This document shows, piece after piece, positions 1 to 64,000 of a DNA stretch of 64,000 nt. The notes under the pieces were generated by a model. That model worked only from the letters and a program-made list of their open reading frames with translations, was not told where the DNA came from and did not search any database. A program made the position numbers and the translations under genes. The DNA is taken from the IMG/VR virus record IMGVR_UViG_3300038505_000007, positions 62,001 to 126,000 of that record; one strand, 5' to 3'. The DNA comes from a virus. Numbering within the stretch: position 1 is the first letter of the stretch; each line of letters begins with the position of its first letter.

Positions 1-8
1 AGGACGCA

Positions 9-365
9 ATGAACACTGAGATCTTAGAGAGAGAAGAGCAAAGAGAGATTCAAGCCGTGTTGATGCTTATCACTTCTTATCAGAAGTTCTTAAAAGACAG
101 CTTCAACCCAGATCTAATATCTCATAAGGTGCATCAGCTTGAAAAAGCAAAAGACGCATTAAGATACTGCACTACTATTAGTTGTGCAACTCGCGTGGTC
201 TTAGAGAAGAAACAATCTCTTCTAAAAGAGATCTTTTCCCTTGGTTTGTTCGAGAGACTCTCTAAAAAGAAGTTTCATTTAGAATCATCTCTAAAGACAC
301 TATTAGAAGTAGAAGACATGATAATGTCTGCTGCTAAAAGATTGGCTAAAACAGAGTATCCCTAA
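9..365 (+). CDS. Hypothetical helical protein, 118 aa
   Basis: Start ATG has AGGA four bases upstream at the very edge of the window. The product is rich in Glu, Lys and Leu and looks almost wholly alpha-helical, with two probable coiled-coil stretches (about residues 1-55 and 85-115). No catalytic motif, membrane segment or signal peptide is seen. It converges on the minus-strand gene that ends at 362, and the two overlap by four bases. I do not recognise the family. Confidence 0.65.
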   Translation: MNTEILEREEQREIQAVLMLITSYQKFLKDSFNPDLISHKVHQLEKAKDALRYCTTISCATRVVLEKKQSLLKEIFSLGLFERLSKKKFHLESSLKTLLEVEDMIMSAAKRLAKTEYP

Positions 366-628
366 GATATCTTCCCAGGGCCAACGCTCGTTTGAGCACT
401 CTGGCTCCCCGCTGTAGGAATACCAGGCATAACCTGCGCATTCTGAACTATCTCCATAACTATATCCATAGCAATACCGGATATTGCTTCTGCTAGTTTT
501 TGCCAGTGGTCGTCTGCTATACCGTTGTAGTTCTTTCCCTGTGACGCGGCGCTCCCAAACTGAGCCTTTAAGCCGTTATATATGGTTTGTTTCATCTTGC
601 TTTTTAGGTTTGCTGGGTTCATCGCCAT
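362..628 (-). CDS. Small phage structural-type protein, 88 aa
   Basis: The start ATG at 628 is preceded by AAGGAG with a six-base spacer. The N-terminal half resembles small phage virion proteins that open with MNPANLKSKM-like sequence. The C-terminus is a Pro/Gly-rich tail (PGIPTAGSQSAQ, then GPGKIS), a tail type I associate with small structural proteins of myovirus tail modules. No signal peptide or membrane segment. The virion role is inferred from this resemblance only. It faces away from the tRNA and has its own extended -10 promoter. Confidence 0.6.
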   Translation of the reverse strand: MAMNPANLKSKMKQTIYNGLKAQFGSAASQGKNYNGIADDHWQKLAEAISGIAMDIVMEIVQNAQVMPGIPTAGSQSAQTSVGPGKIS

Positions 629-650
629 AAGCGTCTCCTTGTATACTTAC

Positions 651-659
651 ATTGTAACA
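651..659 (-). promoter_or_regulatory. Extended -10 promoter TGTTACAAT
   Basis: Reading the minus strand, TGT-TACAAT lies about 23 bases before the start codon at 628, ahead of its AAGGAG site. No convincing -35 box. The rest of 660-770 holds only AT-rich sequence before the tRNA. Confidence 0.45.
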
Positions 660-770
660 CGCTGCGTCCCTAACGTCGCGGTTTCCCGAAACTATGAAAT
701 AATCGAATAAATAAAAATAGACCTGAGAAAATGCACAAAGTATAAATAAAACAGATCTATAGTAATAGAC

Positions 771-847
771 GGGGGCTTAGCTTAGTTGGTTAAAGCAGCC
801 GGCTCATAACCGGCGGATCGGGGGTTCGAGTCCCTCAGCCCCTACCA
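771..847 (+). tRNA. tRNA-Met(CAU), CCA encoded
   Basis: A complete cloverleaf can be drawn. The acceptor stem GGGGGCT pairs with AGCCCCT with one G-U at the end. The D-arm is GCTT/AAGC, the anticodon stem GCCGG/CCGGC with loop CTCATAA (anticodon CAU), and the T-arm has loop TTCGAGT. Discriminator A is followed by an encoded CCA at 845-847. The anticodon stem lacks the three G-C pairs of initiator tRNA, and bases 4-5 are GG rather than the CC of typical tRNA-Ile2, so elongator Met is favoured. The next gene starts 11 bases after the CCA, so the tRNA may be cut out of a shared transcript. Confidence 0.93.
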
Positions 848-858
848 CTTATAAAATT

Positions 859-1485
859 ATGGTAAACAAAAGAGACTTCCTATTCTTGCAGGACACCATA
901 AATGTAGAGTTCATGTCCCTTAAAAGGGACGTAGGAGAAAGATATATACTGTTCATCGTGTCTCATGCCTTCAGCAGCATGTTAGAGCACAAAGCTGCAA
1001 CGATGATAAGTGATATAGTCTATAAGAAAGACCCAAATCTATCTAAATACACAAGCTTTGTGGCTTTATCTCCAATGAAGTGGTCTGAGAGACTGAGACG
1101 TCTAGAGGACATAAGCGAACCATTTCTTCTTAGAGATAAAGCTATAGCGCTTTATGCTCTCTCTTCTCTTAGTGAAGATGAAGATGGCCCTATATCGACG
1201 ACATACTTAAGTCGCGTCATGTTCCTGATCGACAGAGATTATTTTATAGACTATAGGCTAAACCTTCTCAAGGGTGAGTTTATCAAGAGCGATAAAAACA
1301 AAATACTTCTTCCCTCTATACAAGACACAGTAGAGGCATACAACTCTGGCTCTGTCTCTATTAGAGATGAGCTGATGAATTACAACGACGCGCTTACTGA
1401 TAATCTTAAAAATGTCATAGAAGAGGGTCTGTTATCTTATAAGATGTTTTCTAGCTACGGCTTAAAAGAGAACTTCGGCGTATAA
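859..1485 (+). CDS. Hypothetical protein, 208 aa
   Basis: The ATG follows the tRNA CCA by 11 bases (CTTATAAAATT) with no ribosome-binding site. Translation therefore probably begins on a very short leader left by tRNA 3' processing, or on a transcript from the overlapping TATAAA. The protein is soluble, mixed helical and charged, with no motif I recognise. It ends at a GC-rich hairpin shared with the convergent nrdA gene. Confidence 0.7.
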   Translation: MVNKRDFLFLQDTINVEFMSLKRDVGERYILFIVSHAFSSMLEHKAATMISDIVYKKDPNLSKYTSFVALSPMKWSERLRRLEDISEPFLLRDKAIALYALSSLSEDEDGPISTTYLSRVMFLIDRDYFIDYRLNLLKGEFIKSDKNKILLPSIQDTVEAYNSGSVSIRDELMNYNDALTDNLKNVIEEGLLSYKMFSSYGLKENFGV

Positions 1486-1512
1486 GCCACGGGCTAATTG
1501 ATCACCCGTGGC
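1486..1512. terminator. GC-rich hairpin between convergent genes
   Basis: GCCACGGG (1486-1493) and CCCGTGGC (1505-1512) form a perfect 8-bp stem with an 11-base loop. It lies just after the stop of the plus gene and covers the last codons of nrdA. There is no U-tract on either side, so termination would be weak; protection of mRNA 3' ends is an alternative. Confidence 0.45.
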
Positions 1513-3241
1513 ATGTCAAGCACTCATCTTTTGTAGCTGCCTGAGATTCTTTTGCTTCCCTAGAGGCAGCGTCTGCTTTTAATACGCTGCTGCCCCTGCA
1601 GTAGTACAAGGTCTTAACGCCTAACTTCCAGGCCTCAAAGTGAATCTCATGAAATAGTTTAGGATCGACGTTGGCATAGAAGAACAAGTTTAAGCTCTGA
1701 GACTGATCTATGAACTTCTGCCTTTGAGCAGCCTGCTGTATGATGGCTTTTTGATTTATCTCCCTTGCGGTTTTAAATACCATCTTCTCTTCTTGTGTCA
1801 AGAAATCGAGATGCTGAACGCTTCCACCGTTTACCACTATACTCTTCCACACCTCGTCGTTGTCTTTACCTTTCTGCTTAAGCAGAGCCTCTAGTGTTGG
1901 GTTCTTCACTAAGAAGACACCTTTTGACGTCTTGTCTGCATAAGCGTTCGCCACTACTGGTTCTATACCGTAGCTGACGCCGCCGCTGATTATAGAGTTA
2001 GACCTAGTAGGAGCTATAGCTGTCAAGTGAGTGTGTCTCATACCTGTCCCGACACACCACTCTGGCTCTCCATATTCTTGAGCCATCTCCATCGAGGCCT
2101 CTCTTGTTTTTTGCTGTATAGTTCTGAATATCTCAGAGTTAAGCTGCATCGCTCTAAAGGACTCAAAAGGAACACCCTTCTGCTGCAGCAACGTATGCCA
2201 GCCCATAACTCCTACTCCTAGAGCTCTAGATTTCTCAGCAAACCTCACTGTCCTCTCAAACCCAGGAATGCTGCGTGCCTTATCTATGAACTCAGACATC
2301 ACGCCGTCTAGGAAGTAGACGGCTATCTTAGGAAGATCTGTATCTTTCCACTCATCCCACTTAGCTAAGTTAAGCGACGACAAGCAGCAAACAAAGCTGT
2401 GGTCCTCGTCTGTATGGAGTGTTATCTCGCTGCATATGTTAGTCATCTCTACTTTGAGGCCGTTCTTCTTGTACGACTCAGGGTTTGCTTTGTTTACGTT
2501 ACCCTCAAACATGATATAGGGCTCGCCTGTCTCCATGCGCTCTTTCAATATCTCTACCCAGAGCTCCCTAGCTTCTCTGTCTCCCTGCTCTACTTTCTCC
2601 ATGAATTGATCACTTATGACTATGCAGTGGTGTAGATTCAAGCACTGTCTGTTAACGTCTCCAGTCTGTCTTCTTATTCTAAGAAACTCTTTTATATCTA
2701 CGTGATCTACATGTAGATTAACAGAAGACGCGCCTCTTCTGACACTGCCTTGCGAAGTAGCTATAGTGGCTGAGTCTACGACCTTAGCCCAAGGTACAAC
2801 TCCCTCAGACTTCCCGTTCTTACCTTGTTTTATTTCAGCCCCTCTTCCTCTTATCCTAGACATTCCAATGCCTACTCCGCCTCCGTGTTTAGAGAGCATA
2901 GCTAGCTCATGCACTGTTTTGAATATACCGTCAACAGAATCAGGCATAGTAGCGCCAAAGCAAGATATAGGAAGACCTCTCTCTGTGCCCATGTTCGCCA
3001 ACACAGGCGTTGCTCCTCCAAGCCATCCCTTCCAAAAGGCATCAAAAAATCTTTCTGCCAACTCTGGTTTGTTTAGTCTACTCGCTGCCGCTCTAGACAC
3101 TCTAAGCCACATGTCTCTAGGCGTCTCGTTTTCTAGTAGATACCCGTTTTTAAGAGTCTTCCACGCAGCTTCTGTTAACCACTCAGGTGCCTCGTTTCTT
3201 GCTTTTAGCTCTTCTAATGAACTCATCTTGTTACCCCACAT
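1502..3241 (-). CDS. nrdA: Ribonucleotide reductase large subunit (class I alpha)
   Basis: Reduces ribonucleoside diphosphates to deoxynucleotides with NrdB. The finger-loop residues are visible: NICSE at 268-272 (thiyl Cys270 and Glu272), Cys94 in PISCFG and Cys285 in FVCCLSSLNL as the redox pair, and a C-terminal CxxC (ECLTCHG) for re-reduction. At 579 aa it is shorter than the usual 750 or so. The N-terminal ATP-cone is absent and the protein begins right at the barrel region, so dATP feedback at that site is presumably lost. The ATG overlaps the nrdB stop (TAATG), suggesting translational coupling; a second ATG five codons in is an alternative start. Confidence 0.93.
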   Translation of the reverse strand: MWGNKMSSLEELKARNEAPEWLTEAAWKTLKNGYLLENETPRDMWLRVSRAAASRLNKPELAERFFDAFWKGWLGGATPVLANMGTERGLPISCFGATMPDSVDGIFKTVHELAMLSKHGGGVGIGMSRIRGRGAEIKQGKNGKSEGVVPWAKVVDSATIATSQGSVRRGASSVNLHVDHVDIKEFLRIRRQTGDVNRQCLNLHHCIVISDQFMEKVEQGDREARELWVEILKERMETGEPYIMFEGNVNKANPESYKKNGLKVEMTNICSEITLHTDEDHSFVCCLSSLNLAKWDEWKDTDLPKIAVYFLDGVMSEFIDKARSIPGFERTVRFAEKSRALGVGVMGWHTLLQQKGVPFESFRAMQLNSEIFRTIQQKTREASMEMAQEYGEPEWCVGTGMRHTHLTAIAPTRSNSIISGGVSYGIEPVVANAYADKTSKGVFLVKNPTLEALLKQKGKDNDEVWKSIVVNGGSVQHLDFLTQEEKMVFKTAREINQKAIIQQAAQRQKFIDQSQSLNLFFYANVDPKLFHEIHFEAWKLGVKTLYYCRGSSVLKADAASREAKESQAATKDECLTCHG

Positions 3242-4212
3242 TATCCAAAAATAGACTCAACACTCCACTCAACTACTCCCTTAGAGTAGTCAGCGACTCT
3301 TCCAGCAAAGAAGTCCTGATAGTTCTCTCCGGCTGTTAAGTAGTCAAACCAATTAAGCCTAGATATAGCTTCTTTGTCTAGGTTTTTCCAGTTTGTCTTT
3401 AGACCTAGGTCGTGTAGTTTAGTATTTGCTCTGTGTTTTATATACTCTTTTAAGTCTTTTGGATCAAGGTCTAGAACAGGTTTCCCATCTAGGAAAATTG
3501 AATCAATGTAGTCGATTTCAAGTTTTACTGCATCTCTAGCTGCTTGATATATCTTACTCTTAAGATCGTCATCTAGTACATCTGGATACTCTTTGACTAG
3601 CTGTCTAAAGAGCCAGCAGCCAGCAGCAGAGTGAAGAGACTCATCTCTAGCAGAGAAAGTAATAATCTCCCCTACGCCCTTCATCTTGTTGAACCTGCTG
3701 TAGTTAAGCAGTATGGCGAAAGAAGAGAACAACTGAACACCCTCTCCAAAGGCGCTAAAAACAGCTAAGCTGAGAGCGATGTCTCTCACAGAGTCGCCTT
3801 TTGTGTCGATCAACTTGTCAATCTTAGCTTTTCCTGCTGGATCCTTTAGGAAAGCAGCGAAGTCGTACAAGCCAAGAGACTCATTGAGATACGCGTAAGA
3901 CTTAGTGTGTATAGTCTCCATGTTGCCAAAAGCCGCAGCCATCATCTGTATCTCAGGCTTCTGGAACCACTTGTGAACCTTTCCTATCCAGTACTCGTTT
4001 CCTATGACGATCTCAGTCTGAGTGAAGCTCTTTAATATTCCACCTATGACTCTCTTCTCTTCTTCTGATAGGACTTGCTGCCAATCATTGATATCTCTGG
4101 CCATAGAGATCTCACTGTGAAGCCAGTGAGCTTGCTGCTGCTGTAACCAAAAATTGTAAGCTTCTTCATACTCAAAAGGATAATAGATAAGCCTGCTATC
4201 GAGTAGCGCCAC
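3241..4212 (-). CDS. nrdB: Ribonucleotide reductase small subunit (class I beta)
   Basis: Radical-generating diiron subunit partnering NrdA. Metal and radical residues are in place: an ExxH with Tyr four residues later (METIHTKSYAYL), the helix GEGVQLFSSF and the second ExxH (RDESLH). I chose a GTG start at 4212 because GGAGGG lies five bases upstream and the sequence from there (ALLDSRLIYYPFEYEEAYNFW) matches where NrdB proteins begin. The open frame extends 55 codons further upstream, but that part is hydrophobic, Cys-rich and runs over the promoter and the divergent thyX start. 323 aa, normal length for the family. Confidence 0.93.
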   Translation of the reverse strand: MALLDSRLIYYPFEYEEAYNFWLQQQQAHWLHSEISMARDINDWQQVLSEEEKRVIGGILKSFTQTEIVIGNEYWIGKVHKWFQKPEIQMMAAAFGNMETIHTKSYAYLNESLGLYDFAAFLKDPAGKAKIDKLIDTKGDSVRDIALSLAVFSAFGEGVQLFSSFAILLNYSRFNKMKGVGEIITFSARDESLHSAAGCWLFRQLVKEYPDVLDDDLKSKIYQAARDAVKLEIDYIDSIFLDGKPVLDLDPKDLKEYIKHRANTKLHDLGLKTNWKNLDKEAISRLNWFDYLTAGENYQDFFAGRVADYSKGVVEWSVESIFG

Positions 4213-4245
4213 AAGTACCCTCCGCAAAAATAGTAATATAGGCTT

Positions 4246-4251
4246 GTTATA
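4246..4251 (-). promoter_or_regulatory. -10 element TATAAC for nrdB-nrdA
   Basis: The minus strand reads TTGTATAACAAG about 34 bases before the GTG of nrdB, followed by GGAGGG. It is back-to-back with the thyX promoter in a 107-base divergent region. Confidence 0.45.
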
Positions 4252-4303
4252 CAACGCATAACACAGAAATCTTAAACAAAAATCCGCACAAATAAATGCA
4301 CGG

Positions 4304-4309
4304 TATAAT
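4304..4309 (+). promoter_or_regulatory. GG-TATAAT promoter of thyX
   Basis: ACGGTATAAT ends ten bases before the ATG at 4320 and no ribosome-binding site fits in between, so the mRNA leader must be only a few bases. The GG just before the hexamer recurs at many genes in this window. Confidence 0.6.
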
Positions 4310-4319
4310 TTATTATAGC

Positions 4320-5033
4320 ATGAACAGCAGCAAAAAACAAAATACAGAAGAAAGACTATCAGAGGCCCTACTGTCAAAAAACAAAGTCGAGCTTATATCT
4401 ATAACAGAAAATGCAGAAAAAATAATAACTTACTGCGCAAGAGTCTCTAATCCTAAAAATCAACTTAATTTTCAATCAGCAGAAAAACTGATAAAATACT
4501 TAATAACACACAAGCACTGGTCTCCTTTTGAGATGGCTAGTATGACAGTTCAGATAAAAACATCTAGAGCCATATCGTCGCAAATACTACGACACAGAAG
4601 TTTTACTTTTCAAGAGTTCTCTCAGAGGTACGCGGCTCTCGACGAGAGCGGAGTAGAGATATACACTGCAAGAAGACAAGACGATAAGAATAGACAAAAC
4701 TCCATAGATGACCTACCAGAAGACATTAAGCAAGAGTGGGAAAGGAGACAGCTAGAAAACTGGAAAAAATCTTTTGAGCACTATAAGTGGGCTATAGACA
4801 ACAACATAGCGAAAGAGTGTGCAAGATTTGTGTTACCATTGGGTACATCGACTACGATGTATATGTCCGGCACAATCAGATCATGGATACACTACATAGA
4901 GCTAAGATCAGCAAACGGCACTCAAAAAGAACACATGGATATAGCTCTAAAATGCAAAGATATCTTTAAGAGAGAGCTGCCCTTAATATATCAAGCACTG
5001 TGGGGAAAAGATGAGCAGGAACAAAAAGAGTAA
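4320..5033 (+). CDS. thyX: Flavin-dependent thymidylate synthase ThyX
   Basis: Makes dTMP from dUMP using FAD and methylene-tetrahydrofolate. The signature RHRSFTFQEFSQRY (RHRx7S) sits at about residues 91-104, and the C-terminal part has FVLPLGTSTTMYMSGTIRSW, the expected dUMP/FAD-binding region. 237 aa, normal length. An in-frame ATG lies at 4296 but would contain the -10 box; the ATG at 4320 fits the promoter. The following ClpP gene overlaps by 23 bases, so they form one operon. Differs sharply from the ThyX-like protein at 13377, which lacks these residues. Confidence 0.95.
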   Translation: MNSSKKQNTEERLSEALLSKNKVELISITENAEKIITYCARVSNPKNQLNFQSAEKLIKYLITHKHWSPFEMASMTVQIKTSRAISSQILRHRSFTFQEFSQRYAALDESGVEIYTARRQDDKNRQNSIDDLPEDIKQEWERRQLENWKKSFEHYKWAIDNNIAKECARFVLPLGTSTTMYMSGTIRSWIHYIELRSANGTQKEHMDIALKCKDIFKRELPLIYQALWGKDEQEQKE

Positions 5034-5646
5034 GTTCTTGTTAGAAGAGCAAGACGCGACGCATAACGCAGCTGGCTATACAGAAGTTGTCTCAAATGGT
5101 TTTGAGATAAACGTGTGCGAGTTTGACTCAAACTCTGTTAATGATATTAGGAAGCAAATACTCAGCGCTGCGTCTTCTAACCCAATGAGACCTATTATCT
5201 TAGCCATCGATTCATACGGAGGCTCAGTCTATGGTGCCTTAAAGATAATAGATACTATAAAAGAGATCCCAAACCCTGTCATCACGATGGCTATAGGTAA
5301 AGCCATGAGTGCTGGAGCGCTCCTGTTAACACAAGGCGATATCAGGATCGCGACACCAAACTCAAAAATCATGATACACGAAGTCATAGGTGGCTTCTTT
5401 GGATCAACGTCTGAGATGAACACAAACGCCAGCGAGCTAAACAAGATAAACGACCAAATACTATCAATGATAGCTCACAAGACTTCTTTTAAGACACTAA
5501 AGAAGCTAAAAGACTGGATGAGAAAAAATGGCCCTGGAGACATATTCATCTCTCCTAGAGAGGCCAAAAACTTAGGCATGATAGATGAGATAGGATGGCC
5601 TAAAGTTCAAGAGAAGATCGTCTATAGCATAGCCATTAAAAAATAA
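5011..5646 (+). CDS. clpP: ClpP-family serine peptidase (first copy)
   Basis: ClpP/crotonase-fold peptidase, 211 aa. The nucleophile Ser100 is in GKAMSAGALLL, His123 is in MIHEVIGGFFG, and the likely Asp177 is in GDIFISPREA. The strand IDSYGGSVYGA is the substrate-binding stretch. The start overlaps the thyX 3' end and has GGGGAA upstream. It probably works as an oligomer with an AAA+ unfoldase of the host, or as a stand-alone peptidase; no ATPase partner is in the window. A second, quite different ClpP homologue lies at 7452. Confidence 0.88.
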   Translation: MSRNKKSKFLLEEQDATHNAAGYTEVVSNGFEINVCEFDSNSVNDIRKQILSAASSNPMRPIILAIDSYGGSVYGALKIIDTIKEIPNPVITMAIGKAMSAGALLLTQGDIRIATPNSKIMIHEVIGGFFGSTSEMNTNASELNKINDQILSMIAHKTSFKTLKKLKDWMRKNGPGDIFISPREAKNLGMIDEIGWPKVQEKIVYSIAIKK

Positions 5647-5668
5647 CTTTTTATCCGCTCACTACTGA

Positions 5669-5674
5669 TAAAAT
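5669..5674 (+). promoter_or_regulatory. -10 element TAAAAT, seven bases before a GTG start
   Basis: CTGA-TAAAAT is followed by AATAATT and then GTG at 5682. No ribosome-binding site is possible in this spacing, matching the leaderless pattern seen elsewhere. Confidence 0.4.
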
Positions 5675-5681
5675 AATAATT

Positions 5682-6155
5682 GTGTCTAAGATAAAGAAAA
5701 AGATCAAAGAGTCTTTAGGTTTTAGCGGTCTTAGCAGAGAAGAAGAAGTAATTAGGGCCTACTATGTATTGAATAACAACGAACTAAAACAACAAATATG
5801 TAATCAAATCCAAGGTTTATCGTTCAAAGATATAGATAAAGTCATGGAGGCTATCTTAAACAACTCCTCTATGACAGAGGAAGAGATTAAAGAGCTGTAC
5901 GAGGCATACAAAGAAAAACTTGACTTAGAAATTAGCCAGCCTATAGCTCAACCAGCTCCCAAAAAGAAAGTTAAATATCGCAACCCCACCCAAGAAGAAG
6001 CACAAAGACTGCTTGAGGCGAGCAAAGTACCTAAAGTCGATAAACCTATTAAAAACAATAATAATAAAAATTACATAAATCTATCAATAGAAGAAGCCAG
6101 CGCCTTAGTGAGCGAATATCTTGAATACTTAAAGTCAAAAAAACAAAAAGTATAA
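5682..6155 (+). CDS. Hypothetical charged protein, 157 aa
   Basis: GTG start seven bases after a TAAAAT box, with no Shine-Dalgarno site, so probably translated from a leaderless mRNA. The N-terminal 80 residues are helical and charged. Residues 85-110 are Pro/Lys-rich, followed by an Asn/Lys run (KNNNNKNY) and a short C-terminal helix (SIEEASALVSEYLEYLKSKK). Such a helix-linker-helix layout suggests a binding or adaptor protein, but I do not recognise it. It lies between a ClpP and a subtilase gene. Confidence 0.6.
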   Translation: MSKIKKKIKESLGFSGLSREEEVIRAYYVLNNNELKQQICNQIQGLSFKDIDKVMEAILNNSSMTEEEIKELYEAYKEKLDLEISQPIAQPAPKKKVKYRNPTQEEAQRLLEASKVPKVDKPIKNNNNKNYINLSIEEASALVSEYLEYLKSKKQKV

Positions 6156-6184
6156 GAATACATGTATCGCGTATTGGAGGAAAC

Positions 6185-6961
6185 ATGACACTAAGGCAAG
6201 CTTGTTTGTATTTTTTGTTTTTTGTCGCGTCAGCTGGAACCTTCAACCCAGTCAATACCGCTCTTGCGGCTCCCTTTGTAAGAGTAGCAGTCATCGATAC
6301 TGGTCTACCTATGGTGCCCATTGCCAACGATTATCTATGCCACAGCGGACACAAAGACTTCACGAACACTACCATCGCAGACCTGCAAGGCCACTCAACA
6401 TCTGTGGCTTACTTGATTCACAAGTACTCCGAGCTTAACAAGAGCAAATACTGTCAGGTTCATATAAAGTTCTTTAACAAAGAAGGCGATAACACAGATA
6501 CGCTCAGCTCGTCTGTGCGAGCCATAGAGCACGCTATAGAGTTAAAAGTAGACATAATCAACTACTCAGGTGGAGGAAAAACATTCTCTCAAGAAGAGAA
6601 GATAGCCGTAAAGAAGGCTCTCAATGCTGGGATCATATTTGTCGCCTCGGCTGGAAACGATGGTGTTGATTTAGACCGTTTTAAGTACTACCCTGCCACA
6701 CTAGATGAGCGAGTTATAGTTGTTGGCGCTCACAATAAACAGCATCAAAAATTAAATTCATCTAACTTCTCTGACACGATTGTTGACCTATGGGAGGTAG
6801 GAGTCTTCTACGAAGATTTTGGTACTGGAGAGAAAAAGATGTTCTCTGGCACATCAGCTGCAACCGCAGTGGCTACCGGTAAAATAATTAAAAACTTATT
6901 CAATATAAGGAGCCATTATGAGAGCAACGATAGAGTTCAATTTGCCAGAGGAGAAAGATGA
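6185..6961 (+). CDS. Secreted subtilisin-like serine protease
   Basis: S8-family protease, 258 aa. It starts with a signal peptide (hydrophobic residues about 5-18, Ala-rich cleavage region near 26-29). The catalytic triad is clear: Asp38 in VAVIDTG, His70 in DLQGHSTSVAY and Ser224 in FSGTSAATAVA. The oxyanion Asn158 is in ASAGNDG. There is no propeptide of normal size between signal and catalytic domain. GGAGG precedes the ATG with a normal spacer. Export implies action in the cell envelope or outside. Its 3' end overlaps the next gene by 44 bases. Confidence 0.9.
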   Translation: MTLRQACLYFLFFVASAGTFNPVNTALAAPFVRVAVIDTGLPMVPIANDYLCHSGHKDFTNTTIADLQGHSTSVAYLIHKYSELNKSKYCQVHIKFFNKEGDNTDTLSSSVRAIEHAIELKVDIINYSGGGKTFSQEEKIAVKKALNAGIIFVASAGNDGVDLDRFKYYPATLDERVIVVGAHNKQHQKLNSSNFSDTIVDLWEVGVFYEDFGTGEKKMFSGTSAATAVATGKIIKNLFNIRSHYESNDRVQFARGER

Positions 6962-7163
6962 GTACAAGATGGCAATTTTAGGAGCAAAATTTAAGTCAGC
7001 CTTGGAAGATATAGAGTATGATATTTTTAGACCACCGTTGAAACACGGTTTTGACGACAGAGAGCTGCAAGATCTTTACGAGAAGCACTCCCACGTAAGG
7101 AAGTATCACGAGCTTCTCGCAAAGCGGTTTTATAATATAATCTCTGAGGTAGAGCAACTATGA
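6918..7163 (+). CDS. Hypothetical protein, 81 aa
   Basis: AAGGAG lies six bases before the ATG, inside the 3' end of the subtilase gene. The product is a small charged helical protein with no recognised motif. Its stop overlaps the next start (ATGA), so it is translationally coupled to the gene at 7160. Confidence 0.65.
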   Translation: MRATIEFNLPEEKDEYKMAILGAKFKSALEDIEYDIFRPPLKHGFDDRELQDLYEKHSHVRKYHELLAKRFYNIISEVEQL

Positions 7164-7462
7164 CCACGATGTCTCAAAAGCAAAGACACGAGCTGTCTGC
7201 TTTAAAAAAGCTACTAGAAAACTCCAGCCTACTAGATAAGCTTATTCCATTCTTGATAGAAGAAAAGATTATCACTAAAAAAGACGTACCACTTTTAACG
7301 CAGCAAAACACAGCAAGCAACTTATACGAGCTTCTCAATAAGTCTTTAAAAGAAGAGACTCTACAGATGGTAGAGTACACATGGCAAATACTTCCAGTAG
7401 AGCAATGTAAGATAGTAATAATAGGTAAAAAAGATAAAATTGAGTGCTCTATTAACTTTTAA
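7160..7462 (+). CDS. Hypothetical protein, 100 aa
   Basis: Starts within an ATGA overlap with the gene before it. Mostly helical, with a hydrophobic patch around LLDKLIPFLIEEKIITKKDVPLL but no membrane helix. The last 11 bases overlap the convergent ClpP gene on the other strand, so there is no intergenic terminator. Family not recognised. Confidence 0.65.
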   Translation: MTTMSQKQRHELSALKKLLENSSLLDKLIPFLIEEKIITKKDVPLLTQQNTASNLYELLNKSLKEETLQMVEYTWQILPVEQCKIVIIGKKDKIECSINF

Positions 7463-8249
7463 CTTCTTCGCTGCTAGGTTCTTTGTTTTCTAACTCGGCC
7501 TGTTTTTCAGGCGGCACCTGCTCAAGTGTTTCTAAGTCTTCTTCTGGATAGACCTCAGGTAGGTTAACGCTTATGTTAACTGTGCTCTTCTTGTTGACTC
7601 GCTTGTATATGTTCATGATAAGCTTTTTTAATTGCTTTGATTCTATCTTTGAGTTCAACACAGAAGACCTCACTCTCCTGAACTTACCTCTATTTTTAGG
7701 CTCTATTATCTTATCTGCTAATCCTAAAGTGATAGCTTCTTCTGCTGTTAAGTAGACATCGCGCTGCCCCACGTCTTCCCAAAAAGACTTAGGCAGCCTA
7801 GAGTTCTTTGCATATATGTCGTAGATTAAGTTTCTCACCCTCTTGTCTTCTGTGGCATTTATCTGGCTATCTGTGTGCGAGCCGTCAAAAAAAGTAGAAC
7901 CATCATGTATCATCACTGTTGTGTTCTTGTGTAGATACCTCTCATCGCACCCAGCCATTATACAGCTGGCAGCGCTCATTATGGCTCCTCCGCCATAGAA
8001 CTTAACTTGACAAGGACAAGCTTGAATCTCGTCGTAAAGCCTAAGCATTGAGTAAACATCTCCGCCATACGAGAACATGTGTATCTCTATGGGCTTGGAG
8101 TTTGATTCTGCTACCATAGCGTGTATAGCTCTGATAGCATACTCAACAGTCATTGGGTTAAACTCAGAAGACGTCTCTGAGTCAAAAGAAGAGAGGACCC
8201 CACCAAAGTATATTCTTCTGTTTTTTAGGTCAACTCCATTCTCTATCAT
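7452..8249 (-). CDS. clpP: ClpP-family serine peptidase (second copy, with tail extension)
   Basis: 265 aa. Ser92 lies in GGGAIMSAASC, His115 in VMIHDGSTFF, and Asp164 in QRDVYLTAEEA. The HMFSYGGDVYSML strand matches the ClpP substrate groove. After the core (about residue 190) comes a basic segment and then a 55-residue acidic, Pro-rich tail not found in housekeeping ClpP. It is clearly not a recent duplicate of the copy at 5011: the two share fold motifs but little else. Transcribed divergently from DNA ligase. Confidence 0.88.
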   Translation of the reverse strand: MIENGVDLKNRRIYFGGVLSSFDSETSSEFNPMTVEYAIRAIHAMVAESNSKPIEIHMFSYGGDVYSMLRLYDEIQACPCQVKFYGGGAIMSAASCIMAGCDERYLHKNTTVMIHDGSTFFDGSHTDSQINATEDKRVRNLIYDIYAKNSRLPKSFWEDVGQRDVYLTAEEAITLGLADKIIEPKNRGKFRRVRSSVLNSKIESKQLKKLIMNIYKRVNKKSTVNISVNLPEVYPEEDLETLEQVPPEKQAELENKEPSSEEVKS

Positions 8250-8271
8250 AGAGCACCAAACCTAGTATAGT

Positions 8272-8277
8272 ATTATA
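8272..8277 (-). promoter_or_regulatory. GG-TATAAT promoter for the second ClpP gene
   Basis: The minus strand reads TAGGTATAATACTATAC, ending 22 bases before the ATG at 8249. It lies in the 93-base divergent region shared with the ligase gene. Confidence 0.5.
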
Positions 8278-8342
8278 CCTATAGCCGCTCTTTCTGAAAA
8301 TATACGTATACTACGGATAAAAATAAAATAGGTATAGGTCTT

Positions 8343-9254
8343 ATGATTAAGAAGCCAATGCTAGCATCAGCACTTTCTTTAGAAGATAAAGATGAGGCCT
8401 CATTGCTGAGGTTTCCTATGTTTGCCTCTATAAAGCTAGACGGCATAAGAGCCATAACTAGAGACGGAAAGCTCCTCTCTAGAACATTAAAAGAGATACC
8501 TAACGAGGCTATACAAGATAAGTGCAGTAGTCTACCTAACGGCCTAGATGGAGAGATAATCATAGAGGGAAAAAGCTTTAGTGACATTACCTCTATAGTG
8601 ATGTCAATTAAAGAAAAAGAAATACATGGTTTTAAGTTCTACATATTTGACTATGTAAAAGAATCACCCAATAAGCCGTACTCAGAGAGACTACAAGACT
8701 TACTAGAGCTAAAAAGCAAAGGCCAACTACCAGAAGATATATGTATTATTTTAGATCAGCACGTGATGAGCTCTATAGAGGATATAAGACTCTTTGAAAG
8801 CAAGGCTGCAGATGAAGGCCACGAGGGCATAATGCTAAGAAGAGCAGACTCGCCTTATAAATATGGAAGATCGACTCTAAAAGAGAGCTACTTGTTAAAG
8901 GTAAAAAGATTCGACTACAGCGAAGCAGTCATCCTAGATATAGAGGAGATGATGAACAACTTTAACCCACCAGAGTTAGATCTACTTGGAAACACTAAGA
9001 GGTCTTCTAGTAAATCCGGCCTTGTTCCAGCTAACATCATGGGAGCCCTAGTTGTAAAGGACATCAAGAGCGGGGTTATTTTTAGGATTGGGTCAGGCTT
9101 TGATAAGGAGATGAGAGACAAGATATGGGGCAATAAGCAGACTTATATTGGGAAGACACTGAGATACCACTTCCAGTCCGTGGGGGTAAAGAGCTCACCA
9201 AGAATACCTGTTTTCTCTGGTTTTCGAGACGAGAGGGACATGGGCGACCCCTAG
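8343..9254 (+). CDS. ATP-dependent DNA ligase
   Basis: Seals nicks using ATP. The adenylation motif KLDGIR has the nucleophile Lys31. Motif III-like GLDGEIII, motif IV EGIMLRR and motif V YLLKVKR follow in order, then an OB-fold region up to residue 303. The length fits minimal phage ligases. The upstream region reads TAAAATAGGTATAGGTCTT before the ATG, so one of two weak -10 boxes may drive it, with AGG as the only possible ribosome site. Confidence 0.92.
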   Translation: MIKKPMLASALSLEDKDEASLLRFPMFASIKLDGIRAITRDGKLLSRTLKEIPNEAIQDKCSSLPNGLDGEIIIEGKSFSDITSIVMSIKEKEIHGFKFYIFDYVKESPNKPYSERLQDLLELKSKGQLPEDICIILDQHVMSSIEDIRLFESKAADEGHEGIMLRRADSPYKYGRSTLKESYLLKVKRFDYSEAVILDIEEMMNNFNPPELDLLGNTKRSSSKSGLVPANIMGALVVKDIKSGVIFRIGSGFDKEMRDKIWGNKQTYIGKTLRYHFQSVGVKSSPRIPVFSGFRDERDMGDP

Positions 9255-9282
9255 AATGAGGTCGTCGCAGGAGGAGCTATGG

Positions 9283-9288
9283 TATAAT
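9283..9288 (+). promoter_or_regulatory. GG-TATAAT promoter, six bases before ATG
   Basis: ATGGTATAAT-TGACAT-ATG. The predicted transcription start falls at or next to the A of the start codon at 9295, so the mRNA should be leaderless. GGAGGAG at 9271 lies upstream of the promoter and cannot be in this transcript. Confidence 0.65.
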
Positions 9289-9294
9289 TGACAT

Positions 9295-9930
9295 ATGATA
9301 GAAGTTAAAGTATTAGAGATCCCTGAGACACTTGAGAAGAAGTGCCCTAGATGCGGCAAGCCCAGCGCTAATCCTAAAAACCCAAAAGGTCGATGCAAAG
9401 AGTGTCTAGCTGAGCTAAGAAGAGCAAAGAAGACACCTGGACACTACATAAGAGCTCATACTAAAGCAGATGACGCACTTAGAAGACAAGACGGCAAGAA
9501 CGGCACAGCTAGCAAGAAGACCAAAGGCAGAGGCACAAGAAAAGAGATAGTAGACAAGATACAGAGAGAAGAAAAGAAGACCGGCCAACTGTTGAGCCCA
9601 GATAGGATAGATAACTCTAAGGGATATGAGTCATCAAACGTGCGAGCCGTACCAGAAGAGCTCAACAGGGGGCGCCATAAGGTAGACGAAAAGAAACTCA
9701 AAGAGTGGAGAGAGAAGATAAAGAAGTACGACCTCACGCCTGAGCAGATGTACACCATGATGAAGCGTCTCGCAATCGAGGCAAATGATAACGGTGAAAC
9801 CGAGAGACTAGTTAAGAGTGTTGGTTTAGAGTTTTTAAATTTCTTGTTTTCCAGCACAGAGGTTTTAGATAATGAGATCGCTACTGATAGACAGTGGGAT
9901 GAGAATAAGAACAAAAGCGGAGATAGATGA
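9295..9930 (+). CDS. HNH-like nuclease with N-terminal zinc ribbon
   Basis: 211 aa. Residues about 17-38 form a zinc ribbon (CPRCGK ... CKEC). A basic stretch follows, then LSPDRIDNSKGYESSNVRAV, which matches the DRIDxxKGYxxxNVR core of HNH-type phage nucleases. The C-terminal third is helical and of unknown role. It could be a homing endonuclease or a genome-processing nuclease; no intron or intein lies adjacent. The start is fixed by the -10 box six bases upstream. Confidence 0.7.
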   Translation: MIEVKVLEIPETLEKKCPRCGKPSANPKNPKGRCKECLAELRRAKKTPGHYIRAHTKADDALRRQDGKNGTASKKTKGRGTRKEIVDKIQREEKKTGQLLSPDRIDNSKGYESSNVRAVPEELNRGRHKVDEKKLKEWREKIKKYDLTPEQMYTMMKRLAIEANDNGETERLVKSVGLEFLNFLFSSTEVLDNEIATDRQWDENKNKSGDR

Positions 9931-10504
9931 CCTTCTTGTTTTTGGCTTACACGTATCTTCTATAGATTTTTCTAATATGGGGGACATACATGTCCCTTTT
10001 AGCTTGATCCTAGGAGGCTTATACTCTGAAGGCTCAGACATAAACAAAAGCACTTTGTCTCTTTCTAAGACAGACATAATAAAAGCCTTATTAGATAAGG
10101 AGCCAATAAGCACTCACCAAAAGATTCACGCGGCTCTATACCTAGAGTACTCGTACTCCCTAGAAGAGTATTTTGCTAAAAAAGCCATGAACAATGCAGA
10201 GTCTTTAGATAAATCTTATCTTCCCCTGATAAGGACAAGAAAACACGAAGAGGACTTTCTGGTAAAGAATATAAAAAATATATACCATACATGCAACATG
10301 TTCAATGTAAGTATATATAACCCTATGTATACTTCTATAAAGGCAATCGAGACAATACTCTATCAAGATGATATTTATACTGCTATAGAGCAATACAAAA
10401 ACTATGATGAAAAAATTGCGCTTAAACTTGATGAACTACACAAACAAGGCGGAAAAGTAAAAGATCTACAAGAGCTTGTTTCTCTATGCAATTTAATGGA
10501 ATAG
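9872..10504 (+). CDS. Hypothetical protein, 210 aa
   Basis: Overlaps the HNH gene by 59 bases. AGAGG lies nine bases before the ATG at 9872; the next ATG at 9899 has no spacer after a GTGGG and is less likely. The protein is mixed, soluble, with many Tyr residues and a helical C-terminus. No known motif. It overlaps the next gene by 19 bases, so the three probably share one transcript. Confidence 0.62.
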   Translation: MRSLLIDSGMRIRTKAEIDDLLVFGLHVSSIDFSNMGDIHVPFSLILGGLYSEGSDINKSTLSLSKTDIIKALLDKEPISTHQKIHAALYLEYSYSLEEYFAKKAMNNAESLDKSYLPLIRTRKHEEDFLVKNIKNIYHTCNMFNVSIYNPMYTSIKAIETILYQDDIYTAIEQYKNYDEKIALKLDELHKQGGKVKDLQELVSLCNLME

Positions 10505-11019
10505 ATATAATCAACTATATTAACTTATATATAGAAGAGGTAGAGAAAAACCTATATGTCTCTATCAGAGGCTCTTTAAACCGAATAATTGTTCAAATAG
10601 ACGTAGAAAACAGCAAGATCAGAACACCTCAGCAGTTTGAAAGAGTGTTTCCAACAACATTCTTAGAGACGTTAAACAAGCACATAAGATCGTCTATGTT
10701 CTCATACTTAGAGTCAAAATTAATAATAAACAACTCAGAAGTCAGAAAAGTTCTATTTTTTGACGAAAACAGCAGGACAATAAAGATAAGAAAGCAAGAC
10801 CTAGTAGCAGATATAATAAAAAAAGTATGTCTCAATATGATCAATACTGCTATAAATAACACAGACGACAAGGATGTAATTAGCTGGCTTGTCAATAAAA
10901 AGCAGCTAATCAACTATGAAAATCAAAAAACAAAAAAGCAAAATGATTTCATAAACAACTGCGCTGACTTAATAATTTATATTAGTAAAAATATATTACA
11001 CACAGATGAGTCTGTGTAA
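10486..11019 (+). CDS. Hypothetical protein, 177 aa
   Basis: The start lies within the end of the preceding gene and has no clear ribosome site, so it is probably coupled. Helical, Lys/Asn/Ile-rich, with no signal peptide or catalytic motif. Its stop codon is inside the 10-bp inverted repeat at 10993-11022. Confidence 0.6.
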   Translation: MQFNGIDIINYINLYIEEVEKNLYVSIRGSLNRIIVQIDVENSKIRTPQQFERVFPTTFLETLNKHIRSSMFSYLESKLIINNSEVRKVLFFDENSRTIKIRKQDLVADIIKKVCLNMINTAINNTDDKDVISWLVNKKQLINYENQKTKKQNDFINNCADLIIYISKNILHTDESV

Positions 11020-11022
11020 TAT
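10993..11022. repeat. Perfect 10-bp inverted repeat over a stop codon
   Basis: ATATTACACA and TGTGTAATAT flank a ten-base loop. The right arm contains the stop of the preceding gene and ends nine bases before the GGAGG that serves the next start. An RNA hairpin here could modulate translation of the next gene, or it could be an operator. Confidence 0.45.
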
Positions 11023-11039
11023 CCAACATGGAGGCAGAG

Positions 11040-11309
11040 GTGCACAGCTTTAACAAGAAGCCTAACGCAAGGAACTTAAACAAGAAAACTGTATCTTTTT
11101 CGCAAGAAGAGTACAACTATATCTTATCCAACCCAGAGAAATTTGATACGTTCATCATTAACTTAAAAGACGAACTAGGATTAACTGTTGACTCATACGT
11201 AATAGAAAGAGAAAAGATGCTGCACTCTGTTGTACGCAAGAACGGCGAAGAAGGGCAGTTTTTTGTAGTAGACTTAAAACTCTTTAAGACCACAAAGGAA
11301 TATCAATAA
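11040..11309 (+). CDS. Hypothetical small protein, 89 aa, GTG start
   Basis: I place the start at GTG 11040 because GGAGG lies exactly five bases upstream (11031-11035); an in-frame ATG at 11028 precedes that site and has none of its own. The product begins basic (HSFNKKPNARNLNKK) and continues with a mixed domain. No family recognised. The stop overlaps the next ATG (TAATG). Confidence 0.6.
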   Translation: MHSFNKKPNARNLNKKTVSFSQEEYNYILSNPEKFDTFIINLKDELGLTVDSYVIEREKMLHSVVRKNGEEGQFFVVDLKLFKTTKEYQ

Positions 11310-11485
11310 TGAAAGCAACAGGCTCATCGCTTGTAAAAGTAAAAACCGTTAAGTCTAAAGAAAAAAGTGTCGACGTTTATATGGACGTCGACACTATGAA
11401 GATGTATCTACTAGTAAACAATGACTTTATCAGTGTCTCTCAGGAAGAGCTTAAGAAGCTAGAAGAAAGCGCTACTCGATCTTGA
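11309..11485 (+). CDS. Small hypothetical protein, 58 aa
   Basis: A short frame coupled to its neighbour through TAATG. It reads MKATGSSLVKVKTVK at the start and ends with ELKKLEESATRS. The middle (SVDVYMDVDT) is encoded by a perfect hairpin. Its amphipathic pattern and continuous coding sense in the operon support a real gene. The last 14 bases overlap the convergent Hsp20 gene. Confidence 0.6.
   Translation: MKATGSSLVKVKTVKSKEKSVDVYMDVDTMKMYLLVNNDFISVSQEELKKLEESATRS
11366..11395. repeat. 11-bp perfect hairpin inside a small gene
   Basis: AGTGTCGACGT (11366-11376) and ACGTCGACACT (11385-11395) flank an eight-base loop. It contains two SalI-like GTCGAC sites and is GC-rich compared with its surroundings. 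No U-tract follows, so it is not an obvious terminator. Confidence 0.5.
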
Positions 11486-11792
11486 TAAGGCGCCTGTACT
11501 CTTTTAGAGGAAACTCAATACACAGAACGCCGTCTTCTAGTTTTGCAGTGGCTTTTTCAGTGTCTAGTTTTTCTTGTAGATGTATCTTAGTAGAATACTC
11601 AGTGTTGTCTCTATGTTTTTTGGCTGTTATATGTATATAAGATTGATGGGCCTCCAACTTGATGTCCTCTTTCTTAACACCCGGAAGGTCTATCTCGTAT
11701 TTAACTTTATTTTCGCTGAGCGACTTTTTCATGTTTAGCTTATCTCCGCTGTATAGAGGGTAGTAAAAGTATGAATCTACTAAATAGAGCAT
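11472..11792 (-). CDS. Hsp20 / alpha-crystallin small heat-shock protein
   Basis: 106 aa. The alpha-crystallin core is visible: YEIDLPGVKKEDIKLEA, YIHITAKK, then KLEDGVLCIEFPL. The usual final I-x-I appears as IKIE at the very end. The N-terminal arm is short (about 25 residues). AAAGGAGG precedes the ATG, an ideal ribosome site. Holdase chaperone that would keep proteins soluble during infection. Convergent with the plus-strand run, overlapping by 14 bases. Confidence 0.85.
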   Translation of the reverse strand: MLYLVDSYFYYPLYSGDKLNMKKSLSENKVKYEIDLPGVKKEDIKLEAHQSYIHITAKKHRDNTEYSTKIHLQEKLDTEKATAKLEDGVLCIEFPLKEYRRLIKIE

Positions 11793-11911
11793 ACGTTCCT
11801 CCTTTGTTTAAGCCGTGTAAATACAATATAGTGCCTTTTTTAAGAAAGTAAAGCCGACTTAACATAAAACTATTTACTATTTTCCGAAAATATATTAACG
11901 TGGAGGTAAAA

Positions 11912-12106
11912 ATGTCTAGAAAAAAACAGCAAGAAACCAAACCACAGCAGTTAAAAACTGATCAAAACAGGCCCAAAAGCGAGTTTAGCCTAAACGTGAC
12001 TACAAGCGTTTCTCCGTCCCCGAGCGGCAAAAAGCTACAGGTAAAAATACAGCTATTAAAAAACGGAGAAGTCGTAGCAGAAGACTATGACTTCGTAATC
12101 ATCTAA
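11912..12106 (+). CDS. Hypothetical small protein, 64 aa
   Basis: GGAGG at 11902-11906 sets the start at ATG 11912, rather than an in-frame GTG at 11900. The N-terminal 25 residues are Gln/Lys-rich and disordered; the rest looks like a small beta domain (KLQVKIQLLKNGEVVAEDYDFVII). Divergent from hsp20. Function unknown. Confidence 0.6.
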   Translation: MSRKKQQETKPQQLKTDQNRPKSEFSLNVTTSVSPSPSGKKLQVKIQLLKNGEVVAEDYDFVII

Positions 12107-12129
12107 TCCTGAAAATAATGGGAGATATT

Positions 12130-12519
12130 ATGAAAAACAACAATAGAGTATTAACAAACGAAGACGTGCTAAAGTACACTTCAATGGTAGAAAAATACAT
12201 CAGGGACTCTGTAGTTAAGAACTGGAATGAGGCCTTCTATTATAGGAGCAATCCTAATGTGTCTTTGGGCAATTCCGGCTACACCATAACAGATATAAGG
12301 CAATACCTATACACAGAGGTATGCGTGGCTCTGCGTAACTACAACCCAAACTATGTAACTAAGGAAGGCAAGAGCGTCCAAGAGTCTACTTTTGTTTATT
12401 TGCACCTGTATAACAGGATAGGGCAATTAATGAAGAGGCTTACAAAAAAGAGCTACGGGTATGGTGTTAAACACCTCAACTTAGAAGAGTACCTAAGAGA
12501 GGTAGACACAGATAGCTAA
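12130..12519 (+). CDS. Hypothetical protein, 129 aa
   Basis: GGGAG six bases upstream favours ATG 12130 over the in-frame ATG at 12118. Aromatic-rich helical protein with a basic C-terminal part (RIGQLMKRLTKKSYGYG). It may bind nucleic acid, but no family is recognised. Confidence 0.62.
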   Translation: MKNNNRVLTNEDVLKYTSMVEKYIRDSVVKNWNEAFYYRSNPNVSLGNSGYTITDIRQYLYTEVCVALRNYNPNYVTKEGKSVQESTFVYLHLYNRIGQLMKRLTKKSYGYGVKHLNLEEYLREVDTDS

Positions 12520-12532
12520 TAGGAGACACAAC

Positions 12533-12598
12533 ATGGAAGCTTTTCTCTTAGAAAATAGCCTAGATGCCACTAAACCAGAAGAATCCGCAACGAACTAA
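12533..12598 (+). CDS. Possible 21-aa peptide
   Basis: AGGAG is followed by a seven-base spacer and ATG; the frame encodes 21 residues (begins MEAFLLENSLD) and stops at 12598. It sits immediately upstream of the promoter for the TS-like gene. Too short to judge by composition; the ribosome site is the main support. Confidence 0.4.
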   Translation: MEAFLLENSLDATKPEESATN

Positions 12599-12604
12599 GT
12601 AAAG

Positions 12605-12610
12605 TATAAT
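12605..12610 (+). promoter_or_regulatory. TATAAT promoter of the dCMP-modification operon
   Basis: AAGTATAATAC is followed by about 36 bases of leader containing AGGAG before the ATG at 12647. No clear -35 box. Confidence 0.5.
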
Positions 12611-12646
12611 ACAGTGAGCAAAACCAACAAATAGGAGCAGCAAGTA

Positions 12647-13399
12647 ATGCTCGTATATAACACTACATCAGAGGCTTACTTAGGAACCCTAAAAGACATA
12701 ATCACTAACACCGATTACGTCTCTTCTCCAAGAGGATTAAAGATACTGGAGAAGATGAATTACTCTTTTAAGGTGTTGAACCCATCTGATTCACCAATAG
12801 TGACCATGTCAGAGAACAGAAACAAGAAGATTGCCTCTTACACTGAGAAAGAGAAACAGCTATACGAGAGTTGCTCAAATAGAGTAGAGGACTTTGCTAA
12901 AGCTTCTAAATTCTGGGAGCAGATAGCAAACCCAGACGGTACAATAAACTCAGCATATGGCTACTTGATTTGGAAAAACAAATCCCATGGAGGTACTTTT
13001 GACTCAGAAAAAATCACTCCCTGGGAGTGGGCTAAAACTTCTCTCATAAGAGATAAAGACACTAGGCAGGCAATCCTTAGGTTCTCTTTGCCAGAGCACC
13101 AATGGAGCGGAAATAAAGATCAAGTCTGCACAATGCACGGTATCTTTCATATAAGAGACAACAAGCTGCATCTCACCATCAACATGAGATCCAACGACGT
13201 AGTACTAGGTCTAGCATACGACATGCCTTGGTTTTGCTCATTGATTGATAAGATGCTCCAAGAACTAAAGCCTGTCTATCCAGAGCTTTCAAAGGGAACA
13301 TACACGCACATAGTGCACTCAATGCATGTGTACGAGAAAGATATCAATCTAGTAAATGAGATGCTAGGTGTGACAAATGAGAATACCGGTTCTAGATAA
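12647..13399 (+). CDS. Thymidylate-synthase-fold enzyme, predicted dCMP hydroxymethylase
   Basis: 250 aa. Key residues line up with E. coli ThyA at a constant offset of 15: catalytic Cys161 (ThyA Cys146) in QVCTMHGIFHI, then RSND at 181-184 (ThyA Arg166, Ser167, Asp169). The ThyA Asn177 position is Asp192 (LGLAYDMPWF). In T4 gp42 the same Asn-to-Asp change shifts specificity from dUMP to dCMP. The active-site PCH is VCT here, so the His after the Cys is lost. With a true ThyX elsewhere, dTMP synthesis is not its likely job; making 5-hydroxymethyl- or 5-methyl-dCMP is more plausible. The next gene overlaps by 23 bases. Confidence 0.78.
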   Translation: MLVYNTTSEAYLGTLKDIITNTDYVSSPRGLKILEKMNYSFKVLNPSDSPIVTMSENRNKKIASYTEKEKQLYESCSNRVEDFAKASKFWEQIANPDGTINSAYGYLIWKNKSHGGTFDSEKITPWEWAKTSLIRDKDTRQAILRFSLPEHQWSGNKDQVCTMHGIFHIRDNKLHLTINMRSNDVVLGLAYDMPWFCSLIDKMLQELKPVYPELSKGTYTHIVHSMHVYEKDINLVNEMLGVTNENTGSR

Positions 13400-13976
13400 T
13401 GGCTTTGTAGAGCTATTAGATTCTTGCATGACCACTAAGAAATTGAGAGAAATCGGCTGGTCATACTACACAGATGCTAAGACAAAAAATCTAGCAGTGT
13501 CAGGCGGAGAGCTCGAGACTCCGCCTACGTATCCAGTGGAGCTAGAAAAAGCTGGCTACCTCGTGTTAGGAATTAAGTGTCCATTGTTTTTTCAACTCTT
13601 CTTGTCTTTTTACGATATTAAGATAATAAACGCAGACATCAATAAGGGCCTCTCGAAAGTCGAGGCTTATAAACCAAACTTCACAGAGATTGGGTGTTCA
13701 GATATAGAGGACTCAAAAGTCATAGCTGACGACATATCTAGAACAACAGACGCATTGCTTATAAACCCGCTCGCCTACCAAGCAGATGGAGCCGAGAAGT
13801 TTGTATCACAAGTCATAATGCCGTTATCTACATATACAACCATAATAGCGTACGGCGAGTACAATTCTTGGGTAGAAATGCTTAAGAGACTCTACGACAA
13901 GAACAAGAAAACACCGAGACAAATACTTGACTACATACAAGCTATAGAGCAAATAGTAAAAGCAGAGTGGACATAG
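13377..13976 (+). CDS. ThyX-fold protein lacking catalytic motifs
   Basis: 199 aa. The N-terminus IPVLDNGFVELLDSC matches the start of ThyX proteins, and the C-terminal half (VIMPLSTYTTIIAYGEYNSW, then an alpha region ILDYIQAIEQI) matches ThyX VLPLNxYTxFxWTxNARSL and the following helix. The RHRx7S motif is replaced by LSFYDIKIINADI, and the essential Arg of NARS is Asn (EYNSW). It should therefore not be an active thymidylate synthase. Start overlaps the TS-like gene, implying a joint function: a regulatory or structural partner, or a changed activity. Confidence 0.7.
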   Translation: MRIPVLDNGFVELLDSCMTTKKLREIGWSYYTDAKTKNLAVSGGELETPPTYPVELEKAGYLVLGIKCPLFFQLFLSFYDIKIINADINKGLSKVEAYKPNFTEIGCSDIEDSKVIADDISRTTDALLINPLAYQADGAEKFVSQVIMPLSTYTTIIAYGEYNSWVEMLKRLYDKNKKTPRQILDYIQAIEQIVKAEWT

Positions 13977-14007
13977 GATTGAGTAAGTCGTAAAACAAAG
14001 GAGTGTT

Positions 14008-14241
14008 ATGGTTTTTGCCGTCTTAGCATTAATCGTAATCAGCGCCTGGGTGAGCCCCATACATAAAAAAGACACGAACATAGCACATAAAAACATATGT
14101 ACAATAGAGGTATATTCTTACAAAATAAACCAAAGAGAGACTATTCATGTTAAATACGGGGAGAGCTGTAACCCAGAGCTTCTACAACCAGTACGAAGCA
14201 GCTCTACTGATGTATACACTAACAGAGAGAGTATCAAATAA
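14008..14241 (+). CDS. Small membrane-anchored protein, 77 aa
   Basis: Begins with a single hydrophobic helix (MVFAVLALIVISAWVS) followed by a polar region with two Cys residues, about 60 aa. AAGGAG precedes the ATG. It could be a type II membrane protein or secreted peptide with one disulfide. No homologue recognised. Confidence 0.58.
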   Translation: MVFAVLALIVISAWVSPIHKKDTNIAHKNICTIEVYSYKINQRETIHVKYGESCNPELLQPVRSSSTDVYTNRESIK

Positions 14242-14271
14242 CTCAATAATGAACACGAGATAGGAGAGAAG

Positions 14272-14541
14272 ATGACAAGAGGTAAGAGAGTAATCAGAGG
14301 AAGAAAACCCAAACCACTTGGATACCTAAATCCTGATTCTTTTATAGAGGAGATCGTTGAACAAGAGGTTGAGTTTGTCTGCCCTAAGAGGGGAAGAGTG
14401 AAAGAAAAAGTAATGGTAAAGAAATTAAGACCCGTCACCGTTGAAGACGTTAAGACTGTTCTTATAGAAGACATTGTTCTTAATTTAGAGAAAGAATCAG
14501 AAGATCAAGAGATCTCTGAGGAGAACGAAGAAGATGAATAG
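14272..14541 (+). CDS. Hypothetical protein, basic head and acidic tail, 89 aa
   Basis: Good ribosome site (AGGAG). Starts RGKRVIRGRKPKP, strongly basic, and ends with a run of Glu/Asp. The middle contains VCPKRGRVKEKVMVKKLRPV. The charge layout suggests a nucleic-acid or protein-binding modulator. Unknown family. Overlaps the deaminase gene by eight bases. Confidence 0.58.
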   Translation: MTRGKRVIRGRKPKPLGYLNPDSFIEEIVEQEVEFVCPKRGRVKEKVMVKKLRPVTVEDVKTVLIEDIVLNLEKESEDQEISEENEEDE

Positions 14542-14995
14542 TAGTGTTAAAAATAAGGCAGCCGTATACATGGATGTAGCAGAGGCAGTAGCTCAACGGT
14601 CTCCTGACGCAGAAACAAAAGTTGGAGCCGTTCTAGTAAACAACAATACTGGGGCTATATTAGCAACCGGCTACAACGGCTTTGTAAGAGGAGCAAAAGA
14701 CGAAGAGCTGCCCAATACTAGGCCAGAAAAATACGAATACATGATACATGCAGAGCAAAATCTTATATCTAACTGCGCTAGGCATGGTATATCCACAGAT
14801 AACTGTACGCTTGTTTGTACGATGACTCCGTGTAAGAGCTGCATGAGGATGTTAATAAACACTGGAATAACAAAGATTATCAGCAAAAACCTATACAAGG
14901 ACTTCAAAGAAATACTTGAGATGCGTGATGTTTGTATAGACTTAGACTACGACCAAGAAAATAATTTTTATGTCATACAGTACAGACCTAGATAA
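14534..14995 (+). CDS. dCMP deaminase
   Basis: Zinc-dependent deaminase converting dCMP to dUMP, 153 aa. Zinc ligands and the catalytic Glu are in HAEQN and in TPCKSCMRM (PCxxC). The N-terminal MDVAEAVAQRSPDAETKVGA is typical of the phage/eukaryote dCMP deaminase group. Its dUMP feeds ThyX; dCMP is also the predicted substrate of the TS-like enzyme upstream, so the two compete. Last intact gene of the plus-strand run before the TnpB element. Confidence 0.9.
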   Translation: MNSSVKNKAAVYMDVAEAVAQRSPDAETKVGAVLVNNNTGAILATGYNGFVRGAKDEELPNTRPEKYEYMIHAEQNLISNCARHGISTDNCTLVCTMTPCKSCMRMLINTGITKIISKNLYKDFKEILEMRDVCIDLDYDQENNFYVIQYRPR

Positions 14996-15033
14996 AAACA
15001 AACTAGTTGTTTTTATAAGAGATAGGTGTAAAA

Positions 15034-15056
15034 CCCCTACGCCTTCAGGCTAGGGG
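15034..15056 (+). repeat. Left-end hairpin of the TnpB element
   Basis: CCCCTA pairs with TAGGGG around an inner GCC-TTCA-GGC hairpin. This is the imperfect subterminal palindrome typical of IS605-family left ends. Confidence 0.65.
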
Positions 15057-15104
15057 ATATAAGCCCTAATGACCTTGTTCTTGAATATATTTTTGGATAA
15101 TCTC

Positions 15105-15133
15105 TTGACATACACTAATACTTTGTATATACT
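15105..15133 (+). promoter_or_regulatory. Canonical -35/-10 promoter of tnpB
   Basis: TTGACA, a 17-base spacer, then TATACT. A perfect 19-base palindrome with eight-base arms (TATATACT/AGTATATA, 15126-15144) covers the -10 box. This is the only clear -35 box I see in the window, in contrast to the phage genes, and fits host-type transcription. Confidence 0.65.
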
Positions 15134-15165
15134 TATAGTATATACGAAAAGAGGGGTGAAGGTCA

Positions 15166-16274
15166 ATGATTGTAAATAAGGCATATAAATTTAGAATTTA
15201 TCCAAACAAAGAACAAGAAATATTAATTAATAAAACATTTGGTTGCTCCCGATTTGTATTTAATCATTTTTTAGCAAAATGGGACAATGCTTACAAAGAA
15301 ACAGGAAAAGGTCTAACTTATAATTCTTGTTCTGCTCAGTTAACACAATTAAAAAAGAATTAACTTGGCTAAAAGAAGTAGACAAATTTTCACTCCAAAA
15401 CTCTTTAAAAGACTTAGACAAGGCATTTAAAAACTTCTTTGAAGGTAATGCAAAATATCCAAAGTTTAAGTCAAAGAAAAACAAACACCAAAGTTATAGA
15501 ACAAACTTTACAAATAACAATATTAAAATAGAAGGCAACAGAATAAAACTTCCTAAATTGGGATGGGTAAAGTTTGTAAAATCAAGGGAAGTAGAAGGTA
15601 AAATCTTAAATGTAACTGTCAGTAGAACGCCTATTGGCAAGTATTATGTATCAATATGTTGTAAAATAGATGAAGTTGATAAAAAGCCTACCACTAATAA
15701 GATGATAGGCATAGATTTAGGTATAAAAGATTTTCTTGTAGATAGCGATGGGGAATAAAATACCGAATTCCAAGTATTTAATTAAGTTGGGAAAAAGACT
15801 TATCAAAGAACAAAGGAAACTTTCTAAAAAGCAGGTGGGAAGTAGTAACTTCTACAAACAAGCAAAAAAGTAGCAAAGATACATGAAAAGATAAGAAATC
15901 AAAGGGAAGACTTTTTGCACAAGTTGTCCTCTAAAATTATAAACGAAAACCAAGTTATAATTTTAGAGGATTTAAAGGTTAAAAATATGTTGAAGAATGA
16001 TAGGTTATCGAAGTTCATATCAGACAGTGCATGGGCAAAATTTGTAAAAATGCTTGAGTATAAAGCATTATGGTATGGAAGAGCGATAGTAAAAGTAGAT
16101 ACATTTTATCCATCAAGTCAGATTTGCAGTGTATGTGGTTATAGAAATGAGAAGGTAAAGGATTTGAGCATAAGGGAATGGGAATGTCCGAAATGTGGAG
16201 CAAGGCATGACAGAGATATAAATGCCAGCATAAATATAATGAACGAAGGTAAAAGAATACTGGGTATTGCTTAA
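15166..16274 (+). pseudogene. tnpB RNA-guided nuclease, frameshifted
   Basis: Four pieces in alternating frames reconstruct one TnpB. Residues starting [18 protein letters not shown] run to 15363. The next piece, in another frame, carries the first RuvC Asp in IGIDLGIKDF and stops at 15758. A third piece (KIPNSKYLIKLGKRLIKEQ) ends near 15870. The last piece from about 15870 has the RuvC Glu in IILEDLKVKNM, the zinc finger CSVCG...CPKCG and the final RuvC Asp in HDRDINAS. All catalytic residues survive, but at least three frameshifts (near 15330-15363, 15756 and 15870) should abolish the protein. Sequencing error is possible but flanking genes are intact. Confidence 0.85.
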
Positions 16275-16279
16275 GCAAT

Positions 16280-16400
16280 ATAACAACGTAGGGTAGGGAC
16301 TACCCGAAGTTACGCCTGTGGACACTGGAGGTTACAGCCGACAAAAGCAGTGCTGGTGGATGAAGCAGGAATCTCGCGACTTTAGTCGTGAGAGGTTTAA
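16280..16400 (+). ncRNA. omegaRNA region / right end of TnpB element
   Basis: Directly after tnpB lies GGGTAG-GGA-CTACCC (16292-16306 region) followed by GAAGTTACGCCTGTGGAC, which resembles conserved omegaRNA scaffold sequence, and then the hairpin CTCGCGAC-TTTA-GTCGTGAG at 16373-16392 just before the presumed right end. The guide would be the phage sequence from about 16400 onward. Confidence 0.5.
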
Positions 16401-16458
16401 AGAGCTAAATTAGCACACCTTAGCATACCTCACCCATCTGGGCTAAACAGAAAATTAA

Positions 16459-16486
16459 ACGACCCCAGGTTTGAGCCTGAGGTCGT
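16459..16486 (-). terminator. Intrinsic terminator after the minus-strand run
   Basis: On the minus strand ACGACCTCAGG pairs with CCTGGGGTCGT (one mismatch) and is followed by TTTAATTTTC. It lies 23 bases after the stop of the gene at 16509 and would end the late transcript before the TnpB element. Confidence 0.65.
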
Positions 16487-16508
16487 AAAAAATATAAAAC
16501 AATACGTG

Positions 16509-16787
16509 TTAAATAAGGCTTGAAAGCTCTTGTGCGGATTTTTTACTAGACAGAGCTGAAACAACTCTACCCCAAACATTGTGTCGGGTTTTCTTAGGAA
16601 TCCCTGCTCCGGCTAAAACTGCCTGCTCTAACTCTTTAGCAGCGCTAGCGCTACCTAAAGCAAAAGACCACATCTTCATTAGGTGAGCACTGAACTGAGC
16701 TGGAGAGGCTAAAAGTATCTCCATCTCCTCTAGAGCCTTATTAGTCTTAAGAGCAAGAAGTAGTCGTCTTTTTAAATCTTTAGTCAT
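16509..16787 (-). CDS. Hypothetical helical protein, 92 aa
   Basis: AGGAGG precedes the ATG. All-helical, Ala/Leu/Ser-rich, starting KDLKRRLLLALKTNKALEEME. No membrane helix. It is the last gene of the minus-strand late operon, next to probable lysis genes. The Ala/Leu-rich helical build resembles small structural proteins; role unknown. Confidence 0.62.
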   Translation of the reverse strand: MTKDLKRRLLLALKTNKALEEMEILLASPAQFSAHLMKMWSFALGSASAAKELEQAVLAGAGIPKKTRHNVWGRVVSALSSKKSAQELSSLI

Positions 16788-16796
16788 TTTGACCTC

Positions 16797-17213
16797 CTAG
16801 TGTTTGTATCTTAATAATTCAAAAATACCTTTAATTGCGCCGACCAGCAAGCCTAAAAATGCGGCCACAGCTCCTATTACTTTAAAACCAGTCTTAAATC
16901 TCACAAGCGGCTCTATTTCTGACTTTATATTGTCCTGTTCTTGCTGCAGTACTTGTAGTATGCCTTCTACTGCCTCTGTTCTTCTCATGTGCTCTTGTAG
17001 AGAATCGGTGTTTTTAGCAAGAATCTGGTTCAACCTATGCAGCTCTTGCTGCATCAACTTATCTTGCTCAATATGGTTCTCAAAAGAGACAGTGTGCTTT
17101 ATTAAATGATTATTAATATCATGAACAGTCTTAGATATGTCTTCTAGCTTATCATGTACACTATAGATGGCTACAGCAGAGTTTTTCTTAACACTAGAAG
17201 GCTTTTTTCGCAT
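16797..17213 (-). CDS. Coiled-coil protein with C-terminal membrane segment, 138 aa
   Basis: A basic N-terminus is followed by a long coiled coil (about residues 20-105, including DSLQEHMRRTEAVEG) and a Gly/Ala-rich transmembrane segment (VIGAVAAFLGLLVGAIKGIF). The EHMRRTE motif followed by one C-terminal helix is a common design among phage lysis-cassette accessory proteins (holin-associated, XhlA-like in layout). Lysis role is inferred from architecture and position. Confidence 0.68.
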   Translation of the reverse strand: MRKKPSSVKKNSAVAIYSVHDKLEDISKTVHDINNHLIKHTVSFENHIEQDKLMQQELHRLNQILAKNTDSLQEHMRRTEAVEGILQVLQQEQDNIKSEIEPLVRFKTGFKVIGAVAAFLGLLVGAIKGIFELLRYKH

Positions 17214-17220
17214 GAGTGCA

Positions 17221-17255
17221 CCCCTATTTTAATCATATTCTATCACAAATAGGGG
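17221..17255. repeat. Inverted repeat CCCCTATTT / AAATAGGGG
   Basis: Nine-base perfect arms with a 17-base loop, in the leader just upstream of the gene at 16797. The loop region includes minus-strand GATAGAAT, a possible -10 box. The 3' arm overlaps the AGGGG ribosome site, so folding could hide it. Confidence 0.45.
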
Positions 17256-17258
17256 TAT

Positions 17259-17278
17259 AAAACTCTAATTATTTAGAG
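17259..17278 (-). terminator. Small intrinsic terminator over a stop codon
   Basis: The minus strand reads CTCTAA-ATAA-TTAGAG-TTTTATA. The stop TAA of the 17269 gene lies in the stem-loop. AT-rich stem, so likely partial termination. Confidence 0.45.
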
Positions 17279-17475
17279 TCGCCAGCGATTACACTTGATA
17301 GCTTTTGAAGCTCAGTTATGGCACCCACTAGCTGATGTATCCTTACCTGGATCTCTTCATCTCTCTGTTTTAAAGACTCCCTCTCCTCATGAAGGGAGGA
17401 TATCTCCTCATGGGCGGCCTTTAAGCGATGCTGGATTATAGATAGGAACTCTTGAACATCAGAGATATCGCTCAT
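17269..17475 (-). CDS. Small coiled-coil protein, 68 aa
   Basis: Almost entirely heptad-patterned helix (ISSLHEERESLKQRDEEIQV). The ATG is seven bases from a GG-TATAAT box and has no ribosome site, so a leaderless mRNA is predicted. Located among probable lysis genes. No known family. Confidence 0.62.
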   Translation of the reverse strand: MSDISDVQEFLSIIQHRLKAAHEEISSLHEERESLKQRDEEIQVRIHQLVGAITELQKLSSVIAGDSK

Positions 17476-17482
17476 GTATTAT

Positions 17483-17488
17483 ATTATA
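17483..17488 (-). promoter_or_regulatory. GG-TATAAT promoter, seven bases before ATG
   Basis: Minus strand TAGGTATAAT-ATAATAC-ATG. The start of transcription is predicted at the start codon at 17475. Confidence 0.65.
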
Positions 17489-17498
17489 CCTATGATGG

Positions 17499-17807
17499 CT
17501 ACTCTTCTTTCGCGCCAGACATCTTTTTGTCTTCTTGAGACACAGAGAGCTTTCTTCCAAAATAAAGGGCACAACTAGTCCAAAAAAACTCCATAGATTG
17601 CGAAACGTTTATCTGACCACCAGTCTTCGACTCTATCATTGGAGCCATTATAGATAATATGACAGTTATAGAAGATATAAATACTAAAGTGAGCGAGACA
17701 GACCCCTTGTTTGTCTTTGGGTCTTTTATCATAGGCACTGGAACGCCATTAACGTTTAACGACTCAAGTTTTTCAGATAATATAGATAGATACTTCAACA
17801 ACATCAT
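17499..17807 (-). CDS. Membrane protein, holin candidate, 102 aa
   Basis: Two hydrophobic segments (about residues 39-58, VSLTLVFISSITVILSIMAP, and a weaker one near 75-86) with a charged C-terminal tail. Size, topology and position next to a papain-like peptidase suit a holin, but no holin family signature is recognised. Its start overlaps the stop of the peptidase gene (ATGA), so they are coupled. Confidence 0.6.
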   Translation of the reverse strand: MMLLKYLSILSEKLESLNVNGVPVPMIKDPKTNKGSVSLTLVFISSITVILSIMAPMIESKTGGQINVSQSMEFFWTSCALYFGRKLSVSQEDKKMSGAKEE

Positions 17808-18295
17808 TTGCGGTCTCTACAATAAGAGTTAAGCAGGTTAAACACGTCTTTAGGCGTCATCAAATTTGGCTCTTTAAGTAGCTCAAAACCAGAACTCGCT
17901 AACACCTCAGACACAAGCTCAGAGCAATTCTTGCCTTTACTGATAGGGTTCCTCTTTAATCCAAATAAGTCCGATATCACTATTCCTATATTTTGCCAGA
18001 AGCCATACTCTATGCCAGCATAATCTATGAGCTGACGCATTAAATCTAAATATGCCTCTTCTTTTACAGGAAGGCTGAACTCCACCACTGTGTGGTTCCT
18101 CCTCTTCCACTCGTTTGAGCCAACAAACTTAACGCCGCCCCCTGCTGACTCGTAGATTATGTTTCTGTTTAACGTGTCTGAGTAAAACCTTATATATGTG
18201 TGGCTAAAATCTGTCCCCATGTACCACTGTATTAGCTTACTAAACACAGGAAACCTTAACGACGACCTAGAAAAGCCAACATACATGTTTCTCAT
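17804..18295 (-). CDS. Permuted papain-like (NlpC/P60, YiiX-type) cysteine peptidase
   Basis: 163 aa. The catalytic order is circularly permuted: His comes first, in FSHTYIRFYS (about residue 32), and Cys later, in GKNCSELVSEVL (about residue 124). This arrangement is known for the YaeF/YiiX branch of NlpC/P60, whose members cut peptides or amide/ester bonds, including cell wall. Between them lies a region with KFVGSNEWKRRN. Coupled to a possible holin gene, so a cell-wall or lysis role is likely, although a virion role is not excluded. Confidence 0.68.
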   Translation of the reverse strand: MRNMYVGFSRSSLRFPVFSKLIQWYMGTDFSHTYIRFYSDTLNRNIIYESAGGGVKFVGSNEWKRRNHTVVEFSLPVKEEAYLDLMRQLIDYAGIEYGFWQNIGIVISDLFGLKRNPISKGKNCSELVSEVLASSGFELLKEPNLMTPKDVFNLLNSYCRDRK

Positions 18296-18305
18296 AAAAT
18301 CATCT

Positions 18306-20129
18306 CTATAACACTTGTCTTATTATCTTATAAGTCACCACCCATCTAACATTATTGTTAGCAGCCCCGTTGACAGTCAATATAATTAGGTTAGGAGATT
18401 GGACGCCTAGGCTAGCATTCCAAGAAGCTTGATCTTCAGAAGTATACGTAGACTGCTGTGTCAGCATAGTGACTGTTCCACCGTTGTTTTTAAACCTAGC
18501 TGCCCTGATGTAGGATGCACTGTCGAGCGGAGACCCTGCTGTTCCACCTGTCCTTAATGCTAGAACGTGAGCCTCTACTAAATACACTTCGCTTTGAGTA
18601 ATAGACGCAGTATGTATCAAGATATTTGAAGGCGTGCCGTTGGTTGTAGTGAGCTCGCTCTGTCCCCACCACGTTTCATTGTTTCCAGTTATAGATAGAA
18701 GCACTCTTCCGTTAAACCTAGATGTGCCGTAAACATGCAGAGTATCTTGAGGAACAGACGTGGCTACACCTAAGCGACCGTTAGCATAGTCCCAGAACAA
18801 GTTGGGGTTATCCTCAGAGATAGCACCAGAAGGACCAGCGAACAAGACTGAACCAGGGGTCAACGAAGATAGAGTTAAACCACTAAACGTAGGAGAAGCA
18901 GTTGTTTTTATATCTTGAGCTGTGTCTAGCTGGATAGAGCCTGGGCCGTTTGTTATGACTACGCTATTAGAGCCGTTCTGTGTTATATTTGCTGGAACAG
19001 GAGCGCCTCCTGTGCTTCCGATAAGCAGCTGGCCATTATTCAAAGCTGGCGCTTCTACTATCTGACCAGACTGAGACCACATTATCCTGTTGTTAACCAG
19101 AGGCCCGCTCCAGTTTGTTCCTCCGTTGGCTATAGGAAGAACACCTGTTATATCTCCAGTTGATAGGTCTACCTGGCTGTTTATTAAGTTTCCGTTAGCG
19201 TCGGTCTTAACAAATTGAGGCAAGTTCAAAGATGTTATTCTAGCTGTACCTACTACGTGGAGGTTAGCAGTAGGAGACCCGGTACCTACGCCTAACGAGG
19301 ACAGCGTGTTCACCCACACGAAGTTTGAGTCAGCTGTTATTGTGTTAGAAGTAGCCCAAAAAGCTATCGTATTGTTAGCACCAGAGTTTCCTAATATGAG
19401 CTTTCCGCTCTCGTCAGGTAGGTTGTATTCCCTATCTTGAGACAGTAGATTTAAACTTAATTTAGCCGTGTTAGCAGAATAAGGTACAAGCAGGTCCCAC
19501 CCCTCTCTGTCTTGAGACACAGTGAGAGAGGCTACTATATTTGAGTTCTCCTCTATTTCTATACCAGATCCAGACGACGAGTTGACAGGTCCGTTCTTAT
19601 TTAACGTGATAGTGGGGTCTACGATAGTCGTAACAGTAGAGTTAATGGAGGTCAAGGACCCGTTTACTGTTAAGTCGCCTTGCACGACAACGTTGTCGTT
19701 GAAAGTCTTGTTCCCGTTGATAGTCTGAGATCCCTCTGTGAGCACAAAATCAGCAGAAGATATAGTATTACCTGGGTTAGGGATTGTATATGTTATAGGA
19801 GTCGACCTAGCAGGGTGGCTATCGTGCTGAACAACTACAGGCTGTAAGTTCTGGACATACACGTCGTCCACCGTGTTTCCAGTAGAAGGGTAAACAGGAA
19901 TCCTTCCTCCTACTCCGTTTAACACAGTACCAGAGACCGCTAACGTGTTTACTTGATCCCAGTCTGTGTTTAGTGGACCGGTTTTTACATACACACGCCC
20001 AACTGTTCCATCATTCCACATAGCTATGGAGCCTATAAACGCAGGCGTTCCAGGTCCAATAGATGGATCATTGTCTACCTGAAGTATCTCGACTTCGTTA
20101 TCTGTTAGTCGACCTATTATATTTGCCAT
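18306..20129 (-). CDS. Tail fibre / appendage protein, 607 aa
   Basis: The N-terminal 65 residues (ending VYVKTGPLNTDWDQV) form a domain shared with the fibre at 20564 and probably attach it to the virion. Then come beta-rich repetitive segments (NKTFNDNVVVQGDLTVNG and DITGVLPIANGGTNW are typical fibre shaft sequence). A C-terminal beta domain (about 470-607) is likely the receptor-binding tip. No chaperone or autoproteolytic motif seen. GGAG lies before the ATG. The next gene upstream at 20158 is a typical fibre-module companion. Confidence 0.82.
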   Translation of the reverse strand: MANIIGRLTDNEVEILQVDNDPSIGPGTPAFIGSIAMWNDGTVGRVYVKTGPLNTDWDQVNTLAVSGTVLNGVGGRIPVYPSTGNTVDDVYVQNLQPVVVQHDSHPARSTPITYTIPNPGNTISSADFVLTEGSQTINGNKTFNDNVVVQGDLTVNGSLTSINSTVTTIVDPTITLNKNGPVNSSSGSGIEIEENSNIVASLTVSQDREGWDLLVPYSANTAKLSLNLLSQDREYNLPDESGKLILGNSGANNTIAFWATSNTITADSNFVWVNTLSSLGVGTGSPTANLHVVGTARITSLNLPQFVKTDANGNLINSQVDLSTGDITGVLPIANGGTNWSGPLVNNRIMWSQSGQIVEAPALNNGQLLIGSTGGAPVPANITQNGSNSVVITNGPGSIQLDTAQDIKTTASPTFSGLTLSSLTPGSVLFAGPSGAISEDNPNLFWDYANGRLGVATSVPQDTLHVYGTSRFNGRVLLSITGNNETWWGQSELTTTNGTPSNILIHTASITQSEVYLVEAHVLALRTGGTAGSPLDSASYIRAARFKNNGGTVTMLTQQSTYTSEDQASWNASLGVQSPNLIILTVNGAANNNVRWVVTYKIIRQVL

Positions 20130-20157
20130 ATACGTCTCCGTCTATTAGTTTATTCTA

Positions 20158-20553
20158 TCATAAAGTTGAAGCCAAAATGAAGATGTCGTCTATCTGCTTG
20201 CTAGACAACCCAAGCAACGGTGCAAGCTGATTTATTAAAGGGTTGTTTCGCTGAAACTCAACAGAATACTCCCAGGCTATTAAAGCTATCTCCTTATTTG
20301 GAGAGGGAAGACTATCTATGATAGCCTCAATAGAGGACAAAGATATACCGCTCAGCACCAATGCAGTTCTAATCTGCCTAGGCGTTACAGAGAGCGGCAC
20401 GGTATTTTGAGGCGGAGGCAATATAGGTTCGTTGGGGTCTAATTTATTTAATAATAAAGACTTGGTGTGTTCGTCTAACCCCTGAAAATCTACATCTTGC
20501 AATAAAGATTCTTTATCCGCAAATTCTTTGCCATTTAATACAACCATTCCCAT
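20158..20553 (-). CDS. Fibre-module protein, 131 aa
   Basis: The C-terminal half has the pattern SVTPRQIRTALVLSGISL, IEAIIDSLPSP, IAWEYSVEFQRNNPL and LGLSSKQIDDIF. I know this pattern from small proteins next to tail-fibre genes in many phages, where its exact role is unclear. Lies between the two fibres. AGGAGG precedes the ATG. Likely an accessory or attachment protein rather than an enzyme. Confidence 0.7.
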   Translation of the reverse strand: MGMVVLNGKEFADKESLLQDVDFQGLDEHTKSLLLNKLDPNEPILPPPQNTVPLSVTPRQIRTALVLSGISLSSIEAIIDSLPSPNKEIALIAWEYSVEFQRNNPLINQLAPLLGLSSKQIDDIFILASTL

Positions 20554-20563
20554 ATTATCCCTC

Positions 20564-21802
20564 CTATCCTACCCTTTTAATTAAAAAATACCCGTCTGTT
20601 AACGTTACGGCCGATCCAGACACTTCTGATCTAATTTGTAATGACGGAACAACACCAGTTGTTGTGTTAAAAAACCCTTCCACTATAGCCAAATTATCTG
20701 TTGTTGCCGTAGAGCTTGGGGCTACATAGTTATCAGCAGCTGTTAATTGTGTCCTATCCCAAAACATAGTTGTCGATCCGTTAGTTCCAGCAGAAATACT
20801 CCAATGCAAAAACATACTACTATACGAACCAGAATTGGCAGCAAAACGTATTCCTATACCTGTACTCGTAGCAGCACTGTTAAATGTAAAAAAGCCTCTT
20901 ACCTCATAACGCCCAGAAGGCAGGGTATTTATAGCTGTAATAGGCACGTTTGTCCAGTTTATCGTGTTATTTGAGGCTGTGTTTGTTACATACACATATT
21001 GCTCCAAGGTCCATATGCCAGCTATAAAATGTGAAAGACAATTGCGCGTTGTGTTAAACACGGTCAGATATGATGCCGGGCTTGAAATAGCATTTATTTG
21101 AGACTCAGTCAATCTCGGAATTAAAATACCTTGGCTTGCCGATCTTACTTCCAAAGCAGCAGATGTAGGCTGGTCATTGGTCAAAAACCCAACCCCAAAC
21201 CCAGAACCATTTAATTGCGCATATCTATTGCTTACCGCACTTCTTTGAACAATTCTATTTTGCGAAGCCACCAAAGTATCGTCAGCTAAAAGACCTGTTA
21301 AAATGTCGTCATTATTTACAGCACGGCCTAAAAGCGGCATTATGGTCGAGGTACTATCCAAATAGCCCAATACAAAAGGTCCTGTATTAAAAGGTGTTCT
21401 TAAAAATAGCCCATTATTTCCTGTATAATACCCGGAGAAAATACCGAATAATGCATTTGTATTGCTAGGATGCCTAAACGTTTGCGATCCTGTAAAGTTA
21501 TTGCCGTTATACAAATTAGCCTTGTCCAGTCCCAATAAATCCAAAGCATCCTTTACGTTATCGACCGATCCGAAAAAAGAAACAAGCGTGCTAAAAGACA
21601 CTTGGTTGGCGGGAATCGGAAGATTGTACGTAAACACGTTACTCCAATCTATGTTTGAAGGCCCTGTCTTCTGATAAACACCAGAACCGTCAGTCATTAT
21701 AGCTAACGAACCAATAGGAGCATCCACTGGAGACACGTTAGGAGCAGCATCTACTTCTAATAGAAGTATCTCGTTTAAAGTTATCTGACCAAGTACTGCC
21801 AT
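20564..21802 (-). CDS. Second tail fibre / appendage protein, 412 aa
   Basis: The first 60 residues parallel those of the 607-aa fibre: an NE-LLxVD motif, a GSLAIMTDG strand and VYQKTGPSNIDW. The middle is a beta/shaft region. Residues about 260-412 form a beta-sandwich-like tip (WTNVPITAINTLPSGRYEVR and ending GYFLIKRVG). The coding sequence looks compositionally different from its neighbours, with few of the AGAGA/TCTCT tracts common in this genome. That suggests the body of the gene was exchanged while the anchor domain was kept. Confidence 0.8.
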   Translation of the reverse strand: MAVLGQITLNEILLLEVDAAPNVSPVDAPIGSLAIMTDGSGVYQKTGPSNIDWSNVFTYNLPIPANQVSFSTLVSFFGSVDNVKDALDLLGLDKANLYNGNNFTGSQTFRHPSNTNALFGIFSGYYTGNNGLFLRTPFNTGPFVLGYLDSTSTIMPLLGRAVNNDDILTGLLADDTLVASQNRIVQRSAVSNRYAQLNGSGFGVGFLTNDQPTSAALEVRSASQGILIPRLTESQINAISSPASYLTVFNTTRNCLSHFIAGIWTLEQYVYVTNTASNNTINWTNVPITAINTLPSGRYEVRGFFTFNSAATSTGIGIRFAANSGSYSSMFLHWSISAGTNGSTTMFWDRTQLTAADNYVAPSSTATTDNLAIVEGFFNTTTGVVPSLQIRSEVSGSAVTLTDGYFLIKRVG

Positions 21803-21813
21803 ATATTCTCCTA

Positions 21814-22776
21814 TTAAGTATCAGTCTTTATAGCCTCTATCTTTACATGACCAGTCCAAAACGTTTTGTCGCTCTTAGCAGACCTAACTCTTATAAAGAG
21901 ATCAGAGACACCAAGCACATAAGACACATCAAAACCAAGCGCGCTCTTCTCTGTGTACAGAGAGTGCCACAACCCTTGCTGCTGCACGTTGCTAGATTCT
22001 CTAAAAAACAAACCCATTCTCTTAAAAGCAGCTCTCTCGCTCCCGTCGTCAAATCTACACACAGCGTCGAACTCTACTTTCACAACACTGTTGTCGTCTA
22101 TGGGAATAGAGATAGCAGTCACATAAGAAGTCGAGCTAGTGGTTAGCGACCAGGTCTCTGTTCTTAATCCAGACCCTGAGTAGCCCACATGCGTTTTTTG
22201 ATGAAAATGAGACAACGGAGAAGTCAAGTCTGGGCCGATAGCTAGTCTTCCTTGCTTGTTAAACACAGCCATCAGTTGATTGTTTGTTCTTATTCTTAAA
22301 TCGCTAGCGTCTAGAGTACCCAAAAAATTAACCAACTCGTTGGTGCCGCTGTTTCCATCTAAGCGCCAAGATATAGAGCTAGCACTCGCATTTAGCTCTG
22401 TTAGCACATAGAGAACTCCTTGGGTGGCATGCTGCTTAACAACAGTAGCTACGATACCGCCTAAAGGCGCGACAGTTAAGTTACCAGACGAGTCTGAATA
22501 CAACTCTGTGCCGACTGCCCAAGGAGAGGTATCGACATCAAACAAAAAACCAAAGCAAGTCACATACCCAAAACCACCAGCAGGTATATCCGTCGCAGCT
22601 ATCCCAAAGTTTTGGTATGCACCTGGATTTGCAGGCAAGACTCTTGGGTATATGGCTCCCATCTGATCTAGCCTTACTACTTTCAACTTAGGTATCAAAG
22701 CAGTAGTATTGTTCTCTACTAGCTCGTTAGTAGGTGCGTGAAGATCAAGTCCTCTCAGGTTCTTGTGAAAAGCCAT
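21814..22776 (-). CDS. Appendage/baseplate-type structural protein, 320 aa
   Basis: Begins with FHKNLRGLDLHAPTNELVEN, a phrase I associate with phage fibre-proximal proteins. The first 150 residues look like a small beta domain with capping loops, and the C-terminal 130 (ETWSLTTSSTSYVTAISIPI onward) a jelly-roll-like beta domain. No enzymatic motif. Sits between fibre and head-completion genes, so a virion surface role is probable. Confidence 0.68.
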   Translation of the reverse strand: MAFHKNLRGLDLHAPTNELVENNTTALIPKLKVVRLDQMGAIYPRVLPANPGAYQNFGIAATDIPAGGFGYVTCFGFLFDVDTSPWAVGTELYSDSSGNLTVAPLGGIVATVVKQHATQGVLYVLTELNASASSISWRLDGNSGTNELVNFLGTLDASDLRIRTNNQLMAVFNKQGRLAIGPDLTSPLSHFHQKTHVGYSGSGLRTETWSLTTSSTSYVTAISIPIDDNSVVKVEFDAVCRFDDGSERAAFKRMGLFFRESSNVQQQGLWHSLYTEKSALGFDVSYVLGVSDLFIRVRSAKSDKTFWTGHVKIEAIKTDT

Positions 22777-22777
22777 A

Positions 22778-23005
22778 CTACCCCACTACTACTACATTTC
22801 CCTGATTATCTACGACTACAAGAGGATCTTGTGGTATATGCTGTCCAGACCTAGAATCAAATGTCATCAAGAGACTTCCTGCTGAGTTAAGCTCATGCGT
22901 CACAATTCTATCTGGGTTGAATTTTAAGGAAAGATCGAACTTACCTGTAAGGTAGTTGAACAGCAGTACTTCTTTATCTTTAACAGTCTTATCAAACACA
23001 GACAT
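22778..23005 (-). CDS. Small beta-rich structural protein, 75 aa
   Basis: Ends in PLVVVDNQGNVVVVG, and contains alternating hydrophobic strands. No motif. Overlaps the end of the gene at 23005 by one base. Packed in the appendage operon, hence probably structural. Confidence 0.6.
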   Translation of the reverse strand: MSVFDKTVKDKEVLLFNYLTGKFDLSLKFNPDRIVTHELNSAGSLLMTFDSRSGQHIPQDPLVVVDNQGNVVVVG

Positions 23006-23562
23006 TATGGACCAACCTTCCTAGCTCTTATGACTGACTTAGCTATATTATACGTAAGAGCTATACGTTTTATCTCTTGGCCTCTAAGGAAGAACCTGGC
23101 TTCCACTACGTCCTCATCTAGGTCTCTTGTTATCTGCACATCGTCGAACTCAGATGGGACAAGCCCGTCCTCTGCCCAGTTTACAGCGTTGCCCCAAGGA
23201 TCAACTCCTATGACTCTGTAAGCAACTGTTGGTTCTTCTTCATATACAGCCCTAGTGGTCTCTTCGTAAGATATCTTTGACCGGACCTGCTCTATGGCGA
23301 ATATGACAGCATTATCTGCCACAGTGTAGGCACTCAAGTCTGACCTTAAGTGGATATGACCTAGAGGACCTACCTCTATAGTGTTAACGTCTAGTATTCT
23401 CTTTATCTCTAATTTAGAAGTAGGGGGCTGCGTGTTAGATCTAATAATTATCTCTTGCTTTACCTTGAATAAACCAGAGTAGGCTACTTTCACTACACCG
23501 TCTTGTGTTCCATTTGATATAAATGGCTGCGGAGGAACCGCAAAAAAGCGCTTCTCAAGCAT
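23005..23562 (-). CDS. Structural protein of the tail/neck module, 185 aa
   Basis: Start chosen at ATG 23562 because AGGGAAAGG precedes it; an in-frame GTG at 23595 adds 11 residues but lies within the hairpin at 23595-23610. Beta-rich protein with YRVIGVDPWGNAVNWAEDG in the middle and a C-terminal helix (IKRIALTYNIAKSVIRARKV). Family not recognised; structural role inferred from neighbours. Confidence 0.62.
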   Translation of the reverse strand: MLEKRFFAVPPQPFISNGTQDGVVKVAYSGLFKVKQEIIIRSNTQPPTSKLEIKRILDVNTIEVGPLGHIHLRSDLSAYTVADNAVIFAIEQVRSKISYEETTRAVYEEEPTVAYRVIGVDPWGNAVNWAEDGLVPSEFDDVQITRDLDEDVVEARFFLRGQEIKRIALTYNIAKSVIRARKVGP

Positions 23563-23594
23563 AATAGCCTTTCCCTGGTCATCTAAAGATGACA

Positions 23595-23610
23595 CGTCGA
23601 CCGCTCGACG
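23595..23610. repeat. GC-rich hairpin in a leader region
   Basis: CGTCGA-CCGC-TCGACG, a six-base stem in an AT-rich genome, between the promoter at 23634 and the start at 23562. A candidate regulatory RNA hairpin. Confidence 0.4.
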
Positions 23611-23633
23611 CCAGCGTTATCACACCATGTATA

Positions 23634-23639
23634 ATTATA
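23634..23639 (-). promoter_or_regulatory. Extended -10 promoter TGT-TATAAT
   Basis: Minus strand GTGTTATAATTATAC, ahead of a leader of about 65 bases for the gene starting at 23562. Confidence 0.45.
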
Positions 23640-23654
23640 ACACAAAAGACAACA

Positions 23655-24101
23655 TTAATTATCTATATCGTTCACGCTATCTGATACTGGTATAGATCTC
23701 CAATACTCTATAGCCTCTTTCTCGCTCTTAAATCTTTGACTGATAGGCTTAGTAGCCTCTGCCGCCCAATCTGCAAAACTAGCTATAAGATCGTTATCAT
23801 TGTTGTCAGCGACGGGTCTACTAGGCACCTGCGCGCTAGACAATCCTCTATTAGAGGCAGTCAATGTCTTAAAAATATCCAGCGTTCTTGACACTGCTTC
23901 GTCCTCAACAGAGGTCTGGCTTTGAACCTTGAATACCCTAGACGTAGCAGTACTCTTAGTTAGTACCTCTACTAGACCTTTATTTATCAAGGATGAAACA
24001 GTCTTGTTAACTACGTCAACAGGAGTATCCGGGTGCACCACCAGCTCAACTCCGTTGTCTTTTGTAGGCAGAATCTTTATAGAATACCCAGAGCCAGGCA
24101 T
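23655..24101 (-). CDS. Hypothetical structural-module protein, 148 aa
   Basis: AAGGAG six bases upstream picks ATG 24101. The N-terminal half is a small alpha/beta domain (YSIKILPTKDNGVELVVHPD), followed by a Ser/Asn-rich linker and a C-terminal helical segment with WAAEATKPISQRFKSEKEA. Unknown family; in the head-tail operon. Confidence 0.6.
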   Translation of the reverse strand: MPGSGYSIKILPTKDNGVELVVHPDTPVDVVNKTVSSLINKGLVEVLTKSTATSRVFKVQSQTSVEDEAVSRTLDIFKTLTASNRGLSSAQVPSRPVADNNDNDLIASFADWAAEATKPISQRFKSEKEAIEYWRSIPVSDSVNDIDN

Positions 24102-24111
24102 AACCAACTCC

Positions 24112-25020
24112 TTATGTTTCCGCTGCGCCGCTGCTTCCTCTCATTATCTTCTTATACCGCTCAAGCAGGTCTAGCTCCATTTGATTTCTCATCATCTCTA
24201 TCTCTAACCTTTTTCTTTCTAACTCTATTTGCTTCTCTGGGTCGTTCAGCGACTGATTAAACACAGGAAGATTCTGTGTTAGGTCTTGCCCCTCTTCGAG
24301 GGCTTTGCTGTCATCTTCAGGCTCTAAGCCACTTCCTCCTACTTCAAGCTCTTTTTCCGCGTACTCTTGATACAGATCTTGAGCGTTCTCGGGGACCTCA
24401 TCTAAAGGCATTACACCCTCTAAAACAGCCTGAATCTCTTCATCTGTAAAACCATCATCTTGCAGGACACTGATAAGCTCGTCTCTGATCGGCATCTCTT
24501 CTTCTTGTATCTCCTCCATAGAGGGCTCTAAATCTTCATCACTCTCTTCTTGCTCTACATCCTGCTCCTCTGGCTGATCAGCTTCCATGTATTCATCCTC
24601 TTCAGGAGAGACGGCTTGTTCAGCTCCTTCAGACATATCGGTTTCTTCTTGTCCTCCTGATTGGGCCTGTAGGTATCTATGGTACTCTTCTTCTGGAATA
24701 CCTAATTGCTGTAAAATAGCAGCGAAGCCATCTTCAGCCGGCACTCCCTCCTGTTCCTGTGGGACGCCTTCTTGCATCATTGTTTGCGCTTGATCTTCTT
24801 GCTGATCTTCTTCTTCGGACATAACAGACGACAAATCTAAAATAGAGCCTCTATTGTTTAAGACATACTTCTTTAGATCGTCTAGTTTTTTCTTTATGCT
24901 CTCAACAGATGCCTTATCTTGTTTTTTCTTCTTCTTTGGATCTTTTTTGAGAGGCTCCTTGCCTTCATACCTGCTGATTTTTCCATCTACAGTCTGTTCA
25001 ACTATAATATCTTTCTTCAT
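24112..25020 (-). CDS. Highly acidic protein, 302 aa
   Basis: Lys-rich N-terminus (KKDPKKKKKQDKAS), then about 180 residues dominated by Glu, Asp and Gln, and a C-terminal helical segment (RKRLEIEMMRNQMELDLLERYKK) that looks like a coiled coil. Low complexity and charge resemble phage scaffold or internal head proteins, but a conventional scaffold is encoded at 34336. May be a second assembly factor. No enzymatic motif. Confidence 0.62.
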   Translation of the reverse strand: MKKDIIVEQTVDGKISRYEGKEPLKKDPKKKKKQDKASVESIKKKLDDLKKYVLNNRGSILDLSSVMSEEEDQQEDQAQTMMQEGVPQEQEGVPAEDGFAAILQQLGIPEEEYHRYLQAQSGGQEETDMSEGAEQAVSPEEDEYMEADQPEEQDVEQEESDEDLEPSMEEIQEEEMPIRDELISVLQDDGFTDEEIQAVLEGVMPLDEVPENAQDLYQEYAEKELEVGGSGLEPEDDSKALEEGQDLTQNLPVFNQSLNDPEKQIELERKRLEIEMMRNQMELDLLERYKKIMRGSSGAAET

Positions 25021-25031
25021 GTTACACCTCT

Positions 25032-25868
25032 TTACAGATAATCTATTAGATATCTCTTCTGATAATATCCTTTAGCCGCATCCATCTGCTGATCTATAAG
25101 CATCTTTAACTCATTTAATCTATTTTGCAAAAAGCTGGGACCAAGCGTTCCTACGCTCTGAGAAGTACCATCTATACCTATGCTCACAGAATTATGAGGA
25201 AATATGACTGGACCTAAAGTGGAAAGAAGCTTCCAAGCAGCGAGGTTCTCTATAAGAGAGACTAATAAAGCTGGAACCTTGTCGTTCTCAAAACCAGCCC
25301 TGTATTCTACGTATATAGCCCCAGGCCAAGAAGATATTATGCTAGCATTAAAAGCATGAAAAGCTAATCCAGCGTAAAGAGTAGCAACAAAGCTAGACAA
25401 AGTAGCGCCAGATGTCGGCACTATCTGTATTGTCATCTCTCTTGGTTGAACATGAACAAACTCAAGAGGAATATTTATCATAGCAGGAGCACCGTATATA
25501 GAGTTCCCGTTGTTAAAAGTGAGCTCAAGCTTAGAGACATCAAGTATAGGCCCATGGTTTACTTTAAAATATCCAAAGCTCCAAAACATCTGATGCCTGC
25601 TATAATCATGCTGCTCTTTGAAAACAACTGGCGTTATGTATAGATCTAGTACGTGCTCTATCTCAGAGATAGACTGATCAATGTAGTGCTGAATAGCGTC
25701 GTCTGTTATCTCCTCGTTTGTTAAGTAAGATCTAAGAGGAATACCAAACAGCACTGTAGCTCTCATCGAGGCAGGTGTAGGCAGAGGAAGATACCTAGTA
25801 GGAGTAGATTCCTGGTCTATCTCAAAAGCTGGAAAAGGAGAGTGAGTAGGTGTTTTTATTATTCCCAT
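25032..25868 (-). CDS. Probable head-tail adaptor (neck) protein, 278 aa
   Basis: After a Pro-rich start, residues 45-70 read LTNEEITDDAIQHYIDQSIS, the early helix typical of head-completion/adaptor proteins that dock on the portal. A beta region and a late helix pair (LLVSLIENLAAWKLLSTLGP and LQNRLNELKMLIDQQMD) follow, again matching adaptor layout. Assigned by this pattern and by its place between head and appendage genes. Confidence 0.6.
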   Translation of the reverse strand: MGIIKTPTHSPFPAFEIDQESTPTRYLPLPTPASMRATVLFGIPLRSYLTNEEITDDAIQHYIDQSISEIEHVLDLYITPVVFKEQHDYSRHQMFWSFGYFKVNHGPILDVSKLELTFNNGNSIYGAPAMINIPLEFVHVQPREMTIQIVPTSGATLSSFVATLYAGLAFHAFNASIISSWPGAIYVEYRAGFENDKVPALLVSLIENLAAWKLLSTLGPVIFPHNSVSIGIDGTSQSVGTLGPSFLQNRLNELKMLIDQQMDAAKGYYQKRYLIDYL

Positions 25869-27788
25869 TTATCCCCCAATGTTTGGTTTTTTAATCTTTA
25901 CATTCATAGCAGATGCGCCGCCTGGTCTCCTAATCACAGATGGCTTATCTGCGCTAGGCTTAATATCTGTGTCAGTGCTACTAGAAGGCATATTAGTATC
26001 TACGCTTTGTGGTCTTACTTGTGAAACCGTAGGCTGCTTAAACTCCTGTTTGGACATAGCAGCTCCAGCAGGCTTTGCCTCTACTGCCGACATCTTAGGT
26101 CGCTCTTCTGTTGACTTAGGAGTAGGAGCTTTTAATTCAGAGGTAGAACTATGAGACTCAGGAGCTTTAATAGCTTGATTCTGCTCTTTTTGAGCCTTAA
26201 TCTGAGATATTAATTTGGAAGCTTTTTCTGGATCAGGTAGCTTGCTCAATACGTTCTGCATTCTTTTTTCATTAACATATTTCTTATGAGCTCTCCTGAT
26301 CTCGCTGGGTATCTGGTCCTGAGATTTCAGCGCGGTCATCTGCATACCTTTTATCTTATTCGCAGCATAAGAGCTAAAACTAGTGTTGTATCTTGGGTCG
26401 TAGTCATTTATCGCCTGAAAAAGCGCATGCATCCCAGCCTCGTGCAGAAGAGACATGTCTACATCGCTCTTCTTAGGATCCAGGCCTAGTGTTTTTATGG
26501 CCCTGTTAGCTGAAATAGATATAAGCGGATAATACGTAGAAAAGAACTTCTCAAATTTTGGATCTGAGGCAGGAGCAGGGCCTAAAAGCCTAGAGAGATC
26601 TCGCTTAGAGTGCTCGTCAAATGTAGCCATCTCTGACAAAGAAGTTGGCTTTTTAGCTTTTTGATTATATATCTTAGAGTACTCTTGTATGAAGTCTTGA
26701 TTCTTTGACGCGAACGAAGAAACTGGATCAGACAGAAAACTCGCCTGCGTGCCAGAATCATCATCACCCTTTACTCCTCCGACGTGTTGAGCAGCCTCTT
26801 CCATTGATATAGAAGACGGTAAGCTTTGCGCGCCGGAAAGCACAGATTGTATCGCTTCTTGTTTCTTTTGATTATATATATCCTTATATGCTTTAGATTT
26901 TTGATGAGCCTCAGAGTGAGCCTTCATGGCCTCCATTAAATGAGATGGATTTTTCTGCCTCCACTCGTTCTCAAACTTCTCATCCATCTCCATCCTTGTT
27001 ATTGGGTCTGCTGACTGATACTCAGCAGAGGATACCATTTCTTCGTACGCTCTTCTCTTATCAGCAAAGAACTTGTTTCTAGCTTCAATAGTAGAACCCT
27101 GATGAGCTAGGACAGGGTTTTTAGAGGGGTCTGCTTTTAATCTAGCAGCGTCTCTTGCTCTTCTTACCCACGGTATAGTGTAAGACCTATACTGTTTTAA
27201 CTCTTCTGGCGTCGGCTGCGGGAACGAGGAGATCCTCGTCTTCTTGTTTTGAGTTTTTTCTTCGCCAATTCCGGAGTCTTTTTCCGAGTAAGACTCATCA
27301 TCATCAAAGAGAGATTCCCCATGACCGTGTAGCTCCACACCAAAATCTTCTGCCGCAGACTTCGCATCAGACTCATCAATGTCGTCATAATCAGCATAGG
27401 AATCATCATCACTTTCTCTTTTAGGGTCATTTTCTTCGAGCCATCTGTCTTCACCATCTTTTTTTCCTTCCTCGTCTATTACATGGAATCCCTCTGGGAT
27501 TTCGCTTTCTTCATCTTGATTATACTCATCCATGTAATCACTGTCCTGGTACAGAGCTCTTTTTCTAGCTTTTGATAGCTCATCTAGTATCACAGCCGCT
27601 GCGGCGCCTTCTTGACCGCTGTTTAGTATGTAATTTTTAGCCTTCTTCATTGTGTGGTATATCTTATTAACTAGAGCCCAGTCTTTATCAGTAAAAGCAT
27701 CAACACTCTTCTTCTTGCTAGAAGAAACAGCATCTTTTGCTCTTTTCCACTTTTGCTCATCTTTTTTAGATCTAACAAAGCCGGGCAT
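25869..27788 (-). CDS. Large head-module protein with sigma-70 region-2-like domain, 639 aa
   Basis: The N-terminal 190 residues are charged and disordered. Residues about 420-500 resemble sigma-70 region 2: MSLLHEAGMHALFQAINDYD, then SFSSYAANKIKGMQ, which parallel the core-binding helix and the FSTYAxxxIR DNA-melting segment. The C-terminal 130 residues are Pro/Ser/Thr-rich and disordered. The gene is in the structural operon, so this could be a virion-carried transcription factor or only a fold reused for assembly. A separate sigma-region-4-like protein is encoded at 37572. Preceded by AGGTG. Confidence 0.55.
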   Translation of the reverse strand: MPGFVRSKKDEQKWKRAKDAVSSSKKKSVDAFTDKDWALVNKIYHTMKKAKNYILNSGQEGAAAAVILDELSKARKRALYQDSDYMDEYNQDEESEIPEGFHVIDEEGKKDGEDRWLEENDPKRESDDDSYADYDDIDESDAKSAAEDFGVELHGHGESLFDDDESYSEKDSGIGEEKTQNKKTRISSFPQPTPEELKQYRSYTIPWVRRARDAARLKADPSKNPVLAHQGSTIEARNKFFADKRRAYEEMVSSAEYQSADPITRMEMDEKFENEWRQKNPSHLMEAMKAHSEAHQKSKAYKDIYNQKKQEAIQSVLSGAQSLPSSISMEEAAQHVGGVKGDDDSGTQASFLSDPVSSFASKNQDFIQEYSKIYNQKAKKPTSLSEMATFDEHSKRDLSRLLGPAPASDPKFEKFFSTYYPLISISANRAIKTLGLDPKKSDVDMSLLHEAGMHALFQAINDYDPRYNTSFSSYAANKIKGMQMTALKSQDQIPSEIRRAHKKYVNEKRMQNVLSKLPDPEKASKLISQIKAQKEQNQAIKAPESHSSTSELKAPTPKSTEERPKMSAVEAKPAGAAMSKQEFKQPTVSQVRPQSVDTNMPSSSTDTDIKPSADKPSVIRRPGGASAMNVKIKKPNIGG

Positions 27789-27796
27789 AGAGACAC

Positions 27797-29224
27797 CTAT
27801 TTCTTCTTAAATCGTTCTAACAACTCTTTTGGCAAGTGCTTAAAATGATCAGCTGATAGATCAATTGCTGGCTTGACCTGTTGAGCCGGCTGCTCGCTCT
27901 GAGTCTTGGGCGCGCTGACTGGTTTGACTTCAGCAGGTTTGATAGGAGCTTGTGGTTTAGCTGCAGCAGCTGAGGACGTAAAAACAGAAGATTGAGTAAT
28001 GTTTTTTATAGGAGCGGAGCTAGAGGGCTTAGTACTTGATGGCTCGCTATCTGGTTTAACTATATTGTCAGCTCTTATTCTGAAAGAAGACGTGCCTAAT
28101 TCTTGTTTCTTAGGTTGTAAAGTTTCTTGACTTGGTTCCTCTATAGTATTGCCCTCGTTATCTGCAGGTCTGTTTGCTAGCTCTTTTGGAGACAGGTTAC
28201 CTTGACCAAATTTTTCCGCAAACTTACTTTTTAGCTCATCTGGTAGAGCATCCATTATTTGATTCTTTTTTCTAGAGTGCTCAGGGGGATCTATTAGCTT
28301 GATGTCTGAAAAGAAGTGATCTGGTTTTTTCTTGGGAGCCTCATGAAACAAGAACTGAGCTTGTTTTGGGTTTTCCTTAAACATCTGTTTGACTCGGTTG
28401 AGCCATCTAGTGTTGTGCTCAGAAGTGTTCCACTCATTCATCTTATTATAGTAAGACTCCATCGTTTCTGGAGTAAGCATATCTTGTCTTATATCTGCTA
28501 CAGAGTTTATGGGGTGAAAGTCAAACTCATGCGGAACATACTTATCCACGTCTTCTACGTCAACAATAGGTATGTATCCCTCGCCGGCATCTATTGATTT
28601 TGAGTGCCCTATTTGGAGCTCTTCAAAAGGATACCCACCAGAGAACCTCATCTTTTTTGCATCGGGGTGCTCTGGATGCGCAGGCATCTCTAAATAACGA
28701 TAGTCGGGAACAGACCTAGAAACACCATACTTAGACTGACCAGTAGACTTCCTAGGTCTCCTTCCTAGGCCTTTTGTTCCCTCTATGAGTTTTCCCGTCT
28801 CTGGTCTTCTATCTAACGTAGTGTAGTTAGATTCCCATGCCTCTAAAGGCACGTAATCCATGTCTAGTTGACCACCAGAATGAGGAGCAGCTCTCGCAAT
28901 TAGGTGTAGTAGAGGTATGAGCCTAGATATATGAGCATCAGCTACTTCGCGCTTCCCTCTCTTCAATGCAGACTTATACCTGCTCAAATGATGAGACACT
29001 GCGTCTCTTATCATCTGGGTGTCTTTATTGGTCAAGCTGTTAGCCCAACCAACCACAGCAGAGTTGGTACTCCTTCCCATTGAGGCGTGCGGGCGAGCCA
29101 TCTTGTTTAGAGACTCTATAACATAACTAGTAAGCTCTTCATCGGACGCAGATAAAATAGCCTTCTTTAACTCTAGATCGTCTGTCTTCTTAAGAAGAAG
29201 CCTACGAAGACTGCTAAGACCCAT
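27797..29224 (-). CDS. Head-module protein of unknown function, 475 aa
   Basis: The N-terminal 120 residues are helical (AILSASDEELTSYVIESLNK). The middle has many Pro, Asp and His residues (YLEMPAHPEHPDAKKM). The last 120 residues are Pro/Ser/Ala-rich and disordered, ending in KELLERFKKK. The disordered tail resembles that of the neighbouring 639-aa protein, so the two may be functionally linked. AAAGGAGG precedes the ATG. I do not recognise a family. Confidence 0.62.
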   Translation of the reverse strand: MGLSSLRRLLLKKTDDLELKKAILSASDEELTSYVIESLNKMARPHASMGRSTNSAVVGWANSLTNKDTQMIRDAVSHHLSRYKSALKRGKREVADAHISRLIPLLHLIARAAPHSGGQLDMDYVPLEAWESNYTTLDRRPETGKLIEGTKGLGRRPRKSTGQSKYGVSRSVPDYRYLEMPAHPEHPDAKKMRFSGGYPFEELQIGHSKSIDAGEGYIPIVDVEDVDKYVPHEFDFHPINSVADIRQDMLTPETMESYYNKMNEWNTSEHNTRWLNRVKQMFKENPKQAQFLFHEAPKKKPDHFFSDIKLIDPPEHSRKKNQIMDALPDELKSKFAEKFGQGNLSPKELANRPADNEGNTIEEPSQETLQPKKQELGTSSFRIRADNIVKPDSEPSSTKPSSSAPIKNITQSSVFTSSAAAAKPQAPIKPAEVKPVSAPKTQSEQPAQQVKPAIDLSADHFKHLPKELLERFKKK

Positions 29225-29236
29225 GAGCAGCCTCCT

Positions 29237-29536
29237 TTAGTTCTCAAATATTCTAGCGACTTGGACGTATGCCTGTCCAGTTATGACCACCTGAACACCC
29301 GGTGTTCCGTCTAACTCGCCAGACCCAGAATTAAAGATCATGACCTCGCCTGAGGACATAGTAGCAGCAAGCACGCCGTCTACTGTAACAGTCACAACAG
29401 AGGAAGCGGCTCTCACTCTAAACGTAGAGTATCTAGGAAGGTATAGAGTGCCGCTAGAATTGGTTAGTTTTTCTTCCCAAACCTGACCAGACTCAGATGT
29501 CCTTATGGCCTTATTAGAAGGATTATTAGTGCGCAT
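29237..29536 (-). CDS. Small beta-structured virion-type protein, 99 aa
   Basis: Alternating hydrophobic beta pattern with many Ser/Thr/Gly (VVTVTVDGVLAATMSSGEV). Looks like a single beta-sandwich such as a head decoration or tail-terminator subunit, but not assignable. AGGAG before the ATG, preceded by a leader hairpin TGAGCT-AAAAAC-AGCTCA. Confidence 0.6.
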   Translation of the reverse strand: MRTNNPSNKAIRTSESGQVWEEKLTNSSGTLYLPRYSTFRVRAASSVVTVTVDGVLAATMSSGEVMIFNSGSGELDGTPGVQVVITGQAYVQVARIFEN

Positions 29537-29567
29537 AATATCTCCTGAGCTAAAAACAGCTCATAAT

Positions 29568-29573
29568 ATTATA
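29568..29573 (-). promoter_or_regulatory. GG-TATAAT promoter
   Basis: Minus strand AGTGGTATAATATTATG. About 31 bases of leader, including a small hairpin and AGGAG, precede the ATG at 29536. Confidence 0.55.
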
Positions 29574-29602
29574 CCACTTCCTGAACTATAAATAATCGGG
29601 AA

Positions 29603-30427
29603 TTAATCTTTAACAGGCACCTTCATTTCTTTTCTTGCGTCAGGCTCTATCAGATTGGTCTTGGACCTAAACTCTGCACCACATTTCTTGCATTTAAACT
29701 TTTGATATTTACCTACTTTTGTGTAGTAGAAGCCATTTTTCTTTAACTCAGTAGACCCACAGGAACACATGTGCTCGTTGTCTTTATTAAATAAAGACCA
29801 GTTGATAGTTGGGGCCCAGGGGGCAAGCTTTTTATAAAGCTCCTCTAAGGCTAGAACATCATGCTTGTTGTATTCTTCCATTTCTTTAAATGCCTCAATA
29901 TTCCCTTTCATACACTCACGCCACATCTCAAAGCCTTGGAACTTTTTAGGCTTAAGCTTCTTATAAGACTGGCAAAGCGTATTAGAGAGGTACTCTAGCC
30001 TATTAGAAGTAAAATCAAAGTGCTTTTTAGCTATCTCTTTTGTATCTATGTGTTTAAAGGAAGAAGGCGGCTGAAAGCCATTTATGATAAATCTTGCGTT
30101 TAGCTTTCTTTGATCAAATCTTTTCCCATTCTGGGTTATAACAACATCGGCTTTATCCAGTAACTCCCATATTTGTTTAAGCAAGTCTGAGTCGTCTTCT
30201 ATGTTCTTAGCATGTCTTTGATCCATGTACATGATCTCATCTTCTGGGGAATTAAGCCATTTGGCGCTCCAGCTCAATATAAACCAGTCGCTTATAACAT
30301 GGTTTAACTGAACCTCTTTATCCCACAAAGACCAAACATAGGCAGACAAAGGTGCAGTCTCAATATCAAAGACAAGAACTTTAGCCCCATACTTGGGGGG
30401 ATCAAATATCTTCACTTTTTTAGACAT
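29603..30427 (-). CDS. RNase H-like 3'-5' exonuclease with zinc ribbon
   Basis: DnaQ-fold (YprB-type RNase_H_2) nuclease, 274 aa. Acidic residues: VFDIETA (about residue 20), TQNGKRFDQRKL (Asp near 106) and YNKHDVLALEELY (Asp near 195). The C-terminal 50 residues are a zinc ribbon, CSCGSTELKKNG and KCKKCGAEFRS. Possible role in host DNA breakdown, recombination or RNA processing. It stands apart from the polymerase exonuclease domain at 51157. Confidence 0.78.
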   Translation of the reverse strand: MSKKVKIFDPPKYGAKVLVFDIETAPLSAYVWSLWDKEVQLNHVISDWFILSWSAKWLNSPEDEIMYMDQRHAKNIEDDSDLLKQIWELLDKADVVITQNGKRFDQRKLNARFIINGFQPPSSFKHIDTKEIAKKHFDFTSNRLEYLSNTLCQSYKKLKPKKFQGFEMWRECMKGNIEAFKEMEEYNKHDVLALEELYKKLAPWAPTINWSLFNKDNEHMCSCGSTELKKNGFYYTKVGKYQKFKCKKCGAEFRSKTNLIEPDARKEMKVPVKD

Positions 30428-30448
30428 ACTGTCTCCTTTAATGACTGG

Positions 30449-30454
30449 ATTATA
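30449..30454 (-). promoter_or_regulatory. GG-TATAAT promoter
   Basis: Minus strand TAGGTATAATCCAGTC, 21 bases before the ATG at 30427, with AAAGGAG in the leader. Confidence 0.6.
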
Positions 30455-30475
30455 CCTATAAAGATAAAAGGAACT

Positions 30476-31165
30476 TTATAATCTTTTTGATATAGCGTCC
30501 AATATATTGCTAAAAACCTGCTCTTTTGTTTGATCTTTTTCTACTAAGATGTGCTTAGTCTTCCAATGAGGAGCCATTGTGTGCATCTTTCTAGAGACTT
30601 CGTTAAAAAACTCTATACCAAGATTCTCTATGTGATCTCCTCCTCTATGTTCTGTGTTTGATCTCTTAGCTCTATCTAGCGCCCAAGATGGATTATTTGT
30701 ATCAAGAACAACTATCAGATCATATATATCTAATAATGAAGTCAGGTATCTATCAGATCTAGGAGACAAACGATTTAATTCTCTTGTTACTGTCTTGTCT
30801 AGATCTTCAATAAAATTGCTAGAAACACCTAAAGCAGCAGAATAAACCATTCCGCTTAGAGCGCCTCTGTCTTGTATCACGTAGTCATAGTTATTTAGTA
30901 TGTCTTCGTTTATCTTAATATAATGAGATACTCTACTAGAGAGGAAGATGAGCTCTCTGGTGAGATTGTTAATGTTTTTTGCGTTTTCTCTATTTAAGAT
31001 GCTATCCTTGATAAAGGAACCTAACCCGAAATTATTAAAATCTGTCTCTTTAGTGACATAGACTTTATAACCTTTACGCTCTAGATAGCTAGCAAGCATG
31101 TTTATATGTGTTGTTTTTCCTACTCCATCTATACCTTCAAAACATATATATTTAGCTCTCTTCAT
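30476..31165 (-). CDS. Thymidylate kinase-family NMP kinase
   Basis: 229 aa. P-loop FEGIDGVGKTTHINML at the N-terminus. The DR(x) segment VIQDRGALSGMVYSA matches the thymidylate-kinase DRY region, and the lid area contains RSNTEHRGGDHIE. Converts dTMP, or a modified dNMP, to the diphosphate. The open frame extends 14 codons upstream, but the ATG at 31165 is exactly seven bases from a TATAAT box and begins at the conserved MKRAKYICFEG. Second NMP-kinase-like gene of the window (other at 38510). Confidence 0.82.
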   Translation of the reverse strand: MKRAKYICFEGIDGVGKTTHINMLASYLERKGYKVYVTKETDFNNFGLGSFIKDSILNRENAKNINNLTRELIFLSSRVSHYIKINEDILNNYDYVIQDRGALSGMVYSAALGVSSNFIEDLDKTVTRELNRLSPRSDRYLTSLLDIYDLIVVLDTNNPSWALDRAKRSNTEHRGGDHIENLGIEFFNEVSRKMHTMAPHWKTKHILVEKDQTKEQVFSNILDAISKRL

Positions 31166-31172
31166 GAAGAAG

Positions 31173-31178
31173 ATTATA
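31173..31178 (-). promoter_or_regulatory. TATAAT promoter, seven bases before ATG
   Basis: Minus strand TTAGTATAAT-CTTCTTC-ATG. No ribosome site; leaderless start predicted for the kinase. Confidence 0.6.
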
Positions 31179-31215
31179 CTAAGCCAACAATAAAGCGAAA
31201 CAGTCAAGCAAGCTT

Positions 31216-32781
31216 CTAAAACTTATTAGGCTTACTAGAACCAGCAACAGACTGTTTTATATGAGGCGTCTCTACTTTTACAGGTTTTGGAACTATTTGT
31301 TTCGGTTTTTTGATAACATCTGGCTGAGGTTTTGGTTGAGAAAACTCTGTTTTAACAGAAGGTGATTCATTAACATTTTGTTGCTCTTTTTTACCAGCAG
31401 GAGCACCAGAAGCAGAAGCGTGCCACTGCATTATAGATTTCTTCTGTTCTGGACTAGAAGAGGACCAAATGTTGGCAAACTCATCTTTGTCCATTCCGTA
31501 AGACTCTGCTATATGAAAAGGTATTTCTTCAGCAGAAGGCTCTTTTTGCTTACGATCAACGCTGGTCACAGTTGGTTGTTTATCTTTACTAGCAGCAGAA
31601 GAGCCTATTTTTTGCTTATGCTCATTGTGAAACCTTATTGTCTCTAACTTCTGATCGTCAGACATGTTTTTCCATGCTGACTTGAACCCCTCTGGGTCTA
31701 CATTATGTATCTCTGCAAAATCAGAAGGAAACTCTATAGAAGATCTCTTCTCAGAAGAGACTGTTTCCTTAGGTTTTTCTTGGTTAAACTTTTTCTTCTT
31801 TTCGTTGTAATAATCTAAGGTTACTTTTTTCTGATCATTGTTCATAGCAGACCAGGATGTCAACATTTTCTGCGCGTCTACGCCTAATACGTCTGCTAAA
31901 TCATCAGGCATGGTGTATTTTTCTTTAACTACAAATGTTGAAGGGTCTTTGCGCTTTGGTTTACTAGATGACTCAAAAACCAAATCTGTGTTTATAGAGG
32001 GGTCGTAAACATTCTTAGGTAAAGTTCCGCTCTTGGTTGCGCCTGTATTTATCTTGTTTGGCTGATCGTCTGGTATATCTTCTATATTTCTTGCGTATTT
32101 TTGCTTAATAGCGTTTTTCTTGTTATTATATTGATCAACCATGAACTTCTTCTGCTCAGGAGTCATTCTGTGCCAAGCTTCAATAAAATTAGATGGCTCA
32201 ACATTAAAAACCTCATGGAAATCATGAGGCAAAGTAGGTTCATCTTCTTGTCCCACTGCAGGCTTAAAGAGTTCTTTTTGATCTTTTAAATGATCTGGAG
32301 CTTCACCTGAATATTGTTGGTTAATGTAGTTTTGCAGATTATCGTTTAATAGTTTTTCTACTCTCTTCTTGTGCTCTATGAGCATGTTTTTGCGCTCTTC
32401 ATCGCTCATCCTAGCCCAGTTTTCTTCAAACTTCTTTGGGTCAACCCCATAAAACTTAGGCAGGTCTCTTGGATATCCTAATGGAGTAGAACTATAATCT
32501 TGATATCTCTGTTTTGGGGAAGGAAAAATAGCTGAATAATCTATATCTTTATCTTTTTGACTCCTACTTCGAGGCTTATCTATACCAGCTCCGCCTGCGT
32601 ATACTATTTTGTCTATATTTTGTCTAGCTAATTGCTTCTGCTTCTGAGACGCAGATGGGTTTCTTAGTATATCTACGTTTCTAAATAACTCATTTAGAAG
32701 TTTTCTATTAACAGATGATTTTGCTAAATTGCTGTCTACAAAATTGATAATATCTACTATCAACTTAACAATATCTTGCAT
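31216..32781 (-). CDS. Head-module protein with five 40-residue helical repeats, 521 aa
   Basis: Five diverged copies of a unit with consensus P-x-D-F-x-E-x-x-x-V-D-P-x-x-F, then W-x-x-M-(S/T)-x-E-Q-K-K and a basic helix. They lie at about residues 104-141, 184-223, 291-331, 351-392 and 420-459, joined by Pro/Ser/Lys linkers. The C-terminus is Pro-rich. The N-terminal 60 residues are helical and followed by YAGGAGIDKP, which faintly echoes the capsid cleavage cassette. Not a family I know; a multivalent binding or internal head protein is a reasonable guess. Confidence 0.68.
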   Translation of the reverse strand: MQDIVKLIVDIINFVDSNLAKSSVNRKLLNELFRNVDILRNPSASQKQKQLARQNIDKIVYAGGAGIDKPRSRSQKDKDIDYSAIFPSPKQRYQDYSSTPLGYPRDLPKFYGVDPKKFEENWARMSDEERKNMLIEHKKRVEKLLNDNLQNYINQQYSGEAPDHLKDQKELFKPAVGQEDEPTLPHDFHEVFNVEPSNFIEAWHRMTPEQKKFMVDQYNNKKNAIKQKYARNIEDIPDDQPNKINTGATKSGTLPKNVYDPSINTDLVFESSSKPKRKDPSTFVVKEKYTMPDDLADVLGVDAQKMLTSWSAMNNDQKKVTLDYYNEKKKKFNQEKPKETVSSEKRSSIEFPSDFAEIHNVDPEGFKSAWKNMSDDQKLETIRFHNEHKQKIGSSAASKDKQPTVTSVDRKQKEPSAEEIPFHIAESYGMDKDEFANIWSSSSPEQKKSIMQWHASASGAPAGKKEQQNVNESPSVKTEFSQPKPQPDVIKKPKQIVPKPVKVETPHIKQSVAGSSKPNKF

Positions 32782-32787
32782 ATAACT

Positions 32788-32793
32788 ATTTTA
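32788..32793 (-). promoter_or_regulatory. GG-TAAAAT promoter, six bases before ATG
   Basis: Minus strand TATGGTAAAAT-AGTTAT-ATG. Leaderless start predicted at 32781, directly after the capsid-gene terminator. Confidence 0.55.
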
Positions 32794-32810
32794 CCATACG
32801 TGTAAAAATA

Positions 32811-32840
32811 AAAACCCCTAGAGATATTTCTAGGGGTTTT
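32811..32840 (-). terminator. Strong intrinsic terminator after the capsid gene
   Basis: AAAACCCCTAGA and TCTAGGGGTTTT form a perfect 12-bp stem with a six-base loop; on the minus strand it is followed by TTTTTATTTTT. It lies 27 bases after the capsid stop and would cap the abundant capsid mRNA. The symmetric A/T flanks make it potentially bidirectional. Confidence 0.85.
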
Positions 32841-32866
32841 CGTGATCAACCGTATATACTTAATTA

Positions 32867-34315
32867 TTATTTTCCAACGTTCTCGAAGACACCGTTGAAA
32901 CGAGGAGCATATACGAACAACGCGCCATAGAGGACTAACGCAAACTCTAAAGCAGTCGTAACGATAGCAAAGTTGATCTTAGTGAGAGGAGACAACTGCT
33001 TGAACTTCATAGTCTCAGGAGAGAGATCTAACAAGAAAGCTTCTCCAAGACCGGGGAGTTTGCGTCCAGCAAGTCTGTATGTAGCATTTCCTTTAGAAGC
33101 AAAAGCTCCAACAAACTTCTCAGTACCAACAGCGCCACCTGGTGCAGACATGTATACGCGTATAGACTTAACACCTGCAGGCATGTTAGTGACAGTTAAG
33201 TCAATGTTTTGACCAGCAGTGATTGTTACAGGAGCTAATTGCAAAGGAATAGACTCGCCGTGGTCATTACGCAGAGTCACTTTAATTTGATAAGTACCTG
33301 CATCAAGAGCAGAACCAGTACCAGCGCCAGCAGCAGTTACAGCTAAAGAGCCAAGAGCAGGGGCAGCAGGGCTTACTGCAAGCATCTTAGCAGTGCTGCG
33401 AGGACGCAAGAATACGTTTGGTTTAAAATCAATTCTTCCAGCGCTAGTAGTGACGTTAGAAACACTGTAACCTACTGTTTGGTTAGCCAAACCAGGCTCA
33501 GAGCGGAACTGAGGATAGAATTGACGAACAAAAGCAGATAAAGCAGCTGGCTCGATGTGGAGTTCAGTAGGATGACCAAAGTTCTCCAAAGCAACAACTG
33601 CAAGTTTTTCGATATCATCTTGCATCAAGATGTCGCCGCGCAAATCTTTAACTACAGAGCTAGAATCGCCATAGCCTTCAAAATCACCAGAGCGATGCAG
33701 TACATCTGTGTCGCCTTTTTTGATTTGCTTTAATAGACCGTTCATCTCGATGCTATTAGCAGGAAGATCAGCATCAGAACCATCTAAAGCACCAGTGAGC
33801 TGGTTAAGGAAGTGAGCATGTCCCCAGTAGAGCTCGCGCTCGATGCTCTTCAACATGTGGAGAGTTCCTTCCTTAACACGCTGAGCGATGATGTCTCCGA
33901 CGGTGTTGCGGACCAGTGTCATTTGGTGAGAAACTTTCATTCTTACACCAAAGAACACGATCTTTTGACCGTCACGTACATAGATCGCATCTTCTTCCAT
34001 TGGAGCTCCGCCTTCGCCGATGTAAGGAGCAGAGTCAGAGCCGTAAGAGATGATACGATTGTATTGCTCGAAAAGGTTATAAGCCTTATCGATGGAGATG
34101 CTCTGCCATAAAACGATATTTTTAGAATCAAAAGTTACACTTTTCAAGGTAGCATCTAAAGACTCAGCTTGAAGAACACCACCACCTGTGAGATCAGTGG
34201 GTTTTCCAGCACCGCCGTAACCAGCAGTTAAAGCCTTGTTCAAGGCCTCTAAGTCAGCTGGAGACACCAGCCCCTGGTTGATTCCGCTTATTAGTTGATC
34301 GATAGCCTCTTGCAT
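32867..34315 (-). CDS. Major capsid protein
   Basis: 482 aa. Residues 1-51 look like a propeptide ending LTGGGVLQAE, with cleavage predicted after Glu51. The HK97-fold body follows. Residues about 320-420 (AGTYQIKVTLRNDHGES, VTNMPAGVKSIRVYMS) form an inserted Ig-like domain that probably projects from the capsid surface. The C-terminal KINFAIVTTALEFALVLYGA segment is typical. Position downstream of protease and scaffold, an excellent ribosome site (AAGGAG) and a strong terminator all fit a highly expressed capsid gene. Confidence 0.88.
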   Translation of the reverse strand: MQEAIDQLISGINQGLVSPADLEALNKALTAGYGGAGKPTDLTGGGVLQAESLDATLKSVTFDSKNIVLWQSISIDKAYNLFEQYNRIISYGSDSAPYIGEGGAPMEEDAIYVRDGQKIVFFGVRMKVSHQMTLVRNTVGDIIAQRVKEGTLHMLKSIERELYWGHAHFLNQLTGALDGSDADLPANSIEMNGLLKQIKKGDTDVLHRSGDFEGYGDSSSVVKDLRGDILMQDDIEKLAVVALENFGHPTELHIEPAALSAFVRQFYPQFRSEPGLANQTVGYSVSNVTTSAGRIDFKPNVFLRPRSTAKMLAVSPAAPALGSLAVTAAGAGTGSALDAGTYQIKVTLRNDHGESIPLQLAPVTITAGQNIDLTVTNMPAGVKSIRVYMSAPGGAVGTEKFVGAFASKGNATYRLAGRKLPGLGEAFLLDLSPETMKFKQLSPLTKINFAIVTTALEFALVLYGALFVYAPRFNGVFENVGK

Positions 34316-34335
34316 TTTTCTTCTCCTTTTTGTAT

Positions 34336-35040
34336 TTATTTAATGTTGTATTTTTCTGCAATTTGTTGTAGTTCTAGCCCAGTATCAACCTTAGCGATAT
34401 CTAAGGTATCAACTTTATGACCGCTCTTCTTGAGTTCTAATAATTTGTTAACCAGCTCTGATTTGCTCAAAACTGTCTCTCCAGAGTGAGAAGACTTAGC
34501 GAGCACGCTAGTCTTAACAGAGAAACCTTTTTGGGGAAGAGGTTGGTTAGCAATCTTATTAACAACGTCAAGAAGTGAAGAAAGTTTTTCTTCGATGGGC
34601 TTAATTCGCTCATCTACATAGCTCTTTAACAAAGTCTCTGTCTTTTTAAGAGACTTGTTAAGACTAGATTTGTGCATTTCTAAAATCTCTTTAGCTGCTT
34701 CTTTTGTTTCTTCTTTGTACGGATGTTTTTTCTTCTTTTCTTCTTCGTCTTCTTCTTCTTTCTCTTCGTCTTCTTTTTCTTCTTTCTTCTCTTCTTCATC
34801 TTCTGCTTTTTCCATTTCAGAAGACTCTTTTTCTTCCTCTTCCTCTTCTTCTTTCTTATCTTTCTCTTCTTCTTCGTGCTCGGACTTTTTTGAGCTCTCT
34901 AATTCACCGTTGGCGTCTATTCCTGCCATACCTGAATCAGAGTCTCCAATTTTGCCCTCTACGGCAGATATACGAGACTTTATGAGCTCTTCAACCTCAT
35001 GAATAGTCTCGTCGATAAGATCTAATAATCCTTTTTCCAT
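34336..35040 (-). CDS. Acidic scaffolding (prohead core) protein
   Basis: 234 aa. Residues about 50-115 are almost only Glu and Lys, and the following 50 form a helix (ILEMHKSSLNKSLKKTETLLK). Directly upstream of the capsid gene and downstream of the protease, the standard place for a scaffold. GAGG lies before the ATG. Contains VEG and LES-type sites that a gp21-like protease could cut. Identity rests on composition and position. Confidence 0.78.
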   Translation of the reverse strand: MEKGLLDLIDETIHEVEELIKSRISAVEGKIGDSDSGMAGIDANGELESSKKSEHEEEEKDKKEEEEEEEKESSEMEKAEDEEEKKEEKEDEEKEEEDEEEKKKKHPYKEETKEAAKEILEMHKSSLNKSLKKTETLLKSYVDERIKPIEEKLSSLLDVVNKIANQPLPQKGFSVKTSVLAKSSHSGETVLSKSELVNKLLELKKSGHKVDTLDIAKVDTGLELQQIAEKYNIK

Positions 35041-35063
35041 TATGCACCTCTCATCTTATGAGG

Positions 35064-35465
35064 TTATTGACCCATGCCAAGCAAATCACTGTGTCCACGG
35101 ATCATCATCGACCAAGAAGCATCACTGTTTTCTAATACGATGTCGTTAGCCATAGAAGCGCATAAAGCTAATAATTTAGCAGCAACTTCTGAGTTTAAAA
35201 CGTCAGTAACAGATGTGTTAGTGTTGATAGAAGACTTAATCTTGATTTTGCCGGGAGCTCCTACGCCGATTCCCAAAAACGGAGAAACACTGGGATCTAC
35301 TCCGCCAAGAACAGCAGGGCTAACAGGCAGGTCCTCGTAAGAGACAGTTAAATCGTTGCTACCGTTCTCTACGACAAACTTAGTAGCACTTTCAGAGTTT
35401 AAAGTTAACCCGAGCATCTTTGCGTTTCGAGCTAACTTCATTAGCACCATAGAAGACTTTGACAT
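35064..35465 (-). CDS. Head-module protein, 133 aa
   Basis: Beta/alpha protein with no known motif; contains LPVSPAVLGGVDPSVSPFLG and a conserved-looking helix VLNSEVAAKLLALCASM. Lies between the protease and scaffold genes. AAGGAG precedes the ATG, with a small hairpin (CCGC-ATAA-GCGG) in its leader. A capsid-associated or scaffold-linked role is inferred. Confidence 0.6.
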   Translation of the reverse strand: MSKSSMVLMKLARNAKMLGLTLNSESATKFVVENGSNDLTVSYEDLPVSPAVLGGVDPSVSPFLGIGVGAPGKIKIKSSINTNTSVTDVLNSEVAAKLLALCASMANDIVLENSDASWSMMIRGHSDLLGMGQ

Positions 35466-35519
35466 ACCTTTCTCCTTGTGTAAAAAGTTAACTAACCGCT
35501 TATGCGGCTACATAACTAT

Positions 35520-35525
35520 AATATA
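35520..35525 (-). promoter_or_regulatory. GG-TATATT promoter
   Basis: Minus strand TGTGGTATATTATAG, about 54 bases before the ATG at 35465; probably helps drive the scaffold-capsid group. Confidence 0.5.
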
Positions 35526-35543
35526 CCACAAACTGTAGTTAAT

Positions 35544-37187
35544 TTACTTATTTTTTTTATAAGAATCAGTTAGTTTTTTTAGTTGATCAAAAGATATGGG
35601 AGAAGCGCAGTGCCTGCACTTGACCTGATGTTTAAAATATACCTGATTTTTACCACAATTGTTGCAAACAAACTCCACTAACCCTTTGTGTCCATCTAGG
35701 GACTCAGCCTGCAGAACACTGCCGCCTGTCAGGCTAGACGGAGAACCAGCGTACCCATAACCGGCGTATAATGCTTTTTTTATATCAGAAGGTATCTTAG
35801 ACTTAACTTTATTTACATACCAGTGGTTAGATATAGAGTTTTGGCCGCCGTCTTTTAGCTTTTTCCATGAACCAGAAAGACCGTTATACCAAGCATAGAA
35901 AGCATGGTCTGGGTTTATAGTCTTTTTCTTTATATACTTAAAAGCAGTGGTGGCTACATCTTTGTCAAGCTCAGGATTTGAATTAAGCAGCTCTGTTATC
36001 TTGTGGTGGTTCTTGCCAACATCAGACGCGAGCTCTGCTAGCTGCGGATACTTTTGTTTTAAGGCGTCGTCTTTAGAGACGGTTAGCGCAACAAAGTGAG
36101 GCATTAAACCAAAAGCCCCTCCTGCTTTATGTCCAAAATGTACACTATTAGGATTTTTTATGGTTCTATGTGATATGTTCTTGCCCCCTGAGGACTCTAC
36201 TTGAGCTATAGCAAAAAGTTCTGGATGTGAGTCTTTTATAGACTCCACTACATGTGCATGCGTAATTTTAGGAGTATCCTGAACATGGGCTTGTGATTGC
36301 TGCTTAACATTAGGTATGTTTGCTGAAATAGGAGCAAGCCCTACCATCGTACCCAATATCTTTGCTTTTATGTTCTTTATAAGGTTCTCGTCGTATTGCG
36401 AGTTATCTAAGGAATAGAGTTCATCTCTTATCTGCTCTATCTCTTTATGTATCTTTACTAAGTTATTTTTAATTTTCTTGTTGATAGCCTTTTTTATGAG
36501 CTCCTCTTTAGAGGGTATCTTTATAGAAGAAGTATCCACGCCGTATTTTGACAATATGTTAACTATTTTAAGCAAGTTAGACTCAATCTTCTCTGCACTG
36601 GCCATCCTTGTTATCTGTCTAAAGGAAGGCACATCTGTCATGGCTAGATGCAGAACAGAGTTTATTATAGCCATGTCTGCTTTATCGTCGTGTCTTGACT
36701 TATCAATAGAGAGGGGCTCAACTAAGGTATTTTGGTTAGCAGGAGTGAATGTAAGAGCAACTGAGTGTATCTTTGTCCTAGCTAGCAGTTTGGGATCAGA
36801 TACGCCTCTGGCTATAACAGAGCCCTCAACAGAGGCTTTTAGCTGAAGGGGGCTATCTGTCTTGTGTATGTTTCTTAATATAGCAGCGGCTGCCCTAGCA
36901 TTTGGATGGTCTTCGTCGTCAAATAAGTACCCTTTTACGTATATAAAAGGTACCTTTATCTTATTCCAGTAGTATTTCTGCCTCTCATCAGTGGCGTCCT
37001 CTTCCTTTAATATCTTCTTAGCAAACGTGATTCGACCTATAGTGTTAAAAAAGCCAGCCCCATGGTTGTCGTTAAACCTACCACGGCCAGCCTCTAATTC
37101 AGATATATCTGCTCCCTCTATAGATAAGACTTCTCCTTGAGTGTCTCTTATCTCAGAGCCAGCTATCATGTCTATATTTAGTCTCAT
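35544..37187 (-). CDS. Prohead protease fused to lytic transglycosylase and zinc ribbon
   Basis: 547 aa. Residues 1-165 form the head-maturation protease: NDNHGAGFFNTIGRI with His42, the strand LQLKASVEGSV and IHSVALTFTPANQ. Residues about 320-445 resemble a soluble lytic transglycosylase: catalytic Glu331 in AQVESSGGKN, then GGAFGLMP and HAFYAWYNGLSG. Residues 474-498 hold a cassette (LTGGSVLQAESLD) nearly identical to the capsid propeptide site. A zinc ribbon, CNNCGK...CRHCAS, ends the protein. The protease may cut its own chain at Glu495 to free the zinc ribbon. The start is eight bases after a GG-TATAAT box with no ribosome site. Confidence 0.8.
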   Translation of the reverse strand: MRLNIDMIAGSEIRDTQGEVLSIEGADISELEAGRGRFNDNHGAGFFNTIGRITFAKKILKEEDATDERQKYYWNKIKVPFIYVKGYLFDDEDHPNARAAAAILRNIHKTDSPLQLKASVEGSVIARGVSDPKLLARTKIHSVALTFTPANQNTLVEPLSIDKSRHDDKADMAIINSVLHLAMTDVPSFRQITRMASAEKIESNLLKIVNILSKYGVDTSSIKIPSKEELIKKAINKKIKNNLVKIHKEIEQIRDELYSLDNSQYDENLIKNIKAKILGTMVGLAPISANIPNVKQQSQAHVQDTPKITHAHVVESIKDSHPELFAIAQVESSGGKNISHRTIKNPNSVHFGHKAGGAFGLMPHFVALTVSKDDALKQKYPQLAELASDVGKNHHKITELLNSNPELDKDVATTAFKYIKKKTINPDHAFYAWYNGLSGSWKKLKDGGQNSISNHWYVNKVKSKIPSDIKKALYAGYGYAGSPSSLTGGSVLQAESLDGHKGLVEFVCNNCGKNQVYFKHQVKCRHCASPISFDQLKKLTDSYKKNK

Positions 37188-37195
37188 TTTTTATG

Positions 37196-37201
37196 ATTAT
37201 A
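37196..37201 (-). promoter_or_regulatory. GG-TATAAT promoter, eight bases before ATG
   Basis: Minus strand TATGGTATAAT-CATAAAAA-ATG. Near-leaderless start predicted at 37187. Confidence 0.65.
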
Positions 37202-37256
37202 CCATAAGTGGGTCTTATTAAGACGCCAACCCCGGGAGTACATGACACGACGGTTA

Positions 37257-37568
37257 TTAAAAGAGTACTATACTAGATATAATAGATTTAAGGTCTTTCT
37301 CAAAGGCCTTTCGTCTAGAGGGTTTTATCTTTTTTAGATCGGACTTCTTTAGGGACTCTTCTAAAGATCTCTTATTGATAACAAAAGATACCTCATCTTT
37401 GATATGAAACTTAGGAACGCATATAGCGAACAGGTCTAGGTCGTCTTCTGTACAGGTTAACACGACCCTAACACTAAGAGGCCACTTGTCGTTAAATCTC
37501 TGGGCTCTCTGTATCAAAGAGACCAACTCTTTTCTCTTTGAGATCGGCAACTCTTTATTACGAGACAT
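37257..37568 (-). CDS. Hypothetical protein, 103 aa
   Basis: Small basic alpha/beta protein (WPLSVRVVLTCTEDDLDLFA). Starts a few bases after the sigma-4-like gene and lacks a clear ribosome site, so probably coupled to it. No family recognised. Confidence 0.6.
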   Translation of the reverse strand: MSRNKELPISKRKELVSLIQRAQRFNDKWPLSVRVVLTCTEDDLDLFAICVPKFHIKDEVSFVINKRSLEESLKKSDLKKIKPSRRKAFEKDLKSIISSIVLF

Positions 37569-37571
37569 GGC

Positions 37572-37901
37572 TTATCTGGATTCCTTTATAGTCTTGTTCA
37601 ACTTTAACTTGTTCTTTGCTTTCTTCTCTATGTTTCTAACAGTATCCACCGATATATTAAGCAGTGCCGCAATCTCTATCTCAGAGAGAGTCTCTTCTGG
37701 ACCCAGCTTGTCGTACGCTAGCTTAAAAAAGCAATAACAAGCACTTTGGCTATCTACAGCCCATGGGCAACCAGGAAGGTTGTTTTCTTCCTCCTCTGAG
37801 AGTTCTTTTCCTGCCGTCCTGATAGCCCGCAGTCTCATTACAGCTAGCGGGCACCAGGTGTCAGGATATGTTTTTAGCTTTCTTGGGCACCTTTGGTCCA
37901 T
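37572..37901 (-). CDS. Cys-rich HTH protein resembling sigma region 4
   Basis: 109 aa. Residues about 70-100 read TLSEIEIAALLNISVDTVRN then IEKKAKNKLK, which parallels sigma region 4.2 (LxEIgxxLgvsxxxVRxIExxAlxKLr). The N-terminal part has several Cys residues (QRCPRK, WCPLAV, GCPWAVDSQSACYC) that could bind zinc. Candidate transcription factor or T4 gp33-like co-activator. It is coupled to its neighbours in the head operon. Confidence 0.6.
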   Translation of the reverse strand: MDQRCPRKLKTYPDTWCPLAVMRLRAIRTAGKELSEEEENNLPGCPWAVDSQSACYCFFKLAYDKLGPEETLSEIEIAALLNISVDTVRNIEKKAKNKLKLNKTIKESR

Positions 37902-37903
37902 AA

Positions 37904-38488
37904 TTAGTGCTTAATCTGCTCTGCTGCTGTTGTTGTTTGTGTTGTAGACTGATTAACTGTGGCGTCTTTTAACAAGACTCTCAAGATGGAGACCTCGATA
38001 TCAGCATCTCCAGACTTAGAGAGAACAGTAGTGCCAACAGATTTACCTAGAATATCTGCAACAAAAGAGAGCTCTTTTTGCTTTAACGTCTCGTCGTTGA
38101 TCCTAACAACGCTCTTAACAGGGTCTTTACCAGTAGAGAGGTTCTTAATGTTTAAGACAACAACAGAGTTGTTCTCCACCATAGAGGCATCAACTAGCCC
38201 CTCTGTCTGCGCAAGCTTTTCAATAGAAGCATCAAAGTCTTTTGATTTTCTGGCATTAGCTGCATCAAATAGCTGCTTCTCATCGACCTTCAGCACATCA
38301 AAAACAAGAGCGTGCAATAGATAATGCATGTCTTTATGCAGCTCATTTACAACATCTACTAAGGACCTTAAGCTCTGAACCTGATCAAGAAGAGTCTTGC
38401 TCATAAGCTGCTGAATCCTTAAGGCAACAGAAAGGTTCTCTACATGCTTAGCTAAGTCTTGTTCTTGAGATTGCTGTTTAATTTTCAT
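37904..38488 (-). CDS. Hypothetical coiled-coil protein, 194 aa
   Basis: AGGAGG precedes the ATG. The first 75 residues form a coiled coil (VENLSVALRIQQLMSKTLLD). The C-terminal 90 form an alpha/beta domain with VENNSVVVLNIKNLSTGKDP. The tail is Thr/Gln-rich. No family recognised; upstream of the sigma-4-like gene. Confidence 0.6.
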   Translation of the reverse strand: MKIKQQSQEQDLAKHVENLSVALRIQQLMSKTLLDQVQSLRSLVDVVNELHKDMHYLLHALVFDVLKVDEKQLFDAANARKSKDFDASIEKLAQTEGLVDASMVENNSVVVLNIKNLSTGKDPVKSVVRINDETLKQKELSFVADILGKSVGTTVLSKSGDADIEVSILRVLLKDATVNQSTTQTTTAAEQIKH

Positions 38489-38509
38489 TTTTCCTCCTAT
38501 TTAATTTGT

Positions 38510-39295
38510 TTAGTTCTTGCTCATCATTTTTTTATACAAAGCTTTATAAAACTTTATCTCTTCTTGTGATAAAGTCTCTAAGTTAGCCGAACTATCGTCT
38601 TTACTGAACAAAGAATCCAACATCTTATTAAGAAAACCCCTTATTTGCTCCTCAATAAAATCATAATGCTCACCAGTCTGTTTAATGATTCTTTTTGAAA
38701 GAATAAGATTTATAGCATTAGCTCTCTCTAGCTTAATTTGCTGAGGAGACTTATGTGGAACAGAGGTCTTGCTAGACTTAGCGTCAGAGTTTTCCTTGCT
38801 TTTACTCTCAGCATTTTTAGAAGCCGGCTGGTCAACAAAATCTTTTAATGTCTTTTTAACAAAACCAAACTCATCAGCCATGGATAAGAATAACTTTCTA
38901 GCGATATTAAACTGATTCTTATCAAATGGCTCATTATTAGCCACACACCTGTTCCATAAAGCCAACACGTCTGGATCGTACATCAATATGCGCTGCGTGT
39001 CCAGCTTGTCTTCAACCTGCCTAATAAGCATTATGTCTTCTTTGGATAACTTAGGCTTTCTATTGTAGACAAAAGGCCAAACCAGCTCACCGTAATGAGA
39101 CCTATCAAGCACTAAACCAACAGGTTCATCTCTGGATGACATTAATAAGTCTATTATCTGAGCCTTGTATTCTTCGCTTGACATCTCTGCAGGAGGAGCA
39201 CCTAGATGCACCACGCTATAACCTTCTGACTCTAGCTTGGACGCAACAGTGCTCTTACCTGTTCTATCCATTCCTTCTAGTATTATCAAAGACAT
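38510..39295 (-). CDS. P-loop deoxynucleotide kinase-like protein with extension
   Basis: 261 aa. P-loop ILEGMDRTGKSTVASKL and a DRSHYGELVWP segment match the thymidylate-kinase-like superfamily. Residues 1-155 make the kinase core; the next 105 are a Lys/Ser-rich linker and a helical domain not found in standard kinases. The lid arginines are hard to place, so activity is uncertain. Lies in the portal operon rather than with nucleotide genes. AGGAG before the ATG. Confidence 0.68.
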   Translation of the reverse strand: MSLIILEGMDRTGKSTVASKLESEGYSVVHLGAPPAEMSSEEYKAQIIDLLMSSRDEPVGLVLDRSHYGELVWPFVYNRKPKLSKEDIMLIRQVEDKLDTQRILMYDPDVLALWNRCVANNEPFDKNQFNIARKLFLSMADEFGFVKKTLKDFVDQPASKNAESKSKENSDAKSSKTSVPHKSPQQIKLERANAINLILSKRIIKQTGEHYDFIEEQIRGFLNKMLDSLFSKDDSSANLETLSQEEIKFYKALYKKMMSKN

Positions 39296-39305
39296 CTAAT
39301 GTCTC

Positions 39306-41198
39306 CTACTTTTCTTCGTCTAACTTGTTAATAGTATTTGCTACTACTTTTCCATCTATATTGTTAGCCTTTGTAGCCCCAAACTCCTTAGCAGACTCTC
39401 TTAATGACGACTGTTCTGAAGAATCTGGTGCTTGTTGTTCACCTTCACCCTGAGAGGCAGCCATTTGCTGCATCTGCATCATTTGTTCTTGCTGCTCTTG
39501 AAGAGCTTTCTTCTGCTCTTTAGCGTTTTCAATAGCTAATATAGTTTGTTGCCAAGCTAGGAAAGCACTGTCGCCTGGTATGTACGCGAGCTCTTTTCTC
39601 CTAGATGCTCCAACGTCTCCAAAAAATATCTCCCTGATCTCACCTCTTGTGTAGTTCTTCTCTACAAGAGCCCAAAATGCTTGGTTTAGAGGAAGATCCG
39701 CAGCTGGTGTCTTTAATGTAGGCCTTTGAGCGGCTGTAAGGAGGTCGTTCATACTTCTCCATACAGTCATCTCTGCTTGCATCAAAGCAACATTCGTCTG
39801 CGCCGTCTCATCTGTGTAACCTGTAAATACAAACATATATTTTTCAGCAAGCGCTGGGTCAATAGCAGGAATAATATCTGAGTTAACAAGATCTTCAATG
39901 AACATCAGGATAGGATATAAGCCTCTTTCTCTTGAGTAGGCAATCTTGTATTCGTTATTTGCCTGCTGAGAAGGAGATCTTCCTGTACCAGAAGAAAGAT
40001 AATCTAAGCCTAGCTCTACCGGGTCAATCTGAAACATAGAGCAAACAACCCGCATCAAATGGTTGTTAAAATTAATGTACTCCATCTCACGGGCAGACGC
40101 AGACATAGGAACCCACTGCACATCATCCAAGCCCGCAACAATAGGCGTCCTCCATGCATGTTGATGCCCAGATATTGAGTTATAGAACTGCCTTCTAAAA
40201 GCAGCAAGCTGGTCTTGTGTCACTGTTCCTTTTAAGTGCAATATGCCTCTTGCTGCATAACCGTGAGTAAAAAAATTAGCGTTATACGATTCAACATTTA
40301 TATGGTTTGTTATATTTATGATAGCTAACTCAAGCGGGGAATAGCAGTACCCATTTAAATCTACAAAGTTCTGCGGGTTAAATAGCTTAAATATCATGTC
40401 TTCGTCGCCGAAGTACACCATCTCGTTCTTATCGTAAGAGAGCTGGACATATTTATAATAACCAATATCAGCGTCATTTAACGCGTACTCAGCCGACGGA
40501 TCATTAGAGCTCTTAGGTTTAAACAATGCAGTATTATTTTTTAATGACTGCTCTATCTGCTCTCTTGAGATATTTTTGTTCACTAGATAAACAGACTCAG
40601 CAGGAAGAGGCCTAAACCTATGTAAGCCTCCGTTTCGAGTCTTGATCTTTTCTATAGCTACGTGCCCAAAAGTAAGAGCATCTCTCACGATGAGCTTAAG
40701 AAACTCACCAAAAAGCATCCTATCTTCAGCTGGAGTACCCTCTCGTCTGCCGCAATTATAAATAAAATCTTCTAATGCAGCTATCTCTTGCAGCTCTTCT
40801 TGCGTATACTCGCTATTCTTGTCTCTCTTGACTACCCTAAAACCAGTCTCAAATCTCCTATGCTCTGGCCTAGAAAAACGCAACAAAGTGTCTACTCTTG
40901 TTTGAATTATAGTAGACACAAGCCAGTCTCTCATAGAGACATCTTTTAATGTCTTATTGCTTAGACCTGAAAGTTTGTGCTTATATGTACCACTAACACC
41001 AGAATTATCGAAATATGGGTCCTCAATGATCGCCTTCCTACCTACAATCTCTTTGTCATAAGGTCTCTCAGGCTCATCTGGTAAAGAGTCAGCAAGACCA
41101 GAGGAAGGAGATGGAGCAGGATATGAGTTTATCTTTTGCAGAGATTCTTCAGAGATTTGAACCTTATTGCTCTTGAACAAGAAATCAAAAATACCCAT
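39306..41198 (-). CDS. Portal protein
   Basis: 630 aa. Typical portal signs: a wing/stem region with DWLVSTIIQTRVD, the crown side LELAIINITNHINVESYNANFF, and LDYLSSGTGRSPSQQANNEYK, close to the SPSQ motif of large-phage portals. The C-terminal 60 residues are Gln/Met-rich. Located two genes after the terminase, as usual. GAGG precedes the ATG. It forms the dodecameric DNA gate and docks the terminase. Confidence 0.86.
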   Translation of the reverse strand: MGIFDFLFKSNKVQISEESLQKINSYPAPSPSSGLADSLPDEPERPYDKEIVGRKAIIEDPYFDNSGVSGTYKHKLSGLSNKTLKDVSMRDWLVSTIIQTRVDTLLRFSRPEHRRFETGFRVVKRDKNSEYTQEELQEIAALEDFIYNCGRREGTPAEDRMLFGEFLKLIVRDALTFGHVAIEKIKTRNGGLHRFRPLPAESVYLVNKNISREQIEQSLKNNTALFKPKSSNDPSAEYALNDADIGYYKYVQLSYDKNEMVYFGDEDMIFKLFNPQNFVDLNGYCYSPLELAIINITNHINVESYNANFFTHGYAARGILHLKGTVTQDQLAAFRRQFYNSISGHQHAWRTPIVAGLDDVQWVPMSASAREMEYINFNNHLMRVVCSMFQIDPVELGLDYLSSGTGRSPSQQANNEYKIAYSRERGLYPILMFIEDLVNSDIIPAIDPALAEKYMFVFTGYTDETAQTNVALMQAEMTVWRSMNDLLTAAQRPTLKTPAADLPLNQAFWALVEKNYTRGEIREIFFGDVGASRRKELAYIPGDSAFLAWQQTILAIENAKEQKKALQEQQEQMMQMQQMAASQGEGEQQAPDSSEQSSLRESAKEFGATKANNIDGKVVANTINKLDEEK

Positions 41199-41221
41199 AA
41201 AACACCTCTATAGCTCAAAAA

Positions 41222-41227
41222 ATTATA
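41222..41227 (-). promoter_or_regulatory. TATAAT promoter of the portal gene
   Basis: Minus strand TTAGTATAATTTTTTGAGC, 23 bases before the ATG at 41198. Confidence 0.5.
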
Positions 41228-41240
41228 CTAATAAATAAAA

Positions 41241-41615
41241 CTAGTCACCATTAGATTTAGCTATATCCAATACAACTTTTGTAAAGTTCTCGTTAATCTT
41301 GCTAGCTTTTATTAAAAACTCAGTAAAATCAATGTTATTGTTTTTTGTATATACAAAAATCTTATAAACAAGAAAATAGCTTAACTCCTCAAAAGAGGAC
41401 TGATATAGAGCCACAACAAGGTCGACAATAAAATCATAAAAATCTTCTACTTCTTGTTTAGATAGACTTGTTTTGCCTGCATTTTCTAAAAAATCTAAAG
41501 CCACATACATATTTCCTGTTAAATAGGCATACCTTCTCTCATAATCAGAGAAGAATGGCTTCTCAAAATAAGGCGGACCTATCATAGCAAAATCGAGTTT
41601 AGAAAAATTAAACAT
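41241..41615 (-). CDS. Hypothetical protein, 124 aa
   Basis: GGAG six bases before ATG 41615 supports this start; the open frame continues 14 codons upstream but would overlap the terminase end and lacks a site. Helical, aromatic-rich (YFEKPFFSDYERRYAYLTGN). Between terminase and portal genes, so possibly a packaging accessory. Family unknown. Confidence 0.6.
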   Translation of the reverse strand: MFNFSKLDFAMIGPPYFEKPFFSDYERRYAYLTGNMYVALDFLENAGKTSLSKQEVEDFYDFIVDLVVALYQSSFEELSYFLVYKIFVYTKNNNIDFTEFLIKASKINENFTKVVLDIAKSNGD

Positions 41616-41631
41616 ACTGTCTCCGGTTGTC

Positions 41632-43188
41632 TTAAAAAGACCATATAAATCCACCACTGTTGTTAGGATCAGAGCCTGGATCTTCGTCTCTGTCTATATC
41701 AGAGATTTTACCTATTTTTCCTAAATTATTAGGCGTGCCGTCAGCAACTGAAGGCACATCATTATTGTTTATAGGTATACCCATAGCTTCTGCAAACTCT
41801 ACTGGAGTTGGAGCCTTAGTAAAGGCAACCCCAGAAGAGTCTCTAAGACCATAAGTAGAGTCATATGTAAGAGCATCCCCTAAGATAATCGTAGACTTAC
41901 CTAATATCAATGTTATTGCGTAACGGAGAGCATCTATCCAGTGGTCGTGCTCTGTGTCTGGCTCATCTGTAGCAAGCCCAGAAGCATCTAGTTTATAGTG
42001 ATACTGACTCATCTCTGCTATTATATGAGAGCAGGTCTCTTTTGCAAACACAAGCTTAGGTTCAGAAGAGATAGGAGACTTTAGTAGCTTTCTTATTATC
42101 TGGATACCAAACTTAATAGGCTCTTTCTTTGCAGAGTTAGATACAGGAAGACCAGCTTTTTGCATCTCCATTATAGAGCCCTGATCTGCCTGGTCAGGCA
42201 CGTATAACTGTATCCTATATTTGTTATGATACTTTGTTTTTATGTAGTGAATCCAAGTAGGAGCAGAAACATGTGTCATACCGTCAGTCTTAACTACATA
42301 AACATTATCTTTCTTGTCTATAAAGAATATCACTATGGTATTTGGAGAGCTAAATCCCCAGTCAATACCAGCAAATGCCTGAAGACCCATAGAGTGGCAT
42401 TTTGCGACGAAGATGTCATGTGTGCACTCTCCTGGGAACTCCTGACCTGTCAGCATAAGCCACATCTGGTTCCACGTCTTTACATGGAGTCTTTCTTCGA
42501 ACTCTCTAAATATAATCCCCTCAATTGAAGGCTTTAGATTAACAAGCTGAGCTAAAGACCAATCTGGTCCCTCTGCGACAGCTTTTTGAATAACTTCATC
42601 TAGAGTCTTAAGCATGTTAGAAGTAGAGGTTTGCTTTTTAGCATCTGTTAAACAAATGGGAAAAATAGGACAATTAGCACAACCTGAAAAACCTTCTTGA
42701 GCCATATATTCTTTTTGCTTATTTGGATCTTTTTTAAGATACTGCTCTTCTGTAAGTGTCTCCATTCTTTCTTGGTTGTAGTACAGCATTACTTTTTCTG
42801 TGCCAGATCTCTCGTCTGTGCATCTCTCTGTAAACTCAAATACAGTCCATCTCCTAACTGTTCTTCTTTCTTTCTCAGCGTTCTCTATCTGCTTGTTCAT
42901 CAGACCAAATGTAGACTTTCTAGTAGAGATACCAACACGAAGGGCCTTCTTGTCACCCCTAGAGTCGAGCATACCTGATATTTCTTTAAAAGCCTTCTTG
43001 CCTTCTCCGCTAACTGTATCTATCTCGTCTACTACTACTAGAGGAGCATGGGGACCATTACAATTATGGTGAATAGTCCCGTCTTGAGTCTTAAAACTAT
43101 GCTTAAAATCATTATCAGCATTGGAGTCTACTTCCAAAACTGATACAGGTTTTGCTCCTAATAAAGTCTTTAACTTTACTTTAGCCAT
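41632..43188 (-). CDS. terL: Large terminase, C-terminal half, with C-intein at its start
   Basis: 518 aa. Residues 1-42 are a C-terminal split intein: block F-like VSVLEVDSNADNDFKHSF and block G GTIHHN followed by Cys43 as the +1 residue. The mature extein begins CNGPHAPLVVVDEIDTV, the Walker B of the packaging ATPase. The nuclease domain keeps its three Asp: GIDWGFSS, VPDQAD and HDHWIDALRY. A Cys cluster (SGCANCPIFPIC) lies between the domains. It would be joined by protein trans-splicing to the product of the gene at 43946. Weak ribosome site; probably coupled to the protease gene just upstream. Confidence 0.9.
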   Translation of the reverse strand: MAKVKLKTLLGAKPVSVLEVDSNADNDFKHSFKTQDGTIHHNCNGPHAPLVVVDEIDTVSGEGKKAFKEISGMLDSRGDKKALRVGISTRKSTFGLMNKQIENAEKERRTVRRWTVFEFTERCTDERSGTEKVMLYYNQERMETLTEEQYLKKDPNKQKEYMAQEGFSGCANCPIFPICLTDAKKQTSTSNMLKTLDEVIQKAVAEGPDWSLAQLVNLKPSIEGIIFREFEERLHVKTWNQMWLMLTGQEFPGECTHDIFVAKCHSMGLQAFAGIDWGFSSPNTIVIFFIDKKDNVYVVKTDGMTHVSAPTWIHYIKTKYHNKYRIQLYVPDQADQGSIMEMQKAGLPVSNSAKKEPIKFGIQIIRKLLKSPISSEPKLVFAKETCSHIIAEMSQYHYKLDASGLATDEPDTEHDHWIDALRYAITLILGKSTIILGDALTYDSTYGLRDSSGVAFTKAPTPVEFAEAMGIPINNNDVPSVADGTPNNLGKIGKISDIDRDEDPGSDPNNSGGFIWSF

Positions 43189-43194
43189 ATGCCG

Positions 43195-43938
43195 TTATCT
43201 GTTTAATCCTATAACTTGTAGCATAGAAAACACAGGAGCGCCAAAGAAACTAACAGCAGTGGTGCTTATTGATATATTAACTCCAATTACAACATCGTCG
43301 GCGACATTGTTAGTGTCTTTTAAATCATAAGTTGTCATTATAGGCCCCCCGCTCATGCCGCTAAATATGGAAGACCCTTGCATGCTTAGATTGTTCCAAA
43401 CAGGCCCTACGTACATAGCATAAACACATCTAAGAATCCCGCCAAAAGGATAGCCGCATGACCTAATTGGCATTGGTTGCGCAGGAAAGTTTGGCAAATT
43501 ATTTCCATATAAATCTAATCTCAAAGAATCAAAATTGCTAAAATCACCTCTTATAAAAGCTATATCGTTAACGGCGCTAAAAGCAACAACATGCGCTACA
43601 CCTGACTCAGAAAAATCATGAGAAGCAAAATATAAAGTGTTAGGCTCCTTCTTCATAGAAAGAAGATTATGCCTAAAACTTAAGCAATGAGCAGCTGTGA
43701 CTGCCATATTTTTTGAAACAACAAAACCAGAGCAGGTAGTAATAAAACTCTTGTCTGACTGTAACAACCTAATAAATGGATATTTTTTAGTAGGCCGATC
43801 TAATCTCATTAATAATGAATGTGGCTGTAGGTCTTGTCTATCTATGTTTGCCATCTTATACAATGGGTCAGTAAATAATAGTAAATACCCACACCCTACA
43901 ACTAGTACCAATAAAAGCGTTCTTAAAAACAATCCCAT
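43195..43938 (-). CDS. Membrane-anchored trypsin-like (S1) serine protease
   Basis: 247 aa. A hydrophobic N-terminus (LLLVLVVGCGYLLLF) serves as signal anchor. Chymotrypsin-fold triad: His84 in VTAAHC, Asp125 in AVNDIAFIRG and Ser196 in FSGMSGGPI. Two further Cys could form a disulfide. Encoded between the two halves of the split terminase, seven bases after one and six bases before the other, on the same strand and with its own GAGG site. In known fractured genes this position holds a free-standing homing endonuclease; no nuclease motif is present here. Confidence 0.88.
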   Translation of the reverse strand: MGLFLRTLLLVLVVGCGYLLLFTDPLYKMANIDRQDLQPHSLLMRLDRPTKKYPFIRLLQSDKSFITTCSGFVVSKNMAVTAAHCLSFRHNLLSMKKEPNTLYFASHDFSESGVAHVVAFSAVNDIAFIRGDFSNFDSLRLDLYGNNLPNFPAQPMPIRSCGYPFGGILRCVYAMYVGPVWNNLSMQGSSIFSGMSGGPIMTTYDLKDTNNVADDVVIGVNISISTTAVSFFGAPVFSMLQVIGLNR

Positions 43939-43945
43939 AAAAACC

Positions 43946-44734
43946 TCACAAAACTTCGTGTTCTTCAGTTAAGTCTTTTAACTCTACCCATCCTTTATTT
44001 GTGTATACCTTATGATCTAAGGTGCCCTCTATTGTTCTACCGTCATCTAACTCCACTCTAATACACGGTCTATAATCTATGTAATTCGAAACAACCCTAG
44101 CTTCTCCTTGAGCAGACTCAACAATGTCGTCTTTTTTAAGATCGCGCACCTTGACAGATCGCCCGTCTTTCAACTTAACTAAAGAATCCACGGTTAGACA
44201 GGCTTTTAGTGTCATCGGGAGAACCTCAAGGGTTACTTTTTCACCTCCTAGGTTAAACACTGTTTTAGACATGTTTGACTTCTCTAGTATCCTCTTTTCC
44301 TCAGGCACATCCTCTGGAGCAACAATTTCTTGTATGTGTTTCTTAAACAAGAAGTTTTTTTGATAGTTATAGCAACGCTCAGCCTGGCTTAGAATTGCAC
44401 CCACATGAACTACATCTCTTTGGTCATGAAGAAGGACCATAAGCTCCGCCACAGCCATACCTAAGGTCTTTCCGGATCCCCTTCCTGCGACAAACAATAG
44501 CTCTTGAATCTTTTGTGGGTTGTTCTTTAGGACACAGATCGAATAAACCTCCCATATAACATCTAGCGGGTTTGTGTCGCTATATCTAGACACAGTTACA
44601 TCTGGAAGGTCTAGATCAAGAAAATACTTAATCCAAGCTTTTAGCTCTTTCTTAGTCTTACATGGTTTAAGAAAAAGCTCTCTCTTCTCTTCTAAAGTAA
44701 GAGTCTTCTTTTTCTCATTACTCTTTTGAGCCAT
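43946..44734 (-). CDS. terL: Large terminase, N-terminal half, with N-intein at its end
   Basis: 262 aa. The packaging ATPase starts normally and has Walker A AGRGSGKT at 83-90. The extein stops after LPMTLKA at 178. Residues 179-262 are an N-terminal split intein: Cys179 of CLTVDSLVKLKDGRSVKVRD (block A) and block B GTLDHKVYT with the TxxH His. No endonuclease domain. The joined extein would read MTLKA-CNGPHAP, 654 aa in all, a normal terminase. The ATG is seven bases after TATAAA and lacks a ribosome site. Confidence 0.9.
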   Translation of the reverse strand: MAQKSNEKKKTLTLEEKRELFLKPCKTKKELKAWIKYFLDLDLPDVTVSRYSDTNPLDVIWEVYSICVLKNNPQKIQELLFVAGRGSGKTLGMAVAELMVLLHDQRDVVHVGAILSQAERCYNYQKNFLFKKHIQEIVAPEDVPEEKRILEKSNMSKTVFNLGGEKVTLEVLPMTLKACLTVDSLVKLKDGRSVKVRDLKKDDIVESAQGEARVVSNYIDYRPCIRVELDDGRTIEGTLDHKVYTNKGWVELKDLTEEHEVL

Positions 44735-44741
44735 AAGAGTA

Positions 44742-44747
44742 TTTATA
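44742..44747 (-). promoter_or_regulatory. TATAAATA-type promoter, seven bases before ATG
   Basis: Minus strand TTAGTATAAA-TACTCTT-ATG, within the 21-base gap after the small-terminase candidate. T4 late promoters have TATAAATA; the spacing again implies a leaderless mRNA. Confidence 0.6.
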
Positions 44748-44755
44748 CTAAACTA

Positions 44756-45445
44756 TTACTCTTCTACGATATCAATTATAGAGAGCTCTTTGTTTTCTAA
44801 TTGCGAGCTCTTGTTTTCTGAGCTAGACTGTTGGTTGCTGCCTTCTTTAGCTGGAGATATATCTTTTATCTCCTGTTTTTGCTCATAAGAGATGCCCTTT
44901 TTCTGACTCTTATTAGAGAGTTGTTTAGGAGCATCAGGTGTTTTATAGTTGTTTACTACGTTTGAAATGTTGTTAACTGTCCTACTTAGGGTCTCGACTA
45001 CTTCCTTATATTCTTTAATTGACTCTATCCTTAATTTAGGCTTGGGATTGTTTTTAGGATCTAATACGTAATTCTGCATCTCAGTTACGTGCTCAGCTGT
45101 AGCCACAGAGAGTAAGGAAGTCAAGAAGTCGAGCTGATCTACTACAGACTTTACTAGCTTTGCTTTAACTCGCTCTTGTATTGAGCTCTGTATCCTTTCT
45201 CTATCATAGGCCCAGCCTTTTATAGCAGCCGTGAGGGCTATCTGTCCAAAAGAGTATTGCGGGAACTGAATAGAGAGTCTATAAAGAGACTCTCCTAATA
45301 AATACATCTCATAAAGCTTAGACGCCTCATGGTCTGGGATAATAGACTTAGTCTTATATTTTCTTAAGAAACGCTGAGCGTGAATTATCTCGTCTTCCGA
45401 GAGTCCATATCGCTGCTTATCTGTTAACTTTCTTTTGTCTCCCAT
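44756..45445 (-). CDS. Probable small terminase subunit, 229 aa
   Basis: Lies directly upstream of the large terminase. The N-terminal 85 residues are helical with a possible HTH (LGESLYRLSIQFPQYSFGQI), the middle forms a coiled coil, and the last 70 are Ser/Gln/Glu-rich and disordered. This is the usual small-terminase layout. No sequence signature is decisive. GGAGGG precedes the ATG, which lies within the upstream gene. Confidence 0.6.
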   Translation of the reverse strand: MGDKRKLTDKQRYGLSEDEIIHAQRFLRKYKTKSIIPDHEASKLYEMYLLGESLYRLSIQFPQYSFGQIALTAAIKGWAYDRERIQSSIQERVKAKLVKSVVDQLDFLTSLLSVATAEHVTEMQNYVLDPKNNPKPKLRIESIKEYKEVVETLSRTVNNISNVVNNYKTPDAPKQLSNKSQKKGISYEQKQEIKDISPAKEGSNQQSSSENKSSQLENKELSIIDIVEE

Positions 45446-45812
45446 GGAGATCCCTCCAAAAGGACTTATTCTTTACAGCCATCATTGCTGCCCTTAACTT
45501 TGCATCATCTATATTATACTTAGAACTTATATCTTGTATAGATAAGCCCAAATATATTAAAGAGACTAGCCACCTCCCCACTGGGGATAAGTTCTTCTCT
45601 ATAGTCTCCTTTATAGAGAGAGCATCCATATTAGATAAAACAGTATTTATTTTTAAAATAAATGTCTTTTCTTGTTCTATCCTGCTTTTTATGATATTTA
45701 ATATATAACAAGCAGCATAACTTGGATCGTTTTGCAGTAAGAAAGCATGGGCCTCGTCTTCTAAGACGTCAAAATCACTACTAGACAAAACTAATCTTTT
45801 CTGGCCCTTCAT
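45417..45812 (-). CDS. Hypothetical protein, 131 aa
   Basis: Helical. Residues 85-110 (LIYLGLSIQDISSKYNIDDA) look like a helix-turn-helix and resemble the HTH of the following small-terminase candidate, so the two could be related or partners. The start is eight bases after a GG-TAGAAT box. Overlaps its neighbours at both ends. Confidence 0.58.
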   Translation of the reverse strand: MKGQKRLVLSSSDFDVLEDEAHAFLLQNDPSYAACYILNIIKSRIEQEKTFILKINTVLSNMDALSIKETIEKNLSPVGRWLVSLIYLGLSIQDISSKYNIDDAKLRAAMMAVKNKSFWRDLHGRQKKVNR

Positions 45813-46239
45813 TATTTTCTATTCTACCATAGCTGCTAATATGCATGAACCTCAAAGATGCCTTCCATGAAGGACCAAGAGTAAGGGCAAGATTATTATT
45901 TAGCATATCCTCGTGGCCATCTATGTCTTCAAACACTCTCAAGCGCTTACATAGAAGATAATACAACACCTTGTTAGATCTTAACTTTTTAGCAACACGA
46001 TACCTAAACATAGTGATAGAGTCAGTATAGATCACGTAATCTATCATCTTAGACTTGAAGTTTATGTCAAGAGATATAGCCAATATCTTGGTATCAATAA
46101 CAGTGGCTAGCACAAAAAGATCATTCTTTATGCTATCTGTTATTAAGTTATTGTTAATAAGCCACCTTCTGCTGTCTACATATTGATCTGGAGACACTGT
46201 CTTTCCATTACTAAGGACTATCTTAAAATCTTTGCTCAT
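45781..46239 (-). CDS. Hypothetical protein, 152 aa
   Basis: AGGAG precedes the ATG. Mixed alpha/beta, with FKIVLSNGKTVSPDQYVDSR at the start and a helical middle with basic residues (FRYRVAKKLRSNKVLYYLL). No motif recognised. Between gp47 and terminase genes. Confidence 0.6.
   Translation of the reverse strand: MSKDFKIVLSNGKTVSPDQYVDSRRWLINNNLITDSIKNDLFVLATVIDTKILAISLDINFKSKMIDYVIYTDSITMFRYRVAKKLRSNKVLYYLLCKRLRVFEDIDGHEDMLNNNLALTLGPSWKASLRFMHISSYGRIENNEGPEKISFV
45821..45826 (-). promoter_or_regulatory. GG-TAGAAT promoter, eight bases before ATG
   Basis: Minus strand TATGGTAGAAT-AGAAAATA-ATG at 45812, inside the end of the gene at 45781. Confidence 0.5.
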
Positions 46240-46260
46240 AAAGATCTCCTAGCAATATTT

Positions 46261-47283
46261 TTATACATCGAGCTTAAAATCTATAGCGCTAAGAGCTAAT
46301 CGTTTTAACACATCCTTGTCTAGGGAGCCAGAGTAGACCTTTTCTATATACTCTTCTATAATAGACCCTATACTAACAGCGCTGATCTGTGTGTTCTTCT
46401 TCTCTTTATCTAAGAACGTTGTCTTAACAGATATCCTCTTTTGTGAGGCAGCGTCCTTATACTGTTTTGAAGAAAGATACGACAATATCTCTGCTTTTGG
46501 CCCAGAAATATATAAAACCCAACTATTAAAAGTATCCACACTCTTAGATAAGACATCAGTTATGTGGTCAAAATCTTGAGTAGATGATACAGTGAACCTC
46601 AAAGAACGCCACATAGGAAGCGGCGACTCAATAAAGCTAAACTTTCTAGTAATTGTGTCATAAATATGGATGCCCTTGATCTGGTCTATATCAGAAGCAT
46701 CTTGAGCATAAGGTGTTCCAACATAAAAAACTTTAGAATTACTCTTCTCAGAGAAGAGCTCATGTTTCTTATGTATATGCCCTGAAATTATTAACTTATT
46801 CTCACCCACAGTATCTAAATCTACTCCCGTAGACGCAACAGCATGCCCATAGTCTGCTCCTATAAACCCCTGATGGGCAACACACACATCTGTGGTTATT
46901 TTTGGAAACTCTAAATCGTTGTGTATATACGGGACATAAGTGATTCCATCTATCACTCTTGGTGAGTCTACTACTATGAAATGTTTTCTAGTATCCTTTA
47001 TGTGCTTAAGAGCATGATATGTATCATCGTTAGGCTTATACATGTCATGGTTGCCTAGCACGTACACGTACTGTGCCTTACATAAGATCCTATCAACGCT
47101 ATCAAAAAATTCAGTAAGTATCTCTGACCTCAACACAGCGTGAGTATCAAAAGTGTCGCCTAGATTAACAACTAAATCAGGCTTATACTGGTCTACTACA
47201 GACTCTATCCAGTTGTTGAAATCTTTAACAAGAGAGAGTCTGCTAATTTTTAGATGAGGATCTCCTATAAAAAGAATCTTCAT
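46261..47283 (-). CDS. Mre11/SbcD-type nuclease subunit (T4 gp47-like)
   Basis: 340 aa. Metallophosphoesterase motifs in order: FIGDPHLK, NLGDTFDTH, VLGNHDMY and SGHIHKKH. The C-terminal 120 residues would contact the ATPase partner. With the gp46-like ATPase at 57935 it forms the end-resecting nuclease for recombination-dependent replication. The two subunits are 11 kb apart rather than adjacent. Weak ribosome site, probably coupled to the aldolase gene upstream. Confidence 0.88.
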   Translation of the reverse strand: MKILFIGDPHLKISRLSLVKDFNNWIESVVDQYKPDLVVNLGDTFDTHAVLRSEILTEFFDSVDRILCKAQYVYVLGNHDMYKPNDDTYHALKHIKDTRKHFIVVDSPRVIDGITYVPYIHNDLEFPKITTDVCVAHQGFIGADYGHAVASTGVDLDTVGENKLIISGHIHKKHELFSEKSNSKVFYVGTPYAQDASDIDQIKGIHIYDTITRKFSFIESPLPMWRSLRFTVSSTQDFDHITDVLSKSVDTFNSWVLYISGPKAEILSYLSSKQYKDAASQKRISVKTTFLDKEKKNTQISAVSIGSIIEEYIEKVYSGSLDKDVLKRLALSAIDFKLDV

Positions 47284-47287
47284 ATTA

Positions 47288-47899
47288 TTAACCCGGTTTA
47301 ACTCCGCTCTTAAGAACTATCTCACATATATGATCTAATCTCTCTATATGCTCCCAAGCAGACCAAGGGTCCCTAGCTACAGCGCATACGCCGTGGCCTT
47401 TTTGACCAACAATATCATGAAACTTCTTGCCATTAGTTGGCTTATTGCCGTCTAAACCAAACAGCCTAAAATGAGTCTCCTTACCAAGGAGCTCAGTGGT
47501 TACTGGAATAACTGGAACCGTAGAGCCAACGGAAGTATACCTACCTAGTTCGGGGAACTCTCTAGCGAGAGACACTAAATCCCATCCAGCGTGCATAGCC
47601 GCAACAACGTGAGTAGGATGCATGTGAACTATCGACAAAGTCTGGTCAGCATCTCTATGTATAAAATAATGCATCCATATCTCGCCAGATGGTTTTTTGC
47701 TTTTGTCAAAATCTATACCAGACTCAGTCATCGTTATCTTAACAATATCCTCTACTCTCAAGACGTTCTTTCTTTCACCTGAAGGTGTTATATGTATAAG
47801 CTTACTACCGTTCCTATGAAAAGATGCATTTCCATCTCTAGTAGTTATAAAGCCGCGACTATATCCCTTCTCCATCACATCGCACAACTCTTTTAACAC
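47288..47899 (-). CDS. Class II aldolase/adducin-family enzyme
   Basis: 203 aa. All family landmarks are present: GNASFHRNGSKLIHITPSGE, the catalytic Glu in KPSGEIWMH, the two zinc His in VHMHPTHVVA and the third zinc His in KGHGVCAVARDPWSAWEH. Such enzymes cleave sugar phosphates (fuculose-1-P, ribulose-5-P type) or dehydrate related compounds. I set the start at GTG 47899 because GGAGG lies five bases upstream. It sits between RecA and gp47 genes with tight spacing, an odd setting for a carbon-metabolism enzyme. Confidence 0.85.
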   Translation of the reverse strand: MLKELCDVMEKGYSRGFITTRDGNASFHRNGSKLIHITPSGERKNVLRVEDIVKITMTESGIDFDKSKKPSGEIWMHYFIHRDADQTLSIVHMHPTHVVAAMHAGWDLVSLAREFPELGRYTSVGSTVPVIPVTTELLGKETHFRLFGLDGNKPTNGKKFHDIVGQKGHGVCAVARDPWSAWEHIERLDHICEIVLKSGVKPG

Positions 47900-47911
47900 A
47901 AAATCCTCCAA

Positions 47912-49051
47912 CTAAATATCAATATCTAGGTCTAGATCTTTATCTTGCTTGATGCCTACATAGGCGGTTCCTTCATAGAAGGAGTCCTCAGGAGAAGTTT
48001 GAACTGGGTCGTCTTTATATTCAAAGCATTTTTGCAGTATCTCTTGCTGGATTTGCTTTGACTGCCTAACAAAATCAAGCATATTTTTTTCTCCCCTAAT
48101 TGGGGGATAAGAACCAAACTGCCACATCTGGTTGTTTTCTTTCCCAGTATCTGGGTTTTTAGGATGAAAGATGACTCCTAATGATTTAGCTAACTCAAAA
48201 ATCTCTGTGTCTGTGTCTATAATTCCATAATCATAATGATAAGTAAACTGCGCTACTCTTGCTGGAACTCCTAGCCTGTTTTTCTTAACTTTTATCCTTA
48301 CTTTATGGCCTACCTGCTGAGCTCCCCCAGCGATTGTCTCACCTTTTTCTAACACAGTATTTTTGGTATCTAGCTTTACTATCTCAAGCATTAAATCAGC
48401 TGCGTGTTTTAAGGCCTTACCCTCTGTTACAACATACGGGTTACGCAGCGCTTTCATTGGGTCAATCTCCATGGTTACCTGTTGTATGAAAAACGTCAAC
48501 AAATTGTATTGAGCTATAACAGGAATAATCAGCTTCAAAGCAGAGGGAAGATAACTTGCACCAGTTCCGCCCATTTTTTGATCAGTTGTTAGCTTCATAT
48601 TAGACTCTTTAGGATACCTGATGGCTTTAATAGAGTCTATCACGATGCCTCTAATTGGAGCTCCGTCTTGGAGCATCTCTTGCATCTCAGTGCCAATAAA
48701 ATCAAATATCTTTACAGGGTCATTGGTTTTCCTAACATAGAGTCTTTCCGGGTCTCCACCTACTTTAACAAACAAGTCTAAGTTAAATGAAAACTCAGAG
48801 TCAAACCAAACAAAAATAGCCTCTGGGTCCATCTTTTGGTAATCAGCTATCGACATCATAGCTAAAACACTCTTACCAGAAGACTCTGGACCATATAAAA
48901 CATTAACTTTTCCAGGCAAAAAACCACCAATTGCTGTAGCCCAGTTTAGAGAGGGAGATCTAGTAGGGATAGGTTTTGGTTGAACGCTTTTAAGCTCAGA
49001 GGCGACAAAACCAAAATCAGCAACAAGCCTAGACATCCATTTATTTGGCAT
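47912..49051 (-). CDS. RecA/UvsX-family recombinase
   Basis: 379 aa. Walker A YGPESSGKS at 53-61, Walker B IRGIVIDSIKAI, and an L2-like region FIQQVTMEIDPMKA with YVVTEGKALKH. A short N-terminal helix for polymerisation is present, and the acidic C-terminus (DKDLDLDIDI) is like those of RecA proteins. Catalyses strand exchange with the SSB at 49589. GGGAGG precedes the ATG. Confidence 0.9.
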   Translation of the reverse strand: MPNKWMSRLVADFGFVASELKSVQPKPIPTRSPSLNWATAIGGFLPGKVNVLYGPESSGKSVLAMMSIADYQKMDPEAIFVWFDSEFSFNLDLFVKVGGDPERLYVRKTNDPVKIFDFIGTEMQEMLQDGAPIRGIVIDSIKAIRYPKESNMKLTTDQKMGGTGASYLPSALKLIIPVIAQYNLLTFFIQQVTMEIDPMKALRNPYVVTEGKALKHAADLMLEIVKLDTKNTVLEKGETIAGGAQQVGHKVRIKVKKNRLGVPARVAQFTYHYDYGIIDTDTEIFELAKSLGVIFHPKNPDTGKENNQMWQFGSYPPIRGEKNMLDFVRQSKQIQQEILQKCFEYKDDPVQTSPEDSFYEGTAYVGIKQDKDLDLDIDI

Positions 49052-49072
49052 ACAAACCTCCCTAATCTATGT

Positions 49073-49537
49073 CTAAAAATTAGATACACTAGCTACGTCA
49101 GCATAATGAATCTTTTTTAGATCATCGTGAGCCTGTTTTAAGACAGAGAGCTTGTTTTTTAACATAGAAGAAAAAGCCTCTAACATTGCTTTTTTATTTC
49201 TAAGACGAACAACATCAGGATCCATCTCTACGTATTGTTTTCTTGCCTCAGAGGTATCTTTTAGTCCCTTAGATTGCAAAAAATCCGTAGACCTATCTAA
49301 ATATGCAACAGCCTCTGCCTCTGAGAGCTTGTTGCTCAATAAAACATCTTGTTGGATAATTTTTGAAAGCATTTCTCCCGCAATATCTTGGCCTTCAATT
49401 AACGACTGCAGCGTAACAGGTGCCATCATTTTAGATATAGAAGCAATGTTTTTAGCAATATCAATGTATTTCGCTAAAACAGATAAATCTACTACGCTTC
49501 CATCGTCTGTCTCAATGATTAAAGAATTATTATGCAT
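49073..49537 (-). CDS. Hypothetical helical protein, 154 aa
   Basis: GGAGG lies inside the open frame and sets the start at ATG 49537, not the ATG eight codons upstream. Long helices with probable coiled coil at the C-terminus (MLEAFSSMLKNKLSVLKQAH). Lies between SSB and RecA genes, so a recombination mediator role (UvsY-like position) is possible but only by location. Confidence 0.6.
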   Translation of the reverse strand: MHNNSLIIETDDGSVVDLSVLAKYIDIAKNIASISKMMAPVTLQSLIEGQDIAGEMLSKIIQQDVLLSNKLSEAEAVAYLDRSTDFLQSKGLKDTSEARKQYVEMDPDVVRLRNKKAMLEAFSSMLKNKLSVLKQAHDDLKKIHYADVASVSNF

Positions 49538-49562
49538 TGTCGCCTCCGTGTTTAAAAACAAA

Positions 49563-49585
49563 ATAGCCCCTTTTTGAGGGGCTAT
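49563..49585 (-). terminator. Intrinsic terminator after the SSB gene
   Basis: ATAGCCCC and GGGGCTAT pair perfectly around a seven-base loop, followed on the minus strand by TTTGTTTTT. It begins four bases after the SSB stop. Read-through would be needed for downstream genes unless they use their own promoters. Confidence 0.85.
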
Positions 49586-49588
49586 CTA

Positions 49589-50653
49589 TTACATCCCCAT
49601 ATTTTTCAGCTGAGCCTCTATATCCTCTAAGGACATAGAGGAAGTTTTTTGAGGTTTCTGTTTTTTAAACGACTGCGTTTGCTCTAAAACAACCTCTTCT
49701 TCGTCTTCTACTTCTACTTTGTCCTCTTGGAGCATCAAGTTTAACTTTTTAAGTGACTCATTCTGTTTTCCCTGAATCTTAGGCTGTGTCTTTTGAAGAA
49801 CAGGCTGTTGTTCTTCTTGTTCATAAGAACTACCAAACATAGAGTCAAAGACATCTTTTACATCAGGAGAAACCTGGACAATAGCTTCTCGGTTATATAA
49901 AAGAATGTCTAACAGCTCGTTATAAGAGCGGCGCTGATACATAGAAGACAAGTCCACAGCCTTAGTCTCAAAAGATTGAGCAACTGCCTCAGGAAGAGGA
50001 GACCTGTCATCCTCGAACACTAACCTACCAGATGGGTCTCTAATCTTATTTTGAAGCCTTTTTACTGTATACTTAGTATCCCACTTAACACCAGTTCTGA
50101 TAATCTCAAACCAAACACCTGAATCATCTGGTAGAGAGTTTAAAGACGTAGGATCTTGGTTGTAATCTTGAATGTAAGAAACCATCTCTTTTTTCATCTG
50201 ATCATGAGCAGATGGTTTTAACTCTAAAACACCCACTTGACCAGTCTTATCAACTGCGTTGTACACAAAAACTGTCTTAGGAGAGATCTCGGAGAGAAGT
50301 TTGAGGATAGGAGAGAGACGCTCTTTAATAGCTTCATCTGATTCACCCATGGCCACCATTTCGTTTTTCAATAAATCAGCTCGCTTCTTAAGCGCCTCTG
50401 TAAACTCTTTCACTGGACATCGCTTCTCAGTAAGCAAAGAAGATGCAAAAGGCTTAACACGCCCAGATTGGGGATCAACTAAGCCCCAGATTAAAGTCCA
50501 TCTGTAATATGGATAGCCATTTGAGTTCTCTCCAAAAGGAGGAAGAATCCTGAAAACATTTGAGCCATCATTTACTTTATGTCTATGCCATCCGCTCTTA
50601 GAGACAAGAGAATCCATGTTAATTTTGATTTTATTTTTAATATCATTTGCCAT
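49589..50653 (-). CDS. Single-stranded DNA-binding protein, gp32-like
   Basis: 354 aa. NVFRILPPFGENSNGYPYYR and the following WTLIWGLVDPQSGRVKPF match the start of the gp32-type OB domain; RCPVKEFTEALKK occupies the zinc-region position although only one Cys is kept. Aromatic and basic residues continue to about 250. The last 60 are acidic/Gln-rich with a terminal helix (LEDIEAQLKNMGM), as expected for partner binding. GGAGG precedes the ATG and a strong terminator follows. Confidence 0.78.
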   Translation of the reverse strand: MANDIKNKIKINMDSLVSKSGWHRHKVNDGSNVFRILPPFGENSNGYPYYRWTLIWGLVDPQSGRVKPFASSLLTEKRCPVKEFTEALKKRADLLKNEMVAMGESDEAIKERLSPILKLLSEISPKTVFVYNAVDKTGQVGVLELKPSAHDQMKKEMVSYIQDYNQDPTSLNSLPDDSGVWFEIIRTGVKWDTKYTVKRLQNKIRDPSGRLVFEDDRSPLPEAVAQSFETKAVDLSSMYQRRSYNELLDILLYNREAIVQVSPDVKDVFDSMFGSSYEQEEQQPVLQKTQPKIQGKQNESLKKLNLMLQEDKVEVEDEEEVVLEQTQSFKKQKPQKTSSMSLEDIEAQLKNMGM

Positions 50654-50695
50654 TAGGCACCTCCTTCATATCTTATACACAGGCAATAATTTAAG

Positions 50696-51160
50696 TTATT
50701 TAGAGTTTTTGCTCTTTTTGTTTTCAGTCGACCTTTGCTCATCTATGTTGTTTCTAATAAAAACATCAAAAGCATGCTTGATAATCTTCTCATCATAAAA
50801 CAAAATAGTGTCTGTTCCCCATGGTCTTTTTAAGATCCTATCTTGCAGCCACTCTTCTAACACAGACGGTGCGTGTTTCTTAAGTATATCAATAATGATC
50901 TTGTCAAGAGCTTCGACATTTTCAACTTTTAAACCAACGTAGTTGGCTAATGGAATCTTAGCCCTAACAGCCTTTAGTGTCTTGTTATACTTAGAAAAAA
51001 TAACATCTAGTATGCCATGAAGATAAAAAAGCTCCGTCATGTTTATTGACCTATTTTTTAGGACCTGATTGATCTCTTCAAGAAAAGAGACAGGACCTAT
51101 AAGGTATTGGCCTTTTTCTAGGTCTTTAGGTATAGAGTCAACGTACACTAACTTAATCAT
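50696..51160 (-). CDS. Hypothetical protein next to the polymerase, 154 aa
   Basis: Coupled to the DNA polymerase gene by an ATGA overlap and with AGGAGG. Helical alpha/beta protein (QYLIGPVSFLEEINQVLKNR), basic C-terminal tail. A polymerase accessory role is plausible from coupling alone. Confidence 0.6.
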   Translation of the reverse strand: MIKLVYVDSIPKDLEKGQYLIGPVSFLEEINQVLKNRSINMTELFYLHGILDVIFSKYNKTLKAVRAKIPLANYVGLKVENVEALDKIIIDILKKHAPSVLEEWLQDRILKRPWGTDTILFYDEKIIKHAFDVFIRNNIDEQRSTENKKSKNSK

Positions 51161-54100
51161 TGGGCCTCCTTGATTTTTTGAGGTTGAATCTCAATTGTAT
51201 TGTTATACTTTTCATTTATCTCTTCTAGTTTAAAGATTTCTTTGATATCCATAGAAGGCCCTCCCTTCCAACTTCTCTTAACAAAACCATACGCAAACAC
51301 AAGTTCGTTCTCTTTTATCTTTAACACTTCTCTGTTCCATAAGGCGCATGACATAGAATTAACGCCATCGTTTATCTCTATCTCAAGCAAGTCAAACTCT
51401 TTTGAGTCCTTCTTAGATTTAATCTTTTTATGAGTACAGCTAGACATAAAACCTATGATACCTATAGCTCCTATATAGTTATAGTAGAGCATGGTTTCTT
51501 TATCCATATCCGAGCCATAATGCTTACTGCGGTCTATTAAAATGCTGTCAAGAATAGCTGACATTGTCTTGACATCAAGTAATACAAAATTATTCAAATC
51601 TTCTACTTTTTGCTTTACAACAAACAAGTGTTTATGCTTAGCGTGCCTATGATTTAGCATGTCTTTTTTAAGATTAGATATATCTAAAATATTGGTATCT
51701 ACAAGCAGTAGATCTTTATTATATTCATGAATAAAAGGATACTTATTTAGTAAGTAGCTTCTCGTGAGCTTATCTGATATCAAGGATTCTCTAGAGAGAG
51801 GAATAAGACTAACTCTATCTTTATAGATAGACATTAAATCTCTAGTGTACACTGACTCATCAAAATCTTTTTTGATCCCTCTAATAGATAAGTATTTTTT
51901 TAACAAATTGTCTCTTTCATCGAAGTATTTTTCAGGTTCTTCTGTTATCTGCGATTCAATGAACTCGTCCAAAAGCCCGGCTTTCAAAAACACTGAAAAG
52001 TGCTGTATGTTTACCTTAGAGTGGTCAACTTTAGAGATAAAGTCCTCAATAGAATCAAAAGGAGCTTTTTTAATCAACTCGTCTACTATTGATTCACCTA
52101 TGGATTTTACAGAACTCAAGGGAACAGCAATTGCATTGCCTCGTATCGAGAACTTATTAGAAGGTCGCTTAATCGATGGACTTATAACTCTAATATCCTT
52201 GCTCTCAATATTGGCTAAAAACTTCTTAATTTTATCCTCTGAATCCTCGTTATTAAGTACACTAGTCCACCACTCTAGTGGGTAGTAATGCTTTAGGTAC
52301 ATCGTAATGTAACCTAACTCAGCATAAGCATAAGCGTGAGACTTATTAAACGAATAGTTAGAAAAAGCGAGCACCTGTTGACATACTTTCTCTATGCTCT
52401 CTTTATCCCATCCTCTCTGAGAACAAGACTCTCTTATCTTGTCAAAGGTGCTCATGATAACTTCTTGTTTCTTTTTTGCTATAGCTGACCTGATAATATC
52501 AGCTTGCTCCCATGTATATCCCACCACATCAACAAGAAACTGGATTACTTCTTCTTGATACTGGAAGATACCGTTTGACTCTTTTAATATAGGCTCTAGG
52601 TCTTTATGCAGGAACTTTAACTTAGTAGGGTCGTTCCTAACATTTAAGTAGTGCTGAGTCGCAGTGGTATCCTCAAAAGGAGCATCTAACGCACCTGGTC
52701 TGCAAAGCGACGTAATAGCCGCAAGGTCTGATTTCTTTCTTGGAGCAAACTTAGGAAGAAAAGACTTAACTAGCTCTGTGTTAAACTGAAAAGATGAGTC
52801 AGTGTCTTGTTTTTTAAAATCATCAAATACGTTTTTATCTTCATCTGGTAAGCGATATATAAACGGAACTCCATTTTCCTCTACCATTAAATCTTCATTC
52901 TTGTTTAGCTTTATCAAGTTAACACACTCGGATATCATGCTTATAGTCTTCACGCCTAGAATATCCGCCTTGACTAGGCCACTCTTTTCTATCATAGATG
53001 CGTCATACTGCGTAACCCTAATATCACCTATATCTTTATCGGTCATTATCATAGTTGGAACACGCGAGCGCTCTAAGTTTAGAGTAGATATAACAAAAGC
53101 AGAAGCATGCCTAGAGTACCCACGAATCGTACCGATTAACTTATCTACAACCCTTTTTAACTCTGGGTATCTTTCAAAGAAGTTTCTCAAATCACTGTTA
53201 AGATCATATACTCCCTTGTGGGTTTTACCCTCTAAGTCAGTGTACCCGTATAAAAAATCATGTTCATTTATGCCTTGCGGGGAGTCTTCAATCGTATCAC
53301 ATACTTTTTTTATCTCAATGTCGTTTCTATTTCTGCCATAAAGAGCAAAAGCAGCGTCTTTTATGGCATTCTTTGTCTTCATCTTTTGAAATGTAGCTAT
53401 CTGAGCAAAACCCCTGTTATACTTCTTTTGCAGATAATCCATAATTATAGGTCTTGCTTTATCAGCCAAATCTAGGTCAATATCAGGAAAAGAGCCTGCT
53501 CTAATACGAGCTTTACTTAAGAATCGCTCAAAAGGAAGCTTTGCTTTAACAGGATCAATGTGAGTAATCTTGAGATAATAAGAGACCAACGAGCCGCCTG
53601 CTGAGCCACGAGCGATCCCCTGCAATAAATTATTCGCCCTCGTATAAGAACATATATCCTCATATACCAAGAAGTATGGGATAAAGTTAATCGTATCGTT
53701 GTTCATTATGGTGTCGATCTCTTTCTTAAACCTCTCTACATATACTGGATCTGGATTCCACCTACCGTGATTAGCTATCTTTTCTAACAACAAAAGGTAT
53801 GTCTGTTGTTTATAATCAGAGGTCTTGGCTTTTATATGATCAGGTATGCTTATCTCTGGAAGATGATAAGAGAAGGATACTTCAACATTTTTAGAGAGCT
53901 CTAGAATATGAAGCGTATTCTGAGCGATAGAGTTAAAGAACTCTACGCTCATAGCGTCGCCTAAGTGGCGCTTAAGGACCTTAAACATATCCTTTGCTAG
54001 GAGAGCATGTCTACTCTCATACAAGCATCGCTGATCTTTGAAAGAGATCCTCATTACAACATCTTGTATGATCTTATCTTCTGGATTAAGGAAATGTGAG

Positions 54101-55344
54101 TCGCTTACAGGTATAAGTTTTAACCCATGCCTGTCATGCATTAATTTATAAAAAACATTGATGAGTCTTTGAATGTTCTTCTCTTTACTCTTAAAGAGAG
54201 AGAAACCTATATTGGGGTTAAACTTTTTAACCACATCTATGGCTGCAAGCTCTAAAAACACATGATCTAGCTTACTAGTCAGATCAAGTATAAGCGACTC
54301 AGCTTCTTTATATCTTGATTGCTCTAATAGATCAACAACAGGCCCATTTGTGCCCGGCAACCCAAAAATAAGACCCTCTTTGTTTTGAATTATCTCTTCT
54401 AAAGAGAGTGTAGGAAACTCAACTTCTGATATAACGGTCTTATTGTCCCAGCCCTTTGATGATAAATATATAAGGTTCTCATACCCCTTATTAGAGACCG
54501 CCCATGCGTTTATAAAAAAACTACTTCCATTGTAGTTGACAAATAAACCAAGAGAAGGAATAAACGGAACACTACTTTTCTTTGTTGCATAAAACAAAGA
54601 AGTCCCCATTATGTGGTCAGGGGTAGCAAAACCAGGAACAGAGTTTTCCTCGCACCACTTAGATATGGCCTCCATTGACTCAAAAGAATCAACGTAGGAA
54701 TACATTGAGTGCATATGAAGTTGAGCAGGTTCAATTAAACCAGAAAGATCGCTGTCATCTACATGAACATCGTTTATAACCACAGTGTCTGACTCATCTT
54801 CGCCGGCCATCTTCATTAGGATTTTATCTATCTCTATTGTGGCCTCAATATCAGACAAAGCATCATGTGCTTTTATTTCTATGTTAAAATTATTTGCCAG
54901 CGTCTCTAGTTTTAGATTGTTAGTGTTAAGAGTAGACTTTAGTGTTTTTGCTAGCTTATATGTATCTCTTATATTTGAAGTAAAAATCTTACTAAACTCA
55001 TGCTGCTTGTTGTGTTTATAAAACCAAGCATATATAAAATCTCTGTCAAAGCCAACGTTGTACCCAGATATAGTGAACTTAGTATTAAAGGATGATAGGT
55101 AATTGATTAGGTTATCTAAAACAACATCTGATCTTGGGAAAGTGCTTAACTGTGATCGAAATATATTGTTTACTCTTAGTGCTTCTTCATCAATATTGTC
55201 AAAGTTTATTGGTCTAATATAGGAGACAAACGGTTTTTTCTTCTGACCATTAACTATGGGTATTGCTGCGATTTGAATGATATCATTCTTGTTAAAATCA
55301 AGACCTGTTGTCTCTGTATCCAACCACAAATAAGAAACGCTCAT
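51157..55344 (-). CDS. dnaE: DNA polymerase III alpha (DnaE type) with fused exonuclease
   Basis: 1395 aa. Residues 1-180 are a DnaQ-type proofreading exonuclease: Asp9 and Glu11 in LDTETTG, Asp100 in VGFD, His160 and Asp165 in AHDALSD. Residues about 205-420 are a PHP domain (LHMHSMYSY). The polymerase palm has ARGSAGGSLVSYYLKITHID and catalytic PDIDLD at 620-625; a third acidic residue is in VKADILGVKT. The thumb/fingers region includes FNKSHAYAYAELGYI, and a C-terminal OB-like part follows. Fusion of exonuclease ahead of PHP is a PolC-like idea in a DnaE-like chain. The replicative enzyme of the phage. Confidence 0.93.
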   Translation of the reverse strand: MSVSYLWLDTETTGLDFNKNDIIQIAAIPIVNGQKKKPFVSYIRPINFDNIDEEALRVNNIFRSQLSTFPRSDVVLDNLINYLSSFNTKFTISGYNVGFDRDFIYAWFYKHNKQHEFSKIFTSNIRDTYKLAKTLKSTLNTNNLKLETLANNFNIEIKAHDALSDIEATIEIDKILMKMAGEDESDTVVINDVHVDDSDLSGLIEPAQLHMHSMYSYVDSFESMEAISKWCEENSVPGFATPDHIMGTSLFYATKKSSVPFIPSLGLFVNYNGSSFFINAWAVSNKGYENLIYLSSKGWDNKTVISEVEFPTLSLEEIIQNKEGLIFGLPGTNGPVVDLLEQSRYKEAESLILDLTSKLDHVFLELAAIDVVKKFNPNIGFSLFKSKEKNIQRLINVFYKLMHDRHGLKLIPVSDSHFLNPEDKIIQDVVMRISFKDQRCLYESRHALLAKDMFKVLKRHLGDAMSVEFFNSIAQNTLHILELSKNVEVSFSYHLPEISIPDHIKAKTSDYKQQTYLLLLEKIANHGRWNPDPVYVERFKKEIDTIMNNDTINFIPYFLVYEDICSYTRANNLLQGIARGSAGGSLVSYYLKITHIDPVKAKLPFERFLSKARIRAGSFPDIDLDLADKARPIIMDYLQKKYNRGFAQIATFQKMKTKNAIKDAAFALYGRNRNDIEIKKVCDTIEDSPQGINEHDFLYGYTDLEGKTHKGVYDLNSDLRNFFERYPELKRVVDKLIGTIRGYSRHASAFVISTLNLERSRVPTMIMTDKDIGDIRVTQYDASMIEKSGLVKADILGVKTISMISECVNLIKLNKNEDLMVEENGVPFIYRLPDEDKNVFDDFKKQDTDSSFQFNTELVKSFLPKFAPRKKSDLAAITSLCRPGALDAPFEDTTATQHYLNVRNDPTKLKFLHKDLEPILKESNGIFQYQEEVIQFLVDVVGYTWEQADIIRSAIAKKKQEVIMSTFDKIRESCSQRGWDKESIEKVCQQVLAFSNYSFNKSHAYAYAELGYITMYLKHYYPLEWWTSVLNNEDSEDKIKKFLANIESKDIRVISPSIKRPSNKFSIRGNAIAVPLSSVKSIGESIVDELIKKAPFDSIEDFISKVDHSKVNIQHFSVFLKAGLLDEFIESQITEEPEKYFDERDNLLKKYLSIRGIKKDFDESVYTRDLMSIYKDRVSLIPLSRESLISDKLTRSYLLNKYPFIHEYNKDLLLVDTNILDISNLKKDMLNHRHAKHKHLFVVKQKVEDLNNFVLLDVKTMSAILDSILIDRSKHYGSDMDKETMLYYNYIGAIGIIGFMSSCTHKKIKSKKDSKEFDLLEIEINDGVNSMSCALWNREVLKIKENELVFAYGFVKRSWKGGPSMDIKEIFKLEEINEKYNNTIEIQPQKIKEAQ

Positions 55345-55364
55345 CTCGACCTCGCTTTTATGTA

Positions 55365-55370
55365 TTTATA
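55365..55370 (-). promoter_or_regulatory. TATAAATA-type promoter of the polymerase gene
   Basis: Minus strand TTGTATAAATACATA, 20 bases before the ATG at 55344, with GAGG in the leader. Confidence 0.5.
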
Positions 55371-55385
55371 CAATACATATCAAGA

Positions 55386-55877
55386 CTAGTCAGCGATACA
55401 AACTTTTGAGCGAAGAACAGTCTTTTCTATAATCTCTTTGCCTCTAAGAATCGTTAGTGTCAACTCCTCTATGGAGTCTCCAACTAGAGGCTTTGAACTG
55501 TTTAATATGACATCCCCTTTCATGAGGCCTATGTTTTCACCAGAGTAACCTTTTACAACTCTAAAAATCTCAATATATTCTTTTTGATCTATGAATACAG
55601 GAACGACTATTATTCCGATGCCAAAATAGAACTTACTACAATCATTAGTTTTGATTTCTTCTTGTTTTTTATTTAAAACAACAACAGAGTCTTCTTTTGA
55701 GCTATTCTTTTGAGAAGACTGTTTCTTTGTGGATTTATTAGACATCTCCACTATGCTCACCATAAAAGACTTGTTTTCTCTCTCTTCAGGTGAAATAAAA
55801 ACCCCGTCTTTATCTTTCAAGACGGGGTACCCAATAAGGATGTGTATCAATATGCTTATGAGTACAAATAATCGCAT
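55386..55877 (-). CDS. Membrane-anchored PDZ-domain protein, 163 aa
   Basis: An N-terminal hydrophobic segment (LFVLISILIHILIGYPV) is followed by a polar Ser/Lys linker and then a PDZ-like domain: FYFGIGIIVVP, VVKGYSGENIGLMKGDVIL and EELTLTILRGKEIIEKTV, the circularly permuted bacterial type. Together with the trypsin-like protease at 43195 it provides both parts of an HtrA/Deg protease on separate chains. The start overlaps the stop of the gene before (TAATG). An intrinsic terminator lies inside codons about 17-26. Confidence 0.75.
   Translation of the reverse strand: MRLFVLISILIHILIGYPVLKDKDGVFISPEERENKSFMVSIVEMSNKSTKKQSSQKNSSKEDSVVVLNKKQEEIKTNDCSKFYFGIGIIVVPVFIDQKEYIEIFRVVKGYSGENIGLMKGDVILNSSKPLVGDSIEELTLTILRGKEIIEKTVLRSKVCIAD
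55802..55827 (-). terminator. Intrinsic terminator inside a coding sequence
   Basis: On the minus strand CCCCGTCTT, loop GAAAGATA, AAGACGGGG, then TTTTTATTTC. The stem is a perfect nine base pairs, GC-rich, with an immediate U-tract. It starts 50 bases into the PDZ gene and codes for part of YPVLKDKDGVFISPEE. Confidence 0.8.
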
Positions 55878-56233
55878 TAAGTCACTTGGAAAGTGAAGTT
55901 GAGGTCAATTTTAGTGTTAATATTGTCAGACATGTTTAAGGTAGGGCGACACTCGTAGTTGTATATCTCTTGGTCAGACAGACCTTTTTGAACACCTGCT
56001 AAATAGGCTTTTGTGATCAGGTTTTCGCCTTTGTTAGATCGCAGGATACCGGGGTTATAAGACGTAACGATTGAAATAACAAACTTTGTCTCTCCGTAAG
56101 AAGCCTTATCTTTTAGAGCGTTAGAGATAAACGTTAAATTTGTAGATATAAGCGAAACACCTGCGTTAAATGCGTCATTACACTTAGCGTGTAAACCCGT
56201 TAGCCCATCAAAAAAATCTGTCTTTAAACTCAT
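55877..56233 (-). CDS. Hypothetical protein, 118 aa
   Basis: GGAGG precedes the ATG. Mixed alpha/beta with two Cys; ends in beta strands (NTKIDLNFTFQVT). Followed by an intrinsic terminator 50 bases past its stop, within the next gene, which suggests it is an abundant short transcript. Family not recognised. Confidence 0.62.
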   Translation of the reverse strand: MSLKTDFFDGLTGLHAKCNDAFNAGVSLISTNLTFISNALKDKASYGETKFVISIVTSYNPGILRSNKGENLITKAYLAGVQKGLSDQEIYNYECRPTLNMSDNINTKIDLNFTFQVT

Positions 56234-56244
56234 ATGACCTCCAA

Positions 56245-56514
56245 TTAGTTGTTATCTAATTCCATTCTATCCTCAATAAAGGACATAAATACCTGCATTT
56301 TTTCTTTTTCCAGCTTCATAGCATCCCTATAGGCGCCAGAGATCTCTTTAATAGATTCTTTTAATTCTAGCAGCTTAGGGTCATTCTTCATCTGCTCTTC
56401 AATGTTCTTTAATGTATACAAGCTATTGATTAAGTTCTTCTTTAATTCCTCTAAGGACATTTTTTGAGCTTCAGCCAAAAAAGTCTCTGATACAAACTTA
56501 ATTTTTTTAGACAT
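56245..56514 (-). CDS. Small coiled-coil protein, 89 aa
   Basis: AGGAGG before the ATG. Continuous amphipathic helix (LEELKKNLINSLYTLKNIEE), acidic at the end. No motif. Part of a run of small genes between HNH and polymerase. Confidence 0.6.
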   Translation of the reverse strand: MSKKIKFVSETFLAEAQKMSLEELKKNLINSLYTLKNIEEQMKNDPKLLELKESIKEISGAYRDAMKLEKEKMQVFMSFIEDRMELDNN

Positions 56515-56532
56515 AAAACCTCCTAAGGTGTT

Positions 56533-57105
56533 TTATATAGCGCTTTTTATTCTATCTCTTAAATCACACGCTTTATTCTTTATACTCTCTAATCCTTGAG
56601 ACTTTTTTGTACAGTATCGCTTTACTTTAACAAGTAGTGCTTTTAAGACTTCCGGGTTTTTTAAATTATTGTTAAACTCTTGCTCTATATGTTCTAACTC
56701 TTTTGAGTACTTAACTATAAGTCTCTCTATTTTTTCTTTATACGTCTTCTTAGCGTGACAGTCGTCGCATATCCTCTGTAAGTTAGATTCTTCACACCAA
56801 AGTCTTTGCATGAAGATATTGACTCTCTGCCACATGTCTAGGTTCTCTGGAAAACCATTAGGAGGAACAACTGGATCGATGTGGTCAACAGATATCTTAG
56901 TGGATGGGACCCAGCTTCCGCACACCTCACATTGCCTTAAGACCTGTGGCTTCTTAGCCAAAGAGCCATCTTTTTTGTATCTGGGGACTTCTTTTCTAGA
57001 TTCCTCGAGTTTCTTTCTCACTATAGGCGATCTAGCAAATAAGCGCCTATTTACTCCCCTGATCTGCATTTCTATGTTGAAGTTTTTGGACTTCTTTGTG
57101 CTCAT
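56533..57105 (-). CDS. HNH endonuclease
   Basis: 190 aa. Zinc-knuckle HNH: QCEVCGSW, KISVDHIDPVVPP, then NLQRICDDCHAKKT. A basic N-terminus and a C-terminal helical region of about 70 residues follow the nuclease. It may be a free-standing homing endonuclease or a packaging nuclease. It overlaps the preceding gene by 59 bases. Confidence 0.82.
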   Translation of the reverse strand: MSTKKSKNFNIEMQIRGVNRRLFARSPIVRKKLEESRKEVPRYKKDGSLAKKPQVLRQCEVCGSWVPSTKISVDHIDPVVPPNGFPENLDMWQRVNIFMQRLWCEESNLQRICDDCHAKKTYKEKIERLIVKYSKELEHIEQEFNNNLKNPEVLKALLVKVKRYCTKKSQGLESIKNKACDLRDRIKSAI

Positions 57106-57571
57106 TTTTAATGTCTTCTGCTGGCACCAAGGTAAACCCTGATGACTCTAAATAATTAACCGAACCATATTTTTTATTTATATCCATCAAGCTCATAGGC
57201 TTATCAGTTATCTTATATCCATCCTGATGGATATGGTAAGACCTGTATTTTTTAGTATTGTCAACCTTCTCTATTAAAGATTGGTCCCATGCTGGACTAG
57301 ACCAGCCATCAAAGATGTCATCGTTCTTAAAGAGAATTTTTTGAGTCTTTATAGACATTGCTCCATTTTTTATCTGTTCAGCTACTTTTCTAGGGTCTTT
57401 TTTAGAGTCAGGGGCTACACCTGGGATCTTTGTTTGTTTTTTATGCCTTATCTGATTATTAATTTTAGGAGGTTTTATCTGCGGAGACTCAGGCAAAGAG
57501 GGCAAAAGATTAGAGTAGTTTTTAATTAAGTCTAATAAACTATTAAGCTTTTTATACAAGTCTTCTGCCAT
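57047..57571 (-). CDS. Hypothetical protein, 174 aa
   Basis: ATG 57571 is seven bases from a GG-TAGAAT box; the longer frame starts inside the promoter. N-terminal helix, Pro/Lys linker, then a domain with YHIHQDGYKITDKPM and VNYLESSGFTLVPAED. Unknown. Confidence 0.6.
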   Translation of the reverse strand: MAEDLYKKLNSLLDLIKNYSNLLPSLPESPQIKPPKINNQIRHKKQTKIPGVAPDSKKDPRKVAEQIKNGAMSIKTQKILFKNDDIFDGWSSPAWDQSLIEKVDNTKKYRSYHIHQDGYKITDKPMSLMDINKKYGSVNYLESSGFTLVPAEDIKNEHKEVQKLQHRNADQGSK

Positions 57572-57578
57572 ATGGAAT

Positions 57579-57584
57579 ATTCTA
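57579..57584 (-). promoter_or_regulatory. GG-TAGAAT promoter, seven bases before ATG
   Basis: Minus strand TATGGTAGAAT-ATTCCAT-ATG. Leaderless start predicted at 57571. Confidence 0.55.
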
Positions 57585-57605
57585 CCATAGGTAGGGAGCA
57601 TAAAA

Positions 57606-57926
57606 CTAATTAAGAGGATCAGACTTACTCATGGCACACCAGCTGGAGTGGCGCCCTCCGTCTCTCACATACTTTAAACCACAATCGCAGGCCAGCATCT
57701 CTGTGTTTATATACGTGACACCAGGAGGGATTATCTCTATGTCATGCTCGTATATTTCCTTTATATTGCCGTCTTTTGTCTTTACTCTTATCTCTGGAAA
57801 GAGCATGATCTGGCCGTACTCATTTTGATAGTTGATAGAGAGAACAGTAACTATCTCCCCCTTATAGAAGGATATCCTATATATCACCTTGTCTCCAGGT
57901 TTTATCTTATCTATCTTGTTAGACAT
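57606..57926 (-). CDS. Hypothetical protein with C-terminal Cys cluster, 106 aa
   Basis: AGAGG before the ATG. The first 70 residues look like an SH3-like beta barrel (KPGDKVIYRISFYKGEIVTV). The end has CDCGLKYVRDGGRHSSWC, probably a metal-binding site. Between gp46 and unknown genes; role unknown. Confidence 0.62.
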   Translation of the reverse strand: MSNKIDKIKPGDKVIYRISFYKGEIVTVLSINYQNEYGQIMLFPEIRVKTKDGNIKEIYEHDIEIIPPGVTYINTEMLACDCGLKYVRDGGRHSSWCAMSKSDPLN

Positions 57927-57934
57927 AGGTCCTC

Positions 57935-59677
57935 TCAGTTCTGCTCTACAGTAGATACCCCATTGCTTAAGACAACCGATATGATATTAGAAAAAGAAGA
58001 CTTAGACTCTGAGGCATGGTCTACTACAACTATAGCTCTATCCCTAGACATATCTCTTAACATAGATAATACAATCTCTCTCCCTGAATAGTCAAGACCA
58101 TCAAAAGGTTCGTCGAGTATTATTGGGTTTATTTTTAAGCCAAAACTGGACTCAAGTACATCTATTAGAGCTAAATCTATACATAGAGATAACCCTCTAA
58201 ACTCACCACCAGAAAGCGACCCAAGAGGTATCTCCTGACCGTTTTTAATCAACTGCTCTGATATCTTAGCTACAGTGTCTCCTTTTGAGGTCTCTTTGAA
58301 GGAGGAGAGTCTATATGTAAGGGATGGGTGTATCAGTTCAGTGTATTTCTCTATCTTCTCGTTGAACGACTCTATAACAGAGTCCAGCACATACGCTTGA
58401 GCCCCAGTGGGTGAATAAAAGTGAGATATTGTCTTCAATAGGTCGATCTTTTCCTGCAAGGAGTCAACGACAGCAGAGTCTTCCCTTATAGTCTTAGATA
58501 AGAAGTTTATCTTATTTATAAGAGAATTGTTGTTGTCTATATCTTTGATAATCATGTTTGCTTGCTCTCTCTTGTTTTGAAGAAGCTTTTGCATTGAATC
58601 TCTCTTGGAGAGAGAAGCCCTATAATCTAGGAGTTTTGAGTTCTTAGCTTCTGTTATCTTAGATAGGAGCTCAGATATCTTTTTCTCGTCTGAGATTTGT
58701 TCTTTTATAGAGACAAGTTTATTCTTTAGTGCATCTATTTTATTATCAATAGACTGAATATACGCAGAGTTGTGTTCTTTTCTTGAGCTGTTATCTATCT
58801 TAGAGCCGCAATACTTGCAAACATCATCTTTTGACTTCATTATCTCTTGTTTCTCATTGTTTAATGCCTCTATGTTCTCCATAAGAGACATCATCACGCC
58901 TTTTTGTTTTATTATCTCGTTTAAGCTAGCCCTACACTCAGCCTCCATAGAATCAAGTTTTGATACATCTGGTGGCTCAATAGAGCTCATGGTCTCCAAC
59001 TGGGAAGAGAGCTCAGCTATATCTTTGTTTATCTCCTCTAACTTTGAGGAGAGCAAGTTTTCGTCTTTTATAAGTCTCTTGTAGGTCTCTACTTGAGAGA
59101 TGTAGTTGTTTATAGCGCTCAGCATTGAGGTCTTCTTGGCCTCAACGTCTTTTATCTTATCGTCGACGTGCTTCTTTACTTCACTGAACTTATCTATATT
59201 CATGAGCTTTAATATGAAGCTCTTCTTATCAGAGTCAGAAGCTAGAACAAATCTTGGATACGAAGACACACTACTCTGAGGAGCGTACGCAGACAGAATA
59301 TACTGATCGTAGCTAAGTCTTACATGAGACTCAAACTCTTCTTGAGTTATGTTTAACAGCTCTCCATTTTTATGGAACTCTACAGCCCTAGGCCTATATC
59401 TCTTTACTACCCAACTATCTTCTCCACTTAATAAGTGGACCTCTACGTAAGCCTTACTCTGTCCTCTCCTTATAACCTCAGATGGAGATATTTTTCGTGG
59501 TACCTTCTCAAAGAGACAGAAAGATATAGCGTTAAATATAGCAGTCTTTCCTGCTCCATTAGACCTAGAAGTATCGTTATTCCAACCGTCTACGAGTATC
59601 AGCCCTGAATCAGGGAACTCTATGGTAGCTTCTTTTATAGAGAGAAAATCTTTTATTACGACCTTTCTTATCTGCAT
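57935..59677 (-). CDS. Rad50/SbcC-type ATPase (T4 gp46-like)
   Basis: 580 aa. Walker A RSNGAGKTAIFNA, central coiled coils with zinc hook CKYCGS, signature SLSGGEFRG and Walker B INPIILDEPFDGLD with the D-loop. Short arms, as in gp46. Partner of the gp47-like nuclease at 46261. ATG 59677 is six bases from TATAAG; the longer frame from 59692 starts within that box, so I use 59677. Confidence 0.9.
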   Translation of the reverse strand: MQIRKVVIKDFLSIKEATIEFPDSGLILVDGWNNDTSRSNGAGKTAIFNAISFCLFEKVPRKISPSEVIRRGQSKAYVEVHLLSGEDSWVVKRYRPRAVEFHKNGELLNITQEEFESHVRLSYDQYILSAYAPQSSVSSYPRFVLASDSDKKSFILKLMNIDKFSEVKKHVDDKIKDVEAKKTSMLSAINNYISQVETYKRLIKDENLLSSKLEEINKDIAELSSQLETMSSIEPPDVSKLDSMEAECRASLNEIIKQKGVMMSLMENIEALNNEKQEIMKSKDDVCKYCGSKIDNSSRKEHNSAYIQSIDNKIDALKNKLVSIKEQISDEKKISELLSKITEAKNSKLLDYRASLSKRDSMQKLLQNKREQANMIIKDIDNNNSLINKINFLSKTIREDSAVVDSLQEKIDLLKTISHFYSPTGAQAYVLDSVIESFNEKIEKYTELIHPSLTYRLSSFKETSKGDTVAKISEQLIKNGQEIPLGSLSGGEFRGLSLCIDLALIDVLESSFGLKINPIILDEPFDGLDYSGREIVLSMLRDMSRDRAIVVVDHASESKSSFSNIISVVLSNGVSTVEQN

Positions 59678-59683
59678 GTATAT

Positions 59684-59689
59684 CTTATA
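59684..59689 (-). promoter_or_regulatory. TATAAG box six bases before ATG
   Basis: Minus strand TTTGTATAAG-ATATAC-ATG. Weaker match, same geometry as other leaderless starts. Confidence 0.4.
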
Positions 59690-59695
59690 CAAACA

Positions 59696-60043
59696 CTATT
59701 TCTTCTTAGGTTTTCCTATCTCTAACTCACCTTTATCGTTGTAAACAAGCCAACCTTCTTCTAGAGCTGTCTCAAGTGAGTGAGTCTGAATAAGACGAGG
59801 AACCTCTACTTCCCAGAAATAATCTGTTCTTCTCTGATCTAGTATCTCTTTTTGATCTTTTATATGAGAAACTCCCATGAAAGAATCTACAGTCTCTCTT
59901 ACTTCTGTATTGGGAGTCAATTTAGGAAGCTGCCGCTCCATTACGGCAGAGCACTTTGGGCACTCAATCTGCTGAACATCTAACTTAACAATTTTCTTTA
60001 TCTCAAAGGAGCACGAGCTACAAACGAACCTATAAACAGCCAT
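59696..60043 (-). CDS. FmdB-type zinc-ribbon protein, 115 aa
   Basis: The N-terminal 45 residues are an FmdB-like zinc ribbon (VYRFVCSSCSFE ... ECPKCSAVMERQ). The rest is helical and ends GELEIGKPKKK. The role of phage FmdB-like proteins is unclear; they are often near structural or DNA genes. AGGTGAG before the ATG. Confidence 0.78.
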   Translation of the reverse strand: MAVYRFVCSSCSFEIKKIVKLDVQQIECPKCSAVMERQLPKLTPNTEVRETVDSFMGVSHIKDQKEILDQRRTDYFWEVEVPRLIQTHSLETALEEGWLVYNDKGELEIGKPKKK

Positions 60044-60051
60044 GTTCTCAC

Positions 60052-60744
60052 CTAAAAATCGATACCAACACCTAGGCCATACCTATTATCTGCGTTTTTG
60101 TCGTTTATAAACTGAAAATCGACGTAAAATCCTCCTAGGATGTTTTTGCTTAAGCCTATATAAGTCTCGTTCTTATTTAACAAACCTAACCTAAGACTTA
60201 AAGTCTTGTCTCTGTAAGACTCTTTTTTACTGATGGTCTCTCTCAGGTAAGTATTTTGACGCTCTTTTTCTTCAACCTCTCTCTTCAGAGACTCTATGTG
60301 CTGCCTATATGACAACTCTAGAGCTCTCTCTATTTGTGCTATCTTGTTTTTGAACTTCTCTTTTATCTGTTTAGAGACCTTACTAGAGTAAGAGCTCTCG
60401 TTGTATGAGAGCTCTTTTTCTTCAACCTTTCCATCAGGATGGATAATCTTGATCTTGATGTTCTTAAGCTTATTCTTTATATGCTTAAGCTCTACCTCTC
60501 TTGACTCTAGCTCTCTTTTTAGCTCATTTATTCTCTCTTCATAGCTGCTAGAAAGGTTGTTTATCTTCTCTTCATACATATTAATGTATGACTCATATTG
60601 CTCAGTCATACGCTGCTCGGTCGACTCGATAGCCGACATTATTTCTACTTGTTTCCTAGCATAAAAAACAACACTCAAAATAAGCATTGTGAGCGAAAAC
60701 AAAAACGTAGCCCTAACTGCATTAAGTTTTATTTTGTTATCCAT
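60052..60744 (-). CDS. Inner-membrane coiled-coil protein, 230 aa
   Basis: One N-terminal transmembrane helix (ATFLFSLTMLILSVVFYA), then about 130 residues of coiled coil. The C-terminal 45 residues alternate polar and hydrophobic (YIGLSKNILGGFYVDFQF) and end YGLGVGIDF with a terminal Phe, reminiscent of the last strand of outer-membrane proteins. A spanin-like bridge between membranes is one possibility; a membrane organiser for replication is another. Confidence 0.62.
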   Translation of the reverse strand: MDNKIKLNAVRATFLFSLTMLILSVVFYARKQVEIMSAIESTEQRMTEQYESYINMYEEKINNLSSSYEERINELKRELESREVELKHIKNKLKNIKIKIIHPDGKVEEKELSYNESSYSSKVSKQIKEKFKNKIAQIERALELSYRQHIESLKREVEEKERQNTYLRETISKKESYRDKTLSLRLGLLNKNETYIGLSKNILGGFYVDFQFINDKNADNRYGLGVGIDF

Positions 60745-60748
60745 GTCT

Positions 60749-62473
60749 CTACTCCATGATAGAACCAGCGTTCATCATCTCTCTAAAAGCCTGCCTACTA
60801 AGCTCCAGCTGATTTTCAAGATTTGCATCTCTAGGTACTACTACGATACCTCCAAGAGTCACTAGCAGAGAAGTAACTGACAGAGCGTTTCCAATAGCAG
60901 ACCTTGCTACTTTCTTAGGCTCAATGACTCCACAAGACCAGGGATCATCTAGAGATCTTGAGTTAGCGTTAAAAACTAGGCTAGGAGCTATCTCTTCTAG
61001 TGCGGCTTTTCTAGCTACGTCTAACATCTTACTCATAAAGTCATCTACATCTTCGCCGCAGTTATGCAGTAAGAGGGAGAACGGTCTCTTTAGAGCCTCA
61101 ATCATTATGTCCCAGGAAGGTTTTTTATCTTTGTGGTTCACGAGATACTCTGATAAGACTAGATATATAGAGGCTCCACCAGGTATTACGCCCTCCGCGA
61201 TAGCAGACTTAATAGCTTCTACTGCGTCCTCCATCCTGTCTTTCTTCTCTCTAGCTTCTATCTCAGAACCTCCGCCAACCCAAATAGTAGCGACTCCACC
61301 TGTTAACTTTGCAATAGCAGCTTTTATGTGCATCTTATCAAAATCACTAGGAGAGACAGACATTAAGTGCTTCAGCTCTGCTATTCGAGCTTCTATCTTT
61401 TCAAGGTTAGGAGTGTTTACCACTAAAGACTCATACATCCCTATCTTAGCACTCTCAAACAAACCAAAAACACTAAGATCTCTAGCCTCAAGAGCTGCAT
61501 CCACGTTTCCTGGGTCAAGGACTGCACCGCCTGTGTAAGCAGACATATCTAGCAGGAAAGAAGACCTAGAGTTGGCAACTCCAGACATTGGAGTCTTAAC
61601 AGGAACAATAGTGTAGCCACCTTTTGTAGTCTTAGCAAACGCATCTAGAACCACATCTGCAAAACCGTGTGCAAAAACGATAATAGGCTTGCCGTATAGA
61701 TGAGTCCCCTCGATTAGGGACTGAATTATCCCAGGGACCTTGAGGTCATTGATGGTACCATCGTACATAAAGCAGAGCCCCTTATCCATCTTTACTTGCT
61801 GGTTTGCTCTATCGTTGATAAAAGCTCTACCTATAGAGCCTACATCTTTTAAACCAGAAGTCACTATAAAACCATCCATTGTCTCTACTTTGATCTGATC
61901 ACCTTGTGCTTCTTCGATCAATACGTGTCCGTCTTCTCCTGCTGCCATAACAGCTTTTACTGCTGCTTCTGCTATTCTTTTGTCTCCGTTAGCAGATATG
62001 GTCGCAACATTGAGCAGCTCCTCCTCGCTTGACACCTTAACAGAGACCTTCTCAAGGAAGGGTATGACGACTTCAGAGTACATAGATGATAGCTCATTAG
62101 AGAGTCTCTGAGGATTGTATTTAGGGTTGCTGTTCAGGAACTTGAGTCCATTATCTACGATGGCGCTAGCTAAGACGATGGCAGACGTAGTACCGTCACC
62201 AGCTTCTTTAGCTGTTTTTAAGCAGATCTCTTTTGCTGCTTCTACTACGATGTTGCACTCAGCTTTATCTACGCCCAAGTTCTTAGCCACCGTAACACCA
62301 TCTTTAGTGATCAACGGAGGCATACCGTCTCTCTCGATCAGCACAGGGCGTCCTCCTGGACCAAGAGTCGCTCCAACTATTGAGGCCATCATGTCGATGG
62401 TGCTAACAACGTTGTGCTGAATCTCTTGCTTGCTGTATATGATCTTCTTAGCTTTACTCTTCTCGTATATCAT
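60749..62473 (-). CDS. groL: GroEL-type chaperonin
   Basis: 574 aa, full length. ATP-site motifs VGATLGPGGRPVLIE, DGVTVAK, AGDGTTSA, AIAEGVIPGGAS and a late NALSVTSLLVTLGGIVV are intact. The MEDAVEAIKSA stretch carries the catalytic Asp position. The C-terminus ends MMNAGSIME with no GGM repeat tail. No GroES gene is seen in this window, so it either uses host GroES or works alone, as reported for some large-phage chaperonins. Coupled to the methyltransferase-like gene upstream by ATGA. Confidence 0.93.
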   Translation of the reverse strand: MIYEKSKAKKIIYSKQEIQHNVVSTIDMMASIVGATLGPGGRPVLIERDGMPPLITKDGVTVAKNLGVDKAECNIVVEAAKEICLKTAKEAGDGTTSAIVLASAIVDNGLKFLNSNPKYNPQRLSNELSSMYSEVVIPFLEKVSVKVSSEEELLNVATISANGDKRIAEAAVKAVMAAGEDGHVLIEEAQGDQIKVETMDGFIVTSGLKDVGSIGRAFINDRANQQVKMDKGLCFMYDGTINDLKVPGIIQSLIEGTHLYGKPIIVFAHGFADVVLDAFAKTTKGGYTIVPVKTPMSGVANSRSSFLLDMSAYTGGAVLDPGNVDAALEARDLSVFGLFESAKIGMYESLVVNTPNLEKIEARIAELKHLMSVSPSDFDKMHIKAAIAKLTGGVATIWVGGGSEIEAREKKDRMEDAVEAIKSAIAEGVIPGGASIYLVLSEYLVNHKDKKPSWDIMIEALKRPFSLLLHNCGEDVDDFMSKMLDVARKAALEEIAPSLVFNANSRSLDDPWSCGVIEPKKVARSAIGNALSVTSLLVTLGGIVVVPRDANLENQLELSRQAFREMMNAGSIME

Positions 62474-63180
62474 GGCTGCTCCTGTGAGTTGAGGTTCTCT
62501 ATTATGTTCTTTATCTTAGATAGGACTTTCTTGTTCTTCTCAAAAGAGTAGTAGCTCAAGCCTAGCTTGATAGCTGCTTTCAACCCGCCTGTCCCTCCTC
62601 CAAAAGGATCAAAGACGACTTCACCTGGAAGTGTCCTTGTCATGTTAATGAGTGTCTCTGCTAGAGACTCTGGGTAGCTCTCATCTAAAGAGCCCATGTC
62701 TACTTCCCACGTATTTCCTGGACAAGACATCTCTTTAGGAGAGAGACCTAGGAGGTCAAATATGGGCTCTCTATCTAGCTTCCATACATCTCCGTTACAG
62801 AACTGTAGAACAAACTCATGAGAGTTAACTAACGTGTTCCCTGATCTCTTCCCTGTGAACCAAGTCTTCTTTATCACTATGTTGTCAACGTGAGTAAACC
62901 CAGCTCTCACCATAGAGTTGACAATGTCAAAAGGCCTACTCTTCTGCTCACTAGGTGCGTACACTATAAGAAAAACTGAGCCGTTTCTAGCCATAGAGCT
63001 CTTTAACTTAAGAGCGAACTTGTCAAACATCTCTTGGCTCCAGCCGTCTTTTTTACGAGCTGGAACCCTAGTAATACATACTTGCACGTTAAAAGGCCAA
63101 ACAGCATCTTCGCTAAAAAGATCTAACTCGCTCACGCGTATAACTTGATCAAATATCAGCTTGTAGTTATCTATAAGCAT
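62470..63180 (-). CDS. DNA methyltransferase-like protein, motif IV lost
   Basis: 236 aa. Beta-class order: the catalytic region should come first. Residues about 33-42 read QVCITRVPAR where (D/N/S)PP(Y/F) is expected; the surrounding GWSQEMFDKFALKLKSSMAR and SVFLIVYAP fit the family. The SAM-binding motif VFDPFGGGTGGLKAA and EKNKKVLSKIK are intact near the C-terminus. It may be a dead or altered enzyme. ATG 63180 is six bases after GG-TATAAC; a TTG at 63186 abuts the box and is excluded. Confidence 0.75.
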   Translation of the reverse strand: MLIDNYKLIFDQVIRVSELDLFSEDAVWPFNVQVCITRVPARKKDGWSQEMFDKFALKLKSSMARNGSVFLIVYAPSEQKSRPFDIVNSMVRAGFTHVDNIVIKKTWFTGKRSGNTLVNSHEFVLQFCNGDVWKLDREPIFDLLGLSPKEMSCPGNTWEVDMGSLDESYPESLAETLINMTRTLPGEVVFDPFGGGTGGLKAAIKLGLSYYSFEKNKKVLSKIKNIIENLNSQEQP

Positions 63181-63186
63181 AATCAA

Positions 63187-63192
63187 GTTATA
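63187..63192 (-). promoter_or_regulatory. GG-TATAAC promoter, six bases before ATG
   Basis: Minus strand TTTGGTATAAC-TTGATT-ATG. Leaderless start predicted; drives the methyltransferase-like and groL genes. Confidence 0.6.
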
Positions 63193-63216
63193 CCAAAGTC
63201 GAAGAGTGCAAACAGG

Positions 63217-63729
63217 TTACAAGCCTGTGCCTGTAGAGCCAAAACCTCCCTCGCCCCTAGAGGTGTTCATGTCCATCTCACTCACTTCCTCTATGAAGTA
63301 CTCAGTAGAGTACGGATGAATTATCATCTGAGCCACCTTTTGCCCCTTCTTTATCTCGATCGACTGAGGCTTAGTGAAGTTAGAGTTATCAGTTAGGTCT
63401 CTACCATCTTCATGTAGAGTGAACGGAAAATTAGTGGCGACATTAGAGTGAATCACGTGAACAATACCTCGGTATTCCTCGTCGATGATGCCAGCTCTCA
63501 CCAAGTGACCTTTAGAGCCAAGACCTGACTTAGTGGTGATCTCAGCGTACGTACCTTCTGGTAGCTTCAACCTGATATTGAGCGGCATCTTATGGCTCTG
63601 ACCGGGGTGCAAGACGACATCCTCTGTCGCATACACGTCAAAACCTGCGTCAGTCTTTCTAACTTTTGATGGAAGTTTTCCACCTTCTTCGACTTTAACC
63701 TCAATCTTGAACTTACTGTTGTTTGACAT
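63217..63729 (-). CDS. dut: dUTPase (trimeric)
   Basis: 170 aa. All five motifs are present: DAGFDVYA, TKSGLGSKG, GIIDEEYRGIVHV, GQKVAQMII and RGEGGFGSTGTG. Converts dUTP to dUMP, keeping uracil out of DNA and feeding ThyX. GAGAGG before ATG 63729 sets the start; a longer frame reaches into the promoter. First gene of the minus-strand run in this window. Confidence 0.94.
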   Translation of the reverse strand: MSNNSKFKIEVKVEEGGKLPSKVRKTDAGFDVYATEDVVLHPGQSHKMPLNIRLKLPEGTYAEITTKSGLGSKGHLVRAGIIDEEYRGIVHVIHSNVATNFPFTLHEDGRDLTDNSNFTKPQSIEIKKGQKVAQMIIHPYSTEYFIEEVSEMDMNTSRGEGGFGSTGTGL

Positions 63730-63760
63730 AGAACACCTCTCTAAATTACAAGCAGAGGTA

Positions 63761-63766
63761 ATTATA
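63761..63766 (-). promoter_or_regulatory. TATAAT promoter of dut
   Basis: Minus strand TTTGTATAATTACC, 31 bases before the ATG at 63729. No clear -35. Confidence 0.5.
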
Positions 63767-63783
63767 CAAACTTCAAAGTGCAA

Positions 63784-64000
63784 CTAACCAACATAAAAAC
63801 GCACAACTAGGCATCGTAGAAACATGTCACCTGAGATACAAAACACACACGTGTTTAAACATATCTAGTTTGCTCACCATTTGATTTATATTTTTTTTAG
63901 GTGTTCTTTATCGGGGCCATGGGGCTAAAAATCAACCTGTGTCATTTTAGAAGCTCGCGCAAAAAATAACAAAAAACTCAAATGAAAAACATTATCATTT
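63784..64000. other. AT-rich end region without a recognisable gene
   Basis: No open frame with a ribosome site or family match. Contains an eight-base T run (TTTATATTTTTTTTAGG) and an A-rich end. It may hold a promoter region for a divergent gene beyond the window, but I see nothing decisive. Confidence 0.4.

What the first reader, a model, noticed from the sequence alone, without database searches (positions are those of the whole stretch)
41632..44734. Terminase split by a trans-splicing intein, with a trypsin-like protease gene between the halves
Seen: TerL N-half ends in an 84-aa N-intein (Cys179, TxxH block), TerL C-half begins with a 42-aa C-intein (HHN then Cys), and both exteins are complete with Walker A on one and Walker B plus nuclease on the other. 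Known: fractured split-intein genes in phage metagenomes can have a free-standing homing endonuclease between halves. Here the intervening gene is a signal-anchored S1 protease with a full His-Asp-Ser triad. A protease in this slot is, as far as I know, not a described arrangement. It could be a chance passenger, replace the endonuclease as cargo, or act on the unspliced precursors.
Basis: partly seen in the sequence, partly recalled or inferred. Interest (0 to 1): 0.9.

Follow-up and report, generated by a model that had tools for sequence, protein, structure and literature searches.

The report
Split phage terminase carrying protease cargo
A bacterial virus makes its DNA-packaging motor from two separate genes that should be stitched together by a self-splicing protein element, and the gap between them, which in related viruses usually holds a selfish DNA-cutting gene, here holds an unrelated exported-protease gene; relatives show that this gap is a place where genes are swapped in and out.

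Summary
TerL is encoded in two ORFs ending and beginning in complementary intein halves (84 + 42 aa). The 654-aa splice product aligns without a gap at the junction (LKA|CNGPH) to contiguous TerL from dozens of relatives, 58-71% identical. A trypsin-like (S1), signal-anchored protease lies between the halves, 7 and 6 bp away.

Relatives explain it. The same split intein at the same TerL site occurs in about 12 other lineages. In ten the slot holds homing or HNH endonucleases. In two it holds a PolX-like nucleotidyltransferase plus an unknown phage protein. Two phages 87.6% identical in flanking DNA differ only in the slot (HNH versus PolX pair), with breakpoints at the end of the N-intein and the start of the C-intein. 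The slot is therefore an exchangeable cassette, and the protease is non-nuclease cargo. Exported S1 proteases of the same family sit at a clpP-subtilisin-S1-ligase locus in intact-terL relatives; the window keeps that locus but lacks the S1 gene there. Relocation is likely but not proven.

Split TerL inteins were known; non-nuclease cargo in the slot appears new. A protease acting on precursors is unlikely. The protease arrangement was seen in one record, and splicing is untested.

The parts
44201..44734 (-). TerL N-extein (178 aa; Walker A GRGSGKT)
   Evidence: collinear with residues 1-178 of contiguous TerL in relatives
43946..44200 (-). N-intein half, 84 aa (Cys1, TLDH block B), plus TGA stop
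   Evidence: profile hits gp41-1 intein, 1.5e-4; Foldseek hits gp41-1 and DnaB inteins
43195..43938 (-). Signal-anchored S1 (trypsin/HtrA-like) serine protease, 247 aa, triad H84/D125/S196, in the slot between the intein halves
43063..43188 (-). C-intein half, 42 aa, ends HHN
41632..43062 (-). TerL C-extein (476 aa, Cys+1, Walker B LVVVDE, RNase H-like nuclease) plus stop
44756..45445 (-). Upstream neighbour, probable small terminase subunit (weak)
   Evidence: Terminase_2 E 0.023, below cut-off
39306..41198 (-). Portal protein downstream
6185..6961 (+). Subtilisin-like S8 protease; in relatives its neighbour is the S1 protease that here sits in the terL slot
8343..9254 (+). DNA ligase that ends the clpP-S8-S1-ligase locus; no S1 gene between S8 and ligase in the window

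Best explanation
This is a fractured terL gene. A naturally split intein, inserted between Ala178 and Cys179 just before Walker B, joins two separately translated TerL halves into one 654-aa packaging motor by protein trans-splicing. The DNA between the halves lies outside both coding halves and is an exchangeable cassette. In related phages it carries homing or HNH endonucleases that presumably spread the element; in some lineages the nuclease has been swapped for ordinary phage genes. In this phage the cassette is an exported, membrane-anchored S1 protease of a phage family that normally sits beside a subtilisin-like protease elsewhere in the genome. The protease is a passenger that does its own job, probably in the host envelope late in infection, and has no role in splicing. 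Shown: two ORFs with complementary intein halves, exact match to intact orthologues, the same split intein with nucleases or other cargo in the slot of relatives, a clean cassette swap between two relatives, and absence of the S1 gene from its usual locus in the window. Inferred: that splicing occurs, that a nuclease once occupied this window's slot, that the protease moved from the clpP-ligase locus of this lineage, and its envelope role.
For: Spliced TerL aligns gaplessly with contiguous relatives. The junction residue is Cys in 48 of 65 readable intact TerLs. Same-site split inteins with endonucleases in the slot: L085 HNH, L087/L116/L121 phrog_3339 homing endonuclease at 1e-35 to 1e-48, and L131-L135, L143-L148. 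Slot with a PolX-like gene plus a 292/299-aa gene in L118 and L137. L132 and L137 are 87.6% identical in DNA up to L132:1585 and again from L132:2443, exactly the slot edges, HNH versus PolX pair; the TerL tree puts PolX cargo next to nuclease cargo twice. S1 family at clpP-S8-S1-ligase in relatives. The window has that locus without S1, and the slot protease is the only S1 hit in the record. A full scan for the intein junction found 31 contigs; none of the slots readable there holds a protease.
Against: The protease-in-slot arrangement is known from one metagenomic record, and an assembly error was not excluded by reads. The window's protease is only 24-31% identical to its phage relatives and its place among them is unresolved, so relocation within this lineage cannot be told from capture from another phage. 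Its nearest sampled TerL relatives are uninvaded, so the nuclease-first order is inferred from other lineages. No splicing data.
Confidence: 0.78

Rival explanations
1. The protease acts on the unspliced TerL or intein precursors (processing, quality control or regulation), so its place in the slot is functional.
For: Its position between the halves and tight gene spacing (7 and 6 bp) guarantee co-expression.
Against: N-terminal anchor helix predicts export; family members sit by clpP, subtilisin, ligase or an endolysin, not by terL, in phages with intact terL; no other fractured terL read here has a protease; inteins need no protease.
Confidence: 0.04
2. The protease replaced no nuclease: it was captured directly with, or into, an already nuclease-free split intein from another phage by ordinary illegitimate recombination.
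For: The window's closest TerL relatives lack the intein; the protease's best match is in an unrelated phage, L109; no nuclease remnant exists in the slot.
Against: Same-site split inteins in other lineages mostly have nucleases, and swaps at the slot edges are seen directly.
Confidence: 0.25
3. The two TerL halves work as separate subunits and the intein halves are dead remnants (genes in pieces, as in Aeromonas phage Aeh1 nrdA).
For: Such cases exist (PMC3653736); the window TerL branch is long (0.45).
Against: Cys1, TxxH, terminal HN and Cys+1 are all kept; the split lies just before Walker B inside the ATPase core; intein halves are 43-52% identical among lineages with conserved motifs.
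Confidence: 0.05
4. Assembly chimera: the protease gene was joined into terL by mis-assembly.
For: Single record; slightly lower G+C (0.37 against 0.40).
Against: All three ORFs intact, co-oriented and tightly packed; both junctions fall where relatives' cassettes begin and end; the rest of the locus is syntenic.
Confidence: 0.04

Closest known systems
Fractured genes with split inteins and a free-standing homing endonuclease (Dassa et al. 2009, NAR; cited in PMC11766414 and PMC10448857; paper itself not held)
   Same: Gene cut in two, an intein half on each part, an unrelated ORF between the halves; the N-intein profile is closest to gp41-1, a split intein identified from metagenomic data
   Different: The intervening ORF is an exported serine protease, not an endonuclease
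AceL-TerL, GOS-TerL and Cat-TerL split inteins (PMC11766414)
   Same: Naturally split inteins in phage terminase large subunits
   Different: Those are atypically split (N-half 25-37 aa, C-half 104-115 aa); this one is canonically split (84 + 42 aa)
Split PolB intein with an HNH gene between halves in Pseudomonas phage MIJ3 (PMC6892783)
   Same: Three-gene order half / cargo / half
   Different: Different host gene; the cargo is a nuclease
HEG-islands (PMC10448857)
   Same: Phage genes as cargo of homing loci; nuclease content at a fixed site is unstable
   Different: HEG-islands are core genes bracketed by nucleases; here accessory genes sit inside the split intein in place of the nuclease
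Phage S1 proteases (phrog_9683)
   Same: Anchor helix, TAAHC, GMSGGP motifs
   Different: Relatives sit between a subtilisin gene and DNA ligase, or near an endolysin, not inside terL

Membership tests
Fractured gene with a naturally split intein | Two ORFs, each an extein part plus an intein half with splice motifs (Cys1, TxxH, HN, Cys+1) | tested here: met
Fractured gene with a naturally split intein | Exteins add up to one collinear host protein present uninterrupted in relatives | tested here: met
Fractured gene with a naturally split intein | Free-standing homing endonuclease between the halves | tested here: not met
   The slot holds an S1 protease; met in ten related lineages
Fractured gene with a naturally split intein | Protein trans-splicing activity | not testable with these tools
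   Needs co-expression or proteomics
Atypical split TerL inteins (AceL, GOS, Cat) | Very short N-intein (25-37 aa) with a C-intein of about 104-115 aa | tested here: not met
   84 + 42 aa against the table in PMC11766414
Atypical split TerL inteins (AceL, GOS, Cat) | Same insertion point in TerL | not tested
   Extein junctions of those inteins were not available here
Peptidase family S1 (trypsin/HtrA-like) | His-Asp-Ser triad and chymotrypsin fold | tested here: met
Peptidase family S1 (trypsin/HtrA-like) | Proteolytic activity | not testable with these tools
   No assay
HEG-island | Core genes flanked on both sides by homing endonucleases | tested here: not met
   Neighbouring genes 39306-47283 show no endonuclease match by Pfam or PHROGs other than the SbcD-like phosphoesterase

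The most novel reading that the evidence does not exclude
The gap of a split-intein gene is a general cargo port of phage genomes. Because whatever lies between the halves is outside both coding halves, homologous recombination in the conserved intein halves can exchange the nuclease for any useful gene and put it under late terminase expression. Phages have domesticated a selfish element's slot to relocate accessory genes (protease, PolX pair).
Probability: 0.4. Interest if true: 0.78.

Novelty: new variant of a known kind. Interest (0 to 1): 0.62.

Why it matters
Fractured genes have been described as a homing nuclease sitting between two split-intein halves. This locus and its relatives show that the nuclease can be lost and replaced by working phage genes while the split intein stays, because the packaging motor then depends on it. 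That gives a concrete route by which a selfish element turns into a recombination port, and a testable case of cargo exchange with breakpoints at the intein halves. It also adds a family of canonically split TerL inteins, a possible source of new tools for protein ligation.

Tried and rejected
Protease relatives by single-sequence scan of viral contigs and by tblastn in phage records: none; profile-based search and relatives' genomes worked. A Bacteroidota sample of 198 genomes gave no hit to the protease, but the search had no positive control, so it says little about host origin. The PF13365 search missed the window's own protease, so its negatives were not used. The S1 tree (8 rows) and the intein tree (6 rows) are unresolved, so no claim of orthology or of intein descent rests on them. 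Promoter and terminator scans did not differ from shuffles. Dassa et al. 2009 could not be read, so statements on it rest on citing papers and memory. Considered and rejected: a PDZ-bearing HtrA (the C-terminus is too short) and a prohead maturation protease (wrong fold class, anchor helix; from general knowledge).

Full report
Observation. On the minus strand the window holds three tightly packed ORFs: TerL-N (44734..43946, 262 aa), a protease (43938..43195, 247 aa) and TerL-C (43188..41632, 518 aa), separated by 7 and 6 bp. TerL-N ends in an 84-aa N-intein starting at Cys179; TerL-C starts with a 42-aa C-intein ending HHN, followed by Cys. Joining the exteins gives 654 aa that align without any gap at the junction with uninterrupted TerL of relatives, 58-71% identical over about 644 aa, and with Myxococcus phage Mx1 (29%). 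Pfam and PHROGs recognise the TerL nuclease half (Terminase_6C 6.5e-8; phrog_5653 1.8e-24) and, below cut-off, Hint/intein models on the N-half. A profile of six related N-inteins finds the gp41-1 intein first among solved structures (1.5e-4); the AlphaFold model of TerL-N (pLDDT 68) finds gp41-1 and DnaB inteins first (Foldseek E 2e-3, probability 1.0). Only one terL is found in the 126-kb record.

Protease. It has an N-terminal hydrophobic helix (residues 2-23) and the triad H84, D125, S196, conserved in seven other phage proteins. The model (mean pLDDT 72) has the chymotrypsin fold, and the family profile is closest to HtrA/DegP-type proteases. It matches phrog_9683 'protease' weakly (2.3e-5); the relatives match the same family better.

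Relatives at the same site. Among 91 loci first fetched, most had contiguous TerL, but L085 and L087 had the same split intein at the same residue. Further scans with the intein alignments and a scan for the coding sequence of NCNGPH(V/A)P (31 contigs) gave about twelve other lineages. Slot contents: homing endonucleases of phrog_3339 (L087 on the opposite strand, L116, L121, L133/L135), HNH genes (L085, L132), both together (L131, L134, L143-L148), a more broken HNH arrangement (L169/L175), and in two lineages (L118/L119 and L137-L142) no nuclease but a DNA-polymerase-X-like nucleotidyltransferase (PF14791 3.3e-12) plus a 292/299-aa protein of unknown function. In the intact-terL phage G001 homologues of that pair lie next to each other near a helicase gene, about 20 kb from terL. 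No readable slot other than the window's holds a protease. Records very near the window's own may be hidden by the tool.

Cassette exchange. L132 (HNH) and L137 (PolX pair) are 87.6% identical in DNA on both sides of the slot; homology stops at L132:1585, the end of the N-intein core, and resumes at L132:2443, the start of the C-half. The TerL tree pairs L137 with L132 (97% identical exteins, support 100) and L118 with L145 (91%, support 98), so PolX and nuclease cargo alternate at least twice in one clade. Over the 74-TerL tree the split state needs at least four changes, and the window stands apart from all other split TerLs. The target residue Cys179 is native in 48 of 65 readable intact TerLs.

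Source of the protease. In relatives with intact terL, exported S1 proteases of this family stand in a conserved locus thyX-clpP-S8 subtilisin-S1-DNA ligase (G004, G005, L110; G001 has it without an S8 gene seen; G002 has a different S1 there). The window has the same locus at about 4296-9254 with S8 (6185-6961) and ligase (8343-9254) but no S1 and no remnant. Profile and reciprocal searches find only the slot protease in the record. The simplest account is relocation of a resident gene, but the window protein is diverged (24-31%) and its branch is unresolved, so capture from another phage remains open. In one unrelated phage (L109) the S1 gene is near an endolysin, which fits, without proving, an envelope or lysis role.

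Mechanism. Both halves are translated; the intein halves associate and splice, giving whole TerL (inferred from motif and extein conservation). Since the cassette is outside both coding halves, its content can change freely. The conserved intein halves on either side offer homology for recombination, and the nuclease, when present, drives homing (inference; for the instability of HEG loci and their cargo see PMC10448857). In the window the cassette encodes a protease that should be expressed with the packaging genes and act outside the cytoplasm. A role in splicing is unlikely.

Known and new. Split TerL inteins (AceL, GOS, Cat; PMC11766414), fractured genes with nuclease cargo (PMC6892783) and unstable HEG content (PMC10448857) are known. 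I found no report of a non-nuclease gene between split-intein halves in the papers searched, but the founding paper could not be read. The finding is a new variant of a known kind, with a more general point (exchangeable cargo slot) supported by relatives.

Noticed in passing
L169:6136-9571 (minus) and L175: TerL locus in which the N-half ORF runs into an HNH gene, the main N-intein block is a separate 140-aa ORF, and the C-half follows: possibly an intein in three pieces; seen in two contigs.
   Followed up: partly
L085:183-2195, L091:6471-9674, L134, L135, L145: A second, contiguous intein of about 415-425 aa sits inside Walker A (GRGSGK|T) of TerL in several relatives (LAGLIDADG domain by Pfam in L085).
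   Followed up: partly
L145:8798-11476: TerL-C ORF of 892 aa carries a further in-frame insertion of about 1.1 kb near TerL residue 450, probably a third intein.
   Followed up: no
L129:1541-4396: Three tandem paralogues of the 292-aa unknown protein next to a PolX-like gene in an intact-terL phage; the same pair is slot cargo in L118 and L137.
   Followed up: partly
window 5011-5646 and 7452-8249: Two ClpP-like genes on opposite strands in the locus that also holds a subtilisin-like protease.
   Followed up: no
window 9295-9930: 211-aa ORF that looks like an HNH-type endonuclease, directly after DNA ligase (by eye only).
   Followed up: no
L089 (LNEN01000305.1): A 146,658-bp phage contig is binned in a Cytophagales MAG and has the same length as an IMG/VR contig (L026); likely the same sequence and a binning or host-link issue.
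   Followed up: no
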